From the NCBI RefSeq assembly GCF_022370755.2, contig NZ_CP092364.2, positions 992,001-1,056,000 on the forward strand: DNA of 64,000 bases, written 5' to 3'. Under the pieces are notes generated by a model that had not been told where the DNA came from, did no database searches, and saw only the letters and a list, made by a program, of their open reading frames with translations. Positions 1-64,000 of the stretch are shown here, piece by piece. Position 1 is the first letter of the stretch. Each line of letters opens with the position of its first letter. Origin of the DNA: Mycolicibacterium goodii. GTDB taxonomy: Bacteria; Actinomycetota; Actinomycetes; Mycobacteriales; Mycobacteriaceae. Made by a program: the position numbers and the translations under genes.

Positions 1-110
1 TGTGGAAGACCTTCGATCTGTTCGTCGGCCTCATCCAGGCCTTCATCTTCTCGCTGCTGACGATCCTGTACTTCAGCCAGTCGATGGAGCTGGACCACGA
101 CGAACACTGA
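1..110 (+). CDS. atpB: ATP synthase Fo subunit a, C-terminal end (partial)
   Basis: Only the last 36 residues are present; the gene enters from the left edge and stops at 108-110. The visible end is a hydrophobic helix ([15 protein letters not shown]) followed by a charged tail ending DHDEH, as in the last transmembrane helix of subunit a, which forms the proton half-channels against the c-ring. The call rests mainly on its position directly before atpE in a complete atp operon. Confidence 0.9.
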
Positions 111-116
111 GCATGA

Positions 117-452
<336 letters not shown>

Positions 453-461
453 TCCGTCGGC

Positions 462-977
462 ATGGGTGAATTCAGCGCAACGATCCTGGCGGCCAGCCAG
501 GCAGCCGAGGAAGGCGGCGGGGGTCAGAGCAACTTCCTGATCCCCAACGGCACCTTCTTCGCCGTGCTGATCATTTTCTTGATCGTGCTCGGCGTGATCT
601 CGAAATGGGTTGTGCCACCGATCAGCAAGGTGCTGGCCGAGCGGGAAGCGATGCTGGCCAAGACCGCAGCCGACAACCGCAAGTCCGCCGAGCAGGTCGC
701 TGCGGCACAAGCGGACTACGACAAGGCCATGGCCGGGGCGCGCGCACAGGCCTCGGCGCTTCGCGACGAGGCCCGCGCGGCCGGTCGCCAGGTGGTCGAC
801 GAGAAGCGTGCACAAGCCAGTGGTGAGGTCGCCGAGACCCTGCGCCAGGCGGACCAGCAACTGTCCGCACAGGGCGATCAGGTGCGCGGTGGCCTTGAGT
901 CGTCGGTGGACGGGCTGTCAGCCAAGCTGGCCAGCAGGATCCTCGGCGTCGACGTGAAATCAGGTGGGACACAGTAG
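462..977 (+). CDS. atpF: ATP synthase Fo subunit b
   Basis: The 171-residue protein has one membrane helix at about residues 28-50 ([19 protein letters not shown]) followed by a long Ala/Arg/Glu/Gln-rich coiled coil, the peripheral stalk of F1Fo. It stops one base before the atpH start, so the two are probably translated together; the product pairs with the b-like part of the fused AtpH. Confidence 0.95.
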
Positions 978-2315
978 ATGTCGATTTTCATCGGACAGCT
1001 GATCGGCTTTGCCGTCATCGCGTTCATCATCGTCAAGTGGGTGGTGCCACCCGTGCGGAACCTGATGCGTAACCAGCAGGAGGCCGTGCGTGCGGCGCTC
1101 GCCGAGAGTGCCGAGGCATCGAAGAAGCTCGCTGATGCCGATGCGATGCACGCCAAGGCGCTTGCCGACGCCAAGGCCGAGTCGGAGAAGGTCACCGAGG
1201 AGGCCAAGCAGGACTCCGAGCGCATCGCCGCGCAGCTGTCCGAACAGGCCGGCACCGAGGCGGAACGGATCAAGGCCCAAGGCGCACAGCAGATCCAGTT
1301 GATGCGCCAGCAGCTCATCCGCCAGCTGCGGACCGGGCTCGGCGCGGAGGCGGTCGACAAGGCCGCCGAGATCGTGCGGGCTCATGTCGCCGATCCGCAG
1401 GCACAGTCGGCCACCGTCGACCGCTTCCTGGCCGAGCTGGAGCAGATGGCGCCGTCGAGCGTGGTGATCGACACCGCCGCGACCAGCAAGCTGCGTGCCG
1501 CGAGCCGTGAATCGCTCGCGGTGCTGGTCGAGAAGTTCGACTCGGTCGCCGGCGGCCTCGACGCCGACGGGCTCACGAAGCTCGCCGACGAACTGGCTGC
1601 GGTCGCGAAGCTGCTGCTGACCGAGACGACCCTCAACAAGCACCTGGCCGAGCCCGCCGACGACGCCGCACCCAAGGTGCGCCTGCTCGAGCGTCTGCTC
1701 TCGGACAAGGTCGGCGCCACCACGCTGGATGTGCTTCGGACCGCCGTGTCGCGCCGTTGGTCGACCGAGTCGAACCTGATCGACGCCGTCGAGCACACCG
1801 CCCGCCTGGCACTGCTCAAGCGCGCCGAGGTCGCAGGCGAGGTCGACGAGGTCGAAGAGCAGCTGTTCCGGTTCGGACGCATCCTCGACACCGAACCGCG
1901 GCTGTCAGCGCTGCTGAGCGACTACACCACTCCCGCCCAACGCCGCGTCGCGCTTCTGGACAAGGCGCTCACCGGCCGCCCGGGTGTGAACAAGACAGCT
2001 GCGGCCCTGCTGTCGCAGACCGTCGGACTGCTTCGCGGCGAACGCGCCGACGAGGCCGTCATCGATCTCGCCGAACTCGCCGTGTCGCGGCGAGGCGAGG
2101 TGGTGGCGCACGTGTCGGCCGCGGCCGAGCTCAGCGACGTACAGCGCACGCGCTTGGCCGAGGTGCTCACCCGCATCTACGGCCAGCCGGTGTCCGTGCA
2201 ACTGCACGTCGACCCGGAACTCCTCGGTGGCCTGTCGATCACGGTCGGTGACGAAGTGATCGACGGTTCCATCGCGTCCCGTTTGGCCGCCGCCCAGACC
2301 GGCTTGCCGGACTGA
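978..2315 (+). CDS. atpH: ATP synthase fused subunit b-delta
   Basis: This 445-residue protein is the mycobacterial fusion of a b-type stalk and subunit delta. An N-terminal membrane helix (residues 1-20, [19 protein letters not shown]) and coiled coil up to about residue 160 are followed by a linker and the delta domain from about residue 270 ([18 protein letters not shown] to [18 protein letters not shown]). Delta alone is about 180 residues in most bacteria, so the length itself shows the fusion. It starts immediately after the atpF stop. Confidence 0.96.
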
Positions 2316-2356
2316 CTTTGAAACCACCCAAGAACTAGGTAGGAAGACGAAAAACC

Positions 2357-4003
2357 ATGGCAGAGTTGACAATCTCGGCTGCTGATATCGAAGGTGCCAT
2401 CGAGGACTACGTATCCTCGTTTTCCGCCGACACCGAGCGTGAAGAGATCGGCACCGTCATCGACGCCGGTGACGGCATCGCCCACGTCGAGGGTCTGCCC
2501 TCGGTCATGACCCAGGAGCTGCTCGAGTTCCCCGGCGGGGTCCTCGGCGTGGCACTGAACCTCGACGAGCACAGCGTCGGCGCCGTCATCTTGGGTGAGT
2601 TCGAGAAGATCGAAGAGGGCCAGCAGGTCAAGCGGACCGGCGAGGTGCTCTCGGTCCCGGTGGGTGACGCCTTCCTGGGCCGTGTGGTCAACCCGCTCGG
2701 CCAGCCGATCGACGGCCAGGGCGACATCGCCGCCGAGACCCGCCGCGCCCTCGAGCTGCAGGCACCCTCGGTGGTGCAGCGCCAGAGCGTGTCAGAGCCG
2801 CTGCAGACCGGTATCAAGGCCATCGACGCCATGACCCCGATCGGTCGCGGTCAGCGTCAGCTGATCATCGGCGACCGCAAGACCGGCAAGACCGCCGTGT
2901 GCGTCGACACCATCCTCAACCAGCGTGAGGCCTGGCTGACCGGCGACCCGAAGCAGCAGGTGCGCTGCGTCTACGTCGCCGTCGGCCAGAAGGGCACCAC
3001 CATCGCCAGCGTGAAGCGCGCGCTGGAAGAGGGCGGCGCCATGGAGTACACGACGATCGTCGCCGCCCCGGCCTCCGACGCGGCCGGCTTCAAGTGGCTC
3101 GCCCCGTACACCGGTTCGGCCATCGGCCAGCACTGGATGTACAACGGCAAGCACGTCCTGATCGTCTTCGACGATCTGACCAAGCAGGCCGAGGCCTACC
3201 GCGCCATCTCGCTGCTGCTGCGCCGCCCGCCGGGCCGCGAGGCATACCCGGGTGACGTCTTCTACCTGCACTCCCGTCTGCTGGAGCGTTGCGCGAAGCT
3301 GTCCGACGAGCTCGGCGGCGGCTCGATGACGGGTCTGCCGATCATCGAGACCAAGGCCAACGACATCTCGGCCTACATCCCCACCAACGTCATCTCGATC
3401 ACCGACGGCCAGTGCTTCCTGGAGTCCGACCTGTTCAACCAGGGCGTTCGTCCGGCCGTGAACGTCGGTGTGTCGGTGTCCCGCGTCGGTGGCGCGGCCC
3501 AGATCAAGGCCATGAAAGAGGTCGCGGGCTCGCTGCGTCTCGATCTGTCGCAGTACCGCGAGCTGGAGGCCTTCGCGGCCTTCGCCTCCGATCTGGACGC
3601 CGCATCAAAGGCCCAGCTGGACCGCGGTGCGCGTCTGGTCGAGCTGCTCAAGCAGCCCCAGTACAGCCCGCTGGCCGTCGAGGAGCAGGTCGTCGCGATC
3701 TTCCTCGGCACCCAGGGCCACCTGGATTCGGTTCCGGTCGAAGACGTTCAGCGTTTCGAGGCCGAGCTGCTGGAGCACGTCAAGGCCAGCCACTCCGACA
3801 TCCTCGACGGCATCCGCGAGAGCAAGAAGCTCTCCGAGGAGGCCGAGGAGAAGCTCGTGTCGGTCATCAACGAATTCAAGAAGGGCTTCTCGGCTTCCGA
3901 CGGCAGCTCGGTGGTCGTCACCGATGACGCCGACGCACTCGATCCCGAGGACCTGGAGAAGGAATCCGTCAAGGTCCGCAAGCCGGCACCGAAGAAGGCC
4001 TAG
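2357..4003 (+). CDS. atpA: ATP synthase F1 subunit alpha
   Basis: The 548-residue alpha subunit carries the non-catalytic nucleotide site, with Walker A GDRKTGKT near residue 173. The charged C-terminal tail from about residue 513 ([20 protein letters not shown]) goes beyond the E. coli protein and matches the mycobacterial extension reported to restrain ATP hydrolysis. AGGTAGGAAG upstream of the ATG is a plausible ribosome binding site. Confidence 0.97.
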
Positions 4004-4010
4004 GTAACAC

Positions 4011-6385
<2,375 letters not shown>

Positions 6386-6418
6386 GTGCTGGCTTGAGCG
6401 TCGGAAAGGTGGTGTGCC

Positions 6419-6784
6419 ATGGCTGATCTGAACGTCGAGATCGTCGCCGTCGAGCGTGAGCTCTGGTCCGGACCCGCCACGTTCGTGTTCACCCGCACCA
6501 CCGCCGGTGAGATCGGCATCCTGCCGCGGCACATCCCGCTGGTGGCACAGCTGGTCGACGACGCGATGGTTCGGGTCGAGCGTGAGGGTGACGACGATCT
6601 GCGGATCGCGGTCGACGGCGGGTTCCTGTCGGTGACCGAGGAGACCGTCCGCATCCTCGTGGAGAACGCACAATTCGAGTCCGAGATCGATGCGGATGCT
6701 GCCAAGCAGGACGCAGCCTCCGACGACGAGCGGACCGCGGCATGGGGCCGGGCGCGCCTGCGCGCCCTCGGCCAGATCGACTAA
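6419..6784 (+). CDS. atpC: ATP synthase F1 subunit epsilon
   Basis: The 121-residue protein has the N-terminal beta-sandwich ([39 protein letters not shown]) and a shortened C-terminal helical part ending [13 protein letters not shown], as in mycobacteria. GAAAGGTGG precedes the ATG. It is the last subunit gene of the operon. Confidence 0.95.
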
Positions 6785-6791
6785 TTCATCG

Positions 6792-7238
6792 ATGAGCGCG
6801 TCCATGATCGGCATGGTCGCGCTCGTCGGTGTGCTCCTGTTACTGGTCATCGCACTGTGCTACCGGCTGTGGAAGTTGCGCCAGGTCGGAGGAACGGCGG
6901 CCATCCTGCGGGACTTTCCCGCGGTCGGCGGCCAGGGCTGGCGGCACGGTGTGATGCGTTACCGCGGAGGGGAAGCCGGTTTCTACCGGCTTTCCAGTAT
7001 CCGCTGGTGGCCTGATCGCCGGCTCAGCCGGCGAGGCCTCGAAGTCGTGTCGCGTCGCGCACCGCGCGGCGACGAGTACGACATCATGACCGACCAGATC
7101 GTGATCCTGGAATTGCGCGACATGAGCCCCGAGCGCAAGCGGGGCTACGAGATCGCGCTCGACCGCGGCGCGCTGACCGCGTTCACCTCGTGGCTCGAAT
7201 CCCGGCCGTCACCGCGCGCGAGGCGCCGGACCTACTGA
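6792..7238 (+). CDS. DUF2550 family membrane protein
   Basis: The 148-residue protein starts with one transmembrane helix (MVALVGVLLLLVIALCYRLW) followed by a basic soluble domain. It matches the conserved DUF2550 protein that always follows atpC in mycobacteria (Rv1312 type). Only 7 bases separate it from atpC, so it is probably cotranscribed with the ATP synthase genes. Its function is unknown. Confidence 0.85.
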   Translation: MSASMIGMVALVGVLLLLVIALCYRLWKLRQVGGTAAILRDFPAVGGQGWRHGVMRYRGGEAGFYRLSSIRWWPDRRLSRRGLEVVSRRAPRGDEYDIMTDQIVILELRDMSPERKRGYEIALDRGALTAFTSWLESRPSPRARRRTY

Positions 7239-7270
7239 TTTGCTGACCACACGGTCTTCGCGCAAGCGGC

Positions 7271-7837
7271 TCATCCGCCGGGCTTCCACAGCACATCGCC
7301 TTCGGGATTCGCCACCCGCGACAGGATGAACAGCAGGTCGGACAGCCGGTTGAGGTACTTGGCCGGCAGAACGCTCACCGATTCCCCGAACTCGTCCACC
7401 GCGGTCCACGCCGAGCGCTCGGCGCGCCGGGCCACGGTCCTGGCCACGTGCAGCAGCGCCGAGAGCGGAGTTCCACCCGGCAGGATGAACGAGTTGAGCG
7501 CGGGCAACCCCTCGTTGAACTCGTCGCACCATTTCTCCAGGCGGTCGATGTAGTCCTGGGAGATGCGCAGCGGCGGGTGCTCGGGATTCTGGACAACCGG
7601 GGTGGAGAGGTCCGCGCCGGCGTCGAACAGGTCGTTCTGAATCTGCTGCAACACCACCCGGATTTGCTGACCAGGGTTGCCGAGCGCGAGTGCGACGCCG
7701 ATGGCGGCGTTGGTCTCGTCACAGTCGGCGTATGCGGTCAAGCGGGCGTCGTTCTTGGACACCCGGCTGAAATCGCTCAGCCCGGTCGTCCCGTCGTCGC
7801 CGGTGCGGGTGTAGATACGGGTGAGATGAACGGCCAT
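7271..7837 (-). CDS. Cob(I)alamin adenosyltransferase, PduO type
   Basis: The 188-residue enzyme transfers the adenosyl group of ATP to cob(I)alamin, giving the cofactor of B12-dependent mutases. Family motifs are visible: N-terminal TRTGDDGTTGL (ATP loop), DCDETNAAIG, and RTVARRAERS near residue 125. Start chosen at MAVHL; an ATG three codons upstream is possible. TACCGT lies 7 bases upstream of the ATG, suggesting a leaderless transcript. It is relevant to the B12 mutase at 57604-59594, although far from it. Confidence 0.92.
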   Translation of the reverse strand: MAVHLTRIYTRTGDDGTTGLSDFSRVSKNDARLTAYADCDETNAAIGVALALGNPGQQIRVVLQQIQNDLFDAGADLSTPVVQNPEHPPLRISQDYIDRLEKWCDEFNEGLPALNSFILPGGTPLSALLHVARTVARRAERSAWTAVDEFGESVSVLPAKYLNRLSDLLFILSRVANPEGDVLWKPGG

Positions 7838-7920
7838 GACACGCACGGTACCGGGCGCGGTGACGGTTGACGGCCATGCCGTGTTCGCGCGAGGTTTCTC
7901 GATCCCAACTGCGGCCTGTC

Positions 7921-7926
7921 TAGACT
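7921..7926 (+). promoter_or_regulatory. Probable -10 element of a leaderless murA promoter
   Basis: TAGACT fits the mycobacterial TAnnnT consensus and ends 7 bases before the murA GTG, so transcription would begin at or next to the start codon. No convincing -35 hexamer or Shine-Dalgarno is visible. Inference from spacing. Confidence 0.55.
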
Positions 7927-7933
7927 TACCTGC

Positions 7934-9190
7934 GTGAGCGAGCGTTTCGTGGTGACCGGTGGCAACCGGTTATCAGGCGAAGTTGCTGTGGGTGGCGCCA
8001 AGAACAGCGTCCTGAAACTCATGGCAGCCGCGCTGTTGGCAGAAGGCACGAGCACGATCACCAATTGCCCCGACATCCTCGATGTTCCGTTGATGGCCGA
8101 GGTGTTGCGTGGCCTTGGCGCGACCGTCGAGCTCGACGGTGCGACCGTCCGCATCACCTCACCCGATGAACCCAAGTACGACGCCGACTTTGCCGCGGTA
8201 CGGCAGTTCCGCGCTTCGGTGTGTGTGCTCGGACCGCTGGTGGGGCGCTGCAAGAAGGCGAGGGTCGCGCTGCCCGGCGGGGATGCGATCGGCTCACGCC
8301 CACTGGACATGCATCAGGCCGGGTTGAGGCAATTGGGGGCGACCTGCAACATCGAGCACGGTTGCGTGGTGGCCGAGGCCGATCATCTGCGCGGCGCCGA
8401 GATCCAGTTGGAGTTTCCCTCGGTGGGGGCGACCGAGAACATCCTGATGGCCGCGGTGGTCGCCGAGGGCGTGACGACCATCCACAACGCCGCTCGTGAG
8501 CCCGACGTCGTGGACCTGTGCGCGATGCTCAACGAGATGGGCGCGCAGGTGAGCGGCGCGGGGACATCGACGCTGACGATCACCGGGGTGGATCGGCTGT
8601 ATCCCACCGAGCACCGCGTGATCGGCGATCGCATCGTGGCCGCGACATGGGGGATCGCCGCGGCGATGACGCGCGGCGACATCACGGTGACCGGCGTCGA
8701 CCCGCAGCACCTGCAGTTGGTCCTGCACAAACTCCACGATGCAGGCGCGACCGTGACACAGAACGACAACGGCTTTCGCGTCGTGCAGTACGAGCGGCCC
8801 AAGGCGGTGAACGTCGCGACCTTGCCGTTTCCGGGGTTCCCCACGGATCTGCAGCCGATGGCCATCGGTCTCGCGGCGATCGCCGACGGGACGTCGATGA
8901 TCACCGAGAACGTGTTCGAGGCGCGGTTCCGGTTCGTCGAGGAGATGATCCGGCTCGGCGCCGATGCCCGCACCGATGGGCATCACGCCGTGGTGCGGGG
9001 GATCCCGCAGCTGTCGAGCGCGCCGGTGTGGTCGTCGGACATCCGCGCCGGCGCCGGCCTGGTGCTCGCCGGCCTGGTGGCCGACGGCGAGACCGAGGTC
9101 CACGACGTCTTCCACATCGATCGTGGCTACCCGCTGTTCGTGGAGAACCTCGTCAGCCTCGGAGCCGAGATCGAAAGAGTAAGCTCGTAG
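7934..9190 (+). CDS. murA: UDP-N-acetylglucosamine 1-carboxyvinyltransferase
   Basis: The 418-residue enzyme makes the first committed step of peptidoglycan synthesis in the cytoplasm, transferring enolpyruvate from PEP to UDP-GlcNAc. Motifs include [13 protein letters not shown] near the N-terminus and [15 protein letters not shown]. In that loop Asp replaces the usual catalytic Cys, which is the mycobacterial state and gives intrinsic fosfomycin resistance. GTG start. The gene lies directly upstream of the rRNA operon, the usual mycobacterial arrangement. Confidence 0.97.
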
Positions 9191-9255
9191 GGGAGCACGA
9201 CGCGTGACGGTCGGGCTTGGTCCCATCCGTCACAAAGTGGCTCTGACCAGGCGAT

Positions 9256-9358
9256 TTGCGTTCGCGACGAACCTCGTACTATCTTTATGAAGTCGCCGCG
9301 GAGCGGAGAAAACAACCCGGTCCAGAGCGACTTGACAAGCCAGACGAAGCAGTATTAA
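9256..9358 (+). promoter_or_regulatory. rRNA operon promoter region (two candidate promoters)
   Basis: Two sigma-A-like promoters can be read after murA. The first is TTGCGT (9256-9261) with TATCTT (9280-9285), an 18-base spacer. The second is TTGACA (9332-9337) with TATTAA (9353-9358), a 15-base spacer, followed by AGCTGGCAGGGTTGCCCC; this matches the strongly conserved promoter just upstream of the leader in mycobacterial rrnA operons. Transcription start sites are inferred. Confidence 0.7.
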
Positions 9359-9360
9359 GC

Positions 9361-9545
9361 TGGCAGGGTTGCCCCAAAGCGGGGCGGCCAACAATCTGGT
9401 CTGTTGTTTGAGAACTCAATAGTGTGTTTGGTGGTTTTTGTTTGTTGTTTTTTGTCTGCCCTCTTTCCCGTTTGGGGGTGGATGTTTTTGATGCCAGTTT
9501 TGGTGTCGTTTTGTTAGGTCAGATTTTTCTGAATTGCCTTTTAGG
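9361..9545 (+). promoter_or_regulatory. Pre-16S leader with antitermination boxes
   Basis: Transcribed, non-coding leader between the second promoter and 16S. It holds the conserved mycobacterial segment TTGTTTGAGAACTCAATAG at about 9400-9420, the box B/box A type antitermination region, then T-rich sequence likely to take part in RNase III processing of pre-16S. Confidence 0.6.
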
Positions 9546-14566
<5,021 letters not shown>

Positions 14567-14707
14567 ACCCAACAAACAACCGTTGTAAGCAGACGAAAAG
14601 ACGCACCGCGCTCGCAACCACACTCCACGGATGATCAAACCGATCACCCCACCACCAAAACAACACCCACAGATTCACTCTATGTGAACACACATAAGAG
14701 AATAGAG

Positions 14708-14823
14708 TTACGGCGGTCCATAGCGGCAGGGAAACGCCCGGTCCCATCCCGAACCCGGAAGCTAAGCCTGCCAGCGCCGATGATACTACCCTCCCGGGTG
14801 GAAAAGTAGGACACCGCCGAACA
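14708..14823 (+). rRNA. rrf: 5S ribosomal RNA
   Basis: The 116-base gene starts TTACGGCGGTCCATAGCGGC and ends CACCGCCGAACA; the ends pair as helix I. It contains CCCGGTCCCATCCCGAACCC, the conserved loop of 5S rRNA. It completes the rRNA operon. Confidence 0.97.
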
Positions 14824-14831
14824 CAAATTGA

Positions 14832-14865
14832 CCTGAGCCCCCCAATTCCGATTGGGGGGCTCAGG
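14832..14865 (+). terminator. Strong intrinsic terminator of the rRNA operon
   Basis: A perfect 15-base-pair stem (CCTGAGCCCCCCAAT / ATTGGGGGGCTCAGG) with a TCCG loop, 9 bases after 5S, followed by CATTTGTATTCG. It also stands between the rRNA operon and the convergent ogt gene, so it may serve both directions. Confidence 0.9.
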
Positions 14866-14897
14866 CATTTGTATTCGTATTCCAGAAATGGGGCCGG

Positions 14898-15395
14898 CTA
14901 GAACAACGCCGGCGCCATTCGGCTCTTCTCCAATTCCAGCAGAAGTCGCTTGCGTTCAAGACCTCCGCCATAACCGGTGAGGCTCCCATTCGCGCCGATC
15001 ACGCGATGACACGGCACGATGATTCCGATCGGGTTGTGGCCATTGGCCAGACCCACGGCCCGGAACGCGCCCGGAGACCCGATCTTTCGCGCGATCTCGC
15101 CGTACGAGCAGGTTTCGCCGTAGGGGATTTCCAGGAGAGCATTCCAGACGCTGCGCTGAAAACGGGTCCCGACCATATCGAGGGACAGGTCGAACTCGGT
15201 ACGTTCGCCGGCGAAATACTCGGCAAGCTGTGCGACGGCATCGGGAAATGCGTCGTCGTCGATTTCCCATCCTTCGCGGGAAGGTTCGTAGGTCTGATCG
15301 ACCATCCGTAGATGCATGAGATGTCCGTCGCGGCCCGCCAATGTCAGCGGACCGACCGGGCTGTCGACGGTGCGGCATTGCAGCGTGTGCGTCAC
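14898..15395 (-). CDS. ogt: Methylated-DNA-protein cysteine methyltransferase
   Basis: The 165-residue suicide enzyme moves the methyl group from O6-methylguanine to its own cysteine. The active-site motif is VPCHRV, with FRAVGLANGHNP before it. Start chosen at GTG (VTHTLQ) because AGAAGGGA sits 6 bases upstream; an in-frame ATG at 15416 would overlap the end of the alkA gene. The gene lies 4 bases after alkA and is likely cotranscribed as a DNA alkylation repair unit. Confidence 0.95.
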   Translation of the reverse strand: MTHTLQCRTVDSPVGPLTLAGRDGHLMHLRMVDQTYEPSREGWEIDDDAFPDAVAQLAEYFAGERTEFDLSLDMVGTRFQRSVWNALLEIPYGETCSYGEIARKIGSPGAFRAVGLANGHNPIGIIVPCHRVIGANGSLTGYGGGLERKRLLLELEKSRMAPALF

Positions 15396-15399
15396 GGAT

Positions 15400-16896
15400 T
15401 CATCCCTTCTGGCCACTGGTGGCGAGCGGCCATCGATTGACGTCGTGTTCGAGTGTGGTCCACAGATGTTGCGTCGCGTACGCGCGCCAGGGGCGCCAAC
15501 GATTGCTGTGGGCGCTCAGGGCGGCAGTCTCGGTGGGTAGGCCCAGCTGTGCCGCGGCGAGGCGCACACCGAGGTCGCTCGCCGGGAAGGCGTCCGGATC
15601 ACCGAGCCCTCGCAGCGCGATCACCTCGGCGGTCCACGGGCCCACCCCCGGCAGCGCCAGCAGCTGTTGGCGGGCGAGCTCCCAGTCGCACCCCGGGTCG
15701 ATCGCCAGGGTGCCGTCGGCCAGAGCCCGCACCATGCCGAGCACGGTGCGCTTGCGTGCGGCCGGCATCGCGAGATCGGCAGAATCCATCTCGGCGAGTT
15801 GCTCGATGCTGGGAAACACGTGAGTCAGCCCGCCGCGCTCGTCGTCGATCACGGAGCCGTAGCGTGCGACGAGGCGGGCTACGTGTGTGCGGGCCGCCTT
15901 GATCGAGACCTGCTGGCCGATCACCACACGCAGCGCGAGTTCGACCTCGTCGACGGTACGGGGGATCCGCTGCCCCGGCGCCTTCGCGACCACCGCGCCC
16001 AGGTCGGTGTCCGCCCCGAGGACATCCACCACGGCTTCTGGATCCGCGTCGAGGTCGAGCAGTCGGCGGCAACGGGCGATCGCCGCGGCCACGTCGCGGA
16101 AGTCGTCGAGCACCAGGTCGCAGCGCACATGGTCCGGGTACGGTTGCAACCCGACGGTGCCGTGTCCGTGGGGGAGACGTAGCGTGCGACGGTAGACGTC
16201 GCCGCGGACCTCTTCGATCCCCGGCGCCGCGCTCGCGGCCAGATGGCCGAACAATCCCTCGAAGGCGAACGGTGTCCGCACGGGAAGTCGCAGCGTCAAT
16301 GTGCCGGGGGCGGCTGACACCGGTCTGAACCGGGTTCGCGCCTTGTAACGCAGTTCGGTCGGTGTGAGGTCGCAGACCGCACGCACGGTGTCGTTGAACT
16401 GGCGGATGGAGGCGAAACCCGCGGCGAATGCCACGTCGCTGAACGGCAAATCGGTGGTCTCGATCAGCACCCGGGCGGTCTGGGCACGCTGTGCGCGGGC
16501 CAGCGCCAGGGGCCCGGCGCCCAGTTCGGACTGCGTGATGCGCTGCAGTTGCCGTGTGGTGTAGCCGAGCCTGGCGGCCAGACCGGAGACGCCCTCGCGG
16601 TCGACCGTGCCGTCTGCGATCAACCGCATGCACCGTGCGACGACGTCGCCGCGCACATTCCACTCGGGCGAACCCGGCGAGGCGTCGGGGCGGCACCGCT
16701 TGCACGCGCGGAAACCCGCGGCCTGCGCGGCGGCCGCGGTCGGATAGAACCGCAGATTGCGCGCGAGCGGCGGACGCACGGGGCAGCTGGGACGGCAGTA
16801 GATGCCGGTGGTGAGCACGGCGGTGACGAACCAGCCGTCGAACCGGGCGTCCTTGGACTGCACGGCCCGGTAACAGCGGTCGAAATCCTCGTGCAT
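15400..16896 (-). CDS. alkA: Ada-AlkA fusion: methylphosphotriester-sensing regulator and 3-methyladenine DNA glycosylase
   Basis: The 498-residue protein has three parts. Residues 1-75 form an Ada-type zinc/methyl-acceptor domain (YCRPSCPVRPP and CKRCRPD cysteines). Residues 80-175 form an AraC-type HTH (AGFASIRQFNDTVRAVCDLTP). Residues 190-498 form an AlkA glycosylase with the HhH-GPD motif LPGVGPWTAEVIALR and catalytic Asp in FPASDLG. The methyl-activated regulator and the glycosylase are thus one polypeptide, as in Rv1317c (about 496 residues). ATG at 16896 gives family length; longer in-frame extensions have no domain support. Confidence 0.95.
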   Translation of the reverse strand: MHEDFDRCYRAVQSKDARFDGWFVTAVLTTGIYCRPSCPVRPPLARNLRFYPTAAAAQAAGFRACKRCRPDASPGSPEWNVRGDVVARCMRLIADGTVDREGVSGLAARLGYTTRQLQRITQSELGAGPLALARAQRAQTARVLIETTDLPFSDVAFAAGFASIRQFNDTVRAVCDLTPTELRYKARTRFRPVSAAPGTLTLRLPVRTPFAFEGLFGHLAASAAPGIEEVRGDVYRRTLRLPHGHGTVGLQPYPDHVRCDLVLDDFRDVAAAIARCRRLLDLDADPEAVVDVLGADTDLGAVVAKAPGQRIPRTVDEVELALRVVIGQQVSIKAARTHVARLVARYGSVIDDERGGLTHVFPSIEQLAEMDSADLAMPAARKRTVLGMVRALADGTLAIDPGCDWELARQQLLALPGVGPWTAEVIALRGLGDPDAFPASDLGVRLAAAQLGLPTETAALSAHSNRWRPWRAYATQHLWTTLEHDVNRWPLATSGQKG

Positions 16897-16975
16897 GCCG
16901 TCCACGATGACACGCCCGCACCGACACCACTGGCGGAAATGCGACATCGTGGTTGCGGTCAGCAGGCGGTGGGGC

Positions 16976-18583
16976 TCAGACCGGAACGGCGAGCCTGGTG
17001 GGCTCGCCGAGTCCGCGCAGGGTGACCGACTCGCCCAAAGACCAGCAGGCTCTTTCGTTTTCGGAGGCATTGGCCAGGGCGCCCGACGAGGCCACCACGT
17101 GGCCGGGTACCGACTTGGCGAACTCACACAGTCGTGCGGCCTCGTTGACCGGTTCACCGATGACGGTGTATTCGAAGCGCTGCTTGGCGCCGACGTTGCC
17201 CGCGACGACCTGACCCGCGGCGACGCCGATTCCCGCGTCGAGTTCGGGTACCTCGTCGCGCAGGCGTAGCGCGATGGCGCGTGCGGCGCCGAGCGCCTCG
17301 TCCTCGGCGTTGTCGAGTGCCACCGGGGCGCCGAACACCGCGAGCACCGCGTCACCCTCGAACTTGTTGACCAGGCCACGATGTGCGTCGACCTCGTCGA
17401 CGATCACCGCGAAGAACCGGTTGAGCAATTCGACCACCTGGACGGCGGGGCGGCTGGTGACCAGTTGGGTGGAGCCGATGACGTCGACGAAAACCACTGC
17501 GGCGTGGCGTTCCTCGCCTCCGAGGACGAACTTCTGCTGCTCGGCGAGTGCGGCGACCTCGCGGCCGACGTGGCGGCCGAACAGGTCGCGTACGCGTTCC
17601 CGCTCGCGAAGCCCGTGGACCATCGAGTTGAAACCCCGTTGCAGCTGGCCCAGTTCGGTGCCGTCGAACACCACGAGGTTGGTGTCGAGATCGCCCTGCT
17701 CGACGCGGTTGAGTGCGGCACGCACCACGCGGATCGGAGTTGCGGTGAGCCAGGACAGGATCCACATCAGGATGAAACCGAACACAAGGGCGAACACCGC
17801 AAGTCCCATGACCGCGTAGGCGAACTGCGTCGGGGTCAGATTCTCCAGCGTCACCGCGAACAAAGCGGCCAGGAGGATTCCGAGGATCGGGACCCCGGAA
17901 CCCAGCGCCCACACCACCATCGTTCGGCCCATGATGCCGGGAGCCAGCCGCACGGGCGGCGGGCCCGCCTCCAGCGCCTGCGCGGCGACGGGCCGCAACG
18001 CGAACTCGGTGAACAGGTGGCAGCTGACCGACACCACGATGCCCGGAAAGCTGATGCCCAACAGGACTTTCGGGATGAAGTTGGTGTCCGCCATGCCGTA
18101 CAACGTCGTCAGCAGCACTGTGCCGGCACCCCACAGGATGAGCAGGACGCGGGTCAGCCGAAAGGGGGCGAAGAACGTGTTGCGTTGGTCCTGCGGCGTC
18201 GGCATCCGTTCTTCGATCGCCCACCGCACGTTGCTGATCACGCGGTTGGTCGCCCAGAAGACGCCGACGACGAGCGCGCCCACGACATAGGCGGGAGCGA
18301 CGATGTAGGTGTACGGCGCGACGCTGGATCCGAACATGCTGGGGGACGGGAAGAGCACCGTGAGCACCAGGATCGACACACCGATGCCGAGCAGGTTGGC
18401 GACGATGACGAACGTCGTCAGGATCAGCTGTATGCGGATGCGGCGCTTGCGCTGGCTCTCGGCGACCCGGCCGAGGATCCACGAGCCGTACTCCGGGGTG
18501 GTCGACGGGAGTCTGCTGCTCTGCCGCGTGACGGTTTCGAGCACCCGGCCCAGCTGCCGCGCCAGCGAGTTGTCGGCGTTCAT
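16976..18583 (-). CDS. Membrane adenylate/guanylate cyclase, class III, with HAMP domain
   Basis: The 535-residue protein has six hydrophobic helices in residues 45-300, a HAMP linker at about 300-350 (VRAALNRVEQGDLDTNLVV) and a class III catalytic domain from about 365. Catalytic residues are visible: metal Asp in FVDVIGST, Lys and Asp in NKFEGDAVLAVFG, and Asn/Arg in IGEPVNEAARL. It would make cAMP from ATP at the inner membrane surface. It corresponds to the Rv1318c-Rv1320c family, single here. It starts divergently from nucS. Confidence 0.92.
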   Translation of the reverse strand: MNADNSLARQLGRVLETVTRQSSRLPSTTPEYGSWILGRVAESQRKRRIRIQLILTTFVIVANLLGIGVSILVLTVLFPSPSMFGSSVAPYTYIVAPAYVVGALVVGVFWATNRVISNVRWAIEERMPTPQDQRNTFFAPFRLTRVLLILWGAGTVLLTTLYGMADTNFIPKVLLGISFPGIVVSVSCHLFTEFALRPVAAQALEAGPPPVRLAPGIMGRTMVVWALGSGVPILGILLAALFAVTLENLTPTQFAYAVMGLAVFALVFGFILMWILSWLTATPIRVVRAALNRVEQGDLDTNLVVFDGTELGQLQRGFNSMVHGLRERERVRDLFGRHVGREVAALAEQQKFVLGGEERHAAVVFVDVIGSTQLVTSRPAVQVVELLNRFFAVIVDEVDAHRGLVNKFEGDAVLAVFGAPVALDNAEDEALGAARAIALRLRDEVPELDAGIGVAAGQVVAGNVGAKQRFEYTVIGEPVNEAARLCEFAKSVPGHVVASSGALANASENERACWSLGESVTLRGLGEPTRLAVPV

Positions 18584-18629
18584 TGTGGCGTCAGCCTAGT
18601 TCGTCGGCGCTGCCTTTAAGGTGGATCGG

Positions 18630-19304
18630 GTGCGCCTCGTGATAGCTCAGTGCACCGTCGACTACGTCGGCCGGCTCACCGCTCATCTGCCCTCTGCCCG
18701 CCGGTTGCTGTTGTTCAAGGCGGACGGTTCGGTCAGCGTGCATGCCGATGACCGTGCCTACAAGCCGTTGAACTGGATGAGCCCGCCCTGTTGGGTCACC
18801 GAGCAGGAGACCGAAACCGGTGTCGCGCTGTGGGTCGTGGAGAACAAGACCGGTGAGCAGCTGCGGATCACGGTCGAGGACATCGAACATGATTCGAGCC
18901 ATGAGCTCGGCGTGGACCCTGGCTTGGTGAAGGACGGTGTCGAGGCCCACCTGCAGGCGTTGCTGGCCGAGCACGTCGAGCTGCTCGGCGCCGGATACAC
19001 GCTGGTTCGGCGCGAGTACCCGACCCCGATCGGACCGGTCGACCTGCTGTGCCGAGACGAGCTGGGCCGCTCGGTCGCCGTGGAGATCAAGCGCCGCGGC
19101 GAGATCGACGGCGTCGAACAGCTGACGCGCTACCTGGAACTGCTCAACCGCGACTCGCTGCTCGCGCCGGTGGCGGGTGTTTTTGCGGCACAGCAGATCA
19201 AACCGCAGGCCCGCACACTCGCCATTGACCGTGGAATCCGTTGTGTGACACTCGATTACGACCAGATGCGCGGGATGGACAGCGACGAGTACCGGCTCTT
19301 CTGA
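18630..19304 (+). CDS. nucS: Mismatch-specific endonuclease NucS/EndoMS
   Basis: The 224-residue enzyme cuts both strands at mismatches and replaces MutS/MutL in actinobacteria. The N-terminal dimer and DNA-binding half starts [20 protein letters not shown]; the C-terminal PD-(D/E)xK nuclease shows [23 protein letters not shown] start chosen because AAGGTGG lies 5 bases upstream; an alternative start lies three codons earlier. The tail DEYRLF resembles a beta-clamp-binding peptide. Its stop overlaps the start of the next gene (TGATG). Confidence 0.95.
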
Positions 19305-19603
19305 TGGTGCGCCGGCGTAAGGACAAATGGCGGCAGACGCCACCACCGCTGCCACCGTCACTGACGTCACGCCGTGTGGAGGTCGGGCCCGACGGCCACG
19401 ATTACGAGGTGCGCGCTGTCAGCGCGTCCCGCGCGACGAAGACCTACCGGTGCCCCGGATGTGATCACGAGATCCGGCCGGGCACGGCCCATGTCGTGGT
19501 ATGGCCGGTCGGCTCAGGTTCCGGGGTGGAGGACCGCAGGCATTGGCACACGCCGTGCTGGGCCAATAGGGCCAACCGCGGGCCCACCCGCAGGTGGTCC
19601 TGA
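19304..19603 (+). CDS. Small conserved protein with a possible zinc site (Rv1322 type)
   Basis: The 99-residue protein is translationally coupled to nucS through TGATG. A basic N-terminus (VRRRKDKWRQTPPP) is followed by CPGCDHEI and, 20-30 residues on, HWHTPCW, which could form a Cys/His zinc site. The C-terminus is Arg/Trp rich. The close coupling suggests a link with NucS, but I know of no assigned function. Confidence 0.75.
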   Translation: MVRRRKDKWRQTPPPLPPSLTSRRVEVGPDGHDYEVRAVSASRATKTYRCPGCDHEIRPGTAHVVVWPVGSGSGVEDRRHWHTPCWANRANRGPTRRWS

Positions 19604-19613
19604 TGTCAGCGCG

Positions 19614-20087
19614 TCAGTGCTGTTCGGCGCTCGGCTCGACCAGCTCGATCAGCACTCCGCCGGCATCCTTGGGATGGATGAAGTTGATGCGGGAGTTGGC
19701 GGTGCCGCGCTTGGGCGCGTCGTACAGCAGGCGCACGCCGTCGGCGCGCAGGCGATCGGACAGGGCGTCGATGTCGCTGGTGCGGTAGGCGAGCTGCTGC
19801 AGGCCAGGACCGCGGGTGTCGATGAACTTGGCGATCGTCGACTTCTCGTCGATCGGGGCGAGCAGCTGGATCTGTGCGCTGCCCTTCGGCGCGCCACGCA
19901 CCGACAGCATGGCCTCGCGCACGCCCTGCTCTTCGTTGACCTCCTCGTGCAGCACGATCATGCCGAGGTGGTCGTGGTACCACTTGGCCGCTGCGTCCAG
20001 GTCCGGCACGGCGATGCCGACGTGATCGATCGCGGTCACCAGTGCGCTGGCGAGCGCCGGACGGGCGTCAACGTGCTCGGTGGTCAT
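19614..20087 (-). CDS. mce: Methylmalonyl-CoA epimerase
   Basis: The 157-residue protein of the glyoxalase/VOC fold interconverts (2R)- and (2S)-methylmalonyl-CoA. Metal and catalytic motifs include AIDHVGIAVPDL (His), QIQLLAP (Gln), LQQLAYRTSDI and VLIELVEP (Glu). Start chosen at MTTEHV; longer frames upstream have no support. Divergent from the thiolase gene. Confidence 0.9.
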   Translation of the reverse strand: MTTEHVDARPALASALVTAIDHVGIAVPDLDAAAKWYHDHLGMIVLHEEVNEEQGVREAMLSVRGAPKGSAQIQLLAPIDEKSTIAKFIDTRGPGLQQLAYRTSDIDALSDRLRADGVRLLYDAPKRGTANSRINFIHPKDAGGVLIELVEPSAEQH

Positions 20088-20202
20088 AACGTAAAGGTAA
20101 CCTGGAGGCATACTTTTTATTCCTGTGTGATGCGCCACAGCGGCTTCCGTGACACACACATGCCCGTTAGACATCAGTTGTAAAGCTATTGGAGGTTGGA
20201 AG

Positions 20203-21381
20203 ATGACGACGTCGGTGATCGTTGCTGGGGCGCGTACGCCTGTCGGTAAGTTGATGGGTTCGCTCAAGGATTTCTCCGGCACCGATCTCGGCGCGATCGC
20301 GATCCGTGCGGCCCTGGAAAAGGCCAAGGTGCCCGCTTCGATGGTCGAGTACGTGATCATGGGCCAGGTGCTCACCGCGGGCGCGGGGCAGATGCCCGCG
20401 CGTCAGGCCGCGGTGGCTGCGGGCATCCCCTGGGACGTTGCTTCGCTGAGCATCAACAAGATGTGCCTGTCGGGCATCGATGCGATCGCGCTCGCCGATC
20501 AGCTGATCCGCGCCGGTGAGTTCGACATCGTCGTCGCCGGCGGCCAGGAGTCGATGAGCCAGGCTCCGCACCTGCTGCCCAAGAGCCGCGAGGGTTACAA
20601 GTACGGCGACGCGACGCTCGTCGACCACATGGCCTACGACGGGCTGCACGACGTGTTCACCGACCAGCCCATGGGCGCGCTCACCGAGCAGCGCAACGAT
20701 GTCGACAAGTTCAGCCGTGCCGAGCAGGACGAGTTCGCCGCGCAGTCGCACCAGAAGGCCGCCGCGGCGTGGAAGGACGGCGTCTTCGCCGACGAGGTCG
20801 TGCCGGTCTCGATCCCGCAGCGCAAGGGCGACCCGATCGAATTCGCCGAGGACGAGGGGATCCGGGGCAACACCACGGCCGACTCGCTCGCGGGGCTGCG
20901 GCCGGCGTTCCGCAAGGACGGCACCATCACGGCGGGGTCGGCGTCGCAGATCTCCGACGGCGCGGCCGCGGTGGTCGTGATGAACAAGGCCAAGGCCGAG
21001 GAGCTCGGCCTGACCTGGCTCGCCGAGATCGGCGCGCACGGCGTCGTGGCGGGGCCCGACTCGACGCTGCAGTCGCAGCCGGCGAACGCGATCAAGAAGG
21101 CGATCACCCGTGAGGGCATCTCGGTCGATCAGCTCGACGTGGTCGAGATCAACGAGGCGTTCGCCGCCGTCGCGCTGGCATCGATCAAGGAACTCGGTGT
21201 CGATCCGGCCAAGGTGAACGTCAACGGCGGCGCGATCGCCATCGGCCACCCGATCGGGATGTCCGGTGCTCGCATCACGCTGCACGCGGCACTCGAGCTG
21301 GCTCGCCGGGGCTCGGGTTACGCGGTCGCGGCGCTGTGCGGTGCCGGCGGCCAGGGCGACGCGCTCGTGCTGCGTCGCTGA
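20203..21381 (+). CDS. fadA4: Acetyl-CoA acetyltransferase (thiolase)
   Basis: The 392-residue thiolase joins or splits acetoacetyl-CoA. The nucleophilic Cys is in NKMCLSG (about residue 90), the His in [16 protein letters not shown] (about 345) and the second Cys in [11 protein letters not shown] (about 380). ATG at 20203 has a strong GGAGGT Shine-Dalgarno 7 bases upstream; the in-frame codons before it are not needed. Confidence 0.95.
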
Positions 21382-21438
21382 GAGAGCCTGACCACAATCA
21401 ACGACACGTTGTAGTAGCTGGCCGGCGGGTCGGGCACA

Positions 21439-21822
21439 ATGGCGCTCATGACGAGTTCTTTCGACCTGCGCTCGACCGTCGGCTGGTTCCGTCTCATCGG
21501 ACTCGCCGAGGCCGTCAGCTGGGCCGGCCTGCTGGTCGGGATGTATTTCAAGTACCTGGGTTCACCGCGCACCGAGATCGGTGTCAAGGTGTTCGGCCCC
21601 ATTCACGGCGGCGTCTTCTTGGCATTCCTCGCGGCAGCCGTTCTCGTCGGTCTGGCGTTCAAGTGGTCGCTCCTCACCTGGGGTCTGGCGTTGCTGGCCA
21701 GCATCGTGCCGCTCGGCAGTGTGATCTTCATCATGTGGGCCGACCGTGCCGGCAAGATGGGCACGCCCGCGGTCGCGGCGGTCGGTGCGCAACCGGGCCG
21801 CCCCGCGCCGGAAACGACGTGA
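21439..21822 (+). CDS. DUF3817 family membrane protein
   Basis: The 127-residue protein has three hydrophobic helices and the family pattern GWFRLIGLAEAVSWAGLL followed by GPIHGGVFLAFLAA. A second ATG at 21448 (MTSSFDL) is an equally good start. Function unknown. A paralogue of the same family lies at 43014-43367. Confidence 0.8.
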   Translation: MALMTSSFDLRSTVGWFRLIGLAEAVSWAGLLVGMYFKYLGSPRTEIGVKVFGPIHGGVFLAFLAAAVLVGLAFKWSLLTWGLALLASIVPLGSVIFIMWADRAGKMGTPAVAAVGAQPGRPAPETT

Positions 21823-21834
21823 CAGACTTGATGC

Positions 21835-22725
21835 GTGACTCGTCCACGTCCTTCCATTGGGCCGGCGCTGGCCGGTGCGGTTGACCTCTCGGCACTGAAG
21901 CGACCCGCCACGAGCGGCGAGGCGGCGCCCGCTCCGGGTGGCCCCAATGTCACCGAGGTCACCGAGGCCAATTTCGAAGCAGAGGTTTTGGTCCGTTCCG
22001 GGCAGATCCCGGTTGTGGTGGTCCTTTGGTCGCCCCGCAGTGAGGTCAGCGCGCAGCTCACCGAGACCCTGGCAGGCCTGGCGTCCGCCGACGGCGGCAA
22101 GTGGTCGCTGGCCGCGGTGAACGTCGACACCACACCACGCATCGCGCAGATGTTCGGCATCCAGGCCGTGCCGACGGTCGTCGCGCTGGCCGGTGGTCAG
22201 CCCATCGCGAGCTTCCAAGGGCCGCAGCCGGCAGAACAGCTGCGCCGCTGGGTCGACTCGCTGCTGGAGGCGACCGCAGGCAAGCTCGCCGGCACCGGAG
22301 AAGAGGCCGAGCAGGTCGATCCGGCGGTGGCACAGGCCCGGGCCCACCTCGATCAGGGCAACTTCGACGAGGCGCTCAGCGCCTACGAGGCCATCCTCGA
22401 GTCCCAGCCGAACCATCCCGAGGCCAAGGGCGCCGTCCGCCAGATCGCGTTCCTGCAGCGGGCCAGTGCGCAGCGGCCCGATGCGGTCGAGGCGGCCGCG
22501 GCGGCGCCCGACGACATCGAGGCGGCCTTCGCCGCGGCCGACGTCGAGATCCTGCAGCAGCAGGTCAGCGCCGCGTTCGATCGGCTGATCGCGCTCATCA
22601 AGCGGACCGCGGGCGATGACCGCACCAAGGTGCGCACGCGGCTCATCGAGCTCTTCGAGCTCTTCGACCCCGCAGATCCCGAAGTGATCGCGGGCCGCCG
22701 CAATCTCGCCAACGCCCTGTACTAG
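21835..22725 (+). CDS. YbbN/CnoX-like thioredoxin-fold protein with TPR region, no CxxC
   Basis: The 296-residue protein has a thioredoxin fold at about 40-140 ([18 protein letters not shown] holds the cis-Pro loop) and a C-terminal helical TPR-like part ([26 protein letters not shown]). The redox motif position reads WSPRSE, so it cannot be a disulfide reductase; a holdase or co-chaperone role as in E. coli YbbN is the closest guess (Rv1324 type). GTG start; CAGACT 6 bases upstream suggests a leaderless transcript. Its end overlaps the glgB stop by 4 bases, tail to tail. Confidence 0.85.
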
Positions 22726-24929
22726 GCCGGCTCGAACCAGAGCATCGACAGTGGCGGCAGCACCATCACGGCCGAGGCCGGCCGACCGTGCCAGGGCTCG
22801 TCGGTGGCCTCCACCGCGCCGTAGTTGCCGATCCCCGAGCCGTTGTAGATGGTGGCATCGGTGTTGAGCACCTCGCGCCAGGTCCCGGCATGGGGCAGGC
22901 CGAGCCGGTACTGGCTGTGCTCGGTGCCCGCGAAGTTGATCACGCACGCGAGCATCGAGCCGTCGCTGCCGAAGCGCAGAAAGCTCAGCACGTTGTTGCC
23001 CGAGTCGTTGGCGTCGATCCACGAGTAACCCTCGGGGCTGGTGTCGCGGCTCCACAGCGCGGCGTGGCCGCGGTAGATGGCGTTGAGATCGCGCACCAGG
23101 TTCTGCACACCCGTCGAGAAACTCTGCTCGTCGAGTTGGTACCAGTCCAGGCCGCGCTCCTCGGACCACTCGGCGCGCTGGGCGAACTCCTGTCCCATGA
23201 ACAGCAGCTGCTTGCCGGGGTGCGCCCACTGGTAGGCGAGCAGGCTTCGCAGGCCCGCGGCCTTCTCGTGGTCGCCGCCCGGCATGCGGCCCCACAGCGT
23301 GCCCTTGCCGTGCACCACCTCGTCGTGGCTGATGGGCAGTACGTAGTTCTCGCTGAACGCGTAGAGCATCGAGAACGTCATCTCGTGGTGGTGGTAGCTG
23401 CGATAGATGGGGTCACGGCTGATGTAGGCCAGCGTGTCGTTCATCCAGCCCATGTTCCACTTCATCGAGAACCCAAGGCCCCCAAGATTTGTCGGCCGCG
23501 TGACCCCGGGCCATGACGTCGACTCCTCGGCCACCGTCACGATGCCGGGTGCCACCTTGTGCACGGTGGCGTTCATCTCCTGCAGGAACTGCACGGCTTC
23601 GAGGTTCTCGCGGCCGCCGTACTTGTTCGGCGTCCAGCCGCCCTCGGGGCGCGAGTAGTCCAGGTAGAGCATCGATGCCACGGCGTCGACGCGCAGGCCG
23701 TCGATGTGGAACTCCTGCAGCCAGTACAGTGCGTTGGCCACCAAAAAGTTGCGGACCTCGGGCCTGCCGAAATCGAAAACGTATGTACCCCAGTCGAGTT
23801 GCTCGCCGCGGCGGGGGTCGGAGTGTTCATAGAGTGCCGTGCCGTCGAACCGGCCCAGCGCCCAGGCGTCCTTGGGGAAGTGCGCGGGCACCCAGTCGAC
23901 GATGACGCCGATTCCCGCCTGGTGCAGCGAGTCGACCAGATACCGGAAGTCGTCGGGCGTCCCGAGCCGAGAGGTCGGCGCATAGTACGAGGTGACCTGG
24001 TATCCCCACGATCCGCCGAACGGGTGTTCGGCGACGGGCAGCATCTCGACGTGTGTGAAGCCCTGCTCCACAACATATTCGGTGAGCTCGGTGGCGAGCT
24101 GACGATAGGTCAGTCCGGGACGCCACGACAGCAGGTGCACCTCGTAGGTGCTCATCGGCTCGAACACCGGGTTGAGGCTCGCGCGACGCGTCATCCAGTC
24201 CTCGTCGTGCCATTCGTAGGTGCTCTCGGTGACGCGCGACGCGGTCTGCGGTGGCACCTCGGTGGCGAACGCCATCGGGTCGGCACGGTCGGTCACCGAA
24301 CCGTCGGCGCCGTGCACGCGGAACTTGTACAGCCCGTCGGGCGGGAAGCCGGGCCAGAACAGCTCCCAGACCCCCGACGAACCGAGCACGCGCATGGGTG
24401 CCTCGTTGCCGTGCCAGTGGTTGAACTCGCCGATGAGGCTGACGCCTTTTGCGTTCGGCGCCCACACCGCGAACGACACACCCGTCACCGGGCCGTCGGC
24501 CGTGGTGAACGTGCGCCGGTGCGCGCCGAGGATCTCCCACAACCGCTCGTGGCGGCCCTCGGCGAACAGGTGCAGATCGAGTTCACCGAGCGTCGGCAGG
24601 AACCGGTAGGCGTCGGCGGTGGTGTGGGTGACGACGGAGTCGTCGGCACCGGGGTAGCCGATCTCCAGGCGGTAGTCGATGAGGTTGGTGAACGGCACCG
24701 CGACGGCGAACAACCCGGATTCCAGGTGCTGCATGGGATAGCGCTCACCCCCGATGAGGGCGTCGACCTTGGCCGCGTGCGGGCGGAACGTGCGGATCAC
24801 GGTGTGATCGGAGTACTCGTGGGCGCCCAGCACGGAATGCGGATCGTGATGCTCACCGGCCACCAGGCGGTGGACGTCCGACGGGTCCGGCCGCAGATGC
24901 GCGTTGGTGAGTTGATTGCTTCTCGTCAT
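22722..24929 (-). CDS. glgB: 1,4-alpha-glucan branching enzyme
   Basis: The 735-residue enzyme adds alpha-1,6 branches to alpha-glucan. Two N-terminal beta-sandwich modules are followed by a GH13 barrel with [10 protein letters not shown], the nucleophile in [12 protein letters not shown], the acid/base Glu in TVAEESTSW and [11 protein letters not shown]. It follows glgE by 7 bases on the same strand; GlgE makes linear maltosyl chains and GlgB branches them. Confidence 0.97.
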
Positions 24930-24936
24930 CTCGCCC

Positions 24937-27015
24937 TCATTCCCTGCGTAGCAAGTCGAGTCGTTTCTCGTACGGTATGAGCGGCATGTTCAGCACGTGC
25001 GCGACCGCCTTGGCGGGGTCGATACGAACGTAGTTGGACTGCCCCCACTGGTATTCCTCACCTGTGATCTCGTCGCGCACCCAGAACCGGTCATAGGGCT
25101 CCATACCCAGTGCGCCCATGTCCAACCACAATGTCGACTCTTCCGGCCCGAACGCGTTGAGCGTCACAACCACCAGCACCGTGTCGCCGGTGACCGGGTC
25201 GAACTTGCTGTAGGCCAGCAGTGCGTCGTTGTCGAGGTGGTGGAACTTGATGGTGCGCAACTGGCGCAACGCCGGGTGCAGATGCCGGATCTCGTTGAGC
25301 CGGGTGAGGAACGGCTCAAGGGATTCACCCCTGGCCATCGCGCCCTCGAAGTCGCGTGGCCGCAGTTGGTACTTCTCGGAGTCCAGATACTCCTCGCTGC
25401 CCTCCCGCACCGGGCGGTGCTCGAACAGCTCGTAACCCGAGTACACACCCCACGACGAGCTCATGGTCGCCGCGAGGACCGCGCGGATCGCGAACATGCC
25501 GGGGCCACCGTGCTGCAGTGTCTCGTGGAGGATGTCGGGGGTGTTGACCCACAGGTTGGGCCGCGCGCAGTCGGCGTACTCGGCGATCTCCTCGCCGAAC
25601 TGGGTGAGCTCCCACTTGGCGGTGCGCCACGTGAAGTACGTATACGACTGTGTGAAGCCGAGTTTGGCGAGCCCGTACAACCTGGCCGGGCGGGTGAACG
25701 CCTCGGACAGGAACAGCACGTCGGGATCCTCGTTCTTGATCTCGGCGATCAGCCAGGCCCAGAAGTTCGGTGGCTTGGTGTGTGGGTTGTCGACGCGGAA
25801 GACCTTGACGCCGTGCGAGATCCAGAACCGCACCACCCGCAGCACCTCGTGGAACAGACCCTCGGGGTCGTTGTCGAAGTTCAGCGGATAGATGTCCTGG
25901 TACTTCTTGGGCGGGTTCTCGGCGTAGGCGATGGTGCCGTCGGGCAGCACCGTGAACCACTCGGGATGCGCCTTGGCCCACGGGTGATCCGGCGCACACT
26001 GCAGGGCGAGATCGAGTGCCACCTCGAGTCCCGCGTCACGCGCGGCGGCCACGAAAGCGTCGAAATCCTCGATCGTGCCCAACTCGGGGTGCACCGCGTC
26101 GTGGCCGCCCTCGTCGCTGCCGATCGCCCACGGCGACCCGACGTCGCCGGGTGCGGCCGTCACCGAGTTGTTGCGGCCCTTGCGGTGCACCTTGCCGATG
26201 GGGTGGATCGGCGGCAGGTACACGACGTTGAAGCCCATGCGGGCGATGCGGGGGAGCGCCGCGGCGGCCGTCTCGAACGTGCCGTGCACGGGATTGCCGT
26301 CCTCGTCCCACCCGCCGGTGGACCGCGGGAACATCTCGTACCACGAACTGAAGCGCGCGAGCGGACGATCCACCCAGACGCCGTACACCTCGCCGCGGGT
26401 GACCAACTCGCGCAACGGATACTGCAGCAGCAGATCGGCGACCTCGGGCGAAAGGGCCGCACCTGCCCGCTGGTAGGGGTCGCCGGGGGTGCGCAGCCGC
26501 TCCGCGGCCTCCAGCAGCGGGTCGCGGAGTTTGCGTGGCATGCCCTCGGCGGCGCGCATCAACAGGCGCGCGCCCACGAGCAGGTCGTTGTTCAGCTCGG
26601 TCTCGCTCTGGCCGGCCTCCAGCTTCGCCTCGACGGCGTGGCGCCACGTCGCGATGGGATCGCCCCAGCCGTCCACCCGATACGTCCACAGCCCGACGGC
26701 GTCCGGGGTGAACGAACCGTGGAACACATCGGGGGTACGTCCGGTCGACATGCGCAGGATCTGCGGTTTGACCCGCTGGCCGGGGCGGACGACGGTGCCG
26801 AGGGGCACCGCCGCGGGCGTCGTCCCGGGGCCGCTGGCCAGGCGCGGGAACTCGGTGCCCAGGTAGCGCACCACGAGGGTGGCCGAGACCGCGTCGTGGC
26901 CTTCCCGCCACACCGTGGCACGCACCGGCACGACCTCACCGACGACGGCTTTGGCGGGGTAGCGCCCACACGACACCACAGGTGCGACGTCATCGATTCC
27001 GATACGACCGGCCAC
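24937..27015 (-). CDS. glgE: Alpha-1,4-glucan:maltose-1-phosphate maltosyltransferase
   Basis: The 692-residue GH13_3 enzyme extends alpha-glucan with maltose from maltose-1-phosphate. The catalytic nucleophile is the Asp of [15 protein letters not shown], the acid/base Glu sits in FLSEAFTRP, and [12 protein letters not shown] is the substrate-side loop. GTG start with GAGGAG 8 bases upstream. First gene of a glgE-glgB operon, divergent from glgP. The other enzymes of the GlgE pathway (TreS, Pep2) are not in this window. Confidence 0.97.
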
Positions 27016-27173
27016 CCATCACTCCTCACGTCGTCGCGGTCTGCCCCGACCGCCCTTGGAAGTTCACCGCCCTCGTCGCGTCTGATACCCACCGTAGTGT
27101 CCTGGCCAATCACACGTGGGTGAAGCGAGAGCTCGCAGCGGGTCGCGTCTGCTGCGGATGCGCGATTTGTCAG

Positions 27174-27179
27174 TAAGGT
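27174..27179 (+). promoter_or_regulatory. Probable -10 element of a leaderless glgP transcript
   Basis: TAAGGT fits TAnnnT and ends 8 bases before the glgP GTG; there is no Shine-Dalgarno. Inferred from spacing only. Confidence 0.45.
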
Positions 27180-27187
27180 TGTGTCGC

Positions 27188-29788
27188 GTGAAAGCCCTTC
27201 GCCGGTTCACTGTCCGCACGCATCTGCCGGAGCGGTTGGCCGCTCTTGAGCGCCTCTCGATCAACCTCCGCTGGTCGTGGCACAAACCGACCCAGGATCT
27301 GTTCGCGGCAATCGATCCGGAACAGTGGGCGCGCACCGACGGCGACCCCGTCGCGCTGCTCGGAGCGGTCAGCCCGAGGCGGCTCGACGAGCTCGCGGCG
27401 GACCACTCGTTTCTGCAGCGGCTCGACGATCTCGCCGCCGATCTCGACAATTACCTGACCCGGCCGCTGTGGTACCAGCAGCAGCTCGACGCCGGGGTGG
27501 CCATGCCCAAGGGCATCGCGTACTTCTCGATGGAGTTCGGCGTCGCGACCGTGCTGCCGAACTACTCCGGTGGTCTGGGCATCCTGGCCGGTGACCACCT
27601 CAAGTCCGCGTCCGACCTCGGCTTGCCGTTGATCGCGGTCGGCCTGTACTACCGCTCGGGCTACTTCCGGCAGTCGCTGACCGCCGACGGGTGGCAGCAC
27701 GAGAACTACCCGTCGCTGGATCCGCAGGGCCTGCCGTTGCGGCTGCTGACGGCCGCGAGCGGGGACCCGGTGCTGATCGAGCTCGCCCTGCCCGACGGCA
27801 GCGATCTGCGGGCGCGGGTGTGGATCGCGCAGGTCGGCCGGATTCCGTTGCTGCTGCTCGATTCCGACATCCCGGAGAACGAGCACGATCTGCGGGGCAC
27901 CACCGACCGCCTGTACGGCGGTGATCAGGAACACCGCATCAAGCAGGAGATCCTCGCCGGTATCGGCGGGGTCCGGGCGATCCGTGCGTTCACCGAGATC
28001 GAGGGTCTGCCCGCGCCCGAGGTGTTCCACATGAACGAGGGGCACGCCGGCTTCCTCGGGGCCGAGCGCATCCGTGAACTCGTGGCCGCCGGGCTCGACT
28101 TCGACACCGCGCTGGCGGTCGTGCGATCCTCGACCGTGTTCACGACGCACACACCGGTGCCCGCGGGCATCGACCGGTTCCCGGTGGACCTGGTCAAGCG
28201 CTACTTCGGCAGCCCGTCCGGCGGTCCAGCCGATTCCCGGCTGCTGCCCGGTGTGCCGCTGGAGCGGGTGATCGCGTTCGGCGCCGAGGACGATCCGTCG
28301 AAGTTCAACATGGCCCACATGGGTCTGCGGTTGGCGCAGCGGGCGAACGGTGTCTCGCTGCTGCACGGCCGGGTCAGCCGGACGATGTTCAACGAGCTGT
28401 GGCCGGGCTTCGATCCCGATGAGGTTCCGATCGGTTCGATCACCAACGGTGTGCACGCACCCACGTGGGCCGCGCCGCAGTGGCTGCAGTTGGGCCGGGA
28501 ACTGATCGGCGGTGAACTCGGCGAGTCGGCCCTGGAGTCCGAGGTGTGGGCACGCCTGCAGCAGGTCGAACCCGGCCATCTGTGGTGGATCCGCTCGCAA
28601 CTGCGCGAGACGCTGATCGCCGACGTGCGCGCCCGGCTGCGGCGGTCCTGTCTCGAACGCGGCGCCGCCGAAGCCGAACTTGGCTGGATCGCAACAGCTT
28701 TCGATCCCTCGGTGCTGACGATCGGCTTTGCGCGGCGCGTGCCGACGTACAAGCGCCTCACGCTCATGCTGCGTGACCCCGGGCGCCTGGAGAAGCTGCT
28801 GCTCGACGAGGACCGCCCGGTGCAGTTGATCGTGGCGGGCAAATCGCATCCGGCCGACGACGGTGGCAAGGCGCTGATCCAGCAGGTGGTGCGGTTCGCC
28901 GACCGTCCCGAGGTGCGCCACCGCATCGCATTCCTGCCGGACTACGACATGTCGATGGCACGGTTGCTGTACTGGGGCTGCGACGTGTGGCTCAACAACC
29001 CGCTGCGACCGCTCGAGGCGTGCGGTACGTCGGGCATGAAGAGCGCGCTCAACGGGGGGCTCAACCTGTCGATCCGTGACGGCTGGTGGGACGAGTGGTA
29101 CGACGGCGAGAACGGATGGGAGATACCGACCGCCGACGGTCTCGACGACGGCCGCCGCGACGATCTGGAGGCGGCCGCGCTCTACGACCTGCTCGAGAAC
29201 GCCGTCGCGCCCAAGTTCTACGAACGTGACGAACACGGTGTGCCGACGCGCTGGGTCGAGATGGTGCGCCACACCCTTCAGGTGCTCGGGCCCAAGGTGC
29301 TCGCGTCGCGCATGGTCCGCGACTACACCGAGAAGTACTACCTGCCCGCCGCGGAATCGTTGCGCATGACCGTCGAGGCGGCCTCCGGCGAACCGTTCAG
29401 CGCGGCACGGGAGTTGGCGGCATTCCGCCGCCGCGTCGAGGACGTGTGGCCCAAGGTGGAGATCACCGACGTCGACAGCTACGGCCTGCCGGACACCCCG
29501 CTGCTCGGCTGCGAGCTGACCTTGACCGCCACCGTGCAGCTCGCGGGCCTGCGGCCCGACGAGGTGGTGGTGCAAGCCGTGCTGGGCCGAGTCGACGACA
29601 CCGACTCGATCGTTGATCCGGTGAAGGTTCCCATGGCACACACCGGACCCGACGGCAACGGCGCCGAGGTGTTCTCGGCCTGCACGCCGCTGCCGGTGGC
29701 CGGACCCGTCGGCTACACCGTCCGTGTCCTGCCGCACCACCGACTGCTGGCAGGCGACAACGAACTCGGACTGGTGAAGCTGGCGTGA
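27188..29788 (+). CDS. glgP: Alpha-glucan phosphorylase
   Basis: The 866-residue enzyme releases glucose-1-phosphate from alpha-glucan using pyridoxal phosphate. Motifs include YFSMEFGV near residue 115, HMNEGHAGFL, and LEACGTSGMKSALNGGLN near 610-640, the PLP and phosphate region. GTG start (VKALRRFTVRTHL) fits family length; codons further upstream lack support. The last four bases overlap the start of the streptogramin-lyase-like gene. Confidence 0.95.
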   Translation: MKALRRFTVRTHLPERLAALERLSINLRWSWHKPTQDLFAAIDPEQWARTDGDPVALLGAVSPRRLDELAADHSFLQRLDDLAADLDNYLTRPLWYQQQLDAGVAMPKGIAYFSMEFGVATVLPNYSGGLGILAGDHLKSASDLGLPLIAVGLYYRSGYFRQSLTADGWQHENYPSLDPQGLPLRLLTAASGDPVLIELALPDGSDLRARVWIAQVGRIPLLLLDSDIPENEHDLRGTTDRLYGGDQEHRIKQEILAGIGGVRAIRAFTEIEGLPAPEVFHMNEGHAGFLGAERIRELVAAGLDFDTALAVVRSSTVFTTHTPVPAGIDRFPVDLVKRYFGSPSGGPADSRLLPGVPLERVIAFGAEDDPSKFNMAHMGLRLAQRANGVSLLHGRVSRTMFNELWPGFDPDEVPIGSITNGVHAPTWAAPQWLQLGRELIGGELGESALESEVWARLQQVEPGHLWWIRSQLRETLIADVRARLRRSCLERGAAEAELGWIATAFDPSVLTIGFARRVPTYKRLTLMLRDPGRLEKLLLDEDRPVQLIVAGKSHPADDGGKALIQQVVRFADRPEVRHRIAFLPDYDMSMARLLYWGCDVWLNNPLRPLEACGTSGMKSALNGGLNLSIRDGWWDEWYDGENGWEIPTADGLDDGRRDDLEAAALYDLLENAVAPKFYERDEHGVPTRWVEMVRHTLQVLGPKVLASRMVRDYTEKYYLPAAESLRMTVEAASGEPFSAARELAAFRRRVEDVWPKVEITDVDSYGLPDTPLLGCELTLTATVQLAGLRPDEVVVQAVLGRVDDTDSIVDPVKVPMAHTGPDGNGAEVFSACTPLPVAGPVGYTVRVLPHHRLLAGDNELGLVKLA

Positions 29789-30633
29789 GCAAGGCGCTCA
29801 AGGTCGGGCTCGATGGCGGACCCTACGCGCTCGCGGCCGGTCCGGACGGCGCGATGTGGGTGACGCTGGTGCACAGCGGCGAGATCGCGCGCGTCACCGA
29901 CTCCGGTGCTGTGACGGTGTATCCGATTGCGCCGCAGGCCCGTCCGTCGATCATCACGGCCGGTCCCGACGGAGCGATGTGGTTCACGCGCGCGGGCGAC
30001 GACCGGATCGGCCGGATCACCGTCGACGGTGAGCTCACCGCGTTCGAATTGGCCGAGGACAGTGCACCGTTCGGCATCGCCGCCGGGCCCGACGGTGCGT
30101 TGTGGTTCACCGCGATGACCTCGGGTGAGGTCTGCCGGATCAGTGTGGACGGTGAGGTGACGAGTGCGGCCGTGGTCGGTGGCATGCCCTCGATGATCAC
30201 CGCGGGGCCCGACGGTGCCATGTGGTTCACGATCAACCAGGGCAATGCGATCGGCAGACTCGAAACCGACGGCACCTTGACGGTGCGCGAACTGCCCACG
30301 CCCGCAGCCGGTCCGGTGGGGATCACCGCATCGCACGACGACGCGGTGTGGTTCACCGAGATCGGGGCCGACCAACTCGGCCGCATCCCGCTCGACGACG
30401 CGATCCAGGAACTCGAGCTTCCCGGCAAGCCCCACGCCGTGATCGCCGACCCGGACGACGGCGTGTGGGTGAGCCTGTGGGGCGCCGATCAACTGGCACG
30501 GGTCAGCGGTGACGGTGACGTGGTGACGATCGATCTGCCCTCCGGCAGCGAACCGCACGGCCTCGCGATCGGTCCGGACGGCGCGGCCTGGGTGGCGCTG
30601 GAAGCCGGGTTCGTGCTGCGCATGCCGACCTGA
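29785..30633 (+). CDS. Streptogramin B lyase-like beta-propeller protein (Vgb family)
   Basis: The 282-residue protein is made of about seven repeats of the type AGPDGAMWFT...IGRI, a Vgb beta-propeller. Vgb enzymes open the cyclic depsipeptide of streptogramin B by elimination. The catalytic set known from VgbB, His228, Glu268 and His270, appears here as PHAV and SEPHGL, so activity is plausible. GTG start inside the glgP stop (GTGA overlap), so expression is tied to glycogen breakdown. It could also be a sugar or glycoconjugate lyase of the same fold. Confidence 0.85.
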   Translation: MSKALKVGLDGGPYALAAGPDGAMWVTLVHSGEIARVTDSGAVTVYPIAPQARPSIITAGPDGAMWFTRAGDDRIGRITVDGELTAFELAEDSAPFGIAAGPDGALWFTAMTSGEVCRISVDGEVTSAAVVGGMPSMITAGPDGAMWFTINQGNAIGRLETDGTLTVRELPTPAAGPVGITASHDDAVWFTEIGADQLGRIPLDDAIQELELPGKPHAVIADPDDGVWVSLWGADQLARVSGDGDVVTIDLPSGSEPHGLAIGPDGAAWVALEAGFVLRMPT

Positions 30634-30644
30634 CTTGCGGACCG

Positions 30645-32087
30645 TCAGGCGAACCGTCTGAGGCAGCGGTCCACGTCGCCGAGGATGCCCACCCGGAACG
30701 CGTCGATGCGCGAGAACCCCGACGGCACCGAGTCGCCGTTGACGTCGCCTGCCACCAGCCCGGTGGTGAGGATGCCCGAGATGGCCTCGTCGACGTCGCC
30801 CGCCGTCAGCACGATCGTGTTGCCGTCGGGTGTGGTGACCGGCTGACTCAGCTTGGCGGTCGCCACACCCGTCAGGCATGCGGTGCGCAGCGCGGCCTGC
30901 GCGTTGTCGAGCACCAGGCCCCGCTCGTGCTGCAGCGCCACCATGTACCGCGAGATCAGCAGTGAGTAGGCGCTGTTGTCACCGAGCGCCAGGGCACCCA
31001 CCTGGCCCTCCTCCGGCTTGAACCCGACGGTTTCCAACTCGTCGAGGTCGACGACGATCGTGTTGGTGGCCGGGCAGTACGACGTGGGCGGGCTCGGCCT
31101 GGCGTCCGGGCAGTCGTCGGCGTCGCGCGCCGCGAAGCTCAGGCGCGGCGGGTTCTCCGGTTCGAACACGACGTTGAGTGCGTCGACCATCGAGCGCACC
31201 GACTGTTCGGTGATCGGCAGTTCGCCGGTCTGGTCCTCCGGCAGCAGCACCGGGAGGTCGCCGCGGCGCTGGCTGATCTCCTTGACGTCGATCGCCGCGC
31301 ACGCCGCCGCGCCGTCGGTGAAACCGAACTGGAACGCCGAGATCCGCTCGAACGCCGAGCCGTGCTCGTCGACCCCGAGTTGCGCGTCGTTCTCGGTGAG
31401 CAGCGGGTCGCGGAACGCGATCACCGCGGCGAGCAGATTGTTCAGGCCGTCGCCGGTACCGAGCGTGAAACGCGGCGAATTGCCTTCGGCCACCCAGCGC
31501 ATGTACGTCCCGGCCAGGCAGTCCGCCTGCTGTTCGGACACCAGGGTGGGGGTGTTACGCCGAACGAGTTTGGCCTGCTGCTGGATCGCGTGACCGTATT
31601 CGTGGGCGAGCACCATCACCACACCCATGTCGCCGTTCTGCTTGCGCAGCGTCGGCAACAGCACGCCGCGGTCCCAGCCGATCGTGCGATCCGGTTTGCA
31701 GTACGCGGCGTTCACCAGACCGAAGGTGCTCAGCCCGCAGAACTCGCCGTCGAAACTCTCGGCGTCCCAGGAGATCAGCTCTTTGACCGGCGTGAAATCG
31801 CCCTCGAACGTCTCGCCGTACGCGGCGGACCAGAACTCCTCGATGTCGCTGATCGCGCTCGCGGCCAGCTCGTCGATCTTGCCGCCGTCGGAGTCCTCGA
31901 CCTCGCGCGTCGGTTCGGCCGCATCGGGCCGCAAACCGCTGGGGCCCTCGGTCGCGGGCATACCGGCAACCGAGAACGGATCGGCGAAGACCGACACCGC
32001 GCTGCCATCGACGATCGTCGAGCAGGCGGCGAGCGGCACCACGGCACAGGCTGCGATCAGCGCGCCGAGGAGGTGACGTCGGCTCAT
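30645..32087 (-). CDS. Lipoprotein zinc metallopeptidase (neutral zinc peptidase family), copy 1
   Basis: The 480-residue protein begins with a lipoprotein signal peptide (MSRRHLLGALIAACAVVPLA then Cys in the lipobox LAAC). The zinc motif HEYGH lies in MVLAHEYGHAIQQQA, the pattern of PF04228-type peptidases, and a later conserved block is DGAAACAAIDVKEISQRRGD. It would act outside the membrane as an anchored peptidase; no substrate is known. It follows dinG by 89 bases on the same strand and is a paralogue of 46581-48050. Confidence 0.85.
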   Translation of the reverse strand: MSRRHLLGALIAACAVVPLAACSTIVDGSAVSVFADPFSVAGMPATEGPSGLRPDAAEPTREVEDSDGGKIDELAASAISDIEEFWSAAYGETFEGDFTPVKELISWDAESFDGEFCGLSTFGLVNAAYCKPDRTIGWDRGVLLPTLRKQNGDMGVVMVLAHEYGHAIQQQAKLVRRNTPTLVSEQQADCLAGTYMRWVAEGNSPRFTLGTGDGLNNLLAAVIAFRDPLLTENDAQLGVDEHGSAFERISAFQFGFTDGAAACAAIDVKEISQRRGDLPVLLPEDQTGELPITEQSVRSMVDALNVVFEPENPPRLSFAARDADDCPDARPSPPTSYCPATNTIVVDLDELETVGFKPEEGQVGALALGDNSAYSLLISRYMVALQHERGLVLDNAQAALRTACLTGVATAKLSQPVTTPDGNTIVLTAGDVDEAISGILTTGLVAGDVNGDSVPSGFSRIDAFRVGILGDVDRCLRRFA

Positions 32088-32176
32088 ACGTGGCGCCTTC
32101 CGGTGCACTCGACAGCGGCCGGGATGGCGCGCCTTGACTGCAGTCAGGATAGTGAACCATCGCTGGCCAGAGCGCG

Positions 32177-34177
32177 TTATCGGCGTGCGCCGCGCAATCT
32201 CTGCAGTGCCTGGCGCACCCGCTCGGGGTCGGTGGTGGCCCAGAACGGCGGCAGCGAGGCCCGCAGGTAGCCGCCATAGCGCGCCGTCGCCAGCCGTGAA
32301 TCCAGCACGGCGACCACGCCCCGGTCGTCGGTGTGGCGCAGCAACCGGCCCGCGCCCTGCGCGAGCAACAGCGCGGCATGATTGGCCGCGACGGCCATGA
32401 ACCCGTTGCCGCCGTGCGCGGTGATGGCCCGCTGGCGTGCGGTGAGCAGCGGGTCGTCGGGCCGCGGGAACGGGATCCGGTCGATGATCACCAGCTGTAG
32501 CGACGGCCCGGGCACATCGACCCCCTGCCACAGCGACAGCGTGCCGAACAACGATGTCTCCGGATCGGCGGAAAACTGTTGCACCAGAGCCGACGTCGTG
32601 TCCTCGCCCTGGCACAGTACGGGCACCTCGAGCCGCTCCCGCATCACCTCTGCGGCGGCCCTGGCCGCGCGCATCGACGAGAACAGCCCGAGCGTGCGTC
32701 CGCCCGCGGCGGTGATGAGGCCCTCGATCTCGTCGAGGGCTGCCGGGCTGGTGCCCTCGCGTCCCGGCGCGGGCAGGTGCTTGGCGACATAGAGGATCGC
32801 CGACTTCGCGTGTTCGAACGGTGAGCCGACGTCGATGCCGCGCCAGCCCGGCCTGCCGGTCTTCGTGCCCGCCGCGTCGTCGTCGGGCCGGGTCGCCAGC
32901 CCCCAGTTGCGGGCCATCGCGTCGAAGTTGCCGCCGAGACACAGTGTGGCCGAGGTGAGTACCGCGGTGGTGTGCGCGAACAGACGCGTCCGCAGCAGAC
33001 CCGACACCGACATCGGCGCGACGCGCAGCACCGAGCGCACGGCATTGCCGCCGCCACCGCCGGACGGGCCGCCGCGTGCCGGGCCTTCGTCGTGGTCGAG
33101 CCACACCACGTCCGTGCGGTCCGGTATGGGCGGGACGAACGACGTGAGGATGCGGGTTGCGGTGTCGGCCACCTCGTTGAGCGCGGTGACGGCCTCGGTG
33201 CGGGCGGCCGCGGCCTGCGGATCGCTCGGCGTGGTGTCGATCGCCATGCGCACGGCGTTCGCGGAGTCGCGCACGGCGGTCAGATATGTGGCGAGTTCCT
33301 CGTCGAGCACATCGAGGCGGCCCGCGGGGATGTCGTAGAGCATCGACGACAACGTCGCGATCGATGCCTCCAGACGTTCGGCGAGTTCGGCGTCGACCAG
33401 CCGGGCCGAACGACGGTGTGCGACACCCATCGACGTGGGCGACAGCTCGCCGGTGGCGACACCGGTCACCCGGTCGGCCAGTTCGTGCGCCTCGTCGACC
33501 ACCAGCAACTCGTACTCGGGCAGCACGGAGTAGTCCGACAGCGCGTCGATCGCCAGCAGCGCGTGGTTGGTCACGACGATGTCGGCGTTGCCCGCCTTGT
33601 CGCGGGCGCGCTCGGCGAAGCAGTCGGTGCCGAACGGGCACCGCGACACCCCGATGCACTCGCGCGCGGACACGCTGACCTGACTCCAGGACCGGTCGGG
33701 CACGCCGGGGGTGAGCTCGTCACGGTCACCGGTCTCGGTGTCGGAGGACCATTCGATGAGCCGCTGGACGTCGCGGCCCAGCGCGGTCATCGCGACGGGG
33801 GAGAACAGCTCGTCCTGGGGCCGGTCGACCGGCTCGGCAGCCGCACCGTTGTGGACCTTGTTGAGGCACAGGTAATTACCGCGTCCTTTGAGCAGCGCGA
33901 AGCGCGGGCGGCGCGGCAGCACATCGGTCAGCGAGTCGGCCAACCGGGGCAGATCGCGGTCGACGAGTTGGCGCTGCAGCGCGATGGTCGCGGTCGACAC
34001 CACGACGGTCTGCTCGGCCTCCATGGCGCGGGCGATCGAGGGCACGAGATACGCCAGCGACTTGCCGGTGCCGGTGCCTGCCTGCACGGCCAGATGCTCG
34101 CCGGTCTCGAAGGCGTCGGCGACGGCCTGCGCCATCCGGACCTGACCGGGCCGGGTCGATCCGCCGAGCCCTTCCAC
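32177..34177 (-). CDS. dinG: DinG/XPD-like ATP-dependent iron-sulfur DNA helicase
   Basis: The SF2 helicase of 666 residues (from GTG at 34177) unwinds DNA 5' to 3'. Walker A is GTGTGKS, the Walker B box is VVDEAHE, four cysteines for the 4Fe-4S cluster are in NYLCLN, ECIGVSRCPFGTDC, and helicase motif VI is AQGAGRLLR. The true start is uncertain: sequence resembling the normal N-terminus continues upstream, where the only well-placed candidate is ACG at 34228, 6 bases after an AGGAG. It follows pncB in the same frame. Confidence 0.93.
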   Translation of the reverse strand: MEGLGGSTRPGQVRMAQAVADAFETGEHLAVQAGTGTGKSLAYLVPSIARAMEAEQTVVVSTATIALQRQLVDRDLPRLADSLTDVLPRRPRFALLKGRGNYLCLNKVHNGAAAEPVDRPQDELFSPVAMTALGRDVQRLIEWSSDTETGDRDELTPGVPDRSWSQVSVSARECIGVSRCPFGTDCFAERARDKAGNADIVVTNHALLAIDALSDYSVLPEYELLVVDEAHELADRVTGVATGELSPTSMGVAHRRSARLVDAELAERLEASIATLSSMLYDIPAGRLDVLDEELATYLTAVRDSANAVRMAIDTTPSDPQAAAARTEAVTALNEVADTATRILTSFVPPIPDRTDVVWLDHDEGPARGGPSGGGGGNAVRSVLRVAPMSVSGLLRTRLFAHTTAVLTSATLCLGGNFDAMARNWGLATRPDDDAAGTKTGRPGWRGIDVGSPFEHAKSAILYVAKHLPAPGREGTSPAALDEIEGLITAAGGRTLGLFSSMRAARAAAEVMRERLEVPVLCQGEDTTSALVQQFSADPETSLFGTLSLWQGVDVPGPSLQLVIIDRIPFPRPDDPLLTARQRAITAHGGNGFMAVAANHAALLLAQGAGRLLRHTDDRGVVAVLDSRLATARYGGYLRASLPPFWATTDPERVRQALQRLRGARR

Positions 34178-34237
34178 GGCGACGCCGAGCAGCTTGGTGA
34201 CGAGATTGATGTGGGCGGGGGCCGACGTGGCGAACTC

Positions 34238-35545
34238 CTAACGCTCGTCTGCGGTCATCCGCGTCGGGATCGCCGGTTCACCACGGGACAGCTTGAGGCC
34301 GTCCCACGGCAGACTGTGCAGTCCCGCCCTGACGCGCTCACGCGCCGCGGACAGATCATCGTCGGAGGTGTGCGAGACGGGTTCACCGCCTGTCACCAGC
34401 GGCACGGTGAGCTTCCTTGCCGACAGCGGGGATTCGATCTGTGGCGGTTTCCCGTAGGGATACACCACCTCTTCGACGATCGTGCCGGAGGCCTTCGCGA
34501 CCCGCAGCGCCTCCTTGCGGCCGCCGTGGGATTCCTTGCTGCTGCTGCGTTTGGCCACGGGCATGCCGTCGACCTCGACGAGCTTGTAGACCATGCTCGC
34601 GGTCGGGGCGCCGGAACCGGTGACCACCGAGGTGCCGACGCCGTAGCTGTCGACGGGTTCGGCGCGCAGGGCCGCGATCGCGTACTCGTCGAGGTCACCG
34701 GACACCACGATCTGCGTTTCGGTGGCGCCCAGTTCGTCGAGTTGGGCCCGCACCTGGCGCGCCAGCACCCCGAGATCCCCCGAGTCGATCCGCACCGCGC
34801 CCAGCTTCGGGCCCGCAGCGGCGATCGCGTTGGCGACGCCGGCGGTGATGTCGTAGGTGTCCACCAGCAACGTCGTCTCGACGCCGAGCGCGGCGACCTG
34901 GCCGCGGAACGCGGCCTGCTCGTCGGGGCCCGAGACCGTGGTGTGCAGCAGCGTGTAGGCGTGTGCGGCGGTGCCGAGCGCGGGCACGCCATGGCGGCGC
35001 TGGGCCTCCAGGTTCGACGAGCCGGCGAAGCCGGCCAGATAGGCGGCGCGGGCCGCGGCGACCGCGGCGTACTCGTGGGTGCGGCGCGAGCCCATCTCGA
35101 TGATCGGGCGGCCCTGCGCGGCGCTGGTCATGCGCGCGGCCGCCGACGCGATCGCGGTGTCGTGGTTGAAGATTGACAGCACCAGCGTCTCGAGGAGGAC
35201 ACACTCGGCGAACGTGCCGTGCACCGACAGGACCGGTGAGCCGGGGAAGTACAGCTCACCTTCGGGATAACCGTCGATGTCGCCGCCGAACCGGTAGCCG
35301 GCAAGGTAGTCGATGGTGTCGGCGTCGAGGAAGTCGCGCAGGATCTGAAGGTCGTCGGAATCGAACCTGAACCGGGTCACGGCTTCGACGAACCGCGCGG
35401 TCCCGGCCACGACGCCGTAGCGGCGGCCCTCGGGCAGGCGGCGGGCGAACACCTCGAACGTGGTCCTGCGGTGCGCGGTGCCATCGCGCAGCGCGGCGGC
35501 GAGCATGGTCAGCTCGTATTTGTCGGTGAGCAGCGCGACCGTCAC
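34238..35545 (-). CDS. pncB: Nicotinate phosphoribosyltransferase
   Basis: The 435-residue enzyme makes nicotinate mononucleotide from nicotinate and PRPP in the NAD salvage pathway. Typical features are [15 protein letters not shown] at the N-terminus, the catalytic-His region [30 protein letters not shown] and [13 protein letters not shown]. Divergent from clpS, with 66 bases between the start codons. Confidence 0.95.
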
Positions 35546-35599
35546 ATCTGCAACCGTAGAGCAACGACGGTGCGTTTAAGATCACCGCACCCTGATGGG

Positions 35600-35605
35600 T
35601 ATTGT
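35600..35605 (+). promoter_or_regulatory. Probable -10 element of a leaderless clpS transcript
   Basis: TATTGT fits TAnnnT and ends 6 bases before the clpS ATG, with no Shine-Dalgarno in between. Confidence 0.45.
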
Positions 35606-35611
35606 GGCGAC

Positions 35612-35914
35612 ATGGTTACACCGGCGAAGGCGCGACCGGGAACCCGTGAAGAAGTCGATGTCGCCTCGGTCGAGTCCACCGAAGCTCCGTGGGTGACCAT
35701 CGTCTGGGACGATCCGGTCAACCTGATGAGCTACGTCACCTACGTATTCCAGAAGCTGTTCGGGTACAGCGAACCGCATGCCACCAAGCTGATGCTTCAG
35801 GTGCACAACGAGGGCAAGGCCGTGGTGTCGGCCGGCAGCCGTGAGTCGATGGAGGTCGACGTGTCCAAACTGCATGCCGCGGGGCTCTGGGCCACCATGC
35901 AACAGGACCGCTGA
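35612..35914 (+). CDS. clpS: ATP-dependent Clp protease adaptor ClpS
   Basis: The 100-residue adaptor delivers N-degron proteins to ClpC/ClpP. The N-degron pocket is built from [20 protein letters not shown], with the conserved Asp-Pro-Val-Asn and Met, and [17 protein letters not shown]. Start at MVTPAK gives the usual unstructured N-terminal tail. It is followed after 6 bases by the DUF2017 gene. Confidence 0.95.
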
Positions 35915-35920
35915 TCGACG

Positions 35921-36499
35921 GTGCGCAAGTGGAAGCGGGTCGAGACCGCTGACGGACCGCGGTTCCGGTCGGCTCTCGAGGGGCATGAGGCCGCGCTGCT
36001 GTCCAGCCTGGTCGGTTCGATGCTCGGAATGCTCGACGAACGCGAATCAACAGCTCCCGCAGACGAACTCGAAGCCATAACCGGCATCAAGACCGGGCAT
36101 TCGCGGCCGCCCGAGGATGCCACGATGAAGCGGCTGCTGCCGGACTTCTTCCGCCCGCAGACCGATCACCCGGCGGGGTCGGGCACCGCGGAGAGCCTCA
36201 ACAGCGCGCTGCGCGGCCTGCATGAGCCCGCGATCATCGACGCCAAACGTCAAGCGGCGCAACGGTTGCTGGCCACTGTCCCGGACGGCGGCGGCAAGTT
36301 CGAACTGAACGAGGGCGACGCGCACGCCTGGGCGGCCGCGGTCAACGACGTGCGACTGGCGCTGGGCACCCTCCTCGACATCGGCCAGGACGGGCCCGAC
36401 CAGCTGCCCGCCGATCATCCGATGGCCGGTCACCTCGACGTCTATCAATGGCTGACGGTGCTGCAGGAATACCTGGTGCTCGGGCTGATGGGAAAGTAG
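35921..36499 (+). CDS. DUF2017 family protein
   Basis: The 192-residue, mostly helical cytoplasmic protein (GTG start) is conserved next to clpS across actinobacteria (Rv1332 type). No catalytic motif or membrane segment is visible. Conserved-looking segments are HEAALLSSLVGSMLGML and YQWLTVLQEYLVLGLMGK. A role linked to ClpS is suggested only by gene order. Confidence 0.8.
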   Translation: MRKWKRVETADGPRFRSALEGHEAALLSSLVGSMLGMLDERESTAPADELEAITGIKTGHSRPPEDATMKRLLPDFFRPQTDHPAGSGTAESLNSALRGLHEPAIIDAKRQAAQRLLATVPDGGGKFELNEGDAHAWAAAVNDVRLALGTLLDIGQDGPDQLPADHPMAGHLDVYQWLTVLQEYLVLGLMGK

Positions 36500-36506
36500 G
36501 GCACAC

Positions 36507-37526
36507 ATGGGCTCGATCACCGACGTCACGGGCATCCTGGTCGGACACCACCACCGTCTCGACCCGGATGCCACCCTCGGGTCGGGGTGGGCGTCGGGCA
36601 GCACCGTGGTGCTCGCACCGCCCGGCACGGTCGGCGCCGTCGACGGCCGGGGTGGCGCCCCCGGAACCCGTGAGACCGACCTGCTCGACCCGATCAACAC
36701 CGTGCGCCACGTCGACGCGGTCCTGCTCACCGGCGGCAGCGCCTACGGTCTCGCCGCGGCCGACGGCGTGATGACCTGGCTCGAGGAGCAGGGGCGCGGT
36801 GTCGCGTTGGAGGGCGGCGTGGTGCCGATCGTGCCCGCCGCGGTGATCTTCGACCTCCCGGTCGGCGGCTGGGATGCCCGGCCGACCGCCGAGTTCGGCT
36901 ACGCGGCGGCGGCATCGGCGGGTACCGAGTTCACGCTCGGCACCGTCGGCGCGGGTGTCGGCGCCCGCGTCGGGGTGCTCAAGGGCGGCGTCGGCACGGC
37001 GTCGCTGAGGTTGGACAACGGTGTGACCGTGGGCGCGGTTGTGGTTGTCAACGCCGCAGGCGACGCGGTCGACCCGGCCACCGGTCTGCCGTGGATGGCC
37101 GAGTACGTCGGTGAGTTCGGGTTGATCCCGCCACCGGCCGATCAGCTGGCCGGCTACGCCGATCTACGCACCGAACTCAGCCCGCTCAACACCACGATCG
37201 CGATCGTGGCCACCGATGCGCAACTGAGCCCGGCCGCGTGCAAACGGGTCGCGGTCGCGGCGCACGACGGGCTCGCGCGCACCCTGCGGCCGTGTCACAC
37301 GCCGTTGGATGGCGATACGGTGTTCGCGCTGGCCACCGGCAAGGTGGCGGTGCCACCGGATGAGAAGACCCCGTCGGCGATGTCGCCGGAGACCAGGCTG
37401 GTGACGCAGGTCGGCGCGGCCGCCGCGGACTGTCTGGCCCGCGCGGTGCTGGTCGGGGTGCTGGCCGCCGAATCGGTGGCCGGAATACCGACCTACCGTG
37501 ACATGTTGCCGGGAGCGTTCGGATGA
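36507..37526 (+). CDS. P1 family (DmpA-type) N-terminal nucleophile peptidase
   Basis: The 339-residue protein matches the self-cleaving aminopeptidase family. The family start (ITDVTGILVGHHH), LLTGGSAYGLAAADGVM and the Gly-rich GTVGAGVGARVGVLKGGVG are present. Autocleavage is expected before the Thr in PLNTTIAIVAT (about residue 230), which becomes the N-terminal nucleophile. Rv1333 type. The physiological substrate is unknown. It lies 7 bases after DUF2017. Confidence 0.85.
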   Translation: MGSITDVTGILVGHHHRLDPDATLGSGWASGSTVVLAPPGTVGAVDGRGGAPGTRETDLLDPINTVRHVDAVLLTGGSAYGLAAADGVMTWLEEQGRGVALEGGVVPIVPAAVIFDLPVGGWDARPTAEFGYAAAASAGTEFTLGTVGAGVGARVGVLKGGVGTASLRLDNGVTVGAVVVVNAAGDAVDPATGLPWMAEYVGEFGLIPPPADQLAGYADLRTELSPLNTTIAIVATDAQLSPAACKRVAVAAHDGLARTLRPCHTPLDGDTVFALATGKVAVPPDEKTPSAMSPETRLVTQVGAAAADCLARAVLVGVLAAESVAGIPTYRDMLPGAFG

Positions 37527-37553
37527 CGCGCCGCAAGGAAGGATGAGTGGGCA

Positions 37554-37970
37554 GTGTTGGTGATACGTCGCGACCTGGTCGGCGCCATGGTGGCGCACGC
37601 GCGGGCCGACCATCCCGATGAGGCCTGCGGGGTCGTCGCCGGGCCCGAGGGGTCCGATCGGCCCGAGCGGTTCATCCCGATGACCAACGCCGAGCGGTCG
37701 CCGACGTTCTACCGGTTCGATTCCATGGAGCAACTCCGGGTCTGGCGGGAGATGGACGACAACGACGAGGTGCCCGTCGTCATCTACCACTCGCACACCG
37801 GCACCGAGGCCTACCCGAGCCGCACCGACGTGTCGATCGCCGCCGAGCCCGGCGCGCACTATGTCCTGATCTCCACCCGCGACCCCGACGAGCATGAGTT
37901 CCGTAGCTACCGCATCGTCGACGGCGTCGTGACCGAGGAACCCGTCGATATCGTTGAGCAGTACAGCTAA
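37554..37970 (+). CDS. mec: CysO-cysteine peptidase (JAMM metalloprotease)
   Basis: The 138-residue zinc peptidase releases cysteine from the CysO-cysteine adduct. The JAMM motif is visible as YHSHTGTEAYPSRTD with a Glu in HPDEACGVVAG. GTG start after AAGGAAGGATG. First of the mec-cysO-cysM set, with spacings of 9 and 7 bases. Confidence 0.94.
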   Translation: MLVIRRDLVGAMVAHARADHPDEACGVVAGPEGSDRPERFIPMTNAERSPTFYRFDSMEQLRVWREMDDNDEVPVVIYHSHTGTEAYPSRTDVSIAAEPGAHYVLISTRDPDEHEFRSYRIVDGVVTEEPVDIVEQYS

Positions 37971-37979
37971 GGAGCAATC

Positions 37980-39240
<1,261 letters not shown>

Positions 39241-39280
39241 TCGGGCACCACCAGGCCGTGCACACGGGCTTGCAACGGTC

Positions 39281-39933
39281 ATGAGCCTGCCCGTCGGTCC
39301 CGCACCGAAGAAGAAGTCGCCGGCGTGGAAGACCGGCGGCATCACCATCCTGACGTTCGTGGCCCTGCTCTACGTCGTCGAACTCGCCGACCAACTGTCC
39401 GGCGGGCGCCTGGACCGCAACGGCATCCGGCCACTGGAGACCGACGGGCTGTGGGGTGTCCTGTTCGCGCCGCTGCTGCACGCCAACTGGGAACACCTGA
39501 TGGCCAACACCGTGCCCGCACTGGTGCTCGGATTCCTCGTGACGCTGGCCGGGATGGCGCGGTTCGTGTGGGCCACGGCGATCATCTGGATCCTCGGCGG
39601 CATCGGCACGTGGCTGATCGGCGACGTCGGCGGTTGCCCGTTGCCCACCAACCACATCGGCGCGTCGGGGCTGATCTTCGGCTGGCTCACGTTCCTGCTC
39701 GTGTTCGGCTGGTTCACGCGCCACATCTGGCAGATCGTGGTCGGCATCCTCGTGCTGCTGGTGTACGGCGGGATCCTGTGGGGCGCGGTGCCGGTGCTCA
39801 ACACCTGCGGCGGGGTGTCCTGGCAGGGTCACCTGTGCGGTGCGATCTCGGGTGTCATCGCCGCGTACGTGCTCGCCGGCCCCGAACGCAAGGCGCGGGA
39901 TTCACGTAAACGGAGCCAGCCATACCTGACCTC

Positions 39934-39937
<4 letters not shown>
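39281..39937 (+). CDS. Rhomboid family intramembrane serine protease
   Basis: The 218-residue membrane protein has about six transmembrane helices. The catalytic Ser lies in [10 protein letters not shown] and the His in [12 protein letters not shown], and the oxyanion side has [11 protein letters not shown]. Rv1337 type. ATG at 39281 (MSLPVGP) gives a short cytoplasmic tail; frames upstream overlap cysM. The last four bases overlap the murI start (ATGA). Confidence 0.92.
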
Positions 39938-40767
<830 letters not shown>

Positions 40768-40829
40768 TCTGTGTCGCCAAACCGGGCATGTCTTGGCACC
40801 AGAGGTAGCGGGCATGGCAAGCTAGCACT

Positions 40830-41597
40830 GTGCGTTTGACCATCCTGGGATGTTCCGGCAGCGTTGTCGGCCCGGATTCGCCGGCCTCTGGCTATCTCGT
40901 CACCGCACCGGACACGGTCCCGATGGTCGTCGACTTCGGTGGCGGGGTCCTCGGTGCGTTGCAGCGCTATGCCGACCCCAACACGGTCAACGTTCTGCTG
41001 TCGCATCTGCACGCCGACCATTGCCTGGATCTCCCTGGGCTTTTCGTGTGGCGTCGCTACCATCCGATGCCTGCCACCACGCGCGGTGTGCTGTACGGAC
41101 CCGCCCAGACCTGGACCCGGCTGGGCATGGCGTCCTCACCCGAGGGCGGTGAGGTCGACGATTTCTCCGACATCTTCGAGGTGCGCAACTGGGTGGACGG
41201 TGAGTCCGTCACGCTCGGTGCGCTCAGCGTCACGCCGCGGCTCGTGTGCCACCCGACCGAGTCGTACGGCATGCGGTTCACCGACCCGTCGGGCGCGACG
41301 CTTGTCTACAGCGGTGACACCGGCTACTGCGATGCGCTCGTCGAGCTGGCGCGCGGAGCCGACATCTTCCTGTGCGAGGCGTCCTGGACGCACGATCCGT
41401 CCCGCCCGCCGCGGCTGCACCTGTCGGGAACGGAGGCAGGCCGTGCCGCGGCCGCGGCCGGTGTCGGCGAACTTCTGCTGACCCACATCCCGCCGTGGAC
41501 CTCGCGCGAGGACGTGATCAGCGAGGCCAAGGCCGAGTTCGACGGTCCGGTGCACGCGGTGGTGTGCGGCGAGGCGTTCGACATCACCCGCGCCTGA
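40830..41597 (+). CDS. Metallo-beta-lactamase-fold phosphodiesterase (Rv1339 type, cAMP-degrading)
   Basis: The 255-residue protein has the metal-binding HLHADHC and YSGDTGY motifs of the MBL fold with further His ligands in VCHPTESYG and LLTHIPPW. The M. tuberculosis relative Rv1339 has been described as an atypical class II cAMP phosphodiesterase. GTG start (VRLTILGCSGSV). It may balance the cyclase at 16976-18583, though the genes are far apart. Confidence 0.85.
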   Translation: MRLTILGCSGSVVGPDSPASGYLVTAPDTVPMVVDFGGGVLGALQRYADPNTVNVLLSHLHADHCLDLPGLFVWRRYHPMPATTRGVLYGPAQTWTRLGMASSPEGGEVDDFSDIFEVRNWVDGESVTLGALSVTPRLVCHPTESYGMRFTDPSGATLVYSGDTGYCDALVELARGADIFLCEASWTHDPSRPPRLHLSGTEAGRAAAAAGVGELLLTHIPPWTSREDVISEAKAEFDGPVHAVVCGEAFDITRA

Positions 41598-41619
41598 CCT
41601 GCGCGTCGGTGCCACCGGA

Positions 41620-41625
41620 TAGGGT
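41620..41625 (+). promoter_or_regulatory. Probable -10 element of a leaderless rph transcript
   Basis: TAGGGT fits TAnnnT and ends 6 bases before the rph GTG, with no Shine-Dalgarno. Confidence 0.45.
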
Positions 41626-41631
41626 TGGCAC

Positions 41632-42411
41632 GTGTCCAGACGAGAAGACGGGCGGCTTGACGACGAGCTGCGTCCAGTGGTGATCACCCGCGGTTTCACA
41701 TCGCATCCGGCGGGTTCGGTGCTGGTGGAGTTCGGCCAGACCCGGGTCATGTGTACGGCATCGGTGACCGAAGGGGTGCCGCGCTGGCGCAAGGGCTCCG
41801 GACAGGGCTGGCTCACCGCGGAGTACGCGATGCTGCCTGCCGCCACCCACGATCGCTCGGACCGCGAGTCGGTCAAGGGCCGCCTCGGCGGCCGCACGCA
41901 GGAGATCAGCCGGCTGATCGGCCGGTCGCTTCGGGCCTGCATCGACCTCGGTGCGTTGGGGGAGAACACCATCGCGATCGACTGCGACGTGCTGCAGGCC
42001 GACGGCGGAACCCGCACCGCGGCCATCACCGGCGCCTACGTCGCGCTGTCGGATGCGGTGACCTGGCTCGCGGCCGCCGGTCGGCTGTCCGATCCGCGGC
42101 CGCTGTCGTGCGCGATCGCCGCGGTGTCGGTCGGCGTGGTCGACGGGCGGGTGCGGGTCGACCTGCCGTACTCGGAGGACTCGCGTGCCGAGGTCGACAT
42201 GAACGTCGTCGCCACCGACACCGGCACGCTCGTCGAGATCCAGGGCACCGGTGAAGGCGCGACGTTCCCGCGGTCGACGCTCGACAAGCTGCTCGACGCG
42301 GCGCTCGGCGCGTGCGAACAGTTGTTCGTGCTGCAGCGTGAGGCGCTCGAGGCGCCGTACCCGGGCGTGCTGCCCGAGGGGCCCGCTCCGAAAAAAGCGT
42401 TCGGGAGCTGA
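41632..42411 (+). CDS. rph: Ribonuclease PH
   Basis: The 259-residue phosphorolytic exoribonuclease trims tRNA 3' ends. Signature segments: [39 protein letters not shown] and [17 protein letters not shown] (phosphate-binding Arg residues), [12 protein letters not shown] and [14 protein letters not shown] start. Followed after 6 bases by rdgB. Confidence 0.96.
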
Positions 42412-42417
42412 CTTTCG

Positions 42418-43017
42418 GTGACCGAGTTGCTCGTGGCCAGCCGCAACAAGAAGAAGCTGGCCGAACTGCGACGCGTGCTCGACGCGGCAGGCGTGTCGGG
42501 CCTGCGACTGCTGTCCCTCGATGACGTCGCCCCGTACGACGAGGCCCCTGAGACCGGGGCCACGTTCGAGGAGAACGCGCTGGCGAAGGCGCGTGACGGG
42601 TTCGAGGCCACCGGGCTGGCATGCGTGGCCGACGACTCCGGGATCACCGTGGAGGCGCTCAACGGCATGCCGGGGGTGTTGTCGGCGCGCTGGTCCGGTG
42701 TGCACGGCAACGACGCGGCCAACACCGAACTGCTCCTTGCACAGTTGGCCGATGTCCCCGACGAGCGGCGCGGAGCGGCGTTCGTGTCGGCGTGCGCATT
42801 GGTGTCGGCCTCGGGTTCGACCGTGGTGCGCGGCGAATGGCCGGGCCGCGTCACACGGGAGCCGCGCGGCGACGGTGGTTTCGGTTACGACCCGGTGTTC
42901 CTACCGGAAGGCTCGACGCGTACGGCCGCCGAACTCACGCCCGCCGAGAAGGATGCCGCCTCACACCGCGGCCGTGCGCTGGCGCTGTTGGTGCCAGCGC
43001 TGCGGGAGCTGGCCTAG
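42418..43017 (+). CDS. rdgB: XTP/dITP diphosphatase (RdgB/HAM1)
   Basis: The 199-residue house-cleaning enzyme hydrolyses non-canonical purine triphosphates. Family motifs: ASRNKKKLAELR, ETGATFEENALAKAR, ADDSGITVEALNGMPGVLSARW and GGFGYDPVF. GTG start. Its stop overlaps, tail to tail, that of the membrane protein at 43014-43367. Confidence 0.95.
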   Translation: MTELLVASRNKKKLAELRRVLDAAGVSGLRLLSLDDVAPYDEAPETGATFEENALAKARDGFEATGLACVADDSGITVEALNGMPGVLSARWSGVHGNDAANTELLLAQLADVPDERRGAAFVSACALVSASGSTVVRGEWPGRVTREPRGDGGFGYDPVFLPEGSTRTAAELTPAEKDAASHRGRALALLVPALRELA

Positions 43018-43367
43018 AGGTCGAAGCGCTTCTTGATGTCGCGGGTGTTGAAGTGCTCGACGATGATGCCAAGGAACGGGATCGTGCCGGAGAGCAGGAC
43101 ACCGATGGTCTTGCCGATGGGCCAGCGGATCTTGACCGCCAGGTTGGCCGTGAACATCAGATAGATGAAGTACACCCAGCCGTGCACCACGCCGATCCAG
43201 CCGGGCGGGTTGTCCACCTGGACGATGTACTTGAGCACCATCTCGTAGCACAGCGCGATCAACCACAGGCCGGTCGCCCACGCGAACACCCGGTACCCCA
43301 CGAGCGCCTTGCGGATGGTCTCCTTTGGGGTCGAAACCAGCGGCGCGACCTCGGCTTCTTCGGTCAT
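43014..43367 (-). CDS. DUF3817 family membrane protein (Rv1342c type)
   Basis: The 117-residue protein has three hydrophobic helices (YRVFAWATGLWLIALCYEMV, HGWVYFIYLMFTANLA, GKTIGVLLSGTIPFLGIIV). It starts directly after the stop of the preceding gene on the same strand, so both are probably made together. Function unknown; paralogue of 21439-21822. Confidence 0.82.
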   Translation of the reverse strand: MTEEAEVAPLVSTPKETIRKALVGYRVFAWATGLWLIALCYEMVLKYIVQVDNPPGWIGVVHGWVYFIYLMFTANLAVKIRWPIGKTIGVLLSGTIPFLGIIVEHFNTRDIKKRFDL

Positions 43368-43757
43368 CTATCGGTCCTGTTCTTTCTTCTCCTGCGTGGC
43401 CTCCGATTTGGCCAGCTCGGCAAGGTAGGCGTTGTACTCCGAGAGTGCCGGATCGTCGTCGGCGGCGTGGCCCTCGGTGGCCCGCCTTGGCCGTTCGGGG
43501 AGCAGGCCCTCGGGGATCTCGGTGACGGTGTCCTTGGGGCGCTCCGGTGGGGCTTCCTCGTAGCGGACGAACTTGTAGTACGCGTAGAAGCAGAATCCGG
43601 CGAACATCGGCCACTGCAGTGCGTAACCCAGATTCTGGAATGTGCCGGAGTTCGACTCGAATCGCGTCCACTGCCACCATGCCAATGCCATGCAGCCGGC
43701 AGCGGCGACGAACACCAGCAGGATGAGCGCCGGTCTCCTACGCCGTGTAGTGGACAT
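43368..43757 (-). CDS. Small membrane protein or lipoprotein (LprD type, Rv1343c)
   Basis: The 129-residue protein has an N-terminal hydrophobic segment with AAGC at residues 19-22, which can be read as a lipobox or simply part of a membrane helix, then a second hydrophobic segment (LQWPMFAGFCFYAYYKFV) and a charged tail rich in Glu, Arg and Ala. Position before the DUF3817 gene matches lprD of M. tuberculosis. Function unknown. Confidence 0.72.
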   Translation of the reverse strand: MSTTRRRRPALILLVFVAAAGCMALAWWQWTRFESNSGTFQNLGYALQWPMFAGFCFYAYYKFVRYEEAPPERPKDTVTEIPEGLLPERPRRATEGHAADDDPALSEYNAYLAELAKSEATQEKKEQDR

Positions 43758-43793
43758 GGTTCCACGGTACCGCGCTACAGTTAGTGCGCTGAC

Positions 43794-43875
43794 GCGCGAG
43801 TGGCGGAACTGGCAGACGCCCAGGTTTTAGGTACCTGTGTCTTCGGACGTGGGGGTTCGAGTCCCCCCTCGCGCA
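43794..43875 (+). tRNA. tRNA-Leu (anticodon UAG)
   Basis: Acceptor arms GCGCGAG and CTCGCGC pair perfectly with discriminator A at 43875. The anticodon stem CAGGT/ACCTG encloses loop TTTAGGT, giving anticodon UAG. A long variable arm (GTGTCTTCGGACGT region) marks a class II tRNA, and the T arm reads GGGGGTTCGAGTCCCCC. CCA is not encoded. Confidence 0.95.
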
Positions 43876-44072
43876 CTTCATCCGGTTCAACGTGGGTCGT
43901 CGGCGGCTGAACCAACGACGGCCGGCACGGCACGCGCCGATCGGTGCCGGGACACTCTTCGTGGCGGTGCGAGATTGGCTTCGTCGCAACGTCTCCCACC
44001 AGAGAGGTGCGACGGCCTAAGAGCCCGCTCGAGACCGACGGAAACGTCGCCCAGAGCGCGCTGGAGCGACGT
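43876..44072 (+). other. Intergenic stretch with no feature seen
   Basis: About 200 bases between the tRNA and the stop codon of the acyl-AMP ligase. No gene, clear hairpin or repeat was recognised. Confidence 0.5.
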
Positions 44073-45920
44073 TTACGTCGATCTCGGTGCAGGGTCGTAC
44101 TTGCCTGCCAAATACTCCGCACGGCACGCGCTGCGGGCGAGCTTGCCGCTCGTCGTACGGGGGATGACGCCCGCGGCGACCATGCGCACATCGGCCACCC
44201 GCACCTGATGCCGACGTGACACCGCGGCCCGCACGGCATCGACGATCGGGCCGGGTTCGGCGCGCCCCGCGCCCGCCGCGCGCTCGGCGACGATCGCCAA
44301 CTGCTCACCGCGCTCACCGGGAATCGAGAAGGCCGCGACGTAACCGGATCGCACGGCCGGGGACGACAGGCCGACCGTGGTCTCGATGTCGGTGGGGTAG
44401 TGGTTGCGGCCGTCGATGACGATGAGGTCCTTGATGCGGCCCGTCAGGTACAGCTCGCCGTCGACGTAGACGCCGAGATCGCCCGTGGCCAGCCAGGAAC
44501 CGTTGTCGGGGGCGCCGTCGGCGTGGCTGCCCGCGTCGAGCCGGGTCTGCAGCTTGTTGCCGAACACGCGCTCGGTCTCCTCGGCCCGGCCGAAGTAGCC
44601 GTGGCCGATGTTGTTGCCGTGCAACCAGATCTCGCCGATGGTGCCGTCGGGCGACTCGTTGCCGTCGGCGTCGGCGATCACGGCCCACTGGTTCGGAATG
44701 GGCTGGCCGCACGACACGTGGGGGACCGCGCCGACGGTGTCGTGCGTGACGGTCACGGCGCGGCCCGCGCTCAACTGCTCACGGTCGAAGTGGGTGACGC
44801 TCGCCGCGGCGGACGGGGCGATGCTCGCGACCGACAGCGTGGCCTCGGCCATGCCGTAGGAGGGTTTGACCGCCGTCGCGGGCAGCCCGTACGGCGCGAA
44901 CGCGGCCGTGAACTTCTCGACGGCGGTCATGGTCACCGGCTCGGACCCGTTGAGCAGCGTGACGACGTTGCTCAGATCGAGCGCGTCGCCGTTGGGCGGG
45001 AGCCCGCGCTCGGCGGCCAGTTCGTACGCGAAATTCGGTGCCGCCGCGAGGGTCCGCCCGTGGGCGGCCTCGATGCCGAGTTGCTTGATCCAGCGGTAGG
45101 GCCGCCGCACGAACGCCATGGGATCCATCAGCGTGATGTGGTTGCCGCACAGCGCCGGGAACATGATCATGATCAGGCCCATGTCGTGGTACAGCGGTAA
45201 CCAGCTGACGCTGCGGATCCCCATCTCGAGGTCGCCCGCCAGGATCATCTGCAGGACGTTGGTGCACACGTTGCGGTGCGTGATCTCGACGCCCGCCGGC
45301 GTGCGCGTCGAGCCCGACGTGTACTGCAGGTAGGCGACGTCGTCGGTGTCCACCTCGGGCGCGGCGAACATGTCGGCGAGCGTCGCGGGCACCGCGTCGA
45401 CGGCGATCATCCGGGGCCGGTCGGCAGAGGGCAGGGTGCGCAGGAAGTTGCGCACCGACTCCGACGCGGAGGTGGTCGTCAGCACCACGGTGGGTCTGGC
45501 GTCGGCGAGCACGGCCGCGAGGCGCTCGGTGTGCCCCGCCAGGCTCGGCGCGAACAGGGGCACCGCGACGTTGCCCGCATGGATCGCCGCGAAGAACGCC
45601 GCGACGTAGTCGACGCCCTGCGGCGTCAGGATCGCCACCCGATCACCAGGCCGGGTGACCTGTTGCAGGCGCGCACCGACCGCACACACCTGGGCCCACA
45701 GGGCATTCCAGCTGAGCTCGACGGCCCGGCCGTCCGGATCGTGGGAGTAGTCGATGAACCGGTACGACGGGCGGTCGCCGTAGATCGCGCGGTTCCGGTC
45801 GAGGAACGAGGTGAGCGTGACGCCGTCGGGCACCACGATCGTGCCGTCGGAGCGGACGTAGTCCTCGATGGAGGAGTGGGCGACAGTGCCGCCCGACGAA
45901 ACCCGACCCATTGCAATCAC
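44073..45920 (-). CDS. Fatty-acyl-AMP ligase (FadD32-like FAAL)
   Basis: The 615-residue ANL enzyme activates fatty acids as acyl-adenylates. AMP-binding motif is LQYTSGSTRTPAGVEITH, with the Tyr-Gly-Met-Ala-Glu core as KPSYGMAEATL, ATGDLGVYVDGELYLTGRIK, and the C-terminal lysine in PRTTSGKLARSACR. Residues such as GARLQQVTRPGDRVAIL closely follow FadD32 of mycolate synthesis. GTG start at 45920, with ATG at 45911 as an alternative. There is no adjacent polyketide synthase, so its partner is not evident here. Confidence 0.87.
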   Translation of the reverse strand: MIAMGRVSSGGTVAHSSIEDYVRSDGTIVVPDGVTLTSFLDRNRAIYGDRPSYRFIDYSHDPDGRAVELSWNALWAQVCAVGARLQQVTRPGDRVAILTPQGVDYVAAFFAAIHAGNVAVPLFAPSLAGHTERLAAVLADARPTVVLTTTSASESVRNFLRTLPSADRPRMIAVDAVPATLADMFAAPEVDTDDVAYLQYTSGSTRTPAGVEITHRNVCTNVLQMILAGDLEMGIRSVSWLPLYHDMGLIMIMFPALCGNHITLMDPMAFVRRPYRWIKQLGIEAAHGRTLAAAPNFAYELAAERGLPPNGDALDLSNVVTLLNGSEPVTMTAVEKFTAAFAPYGLPATAVKPSYGMAEATLSVASIAPSAAASVTHFDREQLSAGRAVTVTHDTVGAVPHVSCGQPIPNQWAVIADADGNESPDGTIGEIWLHGNNIGHGYFGRAEETERVFGNKLQTRLDAGSHADGAPDNGSWLATGDLGVYVDGELYLTGRIKDLIVIDGRNHYPTDIETTVGLSSPAVRSGYVAAFSIPGERGEQLAIVAERAAGAGRAEPGPIVDAVRAAVSRRHQVRVADVRMVAAGVIPRTTSGKLARSACRAEYLAGKYDPAPRST

Positions 45921-46012
45921 ACTAATAGTCGGTCTAATTATGAACCTCGTCGAATGATCATGACAGTGATCACTGCAACGGTGCCGGTGTGTCGTGCATC
46001 ACGCCAATTCGC

Positions 46013-46564
46013 TCAGCGCGGACCGTCGACGGCATACGTGCCGTCGTCGTCGGTGAACTCCACCACCACCTGCCGCACGGTGCCGTTGATGTCGACCGCG
46101 CACATGAACGTCGAACCGGCCTCGACGCGGGGGTTCTTGCCGTTGTTGCATGCCACGGCCGCAACGTCGTTCGCGCCGTAGCCGTACACCGGATCGGTCA
46201 GGATCTCGGCCACCCCGGCCTCGGCCTGCCGCACGTCGAGTCTCGGTCCGCCCGACTCACCGCGCATCCACACTCCCACCGCGACCGCGGTGATGACGAC
46301 GACGGCCGCCGCGGCCACCGCGACCGCCTGCCAGTGGGCGGGCGCCCTGCGCTTGCGTGGCGGCGGTGGTGCCGTCGGGCGGGCCGCTGCGCGGTGCTGC
46401 GGCACCGGGCCGTACGGATTGGGGTGCGGTGCCTGCTGCGCCGTACGCCGTGGCGGTGTGCCGGGCCGGGGCGGTGCAGGCTGACGCGCGGCAGGACGGG
46501 GCGGGGGAGGGGGTGGTGGCGCCCCACCGGGCTTCACCCACCAGGGCCGCTCGGGTCCGCTCAT
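46013..46564 (-). CDS. DUF4333 protein with proline-rich N-terminus and one membrane anchor
   Basis: The 183-residue protein has a cytoplasmic Pro/Ala-rich stretch (residues 10-75), one membrane helix (WQAVAVAAAAVVVITAVAVG) and an external C-terminal DUF4333 domain with two cysteines (VACNNGKNP and TFMCAVDI) likely to form a disulfide. ATG at 46564 chosen; upstream in-frame codons overlap the preceding gene. It starts 16 bases after the stop of the metallopeptidase, suggesting one operon. Confidence 0.78.
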   Translation of the reverse strand: MSGPERPWWVKPGGAPPPPPPPRPAARQPAPPRPGTPPRRTAQQAPHPNPYGPVPQHRAAARPTAPPPPRKRRAPAHWQAVAVAAAAVVVITAVAVGVWMRGESGGPRLDVRQAEAGVAEILTDPVYGYGANDVAAVACNNGKNPRVEAGSTFMCAVDINGTVRQVVVEFTDDDGTYAVDGPR

Positions 46565-46580
46565 GACTTCTCCTGGCCTG

Positions 46581-48050
46581 TCACGGGAAACGTTGGTAGC
46601 ACTGCGCATCGTCGCCCTGCAGCCCGGACCGGTAGGCCAGGATGCGGGTGAACCCCGCGGGCAGCAACGCGCCGTTGACGTCACTGGCCGCGAGTCCGTT
46701 GGTCAGCAGTCCGCTGATGGCCTCGTCGGTGTCTCCTGCGGAAAGCCGCACCGGCAGGCCGGGTTCGGCCATCACGGCCTGCGCCACGCCGGTGAGGCAC
46801 GCCGTGCGCATCGCAGCCACGGGGTTGTCGATCGGATGGCCTTTCTCGCGCGCGACCGCCAGCGCGTAGCGCGACGTCAACACCGAGATCGCGGAGTTGT
46901 CCCCCTGCAGGAGTTCCTGTTCCTCGTTCTCGGTCTTGGTCTCACCGAGGGCCTGTAGGCCGGGCATGTCGACCACGATGGTGTTGGTGGCCGGGCAGTA
47001 CGACGCCGGCGGCGTGGGCTGGGCGTCGGGACATGCGGGCGCATCACCCATTTGCAGGCTCGGCGGGTCGGACGGCGCGTAGACCTGGCCGAGCGAGTCC
47101 ATGACGCTCTCGACGACGCCCTCGGTGATCGCGTCGTTGCCGGTGGAGGTGTCGCCGACGAGACCGTCGAGGAACTTCGGAAGGTCGCCGCGCCGCTTCT
47201 TGATGTCCTCCATGTCGATCGCCGCGCACTGGTCGACGTTGCCGCTGAACCCGATCTGGAATGCGCTGACGCGGTCGAGCGCCGAACCGTGTTCGTTGCC
47301 GGTGAGCGCGGCGTCGAGTCGCGTCATGAGCGGATCGCGAATGTAGATGATGCCCGCCAGGACGTGGTTGAGGCCGTCGCCGGTACTCAGCGCGAACCGC
47401 GGCGAGTTGCCCGCCGCGACCCAGCGCAGGTACACACCCGCGAAGCAGTCGGCCTGTTGCTCGGCGACCAGCACCGGGGTGGACCGGGTGTCGATCAGCC
47501 CGGCCTGATGCTGGACCGCGTGGCCGTATTCGTGGGCCATCACCCCGACCACACCCATCTGGCCGAAATACTGTGCGGCGACCGGGATCGCGACGCCGCG
47601 GTCCCACGCCATCAGGTCCTGGTTGAAGCAGTAGAACGCGTTGGTGAGACCTTGGGTGTCCTCGCCGCAGATCTCGATGCCCGGAGATTGGTCGGAGTTG
47701 TACGACACCAGGCGGCGGATCGGGGTGAATGAGCCCCGCAGCGATCCCCCCGAGTAGTTCTGGGACCAGAAGTCCTCGATGTCGTCGACCGCCAGCAAGG
47801 CGAGGTTGTCGATCTGGCCGCCGTCGGTGTTCTCGGCCTGCCGTCTCGGGGCGGGGGCATCCGGGCGGGTGCCGCTGGGCCCCTCGGTGACCTGGAGTCC
47901 GCCGACCCGGTCGGGGACGAACAGCATCGACGTCGCCCGCCCGGCGATCACCGGGTCGCTACTGCACCCGGACAGCGCGATAGCGCATATCGCAAGGAAG
48001 GCTCCCCAGCAAACCCTCGCCACCATCCGCCTTCCGACGTCCACAGTCAT
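46581..48050 (-). CDS. Lipoprotein zinc metallopeptidase, copy 2
   Basis: The 489-residue protein has a lipoprotein signal (residues 1-29, lipobox LSGC) and the zinc motif HEYGH in VMAHEYGHAVQHQAG. It aligns along its whole length with 30645-32087: EGPSG.RPDA after the signal, DGG.ID.LA, a YCFNQD/YCKPD pair near the middle, EQQADC.AG.Y.RWVA.GNSPRF, and PPASYCPATNTIVVD. Upstream gene of the DUF4333 protein. Extracytoplasmic peptidase with unknown substrate. Confidence 0.85.
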   Translation of the reverse strand: MTVDVGRRMVARVCWGAFLAICAIALSGCSSDPVIAGRATSMLFVPDRVGGLQVTEGPSGTRPDAPAPRRQAENTDGGQIDNLALLAVDDIEDFWSQNYSGGSLRGSFTPIRRLVSYNSDQSPGIEICGEDTQGLTNAFYCFNQDLMAWDRGVAIPVAAQYFGQMGVVGVMAHEYGHAVQHQAGLIDTRSTPVLVAEQQADCFAGVYLRWVAAGNSPRFALSTGDGLNHVLAGIIYIRDPLMTRLDAALTGNEHGSALDRVSAFQIGFSGNVDQCAAIDMEDIKKRRGDLPKFLDGLVGDTSTGNDAITEGVVESVMDSLGQVYAPSDPPSLQMGDAPACPDAQPTPPASYCPATNTIVVDMPGLQALGETKTENEEQELLQGDNSAISVLTSRYALAVAREKGHPIDNPVAAMRTACLTGVAQAVMAEPGLPVRLSAGDTDEAISGLLTNGLAASDVNGALLPAGFTRILAYRSGLQGDDAQCYQRFP

Positions 48051-48527
48051 GCCAGTATTACCTGCCCTGAAGGGATGTGCTCAAGACGTCCCACACCGGG
48101 GCGGGGCGGTGGCGTGATGCGGGCAACGACGAAATCTGTCGAGGGCACCATGGTGTTCCGCGTGGTGTCACGGCGGGCACCCGGCGGGGCGGTCCGAACG
48201 GAGGATCGCGTCGGAACGCCCACCGTTGTTGTCGCCGGATCGCGAATCGAATCGACCGGTCGCACAGGAGAATTGCCGCCGCTCGCCGCTGGTGTGGACA
48301 GGCCGGACCTGCGGGTCGACGCGGTGTGATTTTGGCGTCCCATCGGCGGTCGCGTACTGTTCCCACACTCCTGTCGGCGCGGCCTGGCCCTCGGTGTATC
48401 TGGTCGGCACATCGCGTGGGCGGCACCTCGCCGGAGTCGCGCGAAGGACGTCGCAAGATGTCGATTCGGCGTGTGATGCCCGTCGCACCGCGGTTCACGC
48501 GGTGTGCAGAATCACGGGGCAGCAAAG
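48051..48527 (+). other. Long intergenic region upstream of ahpC, no gene recognised
   Basis: Several overlapping frames are open but none shows a conserved domain or plausible start. No oxyR-like LysR gene or remnant is recognisable, although in many mycobacteria oxyR lies divergent to ahpC here. Confidence 0.6.
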
Positions 48528-48584
48528 TTGCATTCGCAAGCGGGCCCGACCAGAATCGTGGTGTAAATCTGGAATCATTCCAGA
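48528..48584 (+). promoter_or_regulatory. Candidate ahpC promoter with Fur/PerR-like palindrome
   Basis: TTGCAT (48528-48533) and CAGAAT (48551-48556) are 17 bases apart, a possible promoter. Just downstream, 48568-48584 is a perfect 17-base palindrome TCTGGAATCATTCCAGA. Its right half, ATTCCAGA, resembles the operators of furA/CatR-type peroxide sensors in actinobacteria as I recall them. Seen: the palindrome. Inferred: its binder. Confidence 0.5.
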
Positions 48585-48614
48585 AAACAAGGATACGTAG
48601 ATGGGATGCTGTGA

Positions 48615-49202
48615 ATGGCTGTTTTGACGATCGGTGACCAGTTTCCGGAGTACGACCTGACCGCTGTGGTTGGCGGCGATCTGTCCAAGGTTGACGCCAA
48701 GCAGCCCGATGACTACTTCACGCGCGTCACCAGCAAGGACCACGAGGGCAAGTGGCGCATCATCTTCTTCTGGCCGAAGGACTTCACCTTCGTGTGCCCG
48801 ACGGAGATCGCGGCGTTCGGCAAGCTCAACGAGGACTTCGAGGACCGCGACGCCAAGGTGCTCGGCGTGTCGGTGGACAACGAGTTCGTCCACTTCCAGT
48901 GGCGTGCCCAGCACGAGGACCTCAAGACCCTGCCGTTCCCGATGGTCTCGGACCTCAAGCGTGAGCTGACGGCGGCGTGCGGCGTGCTCAACGCCGACGG
49001 TGTCGCCGACCGCGCGACCTTCATCGTCGACCCGAACAACGAGGTCCAGTTCGTGTCGGTGACCGCAGGCTCGGTCGGCCGCAACGTCGACGAGGTGCTG
49101 CGGGTGCTCGATGCGCTGCAGTCCGACGAGCTGTGCGCGTGCAACTGGAAGAAGGGCGATCCGACGATCAACGCCGGTGAGCTGCTTGCGGGGGCGGTGT
49201 AA
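48615..49202 (+). CDS. ahpC: Alkyl hydroperoxide reductase, peroxiredoxin subunit
   Basis: The 195-residue peroxiredoxin reduces peroxides and peroxynitrite. The peroxidatic Cys is in DFTFVCPTEIAAFG (about residue 61) and the resolving cysteines in ELCACNWKKGD (about 174-176), three-cysteine type as in mycobacteria. First gene of ahpC-ahpD, 3 bases apart. Confidence 0.97.
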   Translation: MAVLTIGDQFPEYDLTAVVGGDLSKVDAKQPDDYFTRVTSKDHEGKWRIIFFWPKDFTFVCPTEIAAFGKLNEDFEDRDAKVLGVSVDNEFVHFQWRAQHEDLKTLPFPMVSDLKRELTAACGVLNADGVADRATFIVDPNNEVQFVSVTAGSVGRNVDEVLRVLDALQSDELCACNWKKGDPTINAGELLAGAV

Positions 49203-49205
49203 TCC

Positions 49206-49739
49206 ATGAGCATCGACAACATCAAGTCGGCCCTGCCCGAGTACGCCAAGGATCTCAAGCTCAACCTCGGCAGCATCGCCAACACCACCGAGCTGGGCGA
49301 ACAGCAGTTGTGGGGCGCCCTGGTTGCCACCGCCGCGGCCACCAAGAACGCGCGGCTGCTGCGTGAGATCTCGGAGGACGCGCTTGACATCCTCAGCGAA
49401 GAGGCCTACAACGCCGCACTGGGCGCGGCCGCGATCATGGGGATGAACAACGTCTTCTACCGCACCAAGGGTCAGCTCGACGGCAAGTACGACGACCTGC
49501 GTGCCGGCCTGCGGATGAACATCATCGGCAATCCCGGTGTCGCCAAGGAGGACTTCGAGCTGTGGTCGCTGGCGGTCTCGGCGATCAACGGCTGTGGTCA
49601 CTGCCTGGCCGCGCATGAGAAGACGCTGCGCGACGCCGATGTCTCGCGCACGACCATCTTCGAGGCGATCCGGCTCGCGTCGATCGTCTCCGGAGTTGCC
49701 CAGGCACTGCTCACCGCGGACACTCTCGCCGCCGTCTGA
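49206..49739 (+). CDS. ahpD: Alkyl hydroperoxidase AhpD
   Basis: The 177-residue helical protein reduces AhpC using its CxxC pair, [15 protein letters not shown] (about residues 129-138), where the His and Glu around the pair are part of the proton relay. It links AhpC to the dihydrolipoamide system. Followed by a strong terminator. Confidence 0.96.
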
Positions 49740-49753
49740 TCGAGCCGAACGGT

Positions 49754-49785
49754 TTCGGCCGGATGCCTTCTGGCATCCGGCCGAA
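49754..49785 (+). terminator. Intrinsic terminator after ahpD
   Basis: A perfect 14-base-pair stem (TTCGGCCGGATGCC / GGCATCCGGCCGAA) with a TTCT loop, starting 14 bases after the ahpD stop. There is no long T tract, as is common in mycobacteria. Confidence 0.8.
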
Positions 49786-49808
49786 CTGTTCTGCGGACTT
49801 GACGAGAA

Positions 49809-49828
49809 CCGCTTATGCGCATAAGCGG
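49809..49828 (+). promoter_or_regulatory. LacI-type operator 1 over the transporter promoter
   Basis: CCGCTTATGCGCATAAGCGG is a perfect 20-base palindrome with the central CG typical of LacI-family operators. A -10-like TAAACT follows at 49835-49840, so the palindrome covers the -35 position and binding would repress. A near copy lies at 52234-52249. Confidence 0.75.
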
Positions 49829-49872
49829 CCACGGTAAACTCGCTTCTCGTATCACGAGAGGCGGGTTTCCGT

Positions 49873-51195
49873 ATGTCAGCCACCGACCGCGAGACCGCGG
49901 TGCGCAAAGCCGTCATGGGCGCATCGATCGGCAACGCCGTGGAGTGGTTCGATTTCGCCATCTACGGCTTCCTGGCGACCTACATCGCCGCCAACTTCTT
50001 TCCGGCGGGCAACGAGACCGCCGCACTGCTCAACACTTTCGCGATCTTCGCCGCGGCGTTCTTCATGCGCCCGCTCGGAGGTTTCGTCTTCGGCCCGCTG
50101 GGGGACCGTCTAGGACGTCAACGGGTGCTCGCGATCGTGATCCTGTTGATGTCGGCCGCGACCCTCGGCATCGGCCTGTTGCCCACTTACGCCGCGATCG
50201 GGGTCGTGGCGCCGCTGCTGTTGTTGCTGTTGCGGTGTCTGCAGGGATTCTCCGCGGGAGGCGAATATGGCGGCGGTGCAGTCTATCTCGCAGAGTACGC
50301 CCCACAACGCCGCCGCGGGCTGATCGTCACCTACATAGCCTGGTCGGGCGTGCTCGGCTTCCTGCTCGGGTCGGTGACCGTGACGGTGCTGGCGGCGCTG
50401 CTGCCCCCCGAGGCCATGGACAGCTATGGATGGCGGATCCCGTTCCTGATCGCCGCGCCGCTCGGCCTCGTCGGCCTCTACATCCGACTGCGCCTCGACG
50501 ACACCCCGGAGTTCGAGAAGCTCGACGCCGCCGACCGTGTCGCCAAATCCCCACTGCGCGAGGCACTCCGGACCGCTCGCAAGCCGATCCTGCAGGTCAT
50601 CGGCATGTTCATCGTCTTCAACGTGGGTTATTACGTCGTCTTCACCTTCATCCCCACCTACTTCATCAAGACCCTGGAATTCAGCAGGACCCAGTCGTTC
50701 ATCTCGATCACGTTGGCCAGCCTCACAGCCCTTGTGCTGATCCTGCCACTGGCGGCGCTCTCGGACCGGGTGGGACGCAAACCGCTGCTGCTGGCCGGTT
50801 CGATCGGCTTCGCTGTGCTCGCCTACCCGCTGTTCGTGCTCATGACCTTGGGGTCGGTGACCGCCGCGATCATCGGCCACTGCCTGCTCGCGGCGATCGA
50901 ATCGACTTACGTCGCAACCGCCGTCAGCGCCGGTGTCGAACTGTTCACCACCCGGGTGCGCTACAGCGGGTTCTCGATCGGCTACAACATCTCGGTCGCG
51001 GTGTTCGGCGGGACGACGCCGTACGTCGTCACCTGGCTCACGGCCGCCACCGGCAACCACCACGCGCCCGCGCTGTATCTCGTCGTCGCGGCCGTCGTCT
51101 CGGTCGCTGCGGTGCTCACCCTCACCGAGAACGCGGGTCTCCCGCTGCCGACCGGACACACAGACGGAAAGCGGCGTGCCACGATGACATCGTGA
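49873..51195 (+). CDS. MHS-family MFS transporter (metabolite:proton symporter)
   Basis: The 440-residue protein has about twelve transmembrane helices. [20 protein letters not shown] at the N-terminus and [17 protein letters not shown] after helix 2 are signatures of the metabolite:H+ symporter branch (ProP, KgtP, ShiA relatives), which mostly import small carboxylates, betaines or aromatic acids. AGAGGCGGG precedes the ATG. Its last bases overlap the GTG of the LacI regulator (GTGA), so the two form an operon. Substrate unknown. Confidence 0.88.
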
Positions 51196-52193
51196 ACCAA
51201 GGCAGACCGAGCCGACCGAGCGTACGTCCGACGAAAGCTGACGTCGCCAGGCTCGCCAACGTCTCCACCGCCACGGTCAGCTACGTCCTCAACAACGTTC
51301 AGGGTCAGCGGATCTCGGAACAGACACAGGAGACCGTGCGCCGGGCCGCGGCGGAGCTGGGCTACCGGCCGAACCTCGCCGCGCGAAACCTCGCGTCCGG
51401 CGGGAGCGGTGTGGTGCTCTACATCGTCGGGCGGCTTTCACTGGGCAATCTCCCCATCGAGGTCGGCAGCCGGCTCACCACTGCGCTCGCTCGGCGCGGA
51501 ATCGTGCTGTCGCTGCAATTCGAGACCGACGACGACAGCAACGTGGTCGACGCGATCGCCGACCTCAACCCGATGGCGATCACCAGTACGTTCCCACTCA
51601 CCGGCAATGCGCTGGCCGCCGCGACGGCGGCCGGCATACCCCAGATCCACCTCGGCAGTTCACAACTGCACGCGATCGGCGCCCTTGATCGCAGCATCGG
51701 GGAGATGCGCGTAGCGCACCTGACCTCGCGCGGACACACCCGGCTCGCATTCGCCTACACCACCGATGAGGAACTGCGCCCGCTCGGCGACTACTGGCTC
51801 ACGGGCCTGCGCGCGGCCGCGCAGAAGCGTGGGTTACCCGACATCGCGGTCGCGAGCGTCGCCTCCGATGGCTCGAACGCGGCCGAGGTGGTGACCGGGT
51901 GGGCCGCTGCCGGCGTGACGGCGATCTGCGCGCAGAGCGACGAGACCGCGTTCGTGGTACTGCACGGCCTGCGCAGCGCAGGCCTGCGCTGTCCGGCGGA
52001 CATGGCGGTGATGGGGGTGAACGCGATCGAGCTCGGCGCCGTGAGCGCACCACCGCTGACCTCGGTGTCCTTCGACGCCGAGGCGATCGTGGACGTGGCG
52101 GTCGCCGCGATGATGTCCGAGCTCGGATATCCGACCGACCAGGAACCGAGCGGCATCGATGTCGCGACGCTGATCGTGCGCGATTCCACCTGA
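51192..52193 (+). CDS. LacI-family transcriptional regulator
   Basis: The 333-residue protein starts at GTG overlapping the transporter stop. The N-terminal HTH is [20 protein letters not shown] (about residues 16-35) with the hinge [20 protein letters not shown], then a periplasmic-binding-type effector domain ending [21 protein letters not shown]. It most likely binds the palindromes at 49809 and 52234, flanking its own operon and the P450 operon, making it the local repressor. Confidence 0.93.
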
Positions 52194-52233
52194 TCATGGC
52201 TTTTCAATGTTCCCAGGTGACAAGATCGAACGC

Positions 52234-52249
52234 GCTTACGCGCATAAGC
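52234..52249 (+). promoter_or_regulatory. LacI-type operator 2 over the P450 promoter
   Basis: GCTTACGCGCATAAGC differs from the core of operator 1 by one base. The distance to the following TAAACT (52259-52264) is almost the same as at operator 1, and both leaders end in AGAGG(C/T)GGGTTTCC before the ATG. The two promoters are clearly related. Confidence 0.75.
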
Positions 52250-52294
52250 ATCACTGTGTAAACTCCATTCTCGAACGCAGAGAGGTGGGTTTCC

Positions 52295-53497
52295 ATGACA
52301 GCCGGCGCTACCAAGAACGTGTACTTCGACCCCTACGACGTGGCGATCAACTCCGACCCGTACCCGACGTTCGCCCGGCTGCGCGAAGAAGCGCCGTTGT
52401 ACTACAACGAGCAGTTCGACTTCTACGCCCTGAGCCGCTACCACGACGTCAACAAGGCGCTCATCGACCACGAGACCTTCAGTTCCGCGCGTGGCGCGAT
52501 CGTGGAGCTGATCAAGGCGAATATCGAGATCCCCTCGGGCGCGCTGATCTTCGAGGATCCGCCGATCCACACCGCGCACCGCAAGCTGTTGTCGCGGATG
52601 TTCACACCGCGCAAGATCAACGCGCTCGAACCCAAGATCCGGGAATTCTGCGCGCAGAGCCTCGATGCTGTCGTCGACTCCGGAAGATTCGACATCATCA
52701 AGGATTTCGGCGCCATCATGCCGATGCGGGTGATCAGCGCGCTGCTCGGCATCCCCGAGGAGGACCAAGAGAAGATCCGTGACCACGCCAACGAGCAGAT
52801 GCGCACCGAGGCTGGCAAGCCCATGAAAGCCGCCGAGGAGGGCCTGGTCGACGGGTCGATCTTCGAGGCCTACATCGAGTGGCGCAGGGACAACCCGTCC
52901 GACGACATCATGACAGAGTTGCTCAACGTCGAGTTCACCGATGAGCACGGCGTCACCCGCAGGCTCACCCGCGAAGAACTGTTGATCTACATCAACGTGG
53001 TCGCGGGCGCGGGCAACGAGACCACCACCCGGTTGATCGGCTGGGCGACGAAGCTCTTGGCCGAACATCCCGACCAGCGTCGCGAGCTCATCGAGAACCC
53101 GGCCCTGATTCCGCAGGCGATCGAGGAGATCCTGCGATTCGAACCGCCAGCTCCGCACGTGGCCCGTTACGTCACCCGTGACGTCGAGTACTACGGCCAG
53201 ACCGTGCCAGAGGGCAGCGTGATAATGATGCTCATCGGCGCGGCGGTCCGCGACAGCCGTCAATTCCCGCCCGACGGAGAGGTTTTCGACATCCACCGGG
53301 AGCCGCGTCAGCACCTGGCGTTCAGTGTCGGCACCCACTTCTGCCTCGGCTCGGCACTCGCCCGTCTCGAGGGACGCATCGCACTCGAAGAGATCCTCAA
53401 GCGGTTCAGCGAGTGGGACGTCGACCTCGCCAATGCGGAACTCTCACCCACCTCGACTGTGCGGGGCTGGGATTCGTTGCCGGTGATCATCCGGTGA
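52295..53497 (+). CDS. Cytochrome P450
   Basis: The 400-residue soluble bacterial P450 has the I-helix AGAGNETTTR (oxygen activation, Thr present), ExxR as EEILRFEPP, and the heme loop FSVGTHFCLGSALARLEGR with the ligating Cys. It would hydroxylate a small molecule using ferredoxin-delivered electrons; no ferredoxin is directly adjacent, the nearest being at 61634-61945. I do not assign a CYP family. It is controlled by operator 2 and coupled to the next gene by a GTGA overlap. Confidence 0.93.
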   Translation: MTAGATKNVYFDPYDVAINSDPYPTFARLREEAPLYYNEQFDFYALSRYHDVNKALIDHETFSSARGAIVELIKANIEIPSGALIFEDPPIHTAHRKLLSRMFTPRKINALEPKIREFCAQSLDAVVDSGRFDIIKDFGAIMPMRVISALLGIPEEDQEKIRDHANEQMRTEAGKPMKAAEEGLVDGSIFEAYIEWRRDNPSDDIMTELLNVEFTDEHGVTRRLTREELLIYINVVAGAGNETTTRLIGWATKLLAEHPDQRRELIENPALIPQAIEEILRFEPPAPHVARYVTRDVEYYGQTVPEGSVIMMLIGAAVRDSRQFPPDGEVFDIHREPRQHLAFSVGTHFCLGSALARLEGRIALEEILKRFSEWDVDLANAELSPTSTVRGWDSLPVIIR

Positions 53498-54570
53498 CCG
53501 CAGCGCTCACGGTCCCTCGGGACTGGACCGAGATCACCCCGCAGTGGCTGACGTCCGCGCTGTCGGTGCACCACCGAGACGCCGTCGTCGAGAACGTCAC
53601 CGTCGACATGCGCGACGACGGAACGAACCGTCGCGCGCGGCTTGCGGTCACGTACCGGCCCGGCCCGCAAGGGCCTGCCACGGTGTTCGTCAAGGGCGTT
53701 GACCCCGACCACAAGGCGATGATCAAGATGACCAGCGGTCTGCTGCACGAGCCGCGGTTGTTCAACTCGAACATCCGCTTGCCACTGGAGCATCCGACGG
53801 TGTACGCGGCCGCGATCGACGAGGCCGGCGAGGAGTTCGTGCTCGTCATGGAAGACCTCACGGCGCGTGGGGCGGATCCACGCGACGCCACCCGGCCCCT
53901 GACCGTCGACCAGGCGGCCATCGGTGTTCGCGCGCTGGCGCGCATGCACGGACAGTTCTGGGGCGAGCGGCTTGCACAGCCCGCGTTGGCGTGGCTGGAA
54001 CCGTTCGAGCCGTGGGACGGCATGCAGTGGGCTCCGCTGCCCGCGGCGCTCGAACGCCTCGGCGACGACGCACCTCCGTCCGTGCAGGCGCTGACGATCG
54101 ACCATCTCGTCGAAGGTATCTGGAAGCCCTACATCCGGACCCTCACCGCGTCCTCGGAGCCGCAGACGCTGCTGCACGGCGACGCGCACATCGGCAACAC
54201 GTACCTCACGTCCGACGGCGACGTCGGATTCCTCGACTGGCAGGTCGCACGCCGCGGGAACTTCGCGGTGGATCTCGGTTACTTCTTGCAGGGCGCGCTG
54301 AATACCCACGACCGCCGCGCCGCCGAGCGGGAACTTCTCGTGGAGTACCGCGGCTCACTCGGGCTACCCGCCGCGGAAACCCCGTCGATGGATGAGATCT
54401 GGTTGCGTTACCGGGCATCGGTGGCACACGGATTGACGACATGGCTCGCCACCGCGAGCGCGGGGGAGTTGTGGCAGCGCCCCGACATCGCGCTGGTCCT
54501 GGCGCAGCGCTACTCCGCGGCCTACGAGGACCTGCAGACCGCCGAGGCACTCGCCGATCTGGAGAGCTAG
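53494..54570 (+). CDS. APH/choline-kinase-fold phosphotransferase-like protein
   Basis: The 358-residue protein has the catalytic loop LLHGDAHIGNTYL (Brenner motif with Asp and Asn) followed by VGFLDWQVARRG (metal Asp), and VLVMEDL in the hinge region. Such proteins phosphorylate small hydroxyl compounds. GTG start inside the P450 stop codon means coupled translation, so its substrate may be the P450 product or a related alcohol. The Lys of the N-lobe is probably FVKGVD. Confidence 0.85.
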   Translation: MTAALTVPRDWTEITPQWLTSALSVHHRDAVVENVTVDMRDDGTNRRARLAVTYRPGPQGPATVFVKGVDPDHKAMIKMTSGLLHEPRLFNSNIRLPLEHPTVYAAAIDEAGEEFVLVMEDLTARGADPRDATRPLTVDQAAIGVRALARMHGQFWGERLAQPALAWLEPFEPWDGMQWAPLPAALERLGDDAPPSVQALTIDHLVEGIWKPYIRTLTASSEPQTLLHGDAHIGNTYLTSDGDVGFLDWQVARRGNFAVDLGYFLQGALNTHDRRAAERELLVEYRGSLGLPAAETPSMDEIWLRYRASVAHGLTTWLATASAGELWQRPDIALVLAQRYSAAYEDLQTAEALADLES

Positions 54571-54675
54571 CTTTCGCCCACCGCTGCGGTGACGCGGTCG
54601 AGTGCCGTTGCGGGCGGCTGCGCGCCGAACGCCTCGACGATCGGCATCCGCCACACCTGCGAGTTGGCCATGGCG

Positions 54676-54978
54676 CTAGTCGCTCGCGGGCAGCGGCTTG
54701 GCCTCCTTGAGGCTCAGCGGGGTGGTCCCGATCGACAGCGATCCCGCACCGGCCTTGGTGACGAGCACCTCGGCACCGTTGTCGTCGACGTAGCGCTTGC
54801 CCATCAGGGTACCGGCGGCGAAGGATGGGTCGAGCGCTGCGCCACTGTCCTTCTCGGCGTCGAGGGGGATCATCGGGACGCCGCCCGCGCGCAGGTCGTC
54901 GAGGCTGTCGGCGCTGCGGACGACGATAACCTGGGTGTCGCACACCTGGCTCTGCAGGCGCGTGCCGTTCTTGATCAC
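54676..54978 (-). CDS. Small protein of unknown function at the end of the fadD operon
   Basis: The 100-residue acidic protein (MIKNGTRLQSQVCDTQVIVV start, KEAKPLPASD end) has one Cys, no membrane segment and no motif I recognise. It follows the acyl-CoA synthetase gene by 24 bases on the same strand, with GAAGGAG before its ATG, so it is likely the third gene of the SDR-fadD operon. A binding or chaperone role for a pathway enzyme is only a guess. Confidence 0.7.
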   Translation of the reverse strand: MIKNGTRLQSQVCDTQVIVVRSADSLDDLRAGGVPMIPLDAEKDSGAALDPSFAAGTLMGKRYVDDNGAEVLVTKAGAGSLSIGTTPLSLKEAKPLPASD

Positions 54979-55002
54979 TGCGGACTCCTTCGATAGGGAG
55001 GG

Positions 55003-56493
55003 CTACGAGATGGGCTGGAGCTCGTCGACGAGTTGACGGCGCAGTACCTTGCCGGTGGCGTTGGTGGGCAGTTCCGCACGGAAGACCACGCGGTCCGGGG
55101 TGCGGGATCCGCGCAGATGTTTGCGCACGTGTTCGCGGAGCTCGTCGGCGTCGGGTTCGGCGCCGTCGGCGGGAACCACGACCGCGACGATGATCTGGCC
55201 CCACTGCGGATCCTCCGGACCGACCACCGCGACGTCGCGGACGTCGGGGTGCTCCACGAGAACGTCTTCGATCTCCGCGGGTGCGATGTTCTCGCCGCCG
55301 CGGATGATGGTGTCGTCCGATCGGCCGCCGATGAACAGGTAACCGTCCTCGTCAAGGGCGGCAACGTCTTTGGTGGGAAACCAGCCGTCCGCGTCGAGCA
55401 CCGAGCCGATCCCGGTGTAGCGGCCGGACACCTGATCGCCGCGGACGAACAGTTCACCGGTCTCGCCCGGTCCGAGCACCGTGCCGTCCTCGGCGCGGAT
55501 CTGCACCTCGACACCGGGTACCACCTGTCCCACCGATCCGAGGCGGCGGGTCACCGCGGGGTCGTCGGACGCCAGTGCGGCGCGGTGGTCGTCGGGCCCG
55601 AGAACCGCGATGGTGGAACTGGTTTCGGTGAGACCGTAGGCGTTGACGAAGCCGACGCCTGGCATCAACTCCAGGGCCTTACGCACCAGCGGCAGGGCCA
55701 CCTTGGACCCACCGTAGGCGAGGTTGCGCAGTGTCGGCAGATCGGCGTCCGTCGTCTCCAGTTCGGTGACGATGCGGTCGAGCATCGTCGGCACCACGGT
55801 CGCCGAGGTCACTCCCTCGGTGCGTACCAGCTCGACCCAGCGGTGTGCGTCGAAGTTACGTAGGTACACCATCTTGCGCCCGGCGTACAGATTCGACATC
55901 GCCGCGCTCACACCGGCGATGTGGTACGGCGGCACGCAGATCAGCGCGGCGTCCTCGGGTGCGGCGGAATCGAATTCGACAGTTCCGGTGATGTAGGTCG
56001 TGAGGTTGTTGTGGGTGAGTTCGACGGCTTTCGGGCGCGATGTCGTCCCCGAGGTGAACAGCACCACCGCGACGCCGTCGGGGTCGGCGAACTCCGACAC
56101 GGGATCGGCGACACGGGCTTTCGCGAGGAACTTTTCGGAGGTGACGACCTGCTTGCCCGCCCCGGCGATCGCGTCGGCGTACTCGCTGTCGGCGACCACG
56201 AGCGGTTCGGGCAGTCGGTCGACCAGTTCACGCAGACCCTCGGCGCTCAGGCGGTAGTTCAGGGGCGTGAACGGTATCGCCGCGCGTGCCGAGGCGAACA
56301 GCAGCACCGGCAGCAGTGCGCCGCCGGTGCCCACATAGGCGACATGTGCCGCACCCGAACCGGCGAGCACGCCTGCGGCGCCGTCGGCCAGTGTGCTCAA
56401 CTCACCCGTGGTGAGCCGAATGTCGTCCGATACCAGCGCGATACGGTCGGGATCACCCGACGATGCCATCTCGAGCAGCAACGATATGCTCAT
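55003..56493 (-). CDS. Acyl-CoA synthetase (AMP-forming, FadD type)
   Basis: The 496-residue ANL ligase forms an acyl-CoA from a carboxylic acid, ATP and CoA. AMP-binding motif: VVLFTSGTTSRPKAVELTH; core motif NAYGLTETSSTIAVLG; hinge region GGRSDDTIIRGGENIAPAE; C-terminal catalytic Lys in PTNATGKVLRRQL. Its ATG overlaps the SDR stop (ATGA), so the two are coupled. The substrate is unknown; the short length suggests a small acid rather than a long fatty acid. Confidence 0.92.
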   Translation of the reverse strand: MSISLLLEMASSGDPDRIALVSDDIRLTTGELSTLADGAAGVLAGSGAAHVAYVGTGGALLPVLLFASARAAIPFTPLNYRLSAEGLRELVDRLPEPLVVADSEYADAIAGAGKQVVTSEKFLAKARVADPVSEFADPDGVAVVLFTSGTTSRPKAVELTHNNLTTYITGTVEFDSAAPEDAALICVPPYHIAGVSAAMSNLYAGRKMVYLRNFDAHRWVELVRTEGVTSATVVPTMLDRIVTELETTDADLPTLRNLAYGGSKVALPLVRKALELMPGVGFVNAYGLTETSSTIAVLGPDDHRAALASDDPAVTRRLGSVGQVVPGVEVQIRAEDGTVLGPGETGELFVRGDQVSGRYTGIGSVLDADGWFPTKDVAALDEDGYLFIGGRSDDTIIRGGENIAPAEIEDVLVEHPDVRDVAVVGPEDPQWGQIIVAVVVPADGAEPDADELREHVRKHLRGSRTPDRVVFRAELPTNATGKVLRRQLVDELQPIS

Positions 56494-57350
56494 AAGCCCT
56501 GCCCCGGTGCGTCGATGAAGATGTCGATGATCGGACTGTCCCCGCCACCATAACCAGAAAGGTCGCTCACGCCTGCGGTGGTGAGCACCTCGGAGTCGAG
56601 GAACGTCTTACCGTTGACCTCACCCGCCGGTCGCGACAGAATCTCGACGGCCGCGTCGGCCATGATCTCGGGTCCGCGGGAGGACTTCAACAGCTCCTGG
56701 CCGCCCGCACCGTTGGCCACGGCCGCGGTCGCGATGTACGTCTCGGGCCACAGACAGCTGAAACCTATCTTCGCGTCGGCATATTCGGCGGCCCAGCCCT
56801 GCGAAAGCAGCGTCATCCCGTACTTCGACAGCGTGTAGGAGGGGTGCGCGCCGAGCCAGTACGGGTTGAGGTTCAGCGGCGGGGCCAGGGTGAGCACATG
56901 CGCGCGACGGCCGGCCTCTGCGGACTTGGCCAGGTGCGGCAGCGCAGTCTTGGTCAGCAGGAACGTACCGCGCACGTTGATGTCCATCATCAGGTCGAAC
57001 TTCTTGACCGCCAGCGATTCGGTCGGTTCGGTCGCGATCGCGCTGGCGTTGTTGACCACGATGTCGACACCGCCGAAGCGTTCCACCGCGGTGTCGATGG
57101 CGCGCGCCACGTCCTCCTCCTTGCGGACGTCGCCGACCACCGCGACTCCCTTGCCGCCCGCGGCCTCGACATCGGCGACCGCGGTGTGGACGGTGCCTGG
57201 CAGCTTCGGGTGCGGTTCTGCGGTCTTGGCCAGCAGCACCACGTTCGCGCCGCGCTTCGCGGCCCCCAACGCGATTGCCAGACCGATCCCGCGGCTGCCG
57301 CCGGATACGACCATCGTGAGGTCGGCGAAAGACTCCTGCTGGGTGGACAT
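56490..57350 (-). CDS. Short-chain dehydrogenase/reductase (HSDL2-like)
   Basis: The 286-residue NAD(P)-dependent oxidoreductase has the nucleotide motif VSGGSRGIGLAIALGAA, NNASAI and the catalytic SYTLSKYGM (Tyr-xxx-Lys). The segment LLAKTAEPHPKLPGTVHTA is characteristic of the HSDL2/citronellol-dehydrogenase-like branch. First gene of the leftward operon; the candidate promoter and operator lie at 57421-57455. Confidence 0.9.
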   Translation of the reverse strand: MSTQQESFADLTMVVSGGSRGIGLAIALGAAKRGANVVLLAKTAEPHPKLPGTVHTAVADVEAAGGKGVAVVGDVRKEEDVARAIDTAVERFGGVDIVVNNASAIATEPTESLAVKKFDLMMDINVRGTFLLTKTALPHLAKSAEAGRRAHVLTLAPPLNLNPYWLGAHPSYTLSKYGMTLLSQGWAAEYADAKIGFSCLWPETYIATAAVANGAGGQELLKSSRGPEIMADAAVEILSRPAGEVNGKTFLDSEVLTTAGVSDLSGYGGGDSPIIDIFIDAPGQGL

Positions 57351-57420
57351 GGGCCTCCTCGTCGGACGCGGCGGGGTCTACCGACGCCTCAGGTGAGAAC
57401 GTTGCCGCGTACCCAGAAGG

Positions 57421-57455
57421 GTATTGGCATTCTCATTTTTAGCAAGTGTCGTACT
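57421..57455 (-). promoter_or_regulatory. Repeat element 1: candidate promoter/operator of the SDR-fadD operon
   Basis: On the minus strand TTGCTA and TACCCT are 16 bases apart, with AATGAGAATGCCAATA between them. Most of the 35-base segment is repeated at 57567-57600, and AATGAGAAT recurs at 61978-61986. A repressor at this place would block the -35/-10 interval. Confidence 0.55.
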
Positions 57456-57566
57456 CCTATGGCTCGGCAACCGGCCGAACCGCATCTCCCAGAGCGTTCG
57501 GGGTGAGGCAGGGGCCGCGGGTCGAGGCGCTTCCGTCCAGTACACGGCACACATTTCCCCGGCGCG

Positions 57567-57600
57567 GTATTGGAATTCTCATTTTTTGTAAGTACGTTAT
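57567..57600 (+). promoter_or_regulatory. Repeat element 2: candidate promoter/operator of the mutase operon
   Basis: Direct repeat of the element at 57421, with about 25 of 29 bases identical over the first part. On the plus strand TTGGAA (57570-57575) and TACGTT (57593-57598) are 17 bases apart and end 5 bases before GTG 57604, with no Shine-Dalgarno, so the mutase mRNA is probably leaderless. Confidence 0.55.
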
Positions 57601-57603
57601 CGG

Positions 57604-59195
<1,592 letters not shown>

Positions 59196-59196
<1 letters not shown>

Positions 59197-59594
59197 TGGC
59201 TACTCGGGTGCTGGTCGCCAAGCCGGGGTTGGACGGCCACGACCGCGGTGCCAAGATCGTCGCGCGTACGTTGCGGGACGCCGGTTTCGAGGTCATCTAC
59301 ACCGGCATCCGGCAGCGCATCGAGGACATCGTGTCGATCGCGTTGCAGGAAGATGTTGGGCTGGTGGGACTTTCGATTCTGTCCGGGGCCCATGTGGCGT
59401 TGACCGCGCGCACTGTCGAGGCGCTGCGGGATGCCGATGCCGGTGACATCGCCGTCGTCGTCGGCGGCACCATCCCGCAGGGCGACGTACAGAAACTGCT
59501 CGACGTCGGAGCTGCCGCGGTGTTCCCGACGGGCACGCCGCTGGACACGCTGGTGACCGAGGTGCGGGCACTCACGGAGAAGGTGGGCAGATGA
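59196..59594 (+). CDS. B12-dependent acyl-CoA mutase, small (cobalamin-binding) subunit
   Basis: The 132-residue protein is the Rossmann-like B12 domain: GLDGHDRGAK holds the cobalt-ligating His (DxHxxG), followed by LSILSG and VVVGGTIP of the base-off binding signature. The GTG start shares a base with the large-subunit stop (TAGTG), so the two subunits are made together in equal amounts. The end overlaps the LLM gene (ATGA). Confidence 0.94.
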
Positions 59595-60547
59595 GACTGG
59601 GCGTGATGATCGGGGCCGAGCGCGGCGACATGGCGCGCAAGGTCGACAAGCTCGCGGCAGACATCCAGTGGGCGGAGGCCGCTGGTCTGGACAGCGCGTG
59701 GATGCCGCAGGTGCCCGACGACTTCGACTCCCTCAGCATGGTCGCACTGATGGCCGCGCACACTTCGACGATCGAACTCGGTACGGCGGTCGTGCCGCTG
59801 CAGGCTCAGCATCCGATTGCCCTTGCCCGCCAGGCACTCTCGGTCCACGCGATCTCGGAAGGCCGGCTGGCGCTCGGGGTGGGCCCGTCACACCACTGGA
59901 TCATCCGCGACATGCTGGGCCTGCCGTACGACAAGCCCGCCGCCTACACGCGCGACTATCTCGAGGTGCTAGGCGTCGCGTTGTCCGGGCCGGGTCCCGT
60001 CGACGTCGAGAACGACACGTTCACGGTGCACAATCCCACCGTGCTGGCCGCCGAGACGCCGCTGCCGGTGCTGATCGCCGCACTCGGTCCGGTGATGCTG
60101 CAGATCGCCGGCGAACTGGCCGACGGCACGGTGCTGTGGATGGCCGATGAACGCGCCATCGGTGACCACATCGCACCGCGCATCACCAAGGCCGCGGAGA
60201 ACGCCGGCCGGCCCGCACCGCGGATCGTGGCCGGAATTCCGGTGTGCTTGTGCGCGAATTCGGAGATCGAGGCCGCCAAGGAGCGCGCGAACCGGATCCT
60301 GGCGGAGGCCGAGACGTCGCCCAACTATCAGCGGCTGCTCGAACGCGGCGACGCGCGCAATGTCGGTGATCTGTGCGCGGCCGGCGACGAGGATGCCATC
60401 TTGGCCCGCTTCAAGAAGTTCGCCGATGCCGGCGTGACGGATCTGTCGGTGCGCCTGCTGCCGATCGGCGACAACCGTGACGAGTTGATCGCGTCGAAGT
60501 ACCGGACACGTGAGGTGATCGCCGAGCTCGCGAAGGCGGTGCGATGA
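59591..60547 (+). CDS. Luciferase-like F420-dependent oxidoreductase
   Basis: The 318-residue LLM-fold protein starts MRLGVMIGAERGDMARKVDK, with ELGTAVVPLQAQHPIALARQ and GRLALGVGPSHHWI. I recall a protein family defined around an M. smegmatis gene with this profile (F420-dependent, TIGR03564). It would oxidise or reduce an alcohol/aldehyde or enoyl group with coenzyme F420. Coupled to the mutase small subunit by a 4-base overlap, so it probably acts on the same intermediate series. Confidence 0.85.
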   Translation: MRLGVMIGAERGDMARKVDKLAADIQWAEAAGLDSAWMPQVPDDFDSLSMVALMAAHTSTIELGTAVVPLQAQHPIALARQALSVHAISEGRLALGVGPSHHWIIRDMLGLPYDKPAAYTRDYLEVLGVALSGPGPVDVENDTFTVHNPTVLAAETPLPVLIAALGPVMLQIAGELADGTVLWMADERAIGDHIAPRITKAAENAGRPAPRIVAGIPVCLCANSEIEAAKERANRILAEAETSPNYQRLLERGDARNVGDLCAAGDEDAILARFKKFADAGVTDLSVRLLPIGDNRDELIASKYRTREVIAELAKAVR

Positions 60548-60589
60548 GCGCTTGCGCGAAGAGCCGAGGATCGCGATGAGCGCTTGCGC
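60541..60589 (+). repeat. 17-base direct repeat creating an 11-codon minicistron
   Basis: GCGATGAGCGCTTGCGC occurs at 60541-60557 and again at 60573-60589. The first copy supplies an ATG (60544) overlapping the LLM stop; it reads 11 codons and stops at 60577-60579, overlapping the true CoA-transferase ATG at 60576. It looks like a duplication of the start region of the next gene. Confidence 0.7.
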
Positions 60590-61649
60590 CCCGTTGGCCG
60601 GTATCCGCGTCATCGAGGTCGGCGTGATGCTTGCGGGCCCGTACGCCACGATGATGCTCGCGGATCTCGGCGCGGAGGTGATCAAGGTCGAACCGCCGGG
60701 CGGGGAGATTTCACGGCAGGTGGGGGACAGCTATTTCGCGAGCCTCAACCGGGGCAAGCGCAGCCTGTGCCTGGACCTGGCGTCACCCGAGGGCAAGGCG
60801 AGACTCGCTGAACTGGTGGCGGATTCGCACGCGCTGCTGGTGAACATGAAGCCTTCGGTGATCCGCCGCCTCGGCCTGACCTATGAGGCGTTGAGAGAGT
60901 TCAATCCGAAGATCGTGTGTGTCGCCATGACGGGGTTCGGGCTCGACGGCGGCGACGATCCGGCGTTCGACTACGTGATCCAGGCTGCGACCGGGGTGGC
61001 GGCGATGACCGGTGATCCACATGGTCCGCCGACGCTGCCGGGCTACTCGTCGGCGGACAACTCCACCGGGCTCACTGCGGCGCTGGGTCTGCTGGCGATG
61101 ATCGTGTCCGGCCGCGGGGGCCAGGTGGACGTGTCGCTGCGCGATGTCATGCTGTCGCAGCTGAACTACCGTGCGTCGGCGTACCTCAACGACGGTACCG
61201 AACCGCGCCGCTACCCGAACGGTGCGCACTCGTATTACGTTCCTGCCCAATTGTTTCCGACGGCCGACGGACATCTCGCGCTGTTCATCACGCACGACGG
61301 GTTCTGGAGGTCGTTCGCCGGCGAGGCGGGTATCGACGGGTTCGCGACCATGGCGGAACGCGCGGCCCGGCGTGACGAGGTACTGCAGGTGGTCACCGCG
61401 ACGCTTGCGACCGATTCGGCCGCAAGCTGGGAGGCGCGGCTCAAACCGCTGGGTATCCCGGTCGCGGCGGTGCGCACGCTGCCGGAGGCGCTTTCCGCCA
61501 CACCAGAGGCGATCGTCACCGCCGGTGACTTCCGCCTGGTGGGGAGTTCGATCCGGGTATCCGGGTACGAGCCCGACTACCGGCCGCCACCGGCGTTCGA
61601 CGAGTTCGCCCAGCGGTCTCCGGCGGCGCAGCCTCAGTCTTCGTCGTAG
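60576..61649 (+). CDS. CaiB/BaiF (family III) CoA-transferase
   Basis: The 357-residue protein begins with the family pattern PLAGIRVIEVGVMLAGPYATMMLADLGAEVIKVEPPGG and contains NRGKRSLCLDLASPEGKARL. The likely catalytic Asp is in FDYVIQAATGV (about residue 135). It transfers CoA between acids or acts as a racemase; racemases of this family (AMACR type) are a real alternative. Start ATG with GAGGA 6 bases upstream. The 3' end overlaps the ferredoxin gene by 16 bases, tail to tail. Confidence 0.92.
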   Translation: MSACAPLAGIRVIEVGVMLAGPYATMMLADLGAEVIKVEPPGGEISRQVGDSYFASLNRGKRSLCLDLASPEGKARLAELVADSHALLVNMKPSVIRRLGLTYEALREFNPKIVCVAMTGFGLDGGDDPAFDYVIQAATGVAAMTGDPHGPPTLPGYSSADNSTGLTAALGLLAMIVSGRGGQVDVSLRDVMLSQLNYRASAYLNDGTEPRRYPNGAHSYYVPAQLFPTADGHLALFITHDGFWRSFAGEAGIDGFATMAERAARRDEVLQVVTATLATDSAASWEARLKPLGIPVAAVRTLPEALSATPEAIVTAGDFRLVGSSIRVSGYEPDYRPPPAFDEFAQRSPAAQPQSSS

Positions 61650-61945
61650 GAGACCGTCACGGTGTCGCAGTCCGGGACCGCCTGGCACGTCAGCACGTAA
61701 CCTTCGGCGACCTCGTCGTCGTCGAGAGCGTCGTTGACGCGCATCGTGGCCGTTCCTTCGAGGAGTTTGGCCATGCACGTGCCGCAGTTTCCCGCCTCGC
61801 ACGAGAACGGAGGTGTCATGCCGGCTCGTCGTGCGCTCTCCAGCAGCGTCTCATTCGGCCTGCGTGGGACCGAGACCTGCGCACGCTCGAACAGGATGGT
61901 CACCTTCCCTCCGGGCTCTCCGTTGGGTAGTGGTTCTGCCGTCAT
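61634..61945 (-). CDS. Plant-type 2Fe-2S ferredoxin
   Basis: The 103-residue protein has the cluster ligands CEAGNCGTC followed by TCQA near the C-terminus, the C-x4-C-x2-C...C pattern. ATG at 61945 with GGGGAG 5 bases upstream is preferred to an in-frame start at 61990. It is monocistronic, divergent from the ligase at 62091, and may carry electrons to the P450 or another oxygenase; its partner is not proven by context. Confidence 0.9.
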   Translation of the reverse strand: MTAEPLPNGEPGGKVTILFERAQVSVPRRPNETLLESARRAGMTPPFSCEAGNCGTCMAKLLEGTATMRVNDALDDDEVAEGYVLTCQAVPDCDTVTVSYDED

Positions 61946-61979
61946 CAAGCTCCCCTGCGCACTAGCATTCTGATACAAT

Positions 61980-61994
61980 GAGAATAGCATTCTC
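61980..61994 (+). promoter_or_regulatory. Repeat element 3: GAGAAT inverted repeat between ferredoxin and ligase
   Basis: GAGAATAGCATTCTC is a 6-3-6 inverted repeat preceded by ACAAT, giving the AATGAGAAT core also present on the minus strand of elements at 57421 and 57567. TAGTAT at 62004-62009 could be the -10 of the rightward gene. Likely TetR-type operator, by inference. Confidence 0.55.
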
Positions 61995-62090
61995 CGGAAA
62001 TGATAGTATCTTCTCGCTCACCTCGCGTACGCGGTGAGCGCGCGTCACGAGAGGCGGCACTGGTGGATTCGGCACGGACAGGTGGGTCTC

Positions 62091-63479
62091 ATGGCTGACG
62101 CTGCCGTGCTCGCGTTCGGTGACCGCGAATACACTCTTGCCGAACTCGACTCGCTCACCGGCGGCATGGCCACGGCGTTGGCTCGCCGCGGCGTCGGCCC
62201 GGGCGAGCGGGTCGCGATGATGTCGTCGAACCGTCCCGAGTTCGTGGTGGCGCTGCGCGCGATCTGGCATCTCGGAGCCGCGGCGGTCCTGATCAGCCCG
62301 GCCTGGAAATCCGCCGAGATCGCCCACGCCCTGAAGCTCACGCGGCCGACCCACGCGGTAGGGGATCATCCGCTGCTCGCCGAACACCTGCCGATGCTGC
62401 GCCTCGACGAGCCGATCACGCCCGGTGAACATCGCGGCCACACCGACATGGTCACCCCGGATGCCGATGCGTTGTTCGTGTTCAGCTCCGGCACCACCGG
62501 CATGCCGAAAGCCGTGTGCCACAGCCATGCCGGGTTCGCGGCCGCCATCGAACACTGGCGCGACGCGCTCGGGCTGACCGCGGCAGACCGTATGCAGATC
62601 ATGACCCCGCCGTCGCACATCCTCGGCCTGCTCAACATCGCGATGGTGCTCGACACCGGCGCCTGGATGCGGCTGCATCCCCGGTTCGACGTCGACACCA
62701 TGTTGCGCCATATCGAATCCGACCGCATCACGATCGAGATGGCCGTGGCGCCGATCGCTCTGGCACTGGCCGCGCATCCGGAGCTCGAGCGGTTCGACAT
62801 GTCGTCCCTGCGGTACGTGATGTGGTGCGCGACGCCGGTCACGCGCAGCGTCGCCGAGGACATCACCGCGCGCACCGGCATCCGGTGGCTCACCGCGTAC
62901 GGCACCACCGAACTACCGGTCATCGCGTGCAATCCACCGGAGGACACCAGGATCGAGACCGTCGGCAAACCGGTGTGCGGCGTGCGGGTGCGCATCGCGG
63001 ATACCGGTGAGATCGAGGTGTGTTCCCCCTCGGTCATGCGCGGCTATCTGCCCGAGAGCGCCACCGCGGGCGCGTTCAGTGACGGTTCCGGCCACGGGTG
63101 GTACCGCACCGGCGACATCGGATTCCTCGACGATGACGGATATCTGCACATCACCGACCGCGCCAAGGAGATGATCAAGGTGCGCGGTTTCCAGGTCGCG
63201 CCGGCCGAGGTCGAGGCCGTGTTGCACGCGCATCCCGCCGTGGCCGACTGCGCGGTTTTCGGTGCACCGGACGCGGCCGACGGGGAAGCCGTCGTCGCGG
63301 CCGTGGCCACATGTGCCGAGGTGTCCGCCGACGAGCTCATCGACCTGGTCTGCTCGCGGCTCGCGTCGTACAAGCGGCCGCGCCGCATCGAATTCGTAAC
63401 CGAGATACCCCGCTTGCCTTCCGGGAAGGTATTGCGACGAGTGCTGAAGGAGCGGCATGGACGTCCGTCTGACGGCTGA
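62091..63479 (+). CDS. AMP-dependent acid-CoA ligase
   Basis: The 462-residue ANL enzyme has VFSSGTTGMPKAVCHSH, the core motif TAYGTTELPVIACN, YRTGDIGFLDDDGYLHITDR and the C-terminal Lys in LPSGKVLRRVLKERH. Start at ATG 62091 (MADAAVLAFGDREYT) with AGGTGGG upstream; an upstream in-frame ATG at 62034 lacks homology support. Short N-terminal domain. The second ligase of the cluster after 55003-56493, so two different acids or two steps may need activation. Confidence 0.9.
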   Translation: MADAAVLAFGDREYTLAELDSLTGGMATALARRGVGPGERVAMMSSNRPEFVVALRAIWHLGAAAVLISPAWKSAEIAHALKLTRPTHAVGDHPLLAEHLPMLRLDEPITPGEHRGHTDMVTPDADALFVFSSGTTGMPKAVCHSHAGFAAAIEHWRDALGLTAADRMQIMTPPSHILGLLNIAMVLDTGAWMRLHPRFDVDTMLRHIESDRITIEMAVAPIALALAAHPELERFDMSSLRYVMWCATPVTRSVAEDITARTGIRWLTAYGTTELPVIACNPPEDTRIETVGKPVCGVRVRIADTGEIEVCSPSVMRGYLPESATAGAFSDGSGHGWYRTGDIGFLDDDGYLHITDRAKEMIKVRGFQVAPAEVEAVLHAHPAVADCAVFGAPDAADGEAVVAAVATCAEVSADELIDLVCSRLASYKRPRRIEFVTEIPRLPSGKVLRRVLKERHGRPSDG

Positions 63480-64000
63480 ACAGCAGCAGCTGCGAGAGGC
63501 TGCTGCGAAACTGGCCGACGACCTCGGACCTGGCTCGGTCCAGGAACTCTCCGACGAGAACAGGGTCTCGCGGTTGGAGAGCACCGTGGCCGCCACCGAG
63601 TGGCGCACACTGCGATCCGACGGCGCGTCCGGGGTGGAGGTGGCGATCGTCGCCGAGGAGTTAGCTCGTGGGCTCGTCGACGTGCCGTACCTCGGGCCGA
63701 TCCTCGCCGATGACCTGGGACAGCGCCTCGGCCGTGCGGTCGCGCTGCCCGAGACGGCGGCCGCAGGCGTCGACCTCACCAACATCGCCGTGGGTGTCGC
63801 CGAGTCACCCGCCGAACTCGACGAGCTCTCCTGCGACGACGCGGCGCGCTGGCATGCTTTGGCGCTCGCCGCCACCGGCGCAGATCTGGTCGGTGCGGCG
63901 CGCGGCGCTCATGCTCTTGCCGTCGACTACGCGAAGGTGCGCGAGCAGTACGGCTCGACGATCGGCTCCTATCAGGCTGTCGCGCACATGCTGGCCGAAG
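63457..64000 (+). CDS. Acyl-CoA dehydrogenase (FadE type), N-terminal part
   Basis: The gene runs off the right edge; 181 residues are visible, starting MDVRLTAEQQQLREAAAKLA with GAAGGAG before the ATG, inside the last 23 bases of the ligase gene. The helical start and the later ATGADLVGAARGAHALAVDY followed by REQYGSTIGSYQAVAHMLAE are typical of actinobacterial acyl-CoA dehydrogenases. The middle beta domain is short, as in the FadE subunits that pair as heterodimers (one partner lacks the catalytic base), so a second fadE just beyond the edge is likely. Confidence 0.88.
   Translation, partial: MDVRLTAEQQQLREAAAKLADDLGPGSVQELSDENRVSRLESTVAATEWRTLRSDGASGVEVAIVAEELARGLVDVPYLGPILADDLGQRLGRAVALPETAAAGVDLTNIAVGVAESPAELDELSCDDAARWHALALAATGADLVGAARGAHALAVDYAKVREQYGSTIGSYQAVAHMLAE

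Follow-up and report, generated by a model that had tools for sequence, protein, structure and literature searches.

Two gene units at the locus

In the last 14 kb of the window, the 64,000-nucleotide stretch of Mycolicibacterium goodii DNA that was analysed, open reading frames and Pfam and NCBIfam matches resolve into two units (Table 1). All gene families named in an earlier note on this DNA are present at about the places it gave, and the start/stop overlaps it described (MHS/LacI, P450/APH, ligase/SDR and mutase large/small/LLM) are real; its gene list missed orf100, which matched no Pfam or NCBIfam family. The left unit, at 49.8–54.6 kb, holds an MHS transporter, a LacI regulator, a cytochrome P450 and an EcKL/APH-fold kinase for which no solved relative was found by sequence. 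The right unit starts at 54.7 kb and is the edge of a catabolic island of about 105 kb that is cut by the window. The cluster thus runs on past position 64000: the next 4.7 kb hold the partner acyl-CoA dehydrogenase, an ECH, two SDRs and a MeaB-type GTPase, and most of the genes in a further 90 kb or so are catabolic too. Gene counts for the island are approximate, because the gene caller missed or truncated LigB and the ferredoxin.

Table 1. Genes and DNA elements of the left and right units, in window coordinates
Feature	Position	Strand	Evidence
LacI-type operator GCTTATGCGCATAAGC, before MHS gene	49811..49826	.	perfect palindrome
MHS-type MFS transporter	49873..51195	+	PF00083, PF07690; TIGR00883 402 bits, below cut-off 443
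LacI-family regulator, start overlapping MHS stop	51192..52193	+	PF00356, PF13377
Second LacI-type operator GCTTACGCGCATAAGC, before P450 gene	52234..52249	.	palindrome match
Cytochrome P450	52295..53497	+	best solved structure CYP130, 230 bits
EcKL/APH-fold kinase, start overlapping P450 stop	53494..54570	+	PF02958, PF01636
orf100, conserved 100-aa protein	54676..54978	-	in 69/80 loci
AMP-dependent CoA ligase 1	55003..56493	-	PF00501; 67/80 loci
SDR oxidoreductase	56490..57350	-	NF006133 393 bits, cut-off 250
Conserved promoter element TATTGGCATTCTCATTTTT	57422..57440	.	holds ATTCTC half-site, not full palindrome
B12 mutase large subunit	57604..59196	+	PF01642 650 bits
B12-binding small subunit	about 59193..59594	+	PF02310; TIGR00640 144 bits, cut-off 57
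LLM-class oxidoreductase	59591..60547	+	TIGR03564 366 bits, cut-off 234
CaiB-type class III CoA-transferase, start uncertain	about 60573..61649	+	PF02515 291 bits
2Fe-2S ferredoxin	61634..61945	-	PF00111
Palindrome GAGAATAGCATTCTC, between ferredoxin and ligase 2	61980..61994	.
AMP-dependent CoA ligase 2, start uncertain	about 62091..63479	+	PF00501
Acyl-CoA dehydrogenase subunit 1, cut by window end	63457..64000	+

The right unit was compared in 80 loci, which are the most similar of 410 confirmed relatives and for that reason near kin. The mutase large-subunit gene (mutL) was found in all 80, the small-subunit gene (mutS) and the LLM gene in 79 each and the CaiB gene in 78; judged by this conservation, the right cluster is more than a chance grouping. 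The catabolic look and the split B12 mutase that the earlier note had pointed to are likewise borne out. For CaiB and the crotonases no family model scored above its cut-off, and the best models for CaiB, all below cut-off, concern dicarboxylates. The putative F420 chemistry of the LLM oxidoreductase rests on one LLM-family match.

Separate operators and a palindrome-marked island

In the 6.74-Mb genome, perfect matches to the 16-bp LacI-type palindrome stand only before the MHS and P450 genes, and no third site with fewer than two mismatches was found. The shared regulatory DNA proposed earlier is thus present inside the left unit and does not extend across both. Another palindrome, GAGAATNNNATTCTC, matches the genome perfectly at seven places, against an expectation of 0.05 and none for the control; six lie within the island, at 1.054–1.150 Mb, each just before a gene start by our own gene calls; the left unit holds no GAGAATNNNATTCTC site, even with two mismatches allowed. 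Between the ferredoxin and ligase 2 genes the palindrome is kept with at most one mismatch in all 74 regions compared (73 loci and the window) and is perfect in 69. Before the mutase operon there is no full palindrome, the best site having two or three mismatches in 74 of 74 regions; a second copy of TATTGGCATTCTCATTTTT, with one mismatch, lies there at 57568–57586. The SDR3/MeaB site is perfect in 15 of 53 loci and has at least three mismatches in the remaining 38.

Inside the island and outside the window, at genome positions 1085853–1086515, lies a TetR gene whose distribution follows that of the palindrome: the two occur in the same 20 of 41 genomes (20/20 versus 0/21). The palindrome stands about 110–125 bp upstream of the TetR gene in 17 of 22 TetR loci and is missing there in the other five; 6 of 23 TetR matches have one stop codon inside the aligned range. 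At least three palindrome sites were found in 7 of 296 genomes of the phylum, all seven of which have a close mutL, and one genome keeps TetR and palindromes with no mutL at the cut-off used. We suggest that the TetR protein probably represses the regulon through GAGAATNNNATTCTC. The right unit is apparently one end of a gene set of about 105 kb under one regulator that degrades a complex compound, with MHS-LacI-P450-kinase as a separately regulated satellite. The two operators suggest that the left and right units answer different signals.

The B12 mutase and its likely reaction

The large subunit keeps the equivalents of Tyr89, Gln197, Arg207 and His244 in 81 of 81 sequences, and with them the methylmalonyl-CoA-type active site (Tyr89, Arg207, His244), the roles of these three residues being those we take them to have in enzymes of that type; the equivalent of Tyr243 is Ala in all 81. 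It passes the acyl-CoA mutase N-terminal domain family TIGR00641 (652 bits, cut-off 304) and falls short of the methylmalonyl-CoA mutase equivalog NF006944 (571 bits against a cut-off of 876), a model that spans a fused large subunit and B12 domain, which here are split. No ethylmalonyl-CoA mutase reference sequence or structure matched it. Most likely the mutase catalyses the interconversion of substituted succinyl-CoA and substituted malonyl-CoA, and the molecule whose carbon skeleton it probably rearranges is a branched one with two acid groups. Of 297 mycobacterial genomes sampled, 227 carry the mutase at a strict cut-off, and environmental mycobacteria thus seem to have a large metabolic capacity to which no substrate has been assigned; the counterpart of the mutase in the laboratory strain of M. 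smegmatis is MSMEG_4881.

Beyond near kin, a genome of another family (G343) combines a 60% TetR with five palindromes and with the mutase operon, the last in the row amidohydrolase-ligase-mutL-mutS-LLM-CaiB starting just after a palindrome. A 53% mutL in a further genome, with no palindrome, was set aside: mutS is adjacent, and of the genes used as queries just one, a ligase, matched elsewhere in the 20 kb, and that weakly (24%).

Discussion

The reading that we favour, and judge to fall slightly on the probable side, takes the right cluster (54.7–64 kb and the 4.7 kb beyond) to be the mutase branch of the catabolic TetR regulon of about 105 kb. The TetR protein would bind GAGAATNNNATTCTC and then be released by a pathway intermediate; the CoA ligases and the CaiB transferase would join a branched dicarboxylic acid to CoA; the mutase, maintained by the MeaB-type GTPase of the cluster, would move the CoA-thioester group between substituted succinyl-CoA and substituted malonyl-CoA; and the mutase product would then pass to the acyl-CoA dehydrogenase pair, the crotonase-fold enzymes and the SDRs for degradation. 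The parent compound would probably be hydrophobic and alicyclic, and hydroxylation of some compound of this pathway would most likely be the task of the left P450. The inducer of this one TetR protein, once found, should reveal the function of the island, which the palindrome, the probable regulator and the M. smegmatis counterpart make directly testable. If the mutase reaction is as proposed, a catabolic alkylsuccinyl/alkylmalonyl-CoA mutase would be common to aerobic mycobacteria and plasmid-bearing proteobacteria.

A link between the left P450 and the right unit is probable: P450s of its type stand next to the island TetR gene in 6 of 22 TetR loci, with the palindrome between them in two, and are found no more than 10 kb from mutL in 28 of 38 genomes (read by eye). 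A member of another genus carries such a P450 about 7 kb from the mutase, directly after an island P450. The co-occurrence in relatives that the earlier note asked about is therefore real, and the two halves are at times found together, the left-type P450 being present in 19 of the 80 loci; it is absent from the other 61 neighbourhoods, searched up to 10 kb and in some cases ending at contig ends. Of seven P450s that neighbour TetR, six resemble the left P450 more closely and one the island's second P450 (g62); P450s about 45 kb from the mutase were at first assumed to be the latter, an assignment then dropped. It is conceivable, if unlikely, that the left unit is a passenger, close to the mutase by inherited gene order and sharing no pathway with it: it has its own LacI operator, the P450 lies far away or on another contig in 9 of the 38 genomes, and the counts are not independent since the genomes are related. 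Against this stand the adjacency to TetR and the position in the other genus.

Less probable still is that the island is an accessory sterol or steroid pathway whose mutase branch handles a steroid fragment. The island encodes KstD-like enzymes, and an Mce operon, P450s and a Rieske oxygenase were recognised by eye, all of which, with the marking of tens of genes by a palindrome, recall the KstR/KstR2 cholesterol regulons. The palindrome, however, is another one, ring cleavage is of the MhpA and 3-carboxyethylcatechol dioxygenase type, a mutase is present, and cholesterol induction of island counterparts is reported as weak or none. In one RNA-seq data set MSMEG_4864-4873 were cholesterol-induced relative to glycerol, but without biological replicates and at low values (MSMEG_4864: 17.15 versus 5.96), and another published table assigns no KstR operator to MSMEG_4864 and 4870, whose fold changes on cholesterol it gives as -1.46 and -1.35. 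In strain 1817D on phytosterol, as far as the available part of PMC6593523 goes, over-expression among the five kstD genes was limited to kstD_1. The Mce operon induced there has locus numbers adjoining those of hsd4A, fadD17 and ltp3/4, so we took it for the one of the KstR cluster and rejected it as the island's. The same portion describes, for VKM Ac-1817D, a motif X (Rv0767c-type) regulon that is likewise a mycobacterial TetR palindrome regulon with P450 genes, its TetR (G155_05115) being listed with steroid isomerase and P450 genes; its gene neighbours differ from those here. Motif X was not equated with GAGAATNNNATTCTC, because that text gives no motif sequence; what is available of PMC4482099 gives logos only.

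The favoured reading also takes the mutase substrate to be a dicarboxylate. That the enzyme instead acts on a monocarboxylic acyl-CoA, as isobutyryl- or 2-hydroxyisobutyryl-CoA mutase does, seems to us improbable. Its nearest solved relative is indeed 2-hydroxyisobutyryl-CoA mutase HcmAB (4r3u, 501 bits), which is split in the same way, but the substrate residues differ, Tyr and Arg replacing Ile and Gln in all 81 sequences, as in methylmalonyl-CoA mutase, and the best CaiB models, though below cut-off, point to dicarboxylates.

That the 14 kb form a complete pathway of their own for one compound, running from uptake by way of P450 hydroxylation to the mutase, as the earlier note proposed, is very improbable: the nearness of P450 and mutL and an MHS transporter of one kind or another (at least 50% identity) in 30 of the 80 loci speak for it, but it is not supported because a LacI-type operator of its own marks the left unit, the right unit forms the end of an island carrying GAGAATNNNATTCTC, 61 of the 80 loci show no left-type P450 in the DNA searched (up to 10 kb), and in G343 the mutase operon is joined to island genes with no left-type P450 in the 100 kb searched.

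Known systems and plasmid cassettes

That the note knew of no described pathway with this gene set agrees with our literature search, which returned single locus tags and no paper treating the cluster as a pathway; the available portions of PMC4694148, PMC10481361, PMC11303327 and PMC10049677 give nothing on the mutase substrate. The MatB/MatQ and ActD mutases of matlystatin and actinonin belong, in the part of PMC5719088 available, to biosynthetic clusters with a crotonyl-CoA carboxylase-reductase, whereas the ligases, CaiB and dehydrogenases here suggest catabolism, a comparison made by gene content.

An ECH-mutL-mutS-CaiB-GTPase cassette with the same mutase residues occurs on plasmids of four proteobacterial genera, whereas in the M. 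goodii genome the GTPase and the matching crotonase lie apart. Two plasmids were left out of this count, H18, whose record has no gene table, and H20 (Streptomyces), with no CaiB annotated in the stretch. By gene type only, the cassettes share the arrangement of the E. coli Sbm operon, which brings together a mutase, a G-protein chaperone, a crotonase-fold enzyme and a CoA-transferase. Unlike in Sbm, the transferase, CaiB, belongs to class III, and the mutase here comes in two subunits and has another promoter region. A decarboxylase role of the cassette crotonase is putative; among the matches listed it had only enoyl-CoA hydratase/crotonase models, all below cut-off. We tentatively raise a wider proposal, which we hold to be possible though rather doubtful: that CaiB, a split alkylsuccinyl/alkylmalonyl-CoA mutase whose pocket is enlarged, a dedicated GTPase and a crotonase make up a portable B12 module that breaks down branched dicarboxylates and that, in environmental mycobacteria, would be the terminal branch of an undescribed TetR regulon of about 105 kb degrading an alicyclic natural product, terpenoid- or steroid-like and widespread, along a route other than that of cholesterol catabolism. 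A phage collection gave two records, both below 60% identity.

Gene content of the island

The earlier note proposed a candidate catabolic system within 14 kb. Every gene family that it named was found with family models and open reading frames, which confirms its gene observation; its 14-kb system is partly right, the real object being a large island, marked by palindromes, in which a distinctive B12 mutase forms one branch. The host genome is a single contig of 6.74 Mb, with the window at 992001-1056000; in it the island spans about 105 genes between 1.0467 and 1.1525 Mb (own gene caller; approximate). The earlier note missed orf100, a 100-aa protein matching no known family, and beyond the window end the cluster is completed by a second acyl-CoA dehydrogenase, an enoyl-CoA hydratase (ECH), two SDRs and a MeaB-type GTPase (TIGR00750, 252 bits against a cut-off of 241). 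In the island, MhpA, a 3-carboxyethylcatechol dioxygenase and one KstD-like protein each exceed the cut-off of a family model, whereas a second KstD-like protein scores below the cut-offs; amidohydrolases, a kinase, an acyl-CoA dehydrogenase, a ligase and a thiolase/OB-fold protein also have family-model support. A Mce operon, a Rieske oxygenase and additional P450s were identified by eye, among them g62, 64% identical to the left P450.

The palindrome GAGAATNNNATTCTC has seven perfect copies genome-wide, against 0.05 expected at local G+C and zero for the reversed control. Six of them fall in the interval 1053980-1149744 and, by our own gene calls, stand immediately 5' of a gene start in every case. 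The seventh precedes two genes resembling 2-oxoacid:ferredoxin oxidoreductase subunits (by eye, without a family search), and its 15-base sequence has one copy each in two other genomes, G013 and G021. The island and its palindrome are well supported.

In one relative's locus (L074), orf100 adjoins relatives of island genes g108 (79%) and g107 (90%), which in the window's genome lie about 100 kb from it. A second APH-fold kinase gene in the island overlaps an acyl-CoA dehydrogenase gene; such pairs (ACAD10/11, LvaA/LvaC) process 4-hydroxyacyl-CoAs.

Features and their coordinates
Feature	Position	Remarks
TetR-family gene	1085853-1086515 (genome)	PF00440; palindrome about 120 bp upstream
19-base promoter element before mutase	57422-57440 and 57568-57586 (window)	two copies, 146 bp apart
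Seventh perfect palindrome	C1:1303023-1303037 (window's contig)	locus L111; sole one outside island
AhpC/AhpD-like pair	48615-49739 (window)	named by eye; immediately before left unit
Candidate 34-aa ORF	54567-54671 (window)	- strand; between kinase gene and orf100
orf100	54676-54978 (window)	- strand
Second APH-fold kinase and acyl-CoA dehydrogenase genes	C1:1104401-1106730	locus L107
orf100 beside g108 and g107 relatives	L074:5793-7662

Conservation in relatives

Counts at 50% identity were made in 80 loci, the most similar of 410 confirmed relatives (mycobacteria) and hence near kin, several of which end at contig ends or at the 10-kb limit. The right cluster was found in most: mutL in 80, mutS and LLM in 79, CaiB in 78, the ferredoxin and ligase 2 in 77, the SDR and both acyl-CoA dehydrogenases in 73, ECH in 72, orf100 in 69, ligase 1 in 67, SDR3 in 64, MeaB in 56 and SDR2 in 52. 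Counts for the left unit were 30 (MHS, any copy), 19 (P450), 18 (LacI) and 14 (APH). In one genome (G023) mutL, mutS and CaiB were not found within 20 kb, though LLM to ECH was kept. Within the DNA span covered per locus, 7 of the 80 carry AhpD and 5 carry AhpC.

Regulation

A TetR-family protein likely binds the palindrome, as judged from co-occurrence and from the site upstream of its gene. TetR matches at E 1e-30 were found in 20 of 41 genomes, the identical 20 carrying the palindrome (20 of 25 within the genus, 0 of 16 outside). A perfect palindrome lies about 110–125 bp 5' of TetR in 17 of 22 fetched TetR loci; the five without it are the second copies in G016 and G022 (78–80%; loci L132 and L133) and three copies that rank among the least similar. 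Six of 23 TetR matches have one in-range stop codon (aligned range). Among 296 genomes drawn from the phylum, 25 contain the perfect palindrome, 18 with one copy and seven with three or more, and all seven have a close mutL; the reversed control gave 1 or 2 matches in eight other genomes. G397, with a 53% mutL, lacks the palindrome. In G343, one of the seven and from another family, 86 kb hold a TetR of 60% identity together with five palindromes and many of the island's genes. There a co-directional row, amidohydrolase-ligase-mutL-mutS-LLM-CaiB, begins directly 3' of a palindrome; in the window's genome, by contrast, about 100 kb separate the mutase from the counterparts of that amidohydrolase and ligase. 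The G343 arrangement gives the strongest support for counting the mutase as part of the island.

All 74 regions between the ferredoxin and ligase 2 that were compared (73 loci and the window) contain GAGAATNNNATTCTC with no more than one mismatch, and in 69 of them it is perfect. Upstream of the mutase the best match to the full palindrome has 2 or 3 mismatches in all 74; this region holds a half-site element only, in two copies in the window. At the SDR3/MeaB site, 15 of 53 loci have a perfect copy. The missing full palindrome before the mutase and the often imperfect SDR3/MeaB site count against a simple regulatory picture. The 19-base mutase promoter element has no other copy at up to three mismatches in a whole-genome scan, and the related 8-mers GGTATTGG and AAGTACGT occur in 72 of the 74 mutase-upstream regions.

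The left unit

The palindrome GCTTAYGCGCATAAGC precedes both MHS and P450, the sole places with fewer than two mismatches in a whole-genome scan; up to two mismatches adds two further places, and the reversed-pattern control gives 1 forward and 4 reverse matches. Upstream of the P450 in 19 relatives' P450-bearing loci, the best match has 1–4 mismatches (raw counts, without background). No GAGAATNNNATTCTC site was found in the left unit, even at two mismatches.

Though LacI-controlled here, the left P450 probably serves the island pathway, judging from gene neighbourhoods. P450 matches of 81% or more occur in 40 genomes, all with mutL at E 1e-220; among the 38 with both positions available, spacing (by eye) is below 10 kb in 28 and 15 kb in one, while six are far and three on other contigs. 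The P450 adjoining TetR is nearer the left P450 (67–80%) than g62 in 6 of 22 loci (one cut by a contig end), two of them with a palindrome between TetR and P450, and nearer g62 in one locus. In G369, from another genus, a left-type P450 (74%, against 62% to g62) lies immediately 3' of another island P450 and about 7 kb upstream of mutL. The MHS transporter may belong to the same pathway; in 20 of the 80 loci a further MHS copy (66–70%), oriented the other way, is located close to the right cluster.

The B12 mutase and its plasmid relatives

Our literature search found no published treatment of the cluster as a pathway. Putative M. smegmatis counterparts, assigned by order, length and description, are MSMEG_4881 (published as a methylmalonyl-CoA mutase), MSMEG_4883 (an AMP ligase), and MSMEG_4870 and 4864 (KstD-like). 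A published expression table gives neither cholesterol induction nor a KstR operator for the last two; RNA-seq without biological replicates reports MSMEG_4864-4873 as cholesterol-induced, in conflict with that table.

Among solved structures the mutase is closest to 2-hydroxyisobutyryl-CoA mutase (501 bits), with methylmalonyl-CoA mutases following at 477 bits and below. The Tyr89, Gln197, Arg207 and His244 positions are conserved in 81 of 81 mutase sequences, Ala takes the place of Tyr243, and PTHRG has Gln-Cys instead of its His-Arg. The Tyr and Arg are characteristic of enzymes for free-carboxylate substrates, and the change of Tyr243 to Ala suggests space for a larger group. Our assignment of the mutase reaction is by reasoned inference. 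The best CaiB models (succinate/glutarate, oxalate, mesaconate) all score far below cut-off.

ECH-mutL-mutS-CaiB-GTPase appears to be a portable cassette, similar in gene type to the E. coli Sbm operon. Of 420 matching plasmid records six were examined: four, chosen as top-scoring distinct genera (Paraburkholderia, Sulfitobacter, Marinobacter and Diaphorobacter), carry it in this order, and two further records do not show it. Identities to the window-genome proteins are 55–57% (mutL), 52–57% (mutS), 50–56% (CaiB) and 43–45% (GTPase), and the active-site letters of the mutases are those of the window's. TRAP or tricarboxylate-type transporter genes occur in all four stretches at variable distance. 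The cassette crotonase is nearest not to the mutase-adjoining crotonase but to island g110 (36–46%), about 96 kb from mutL.
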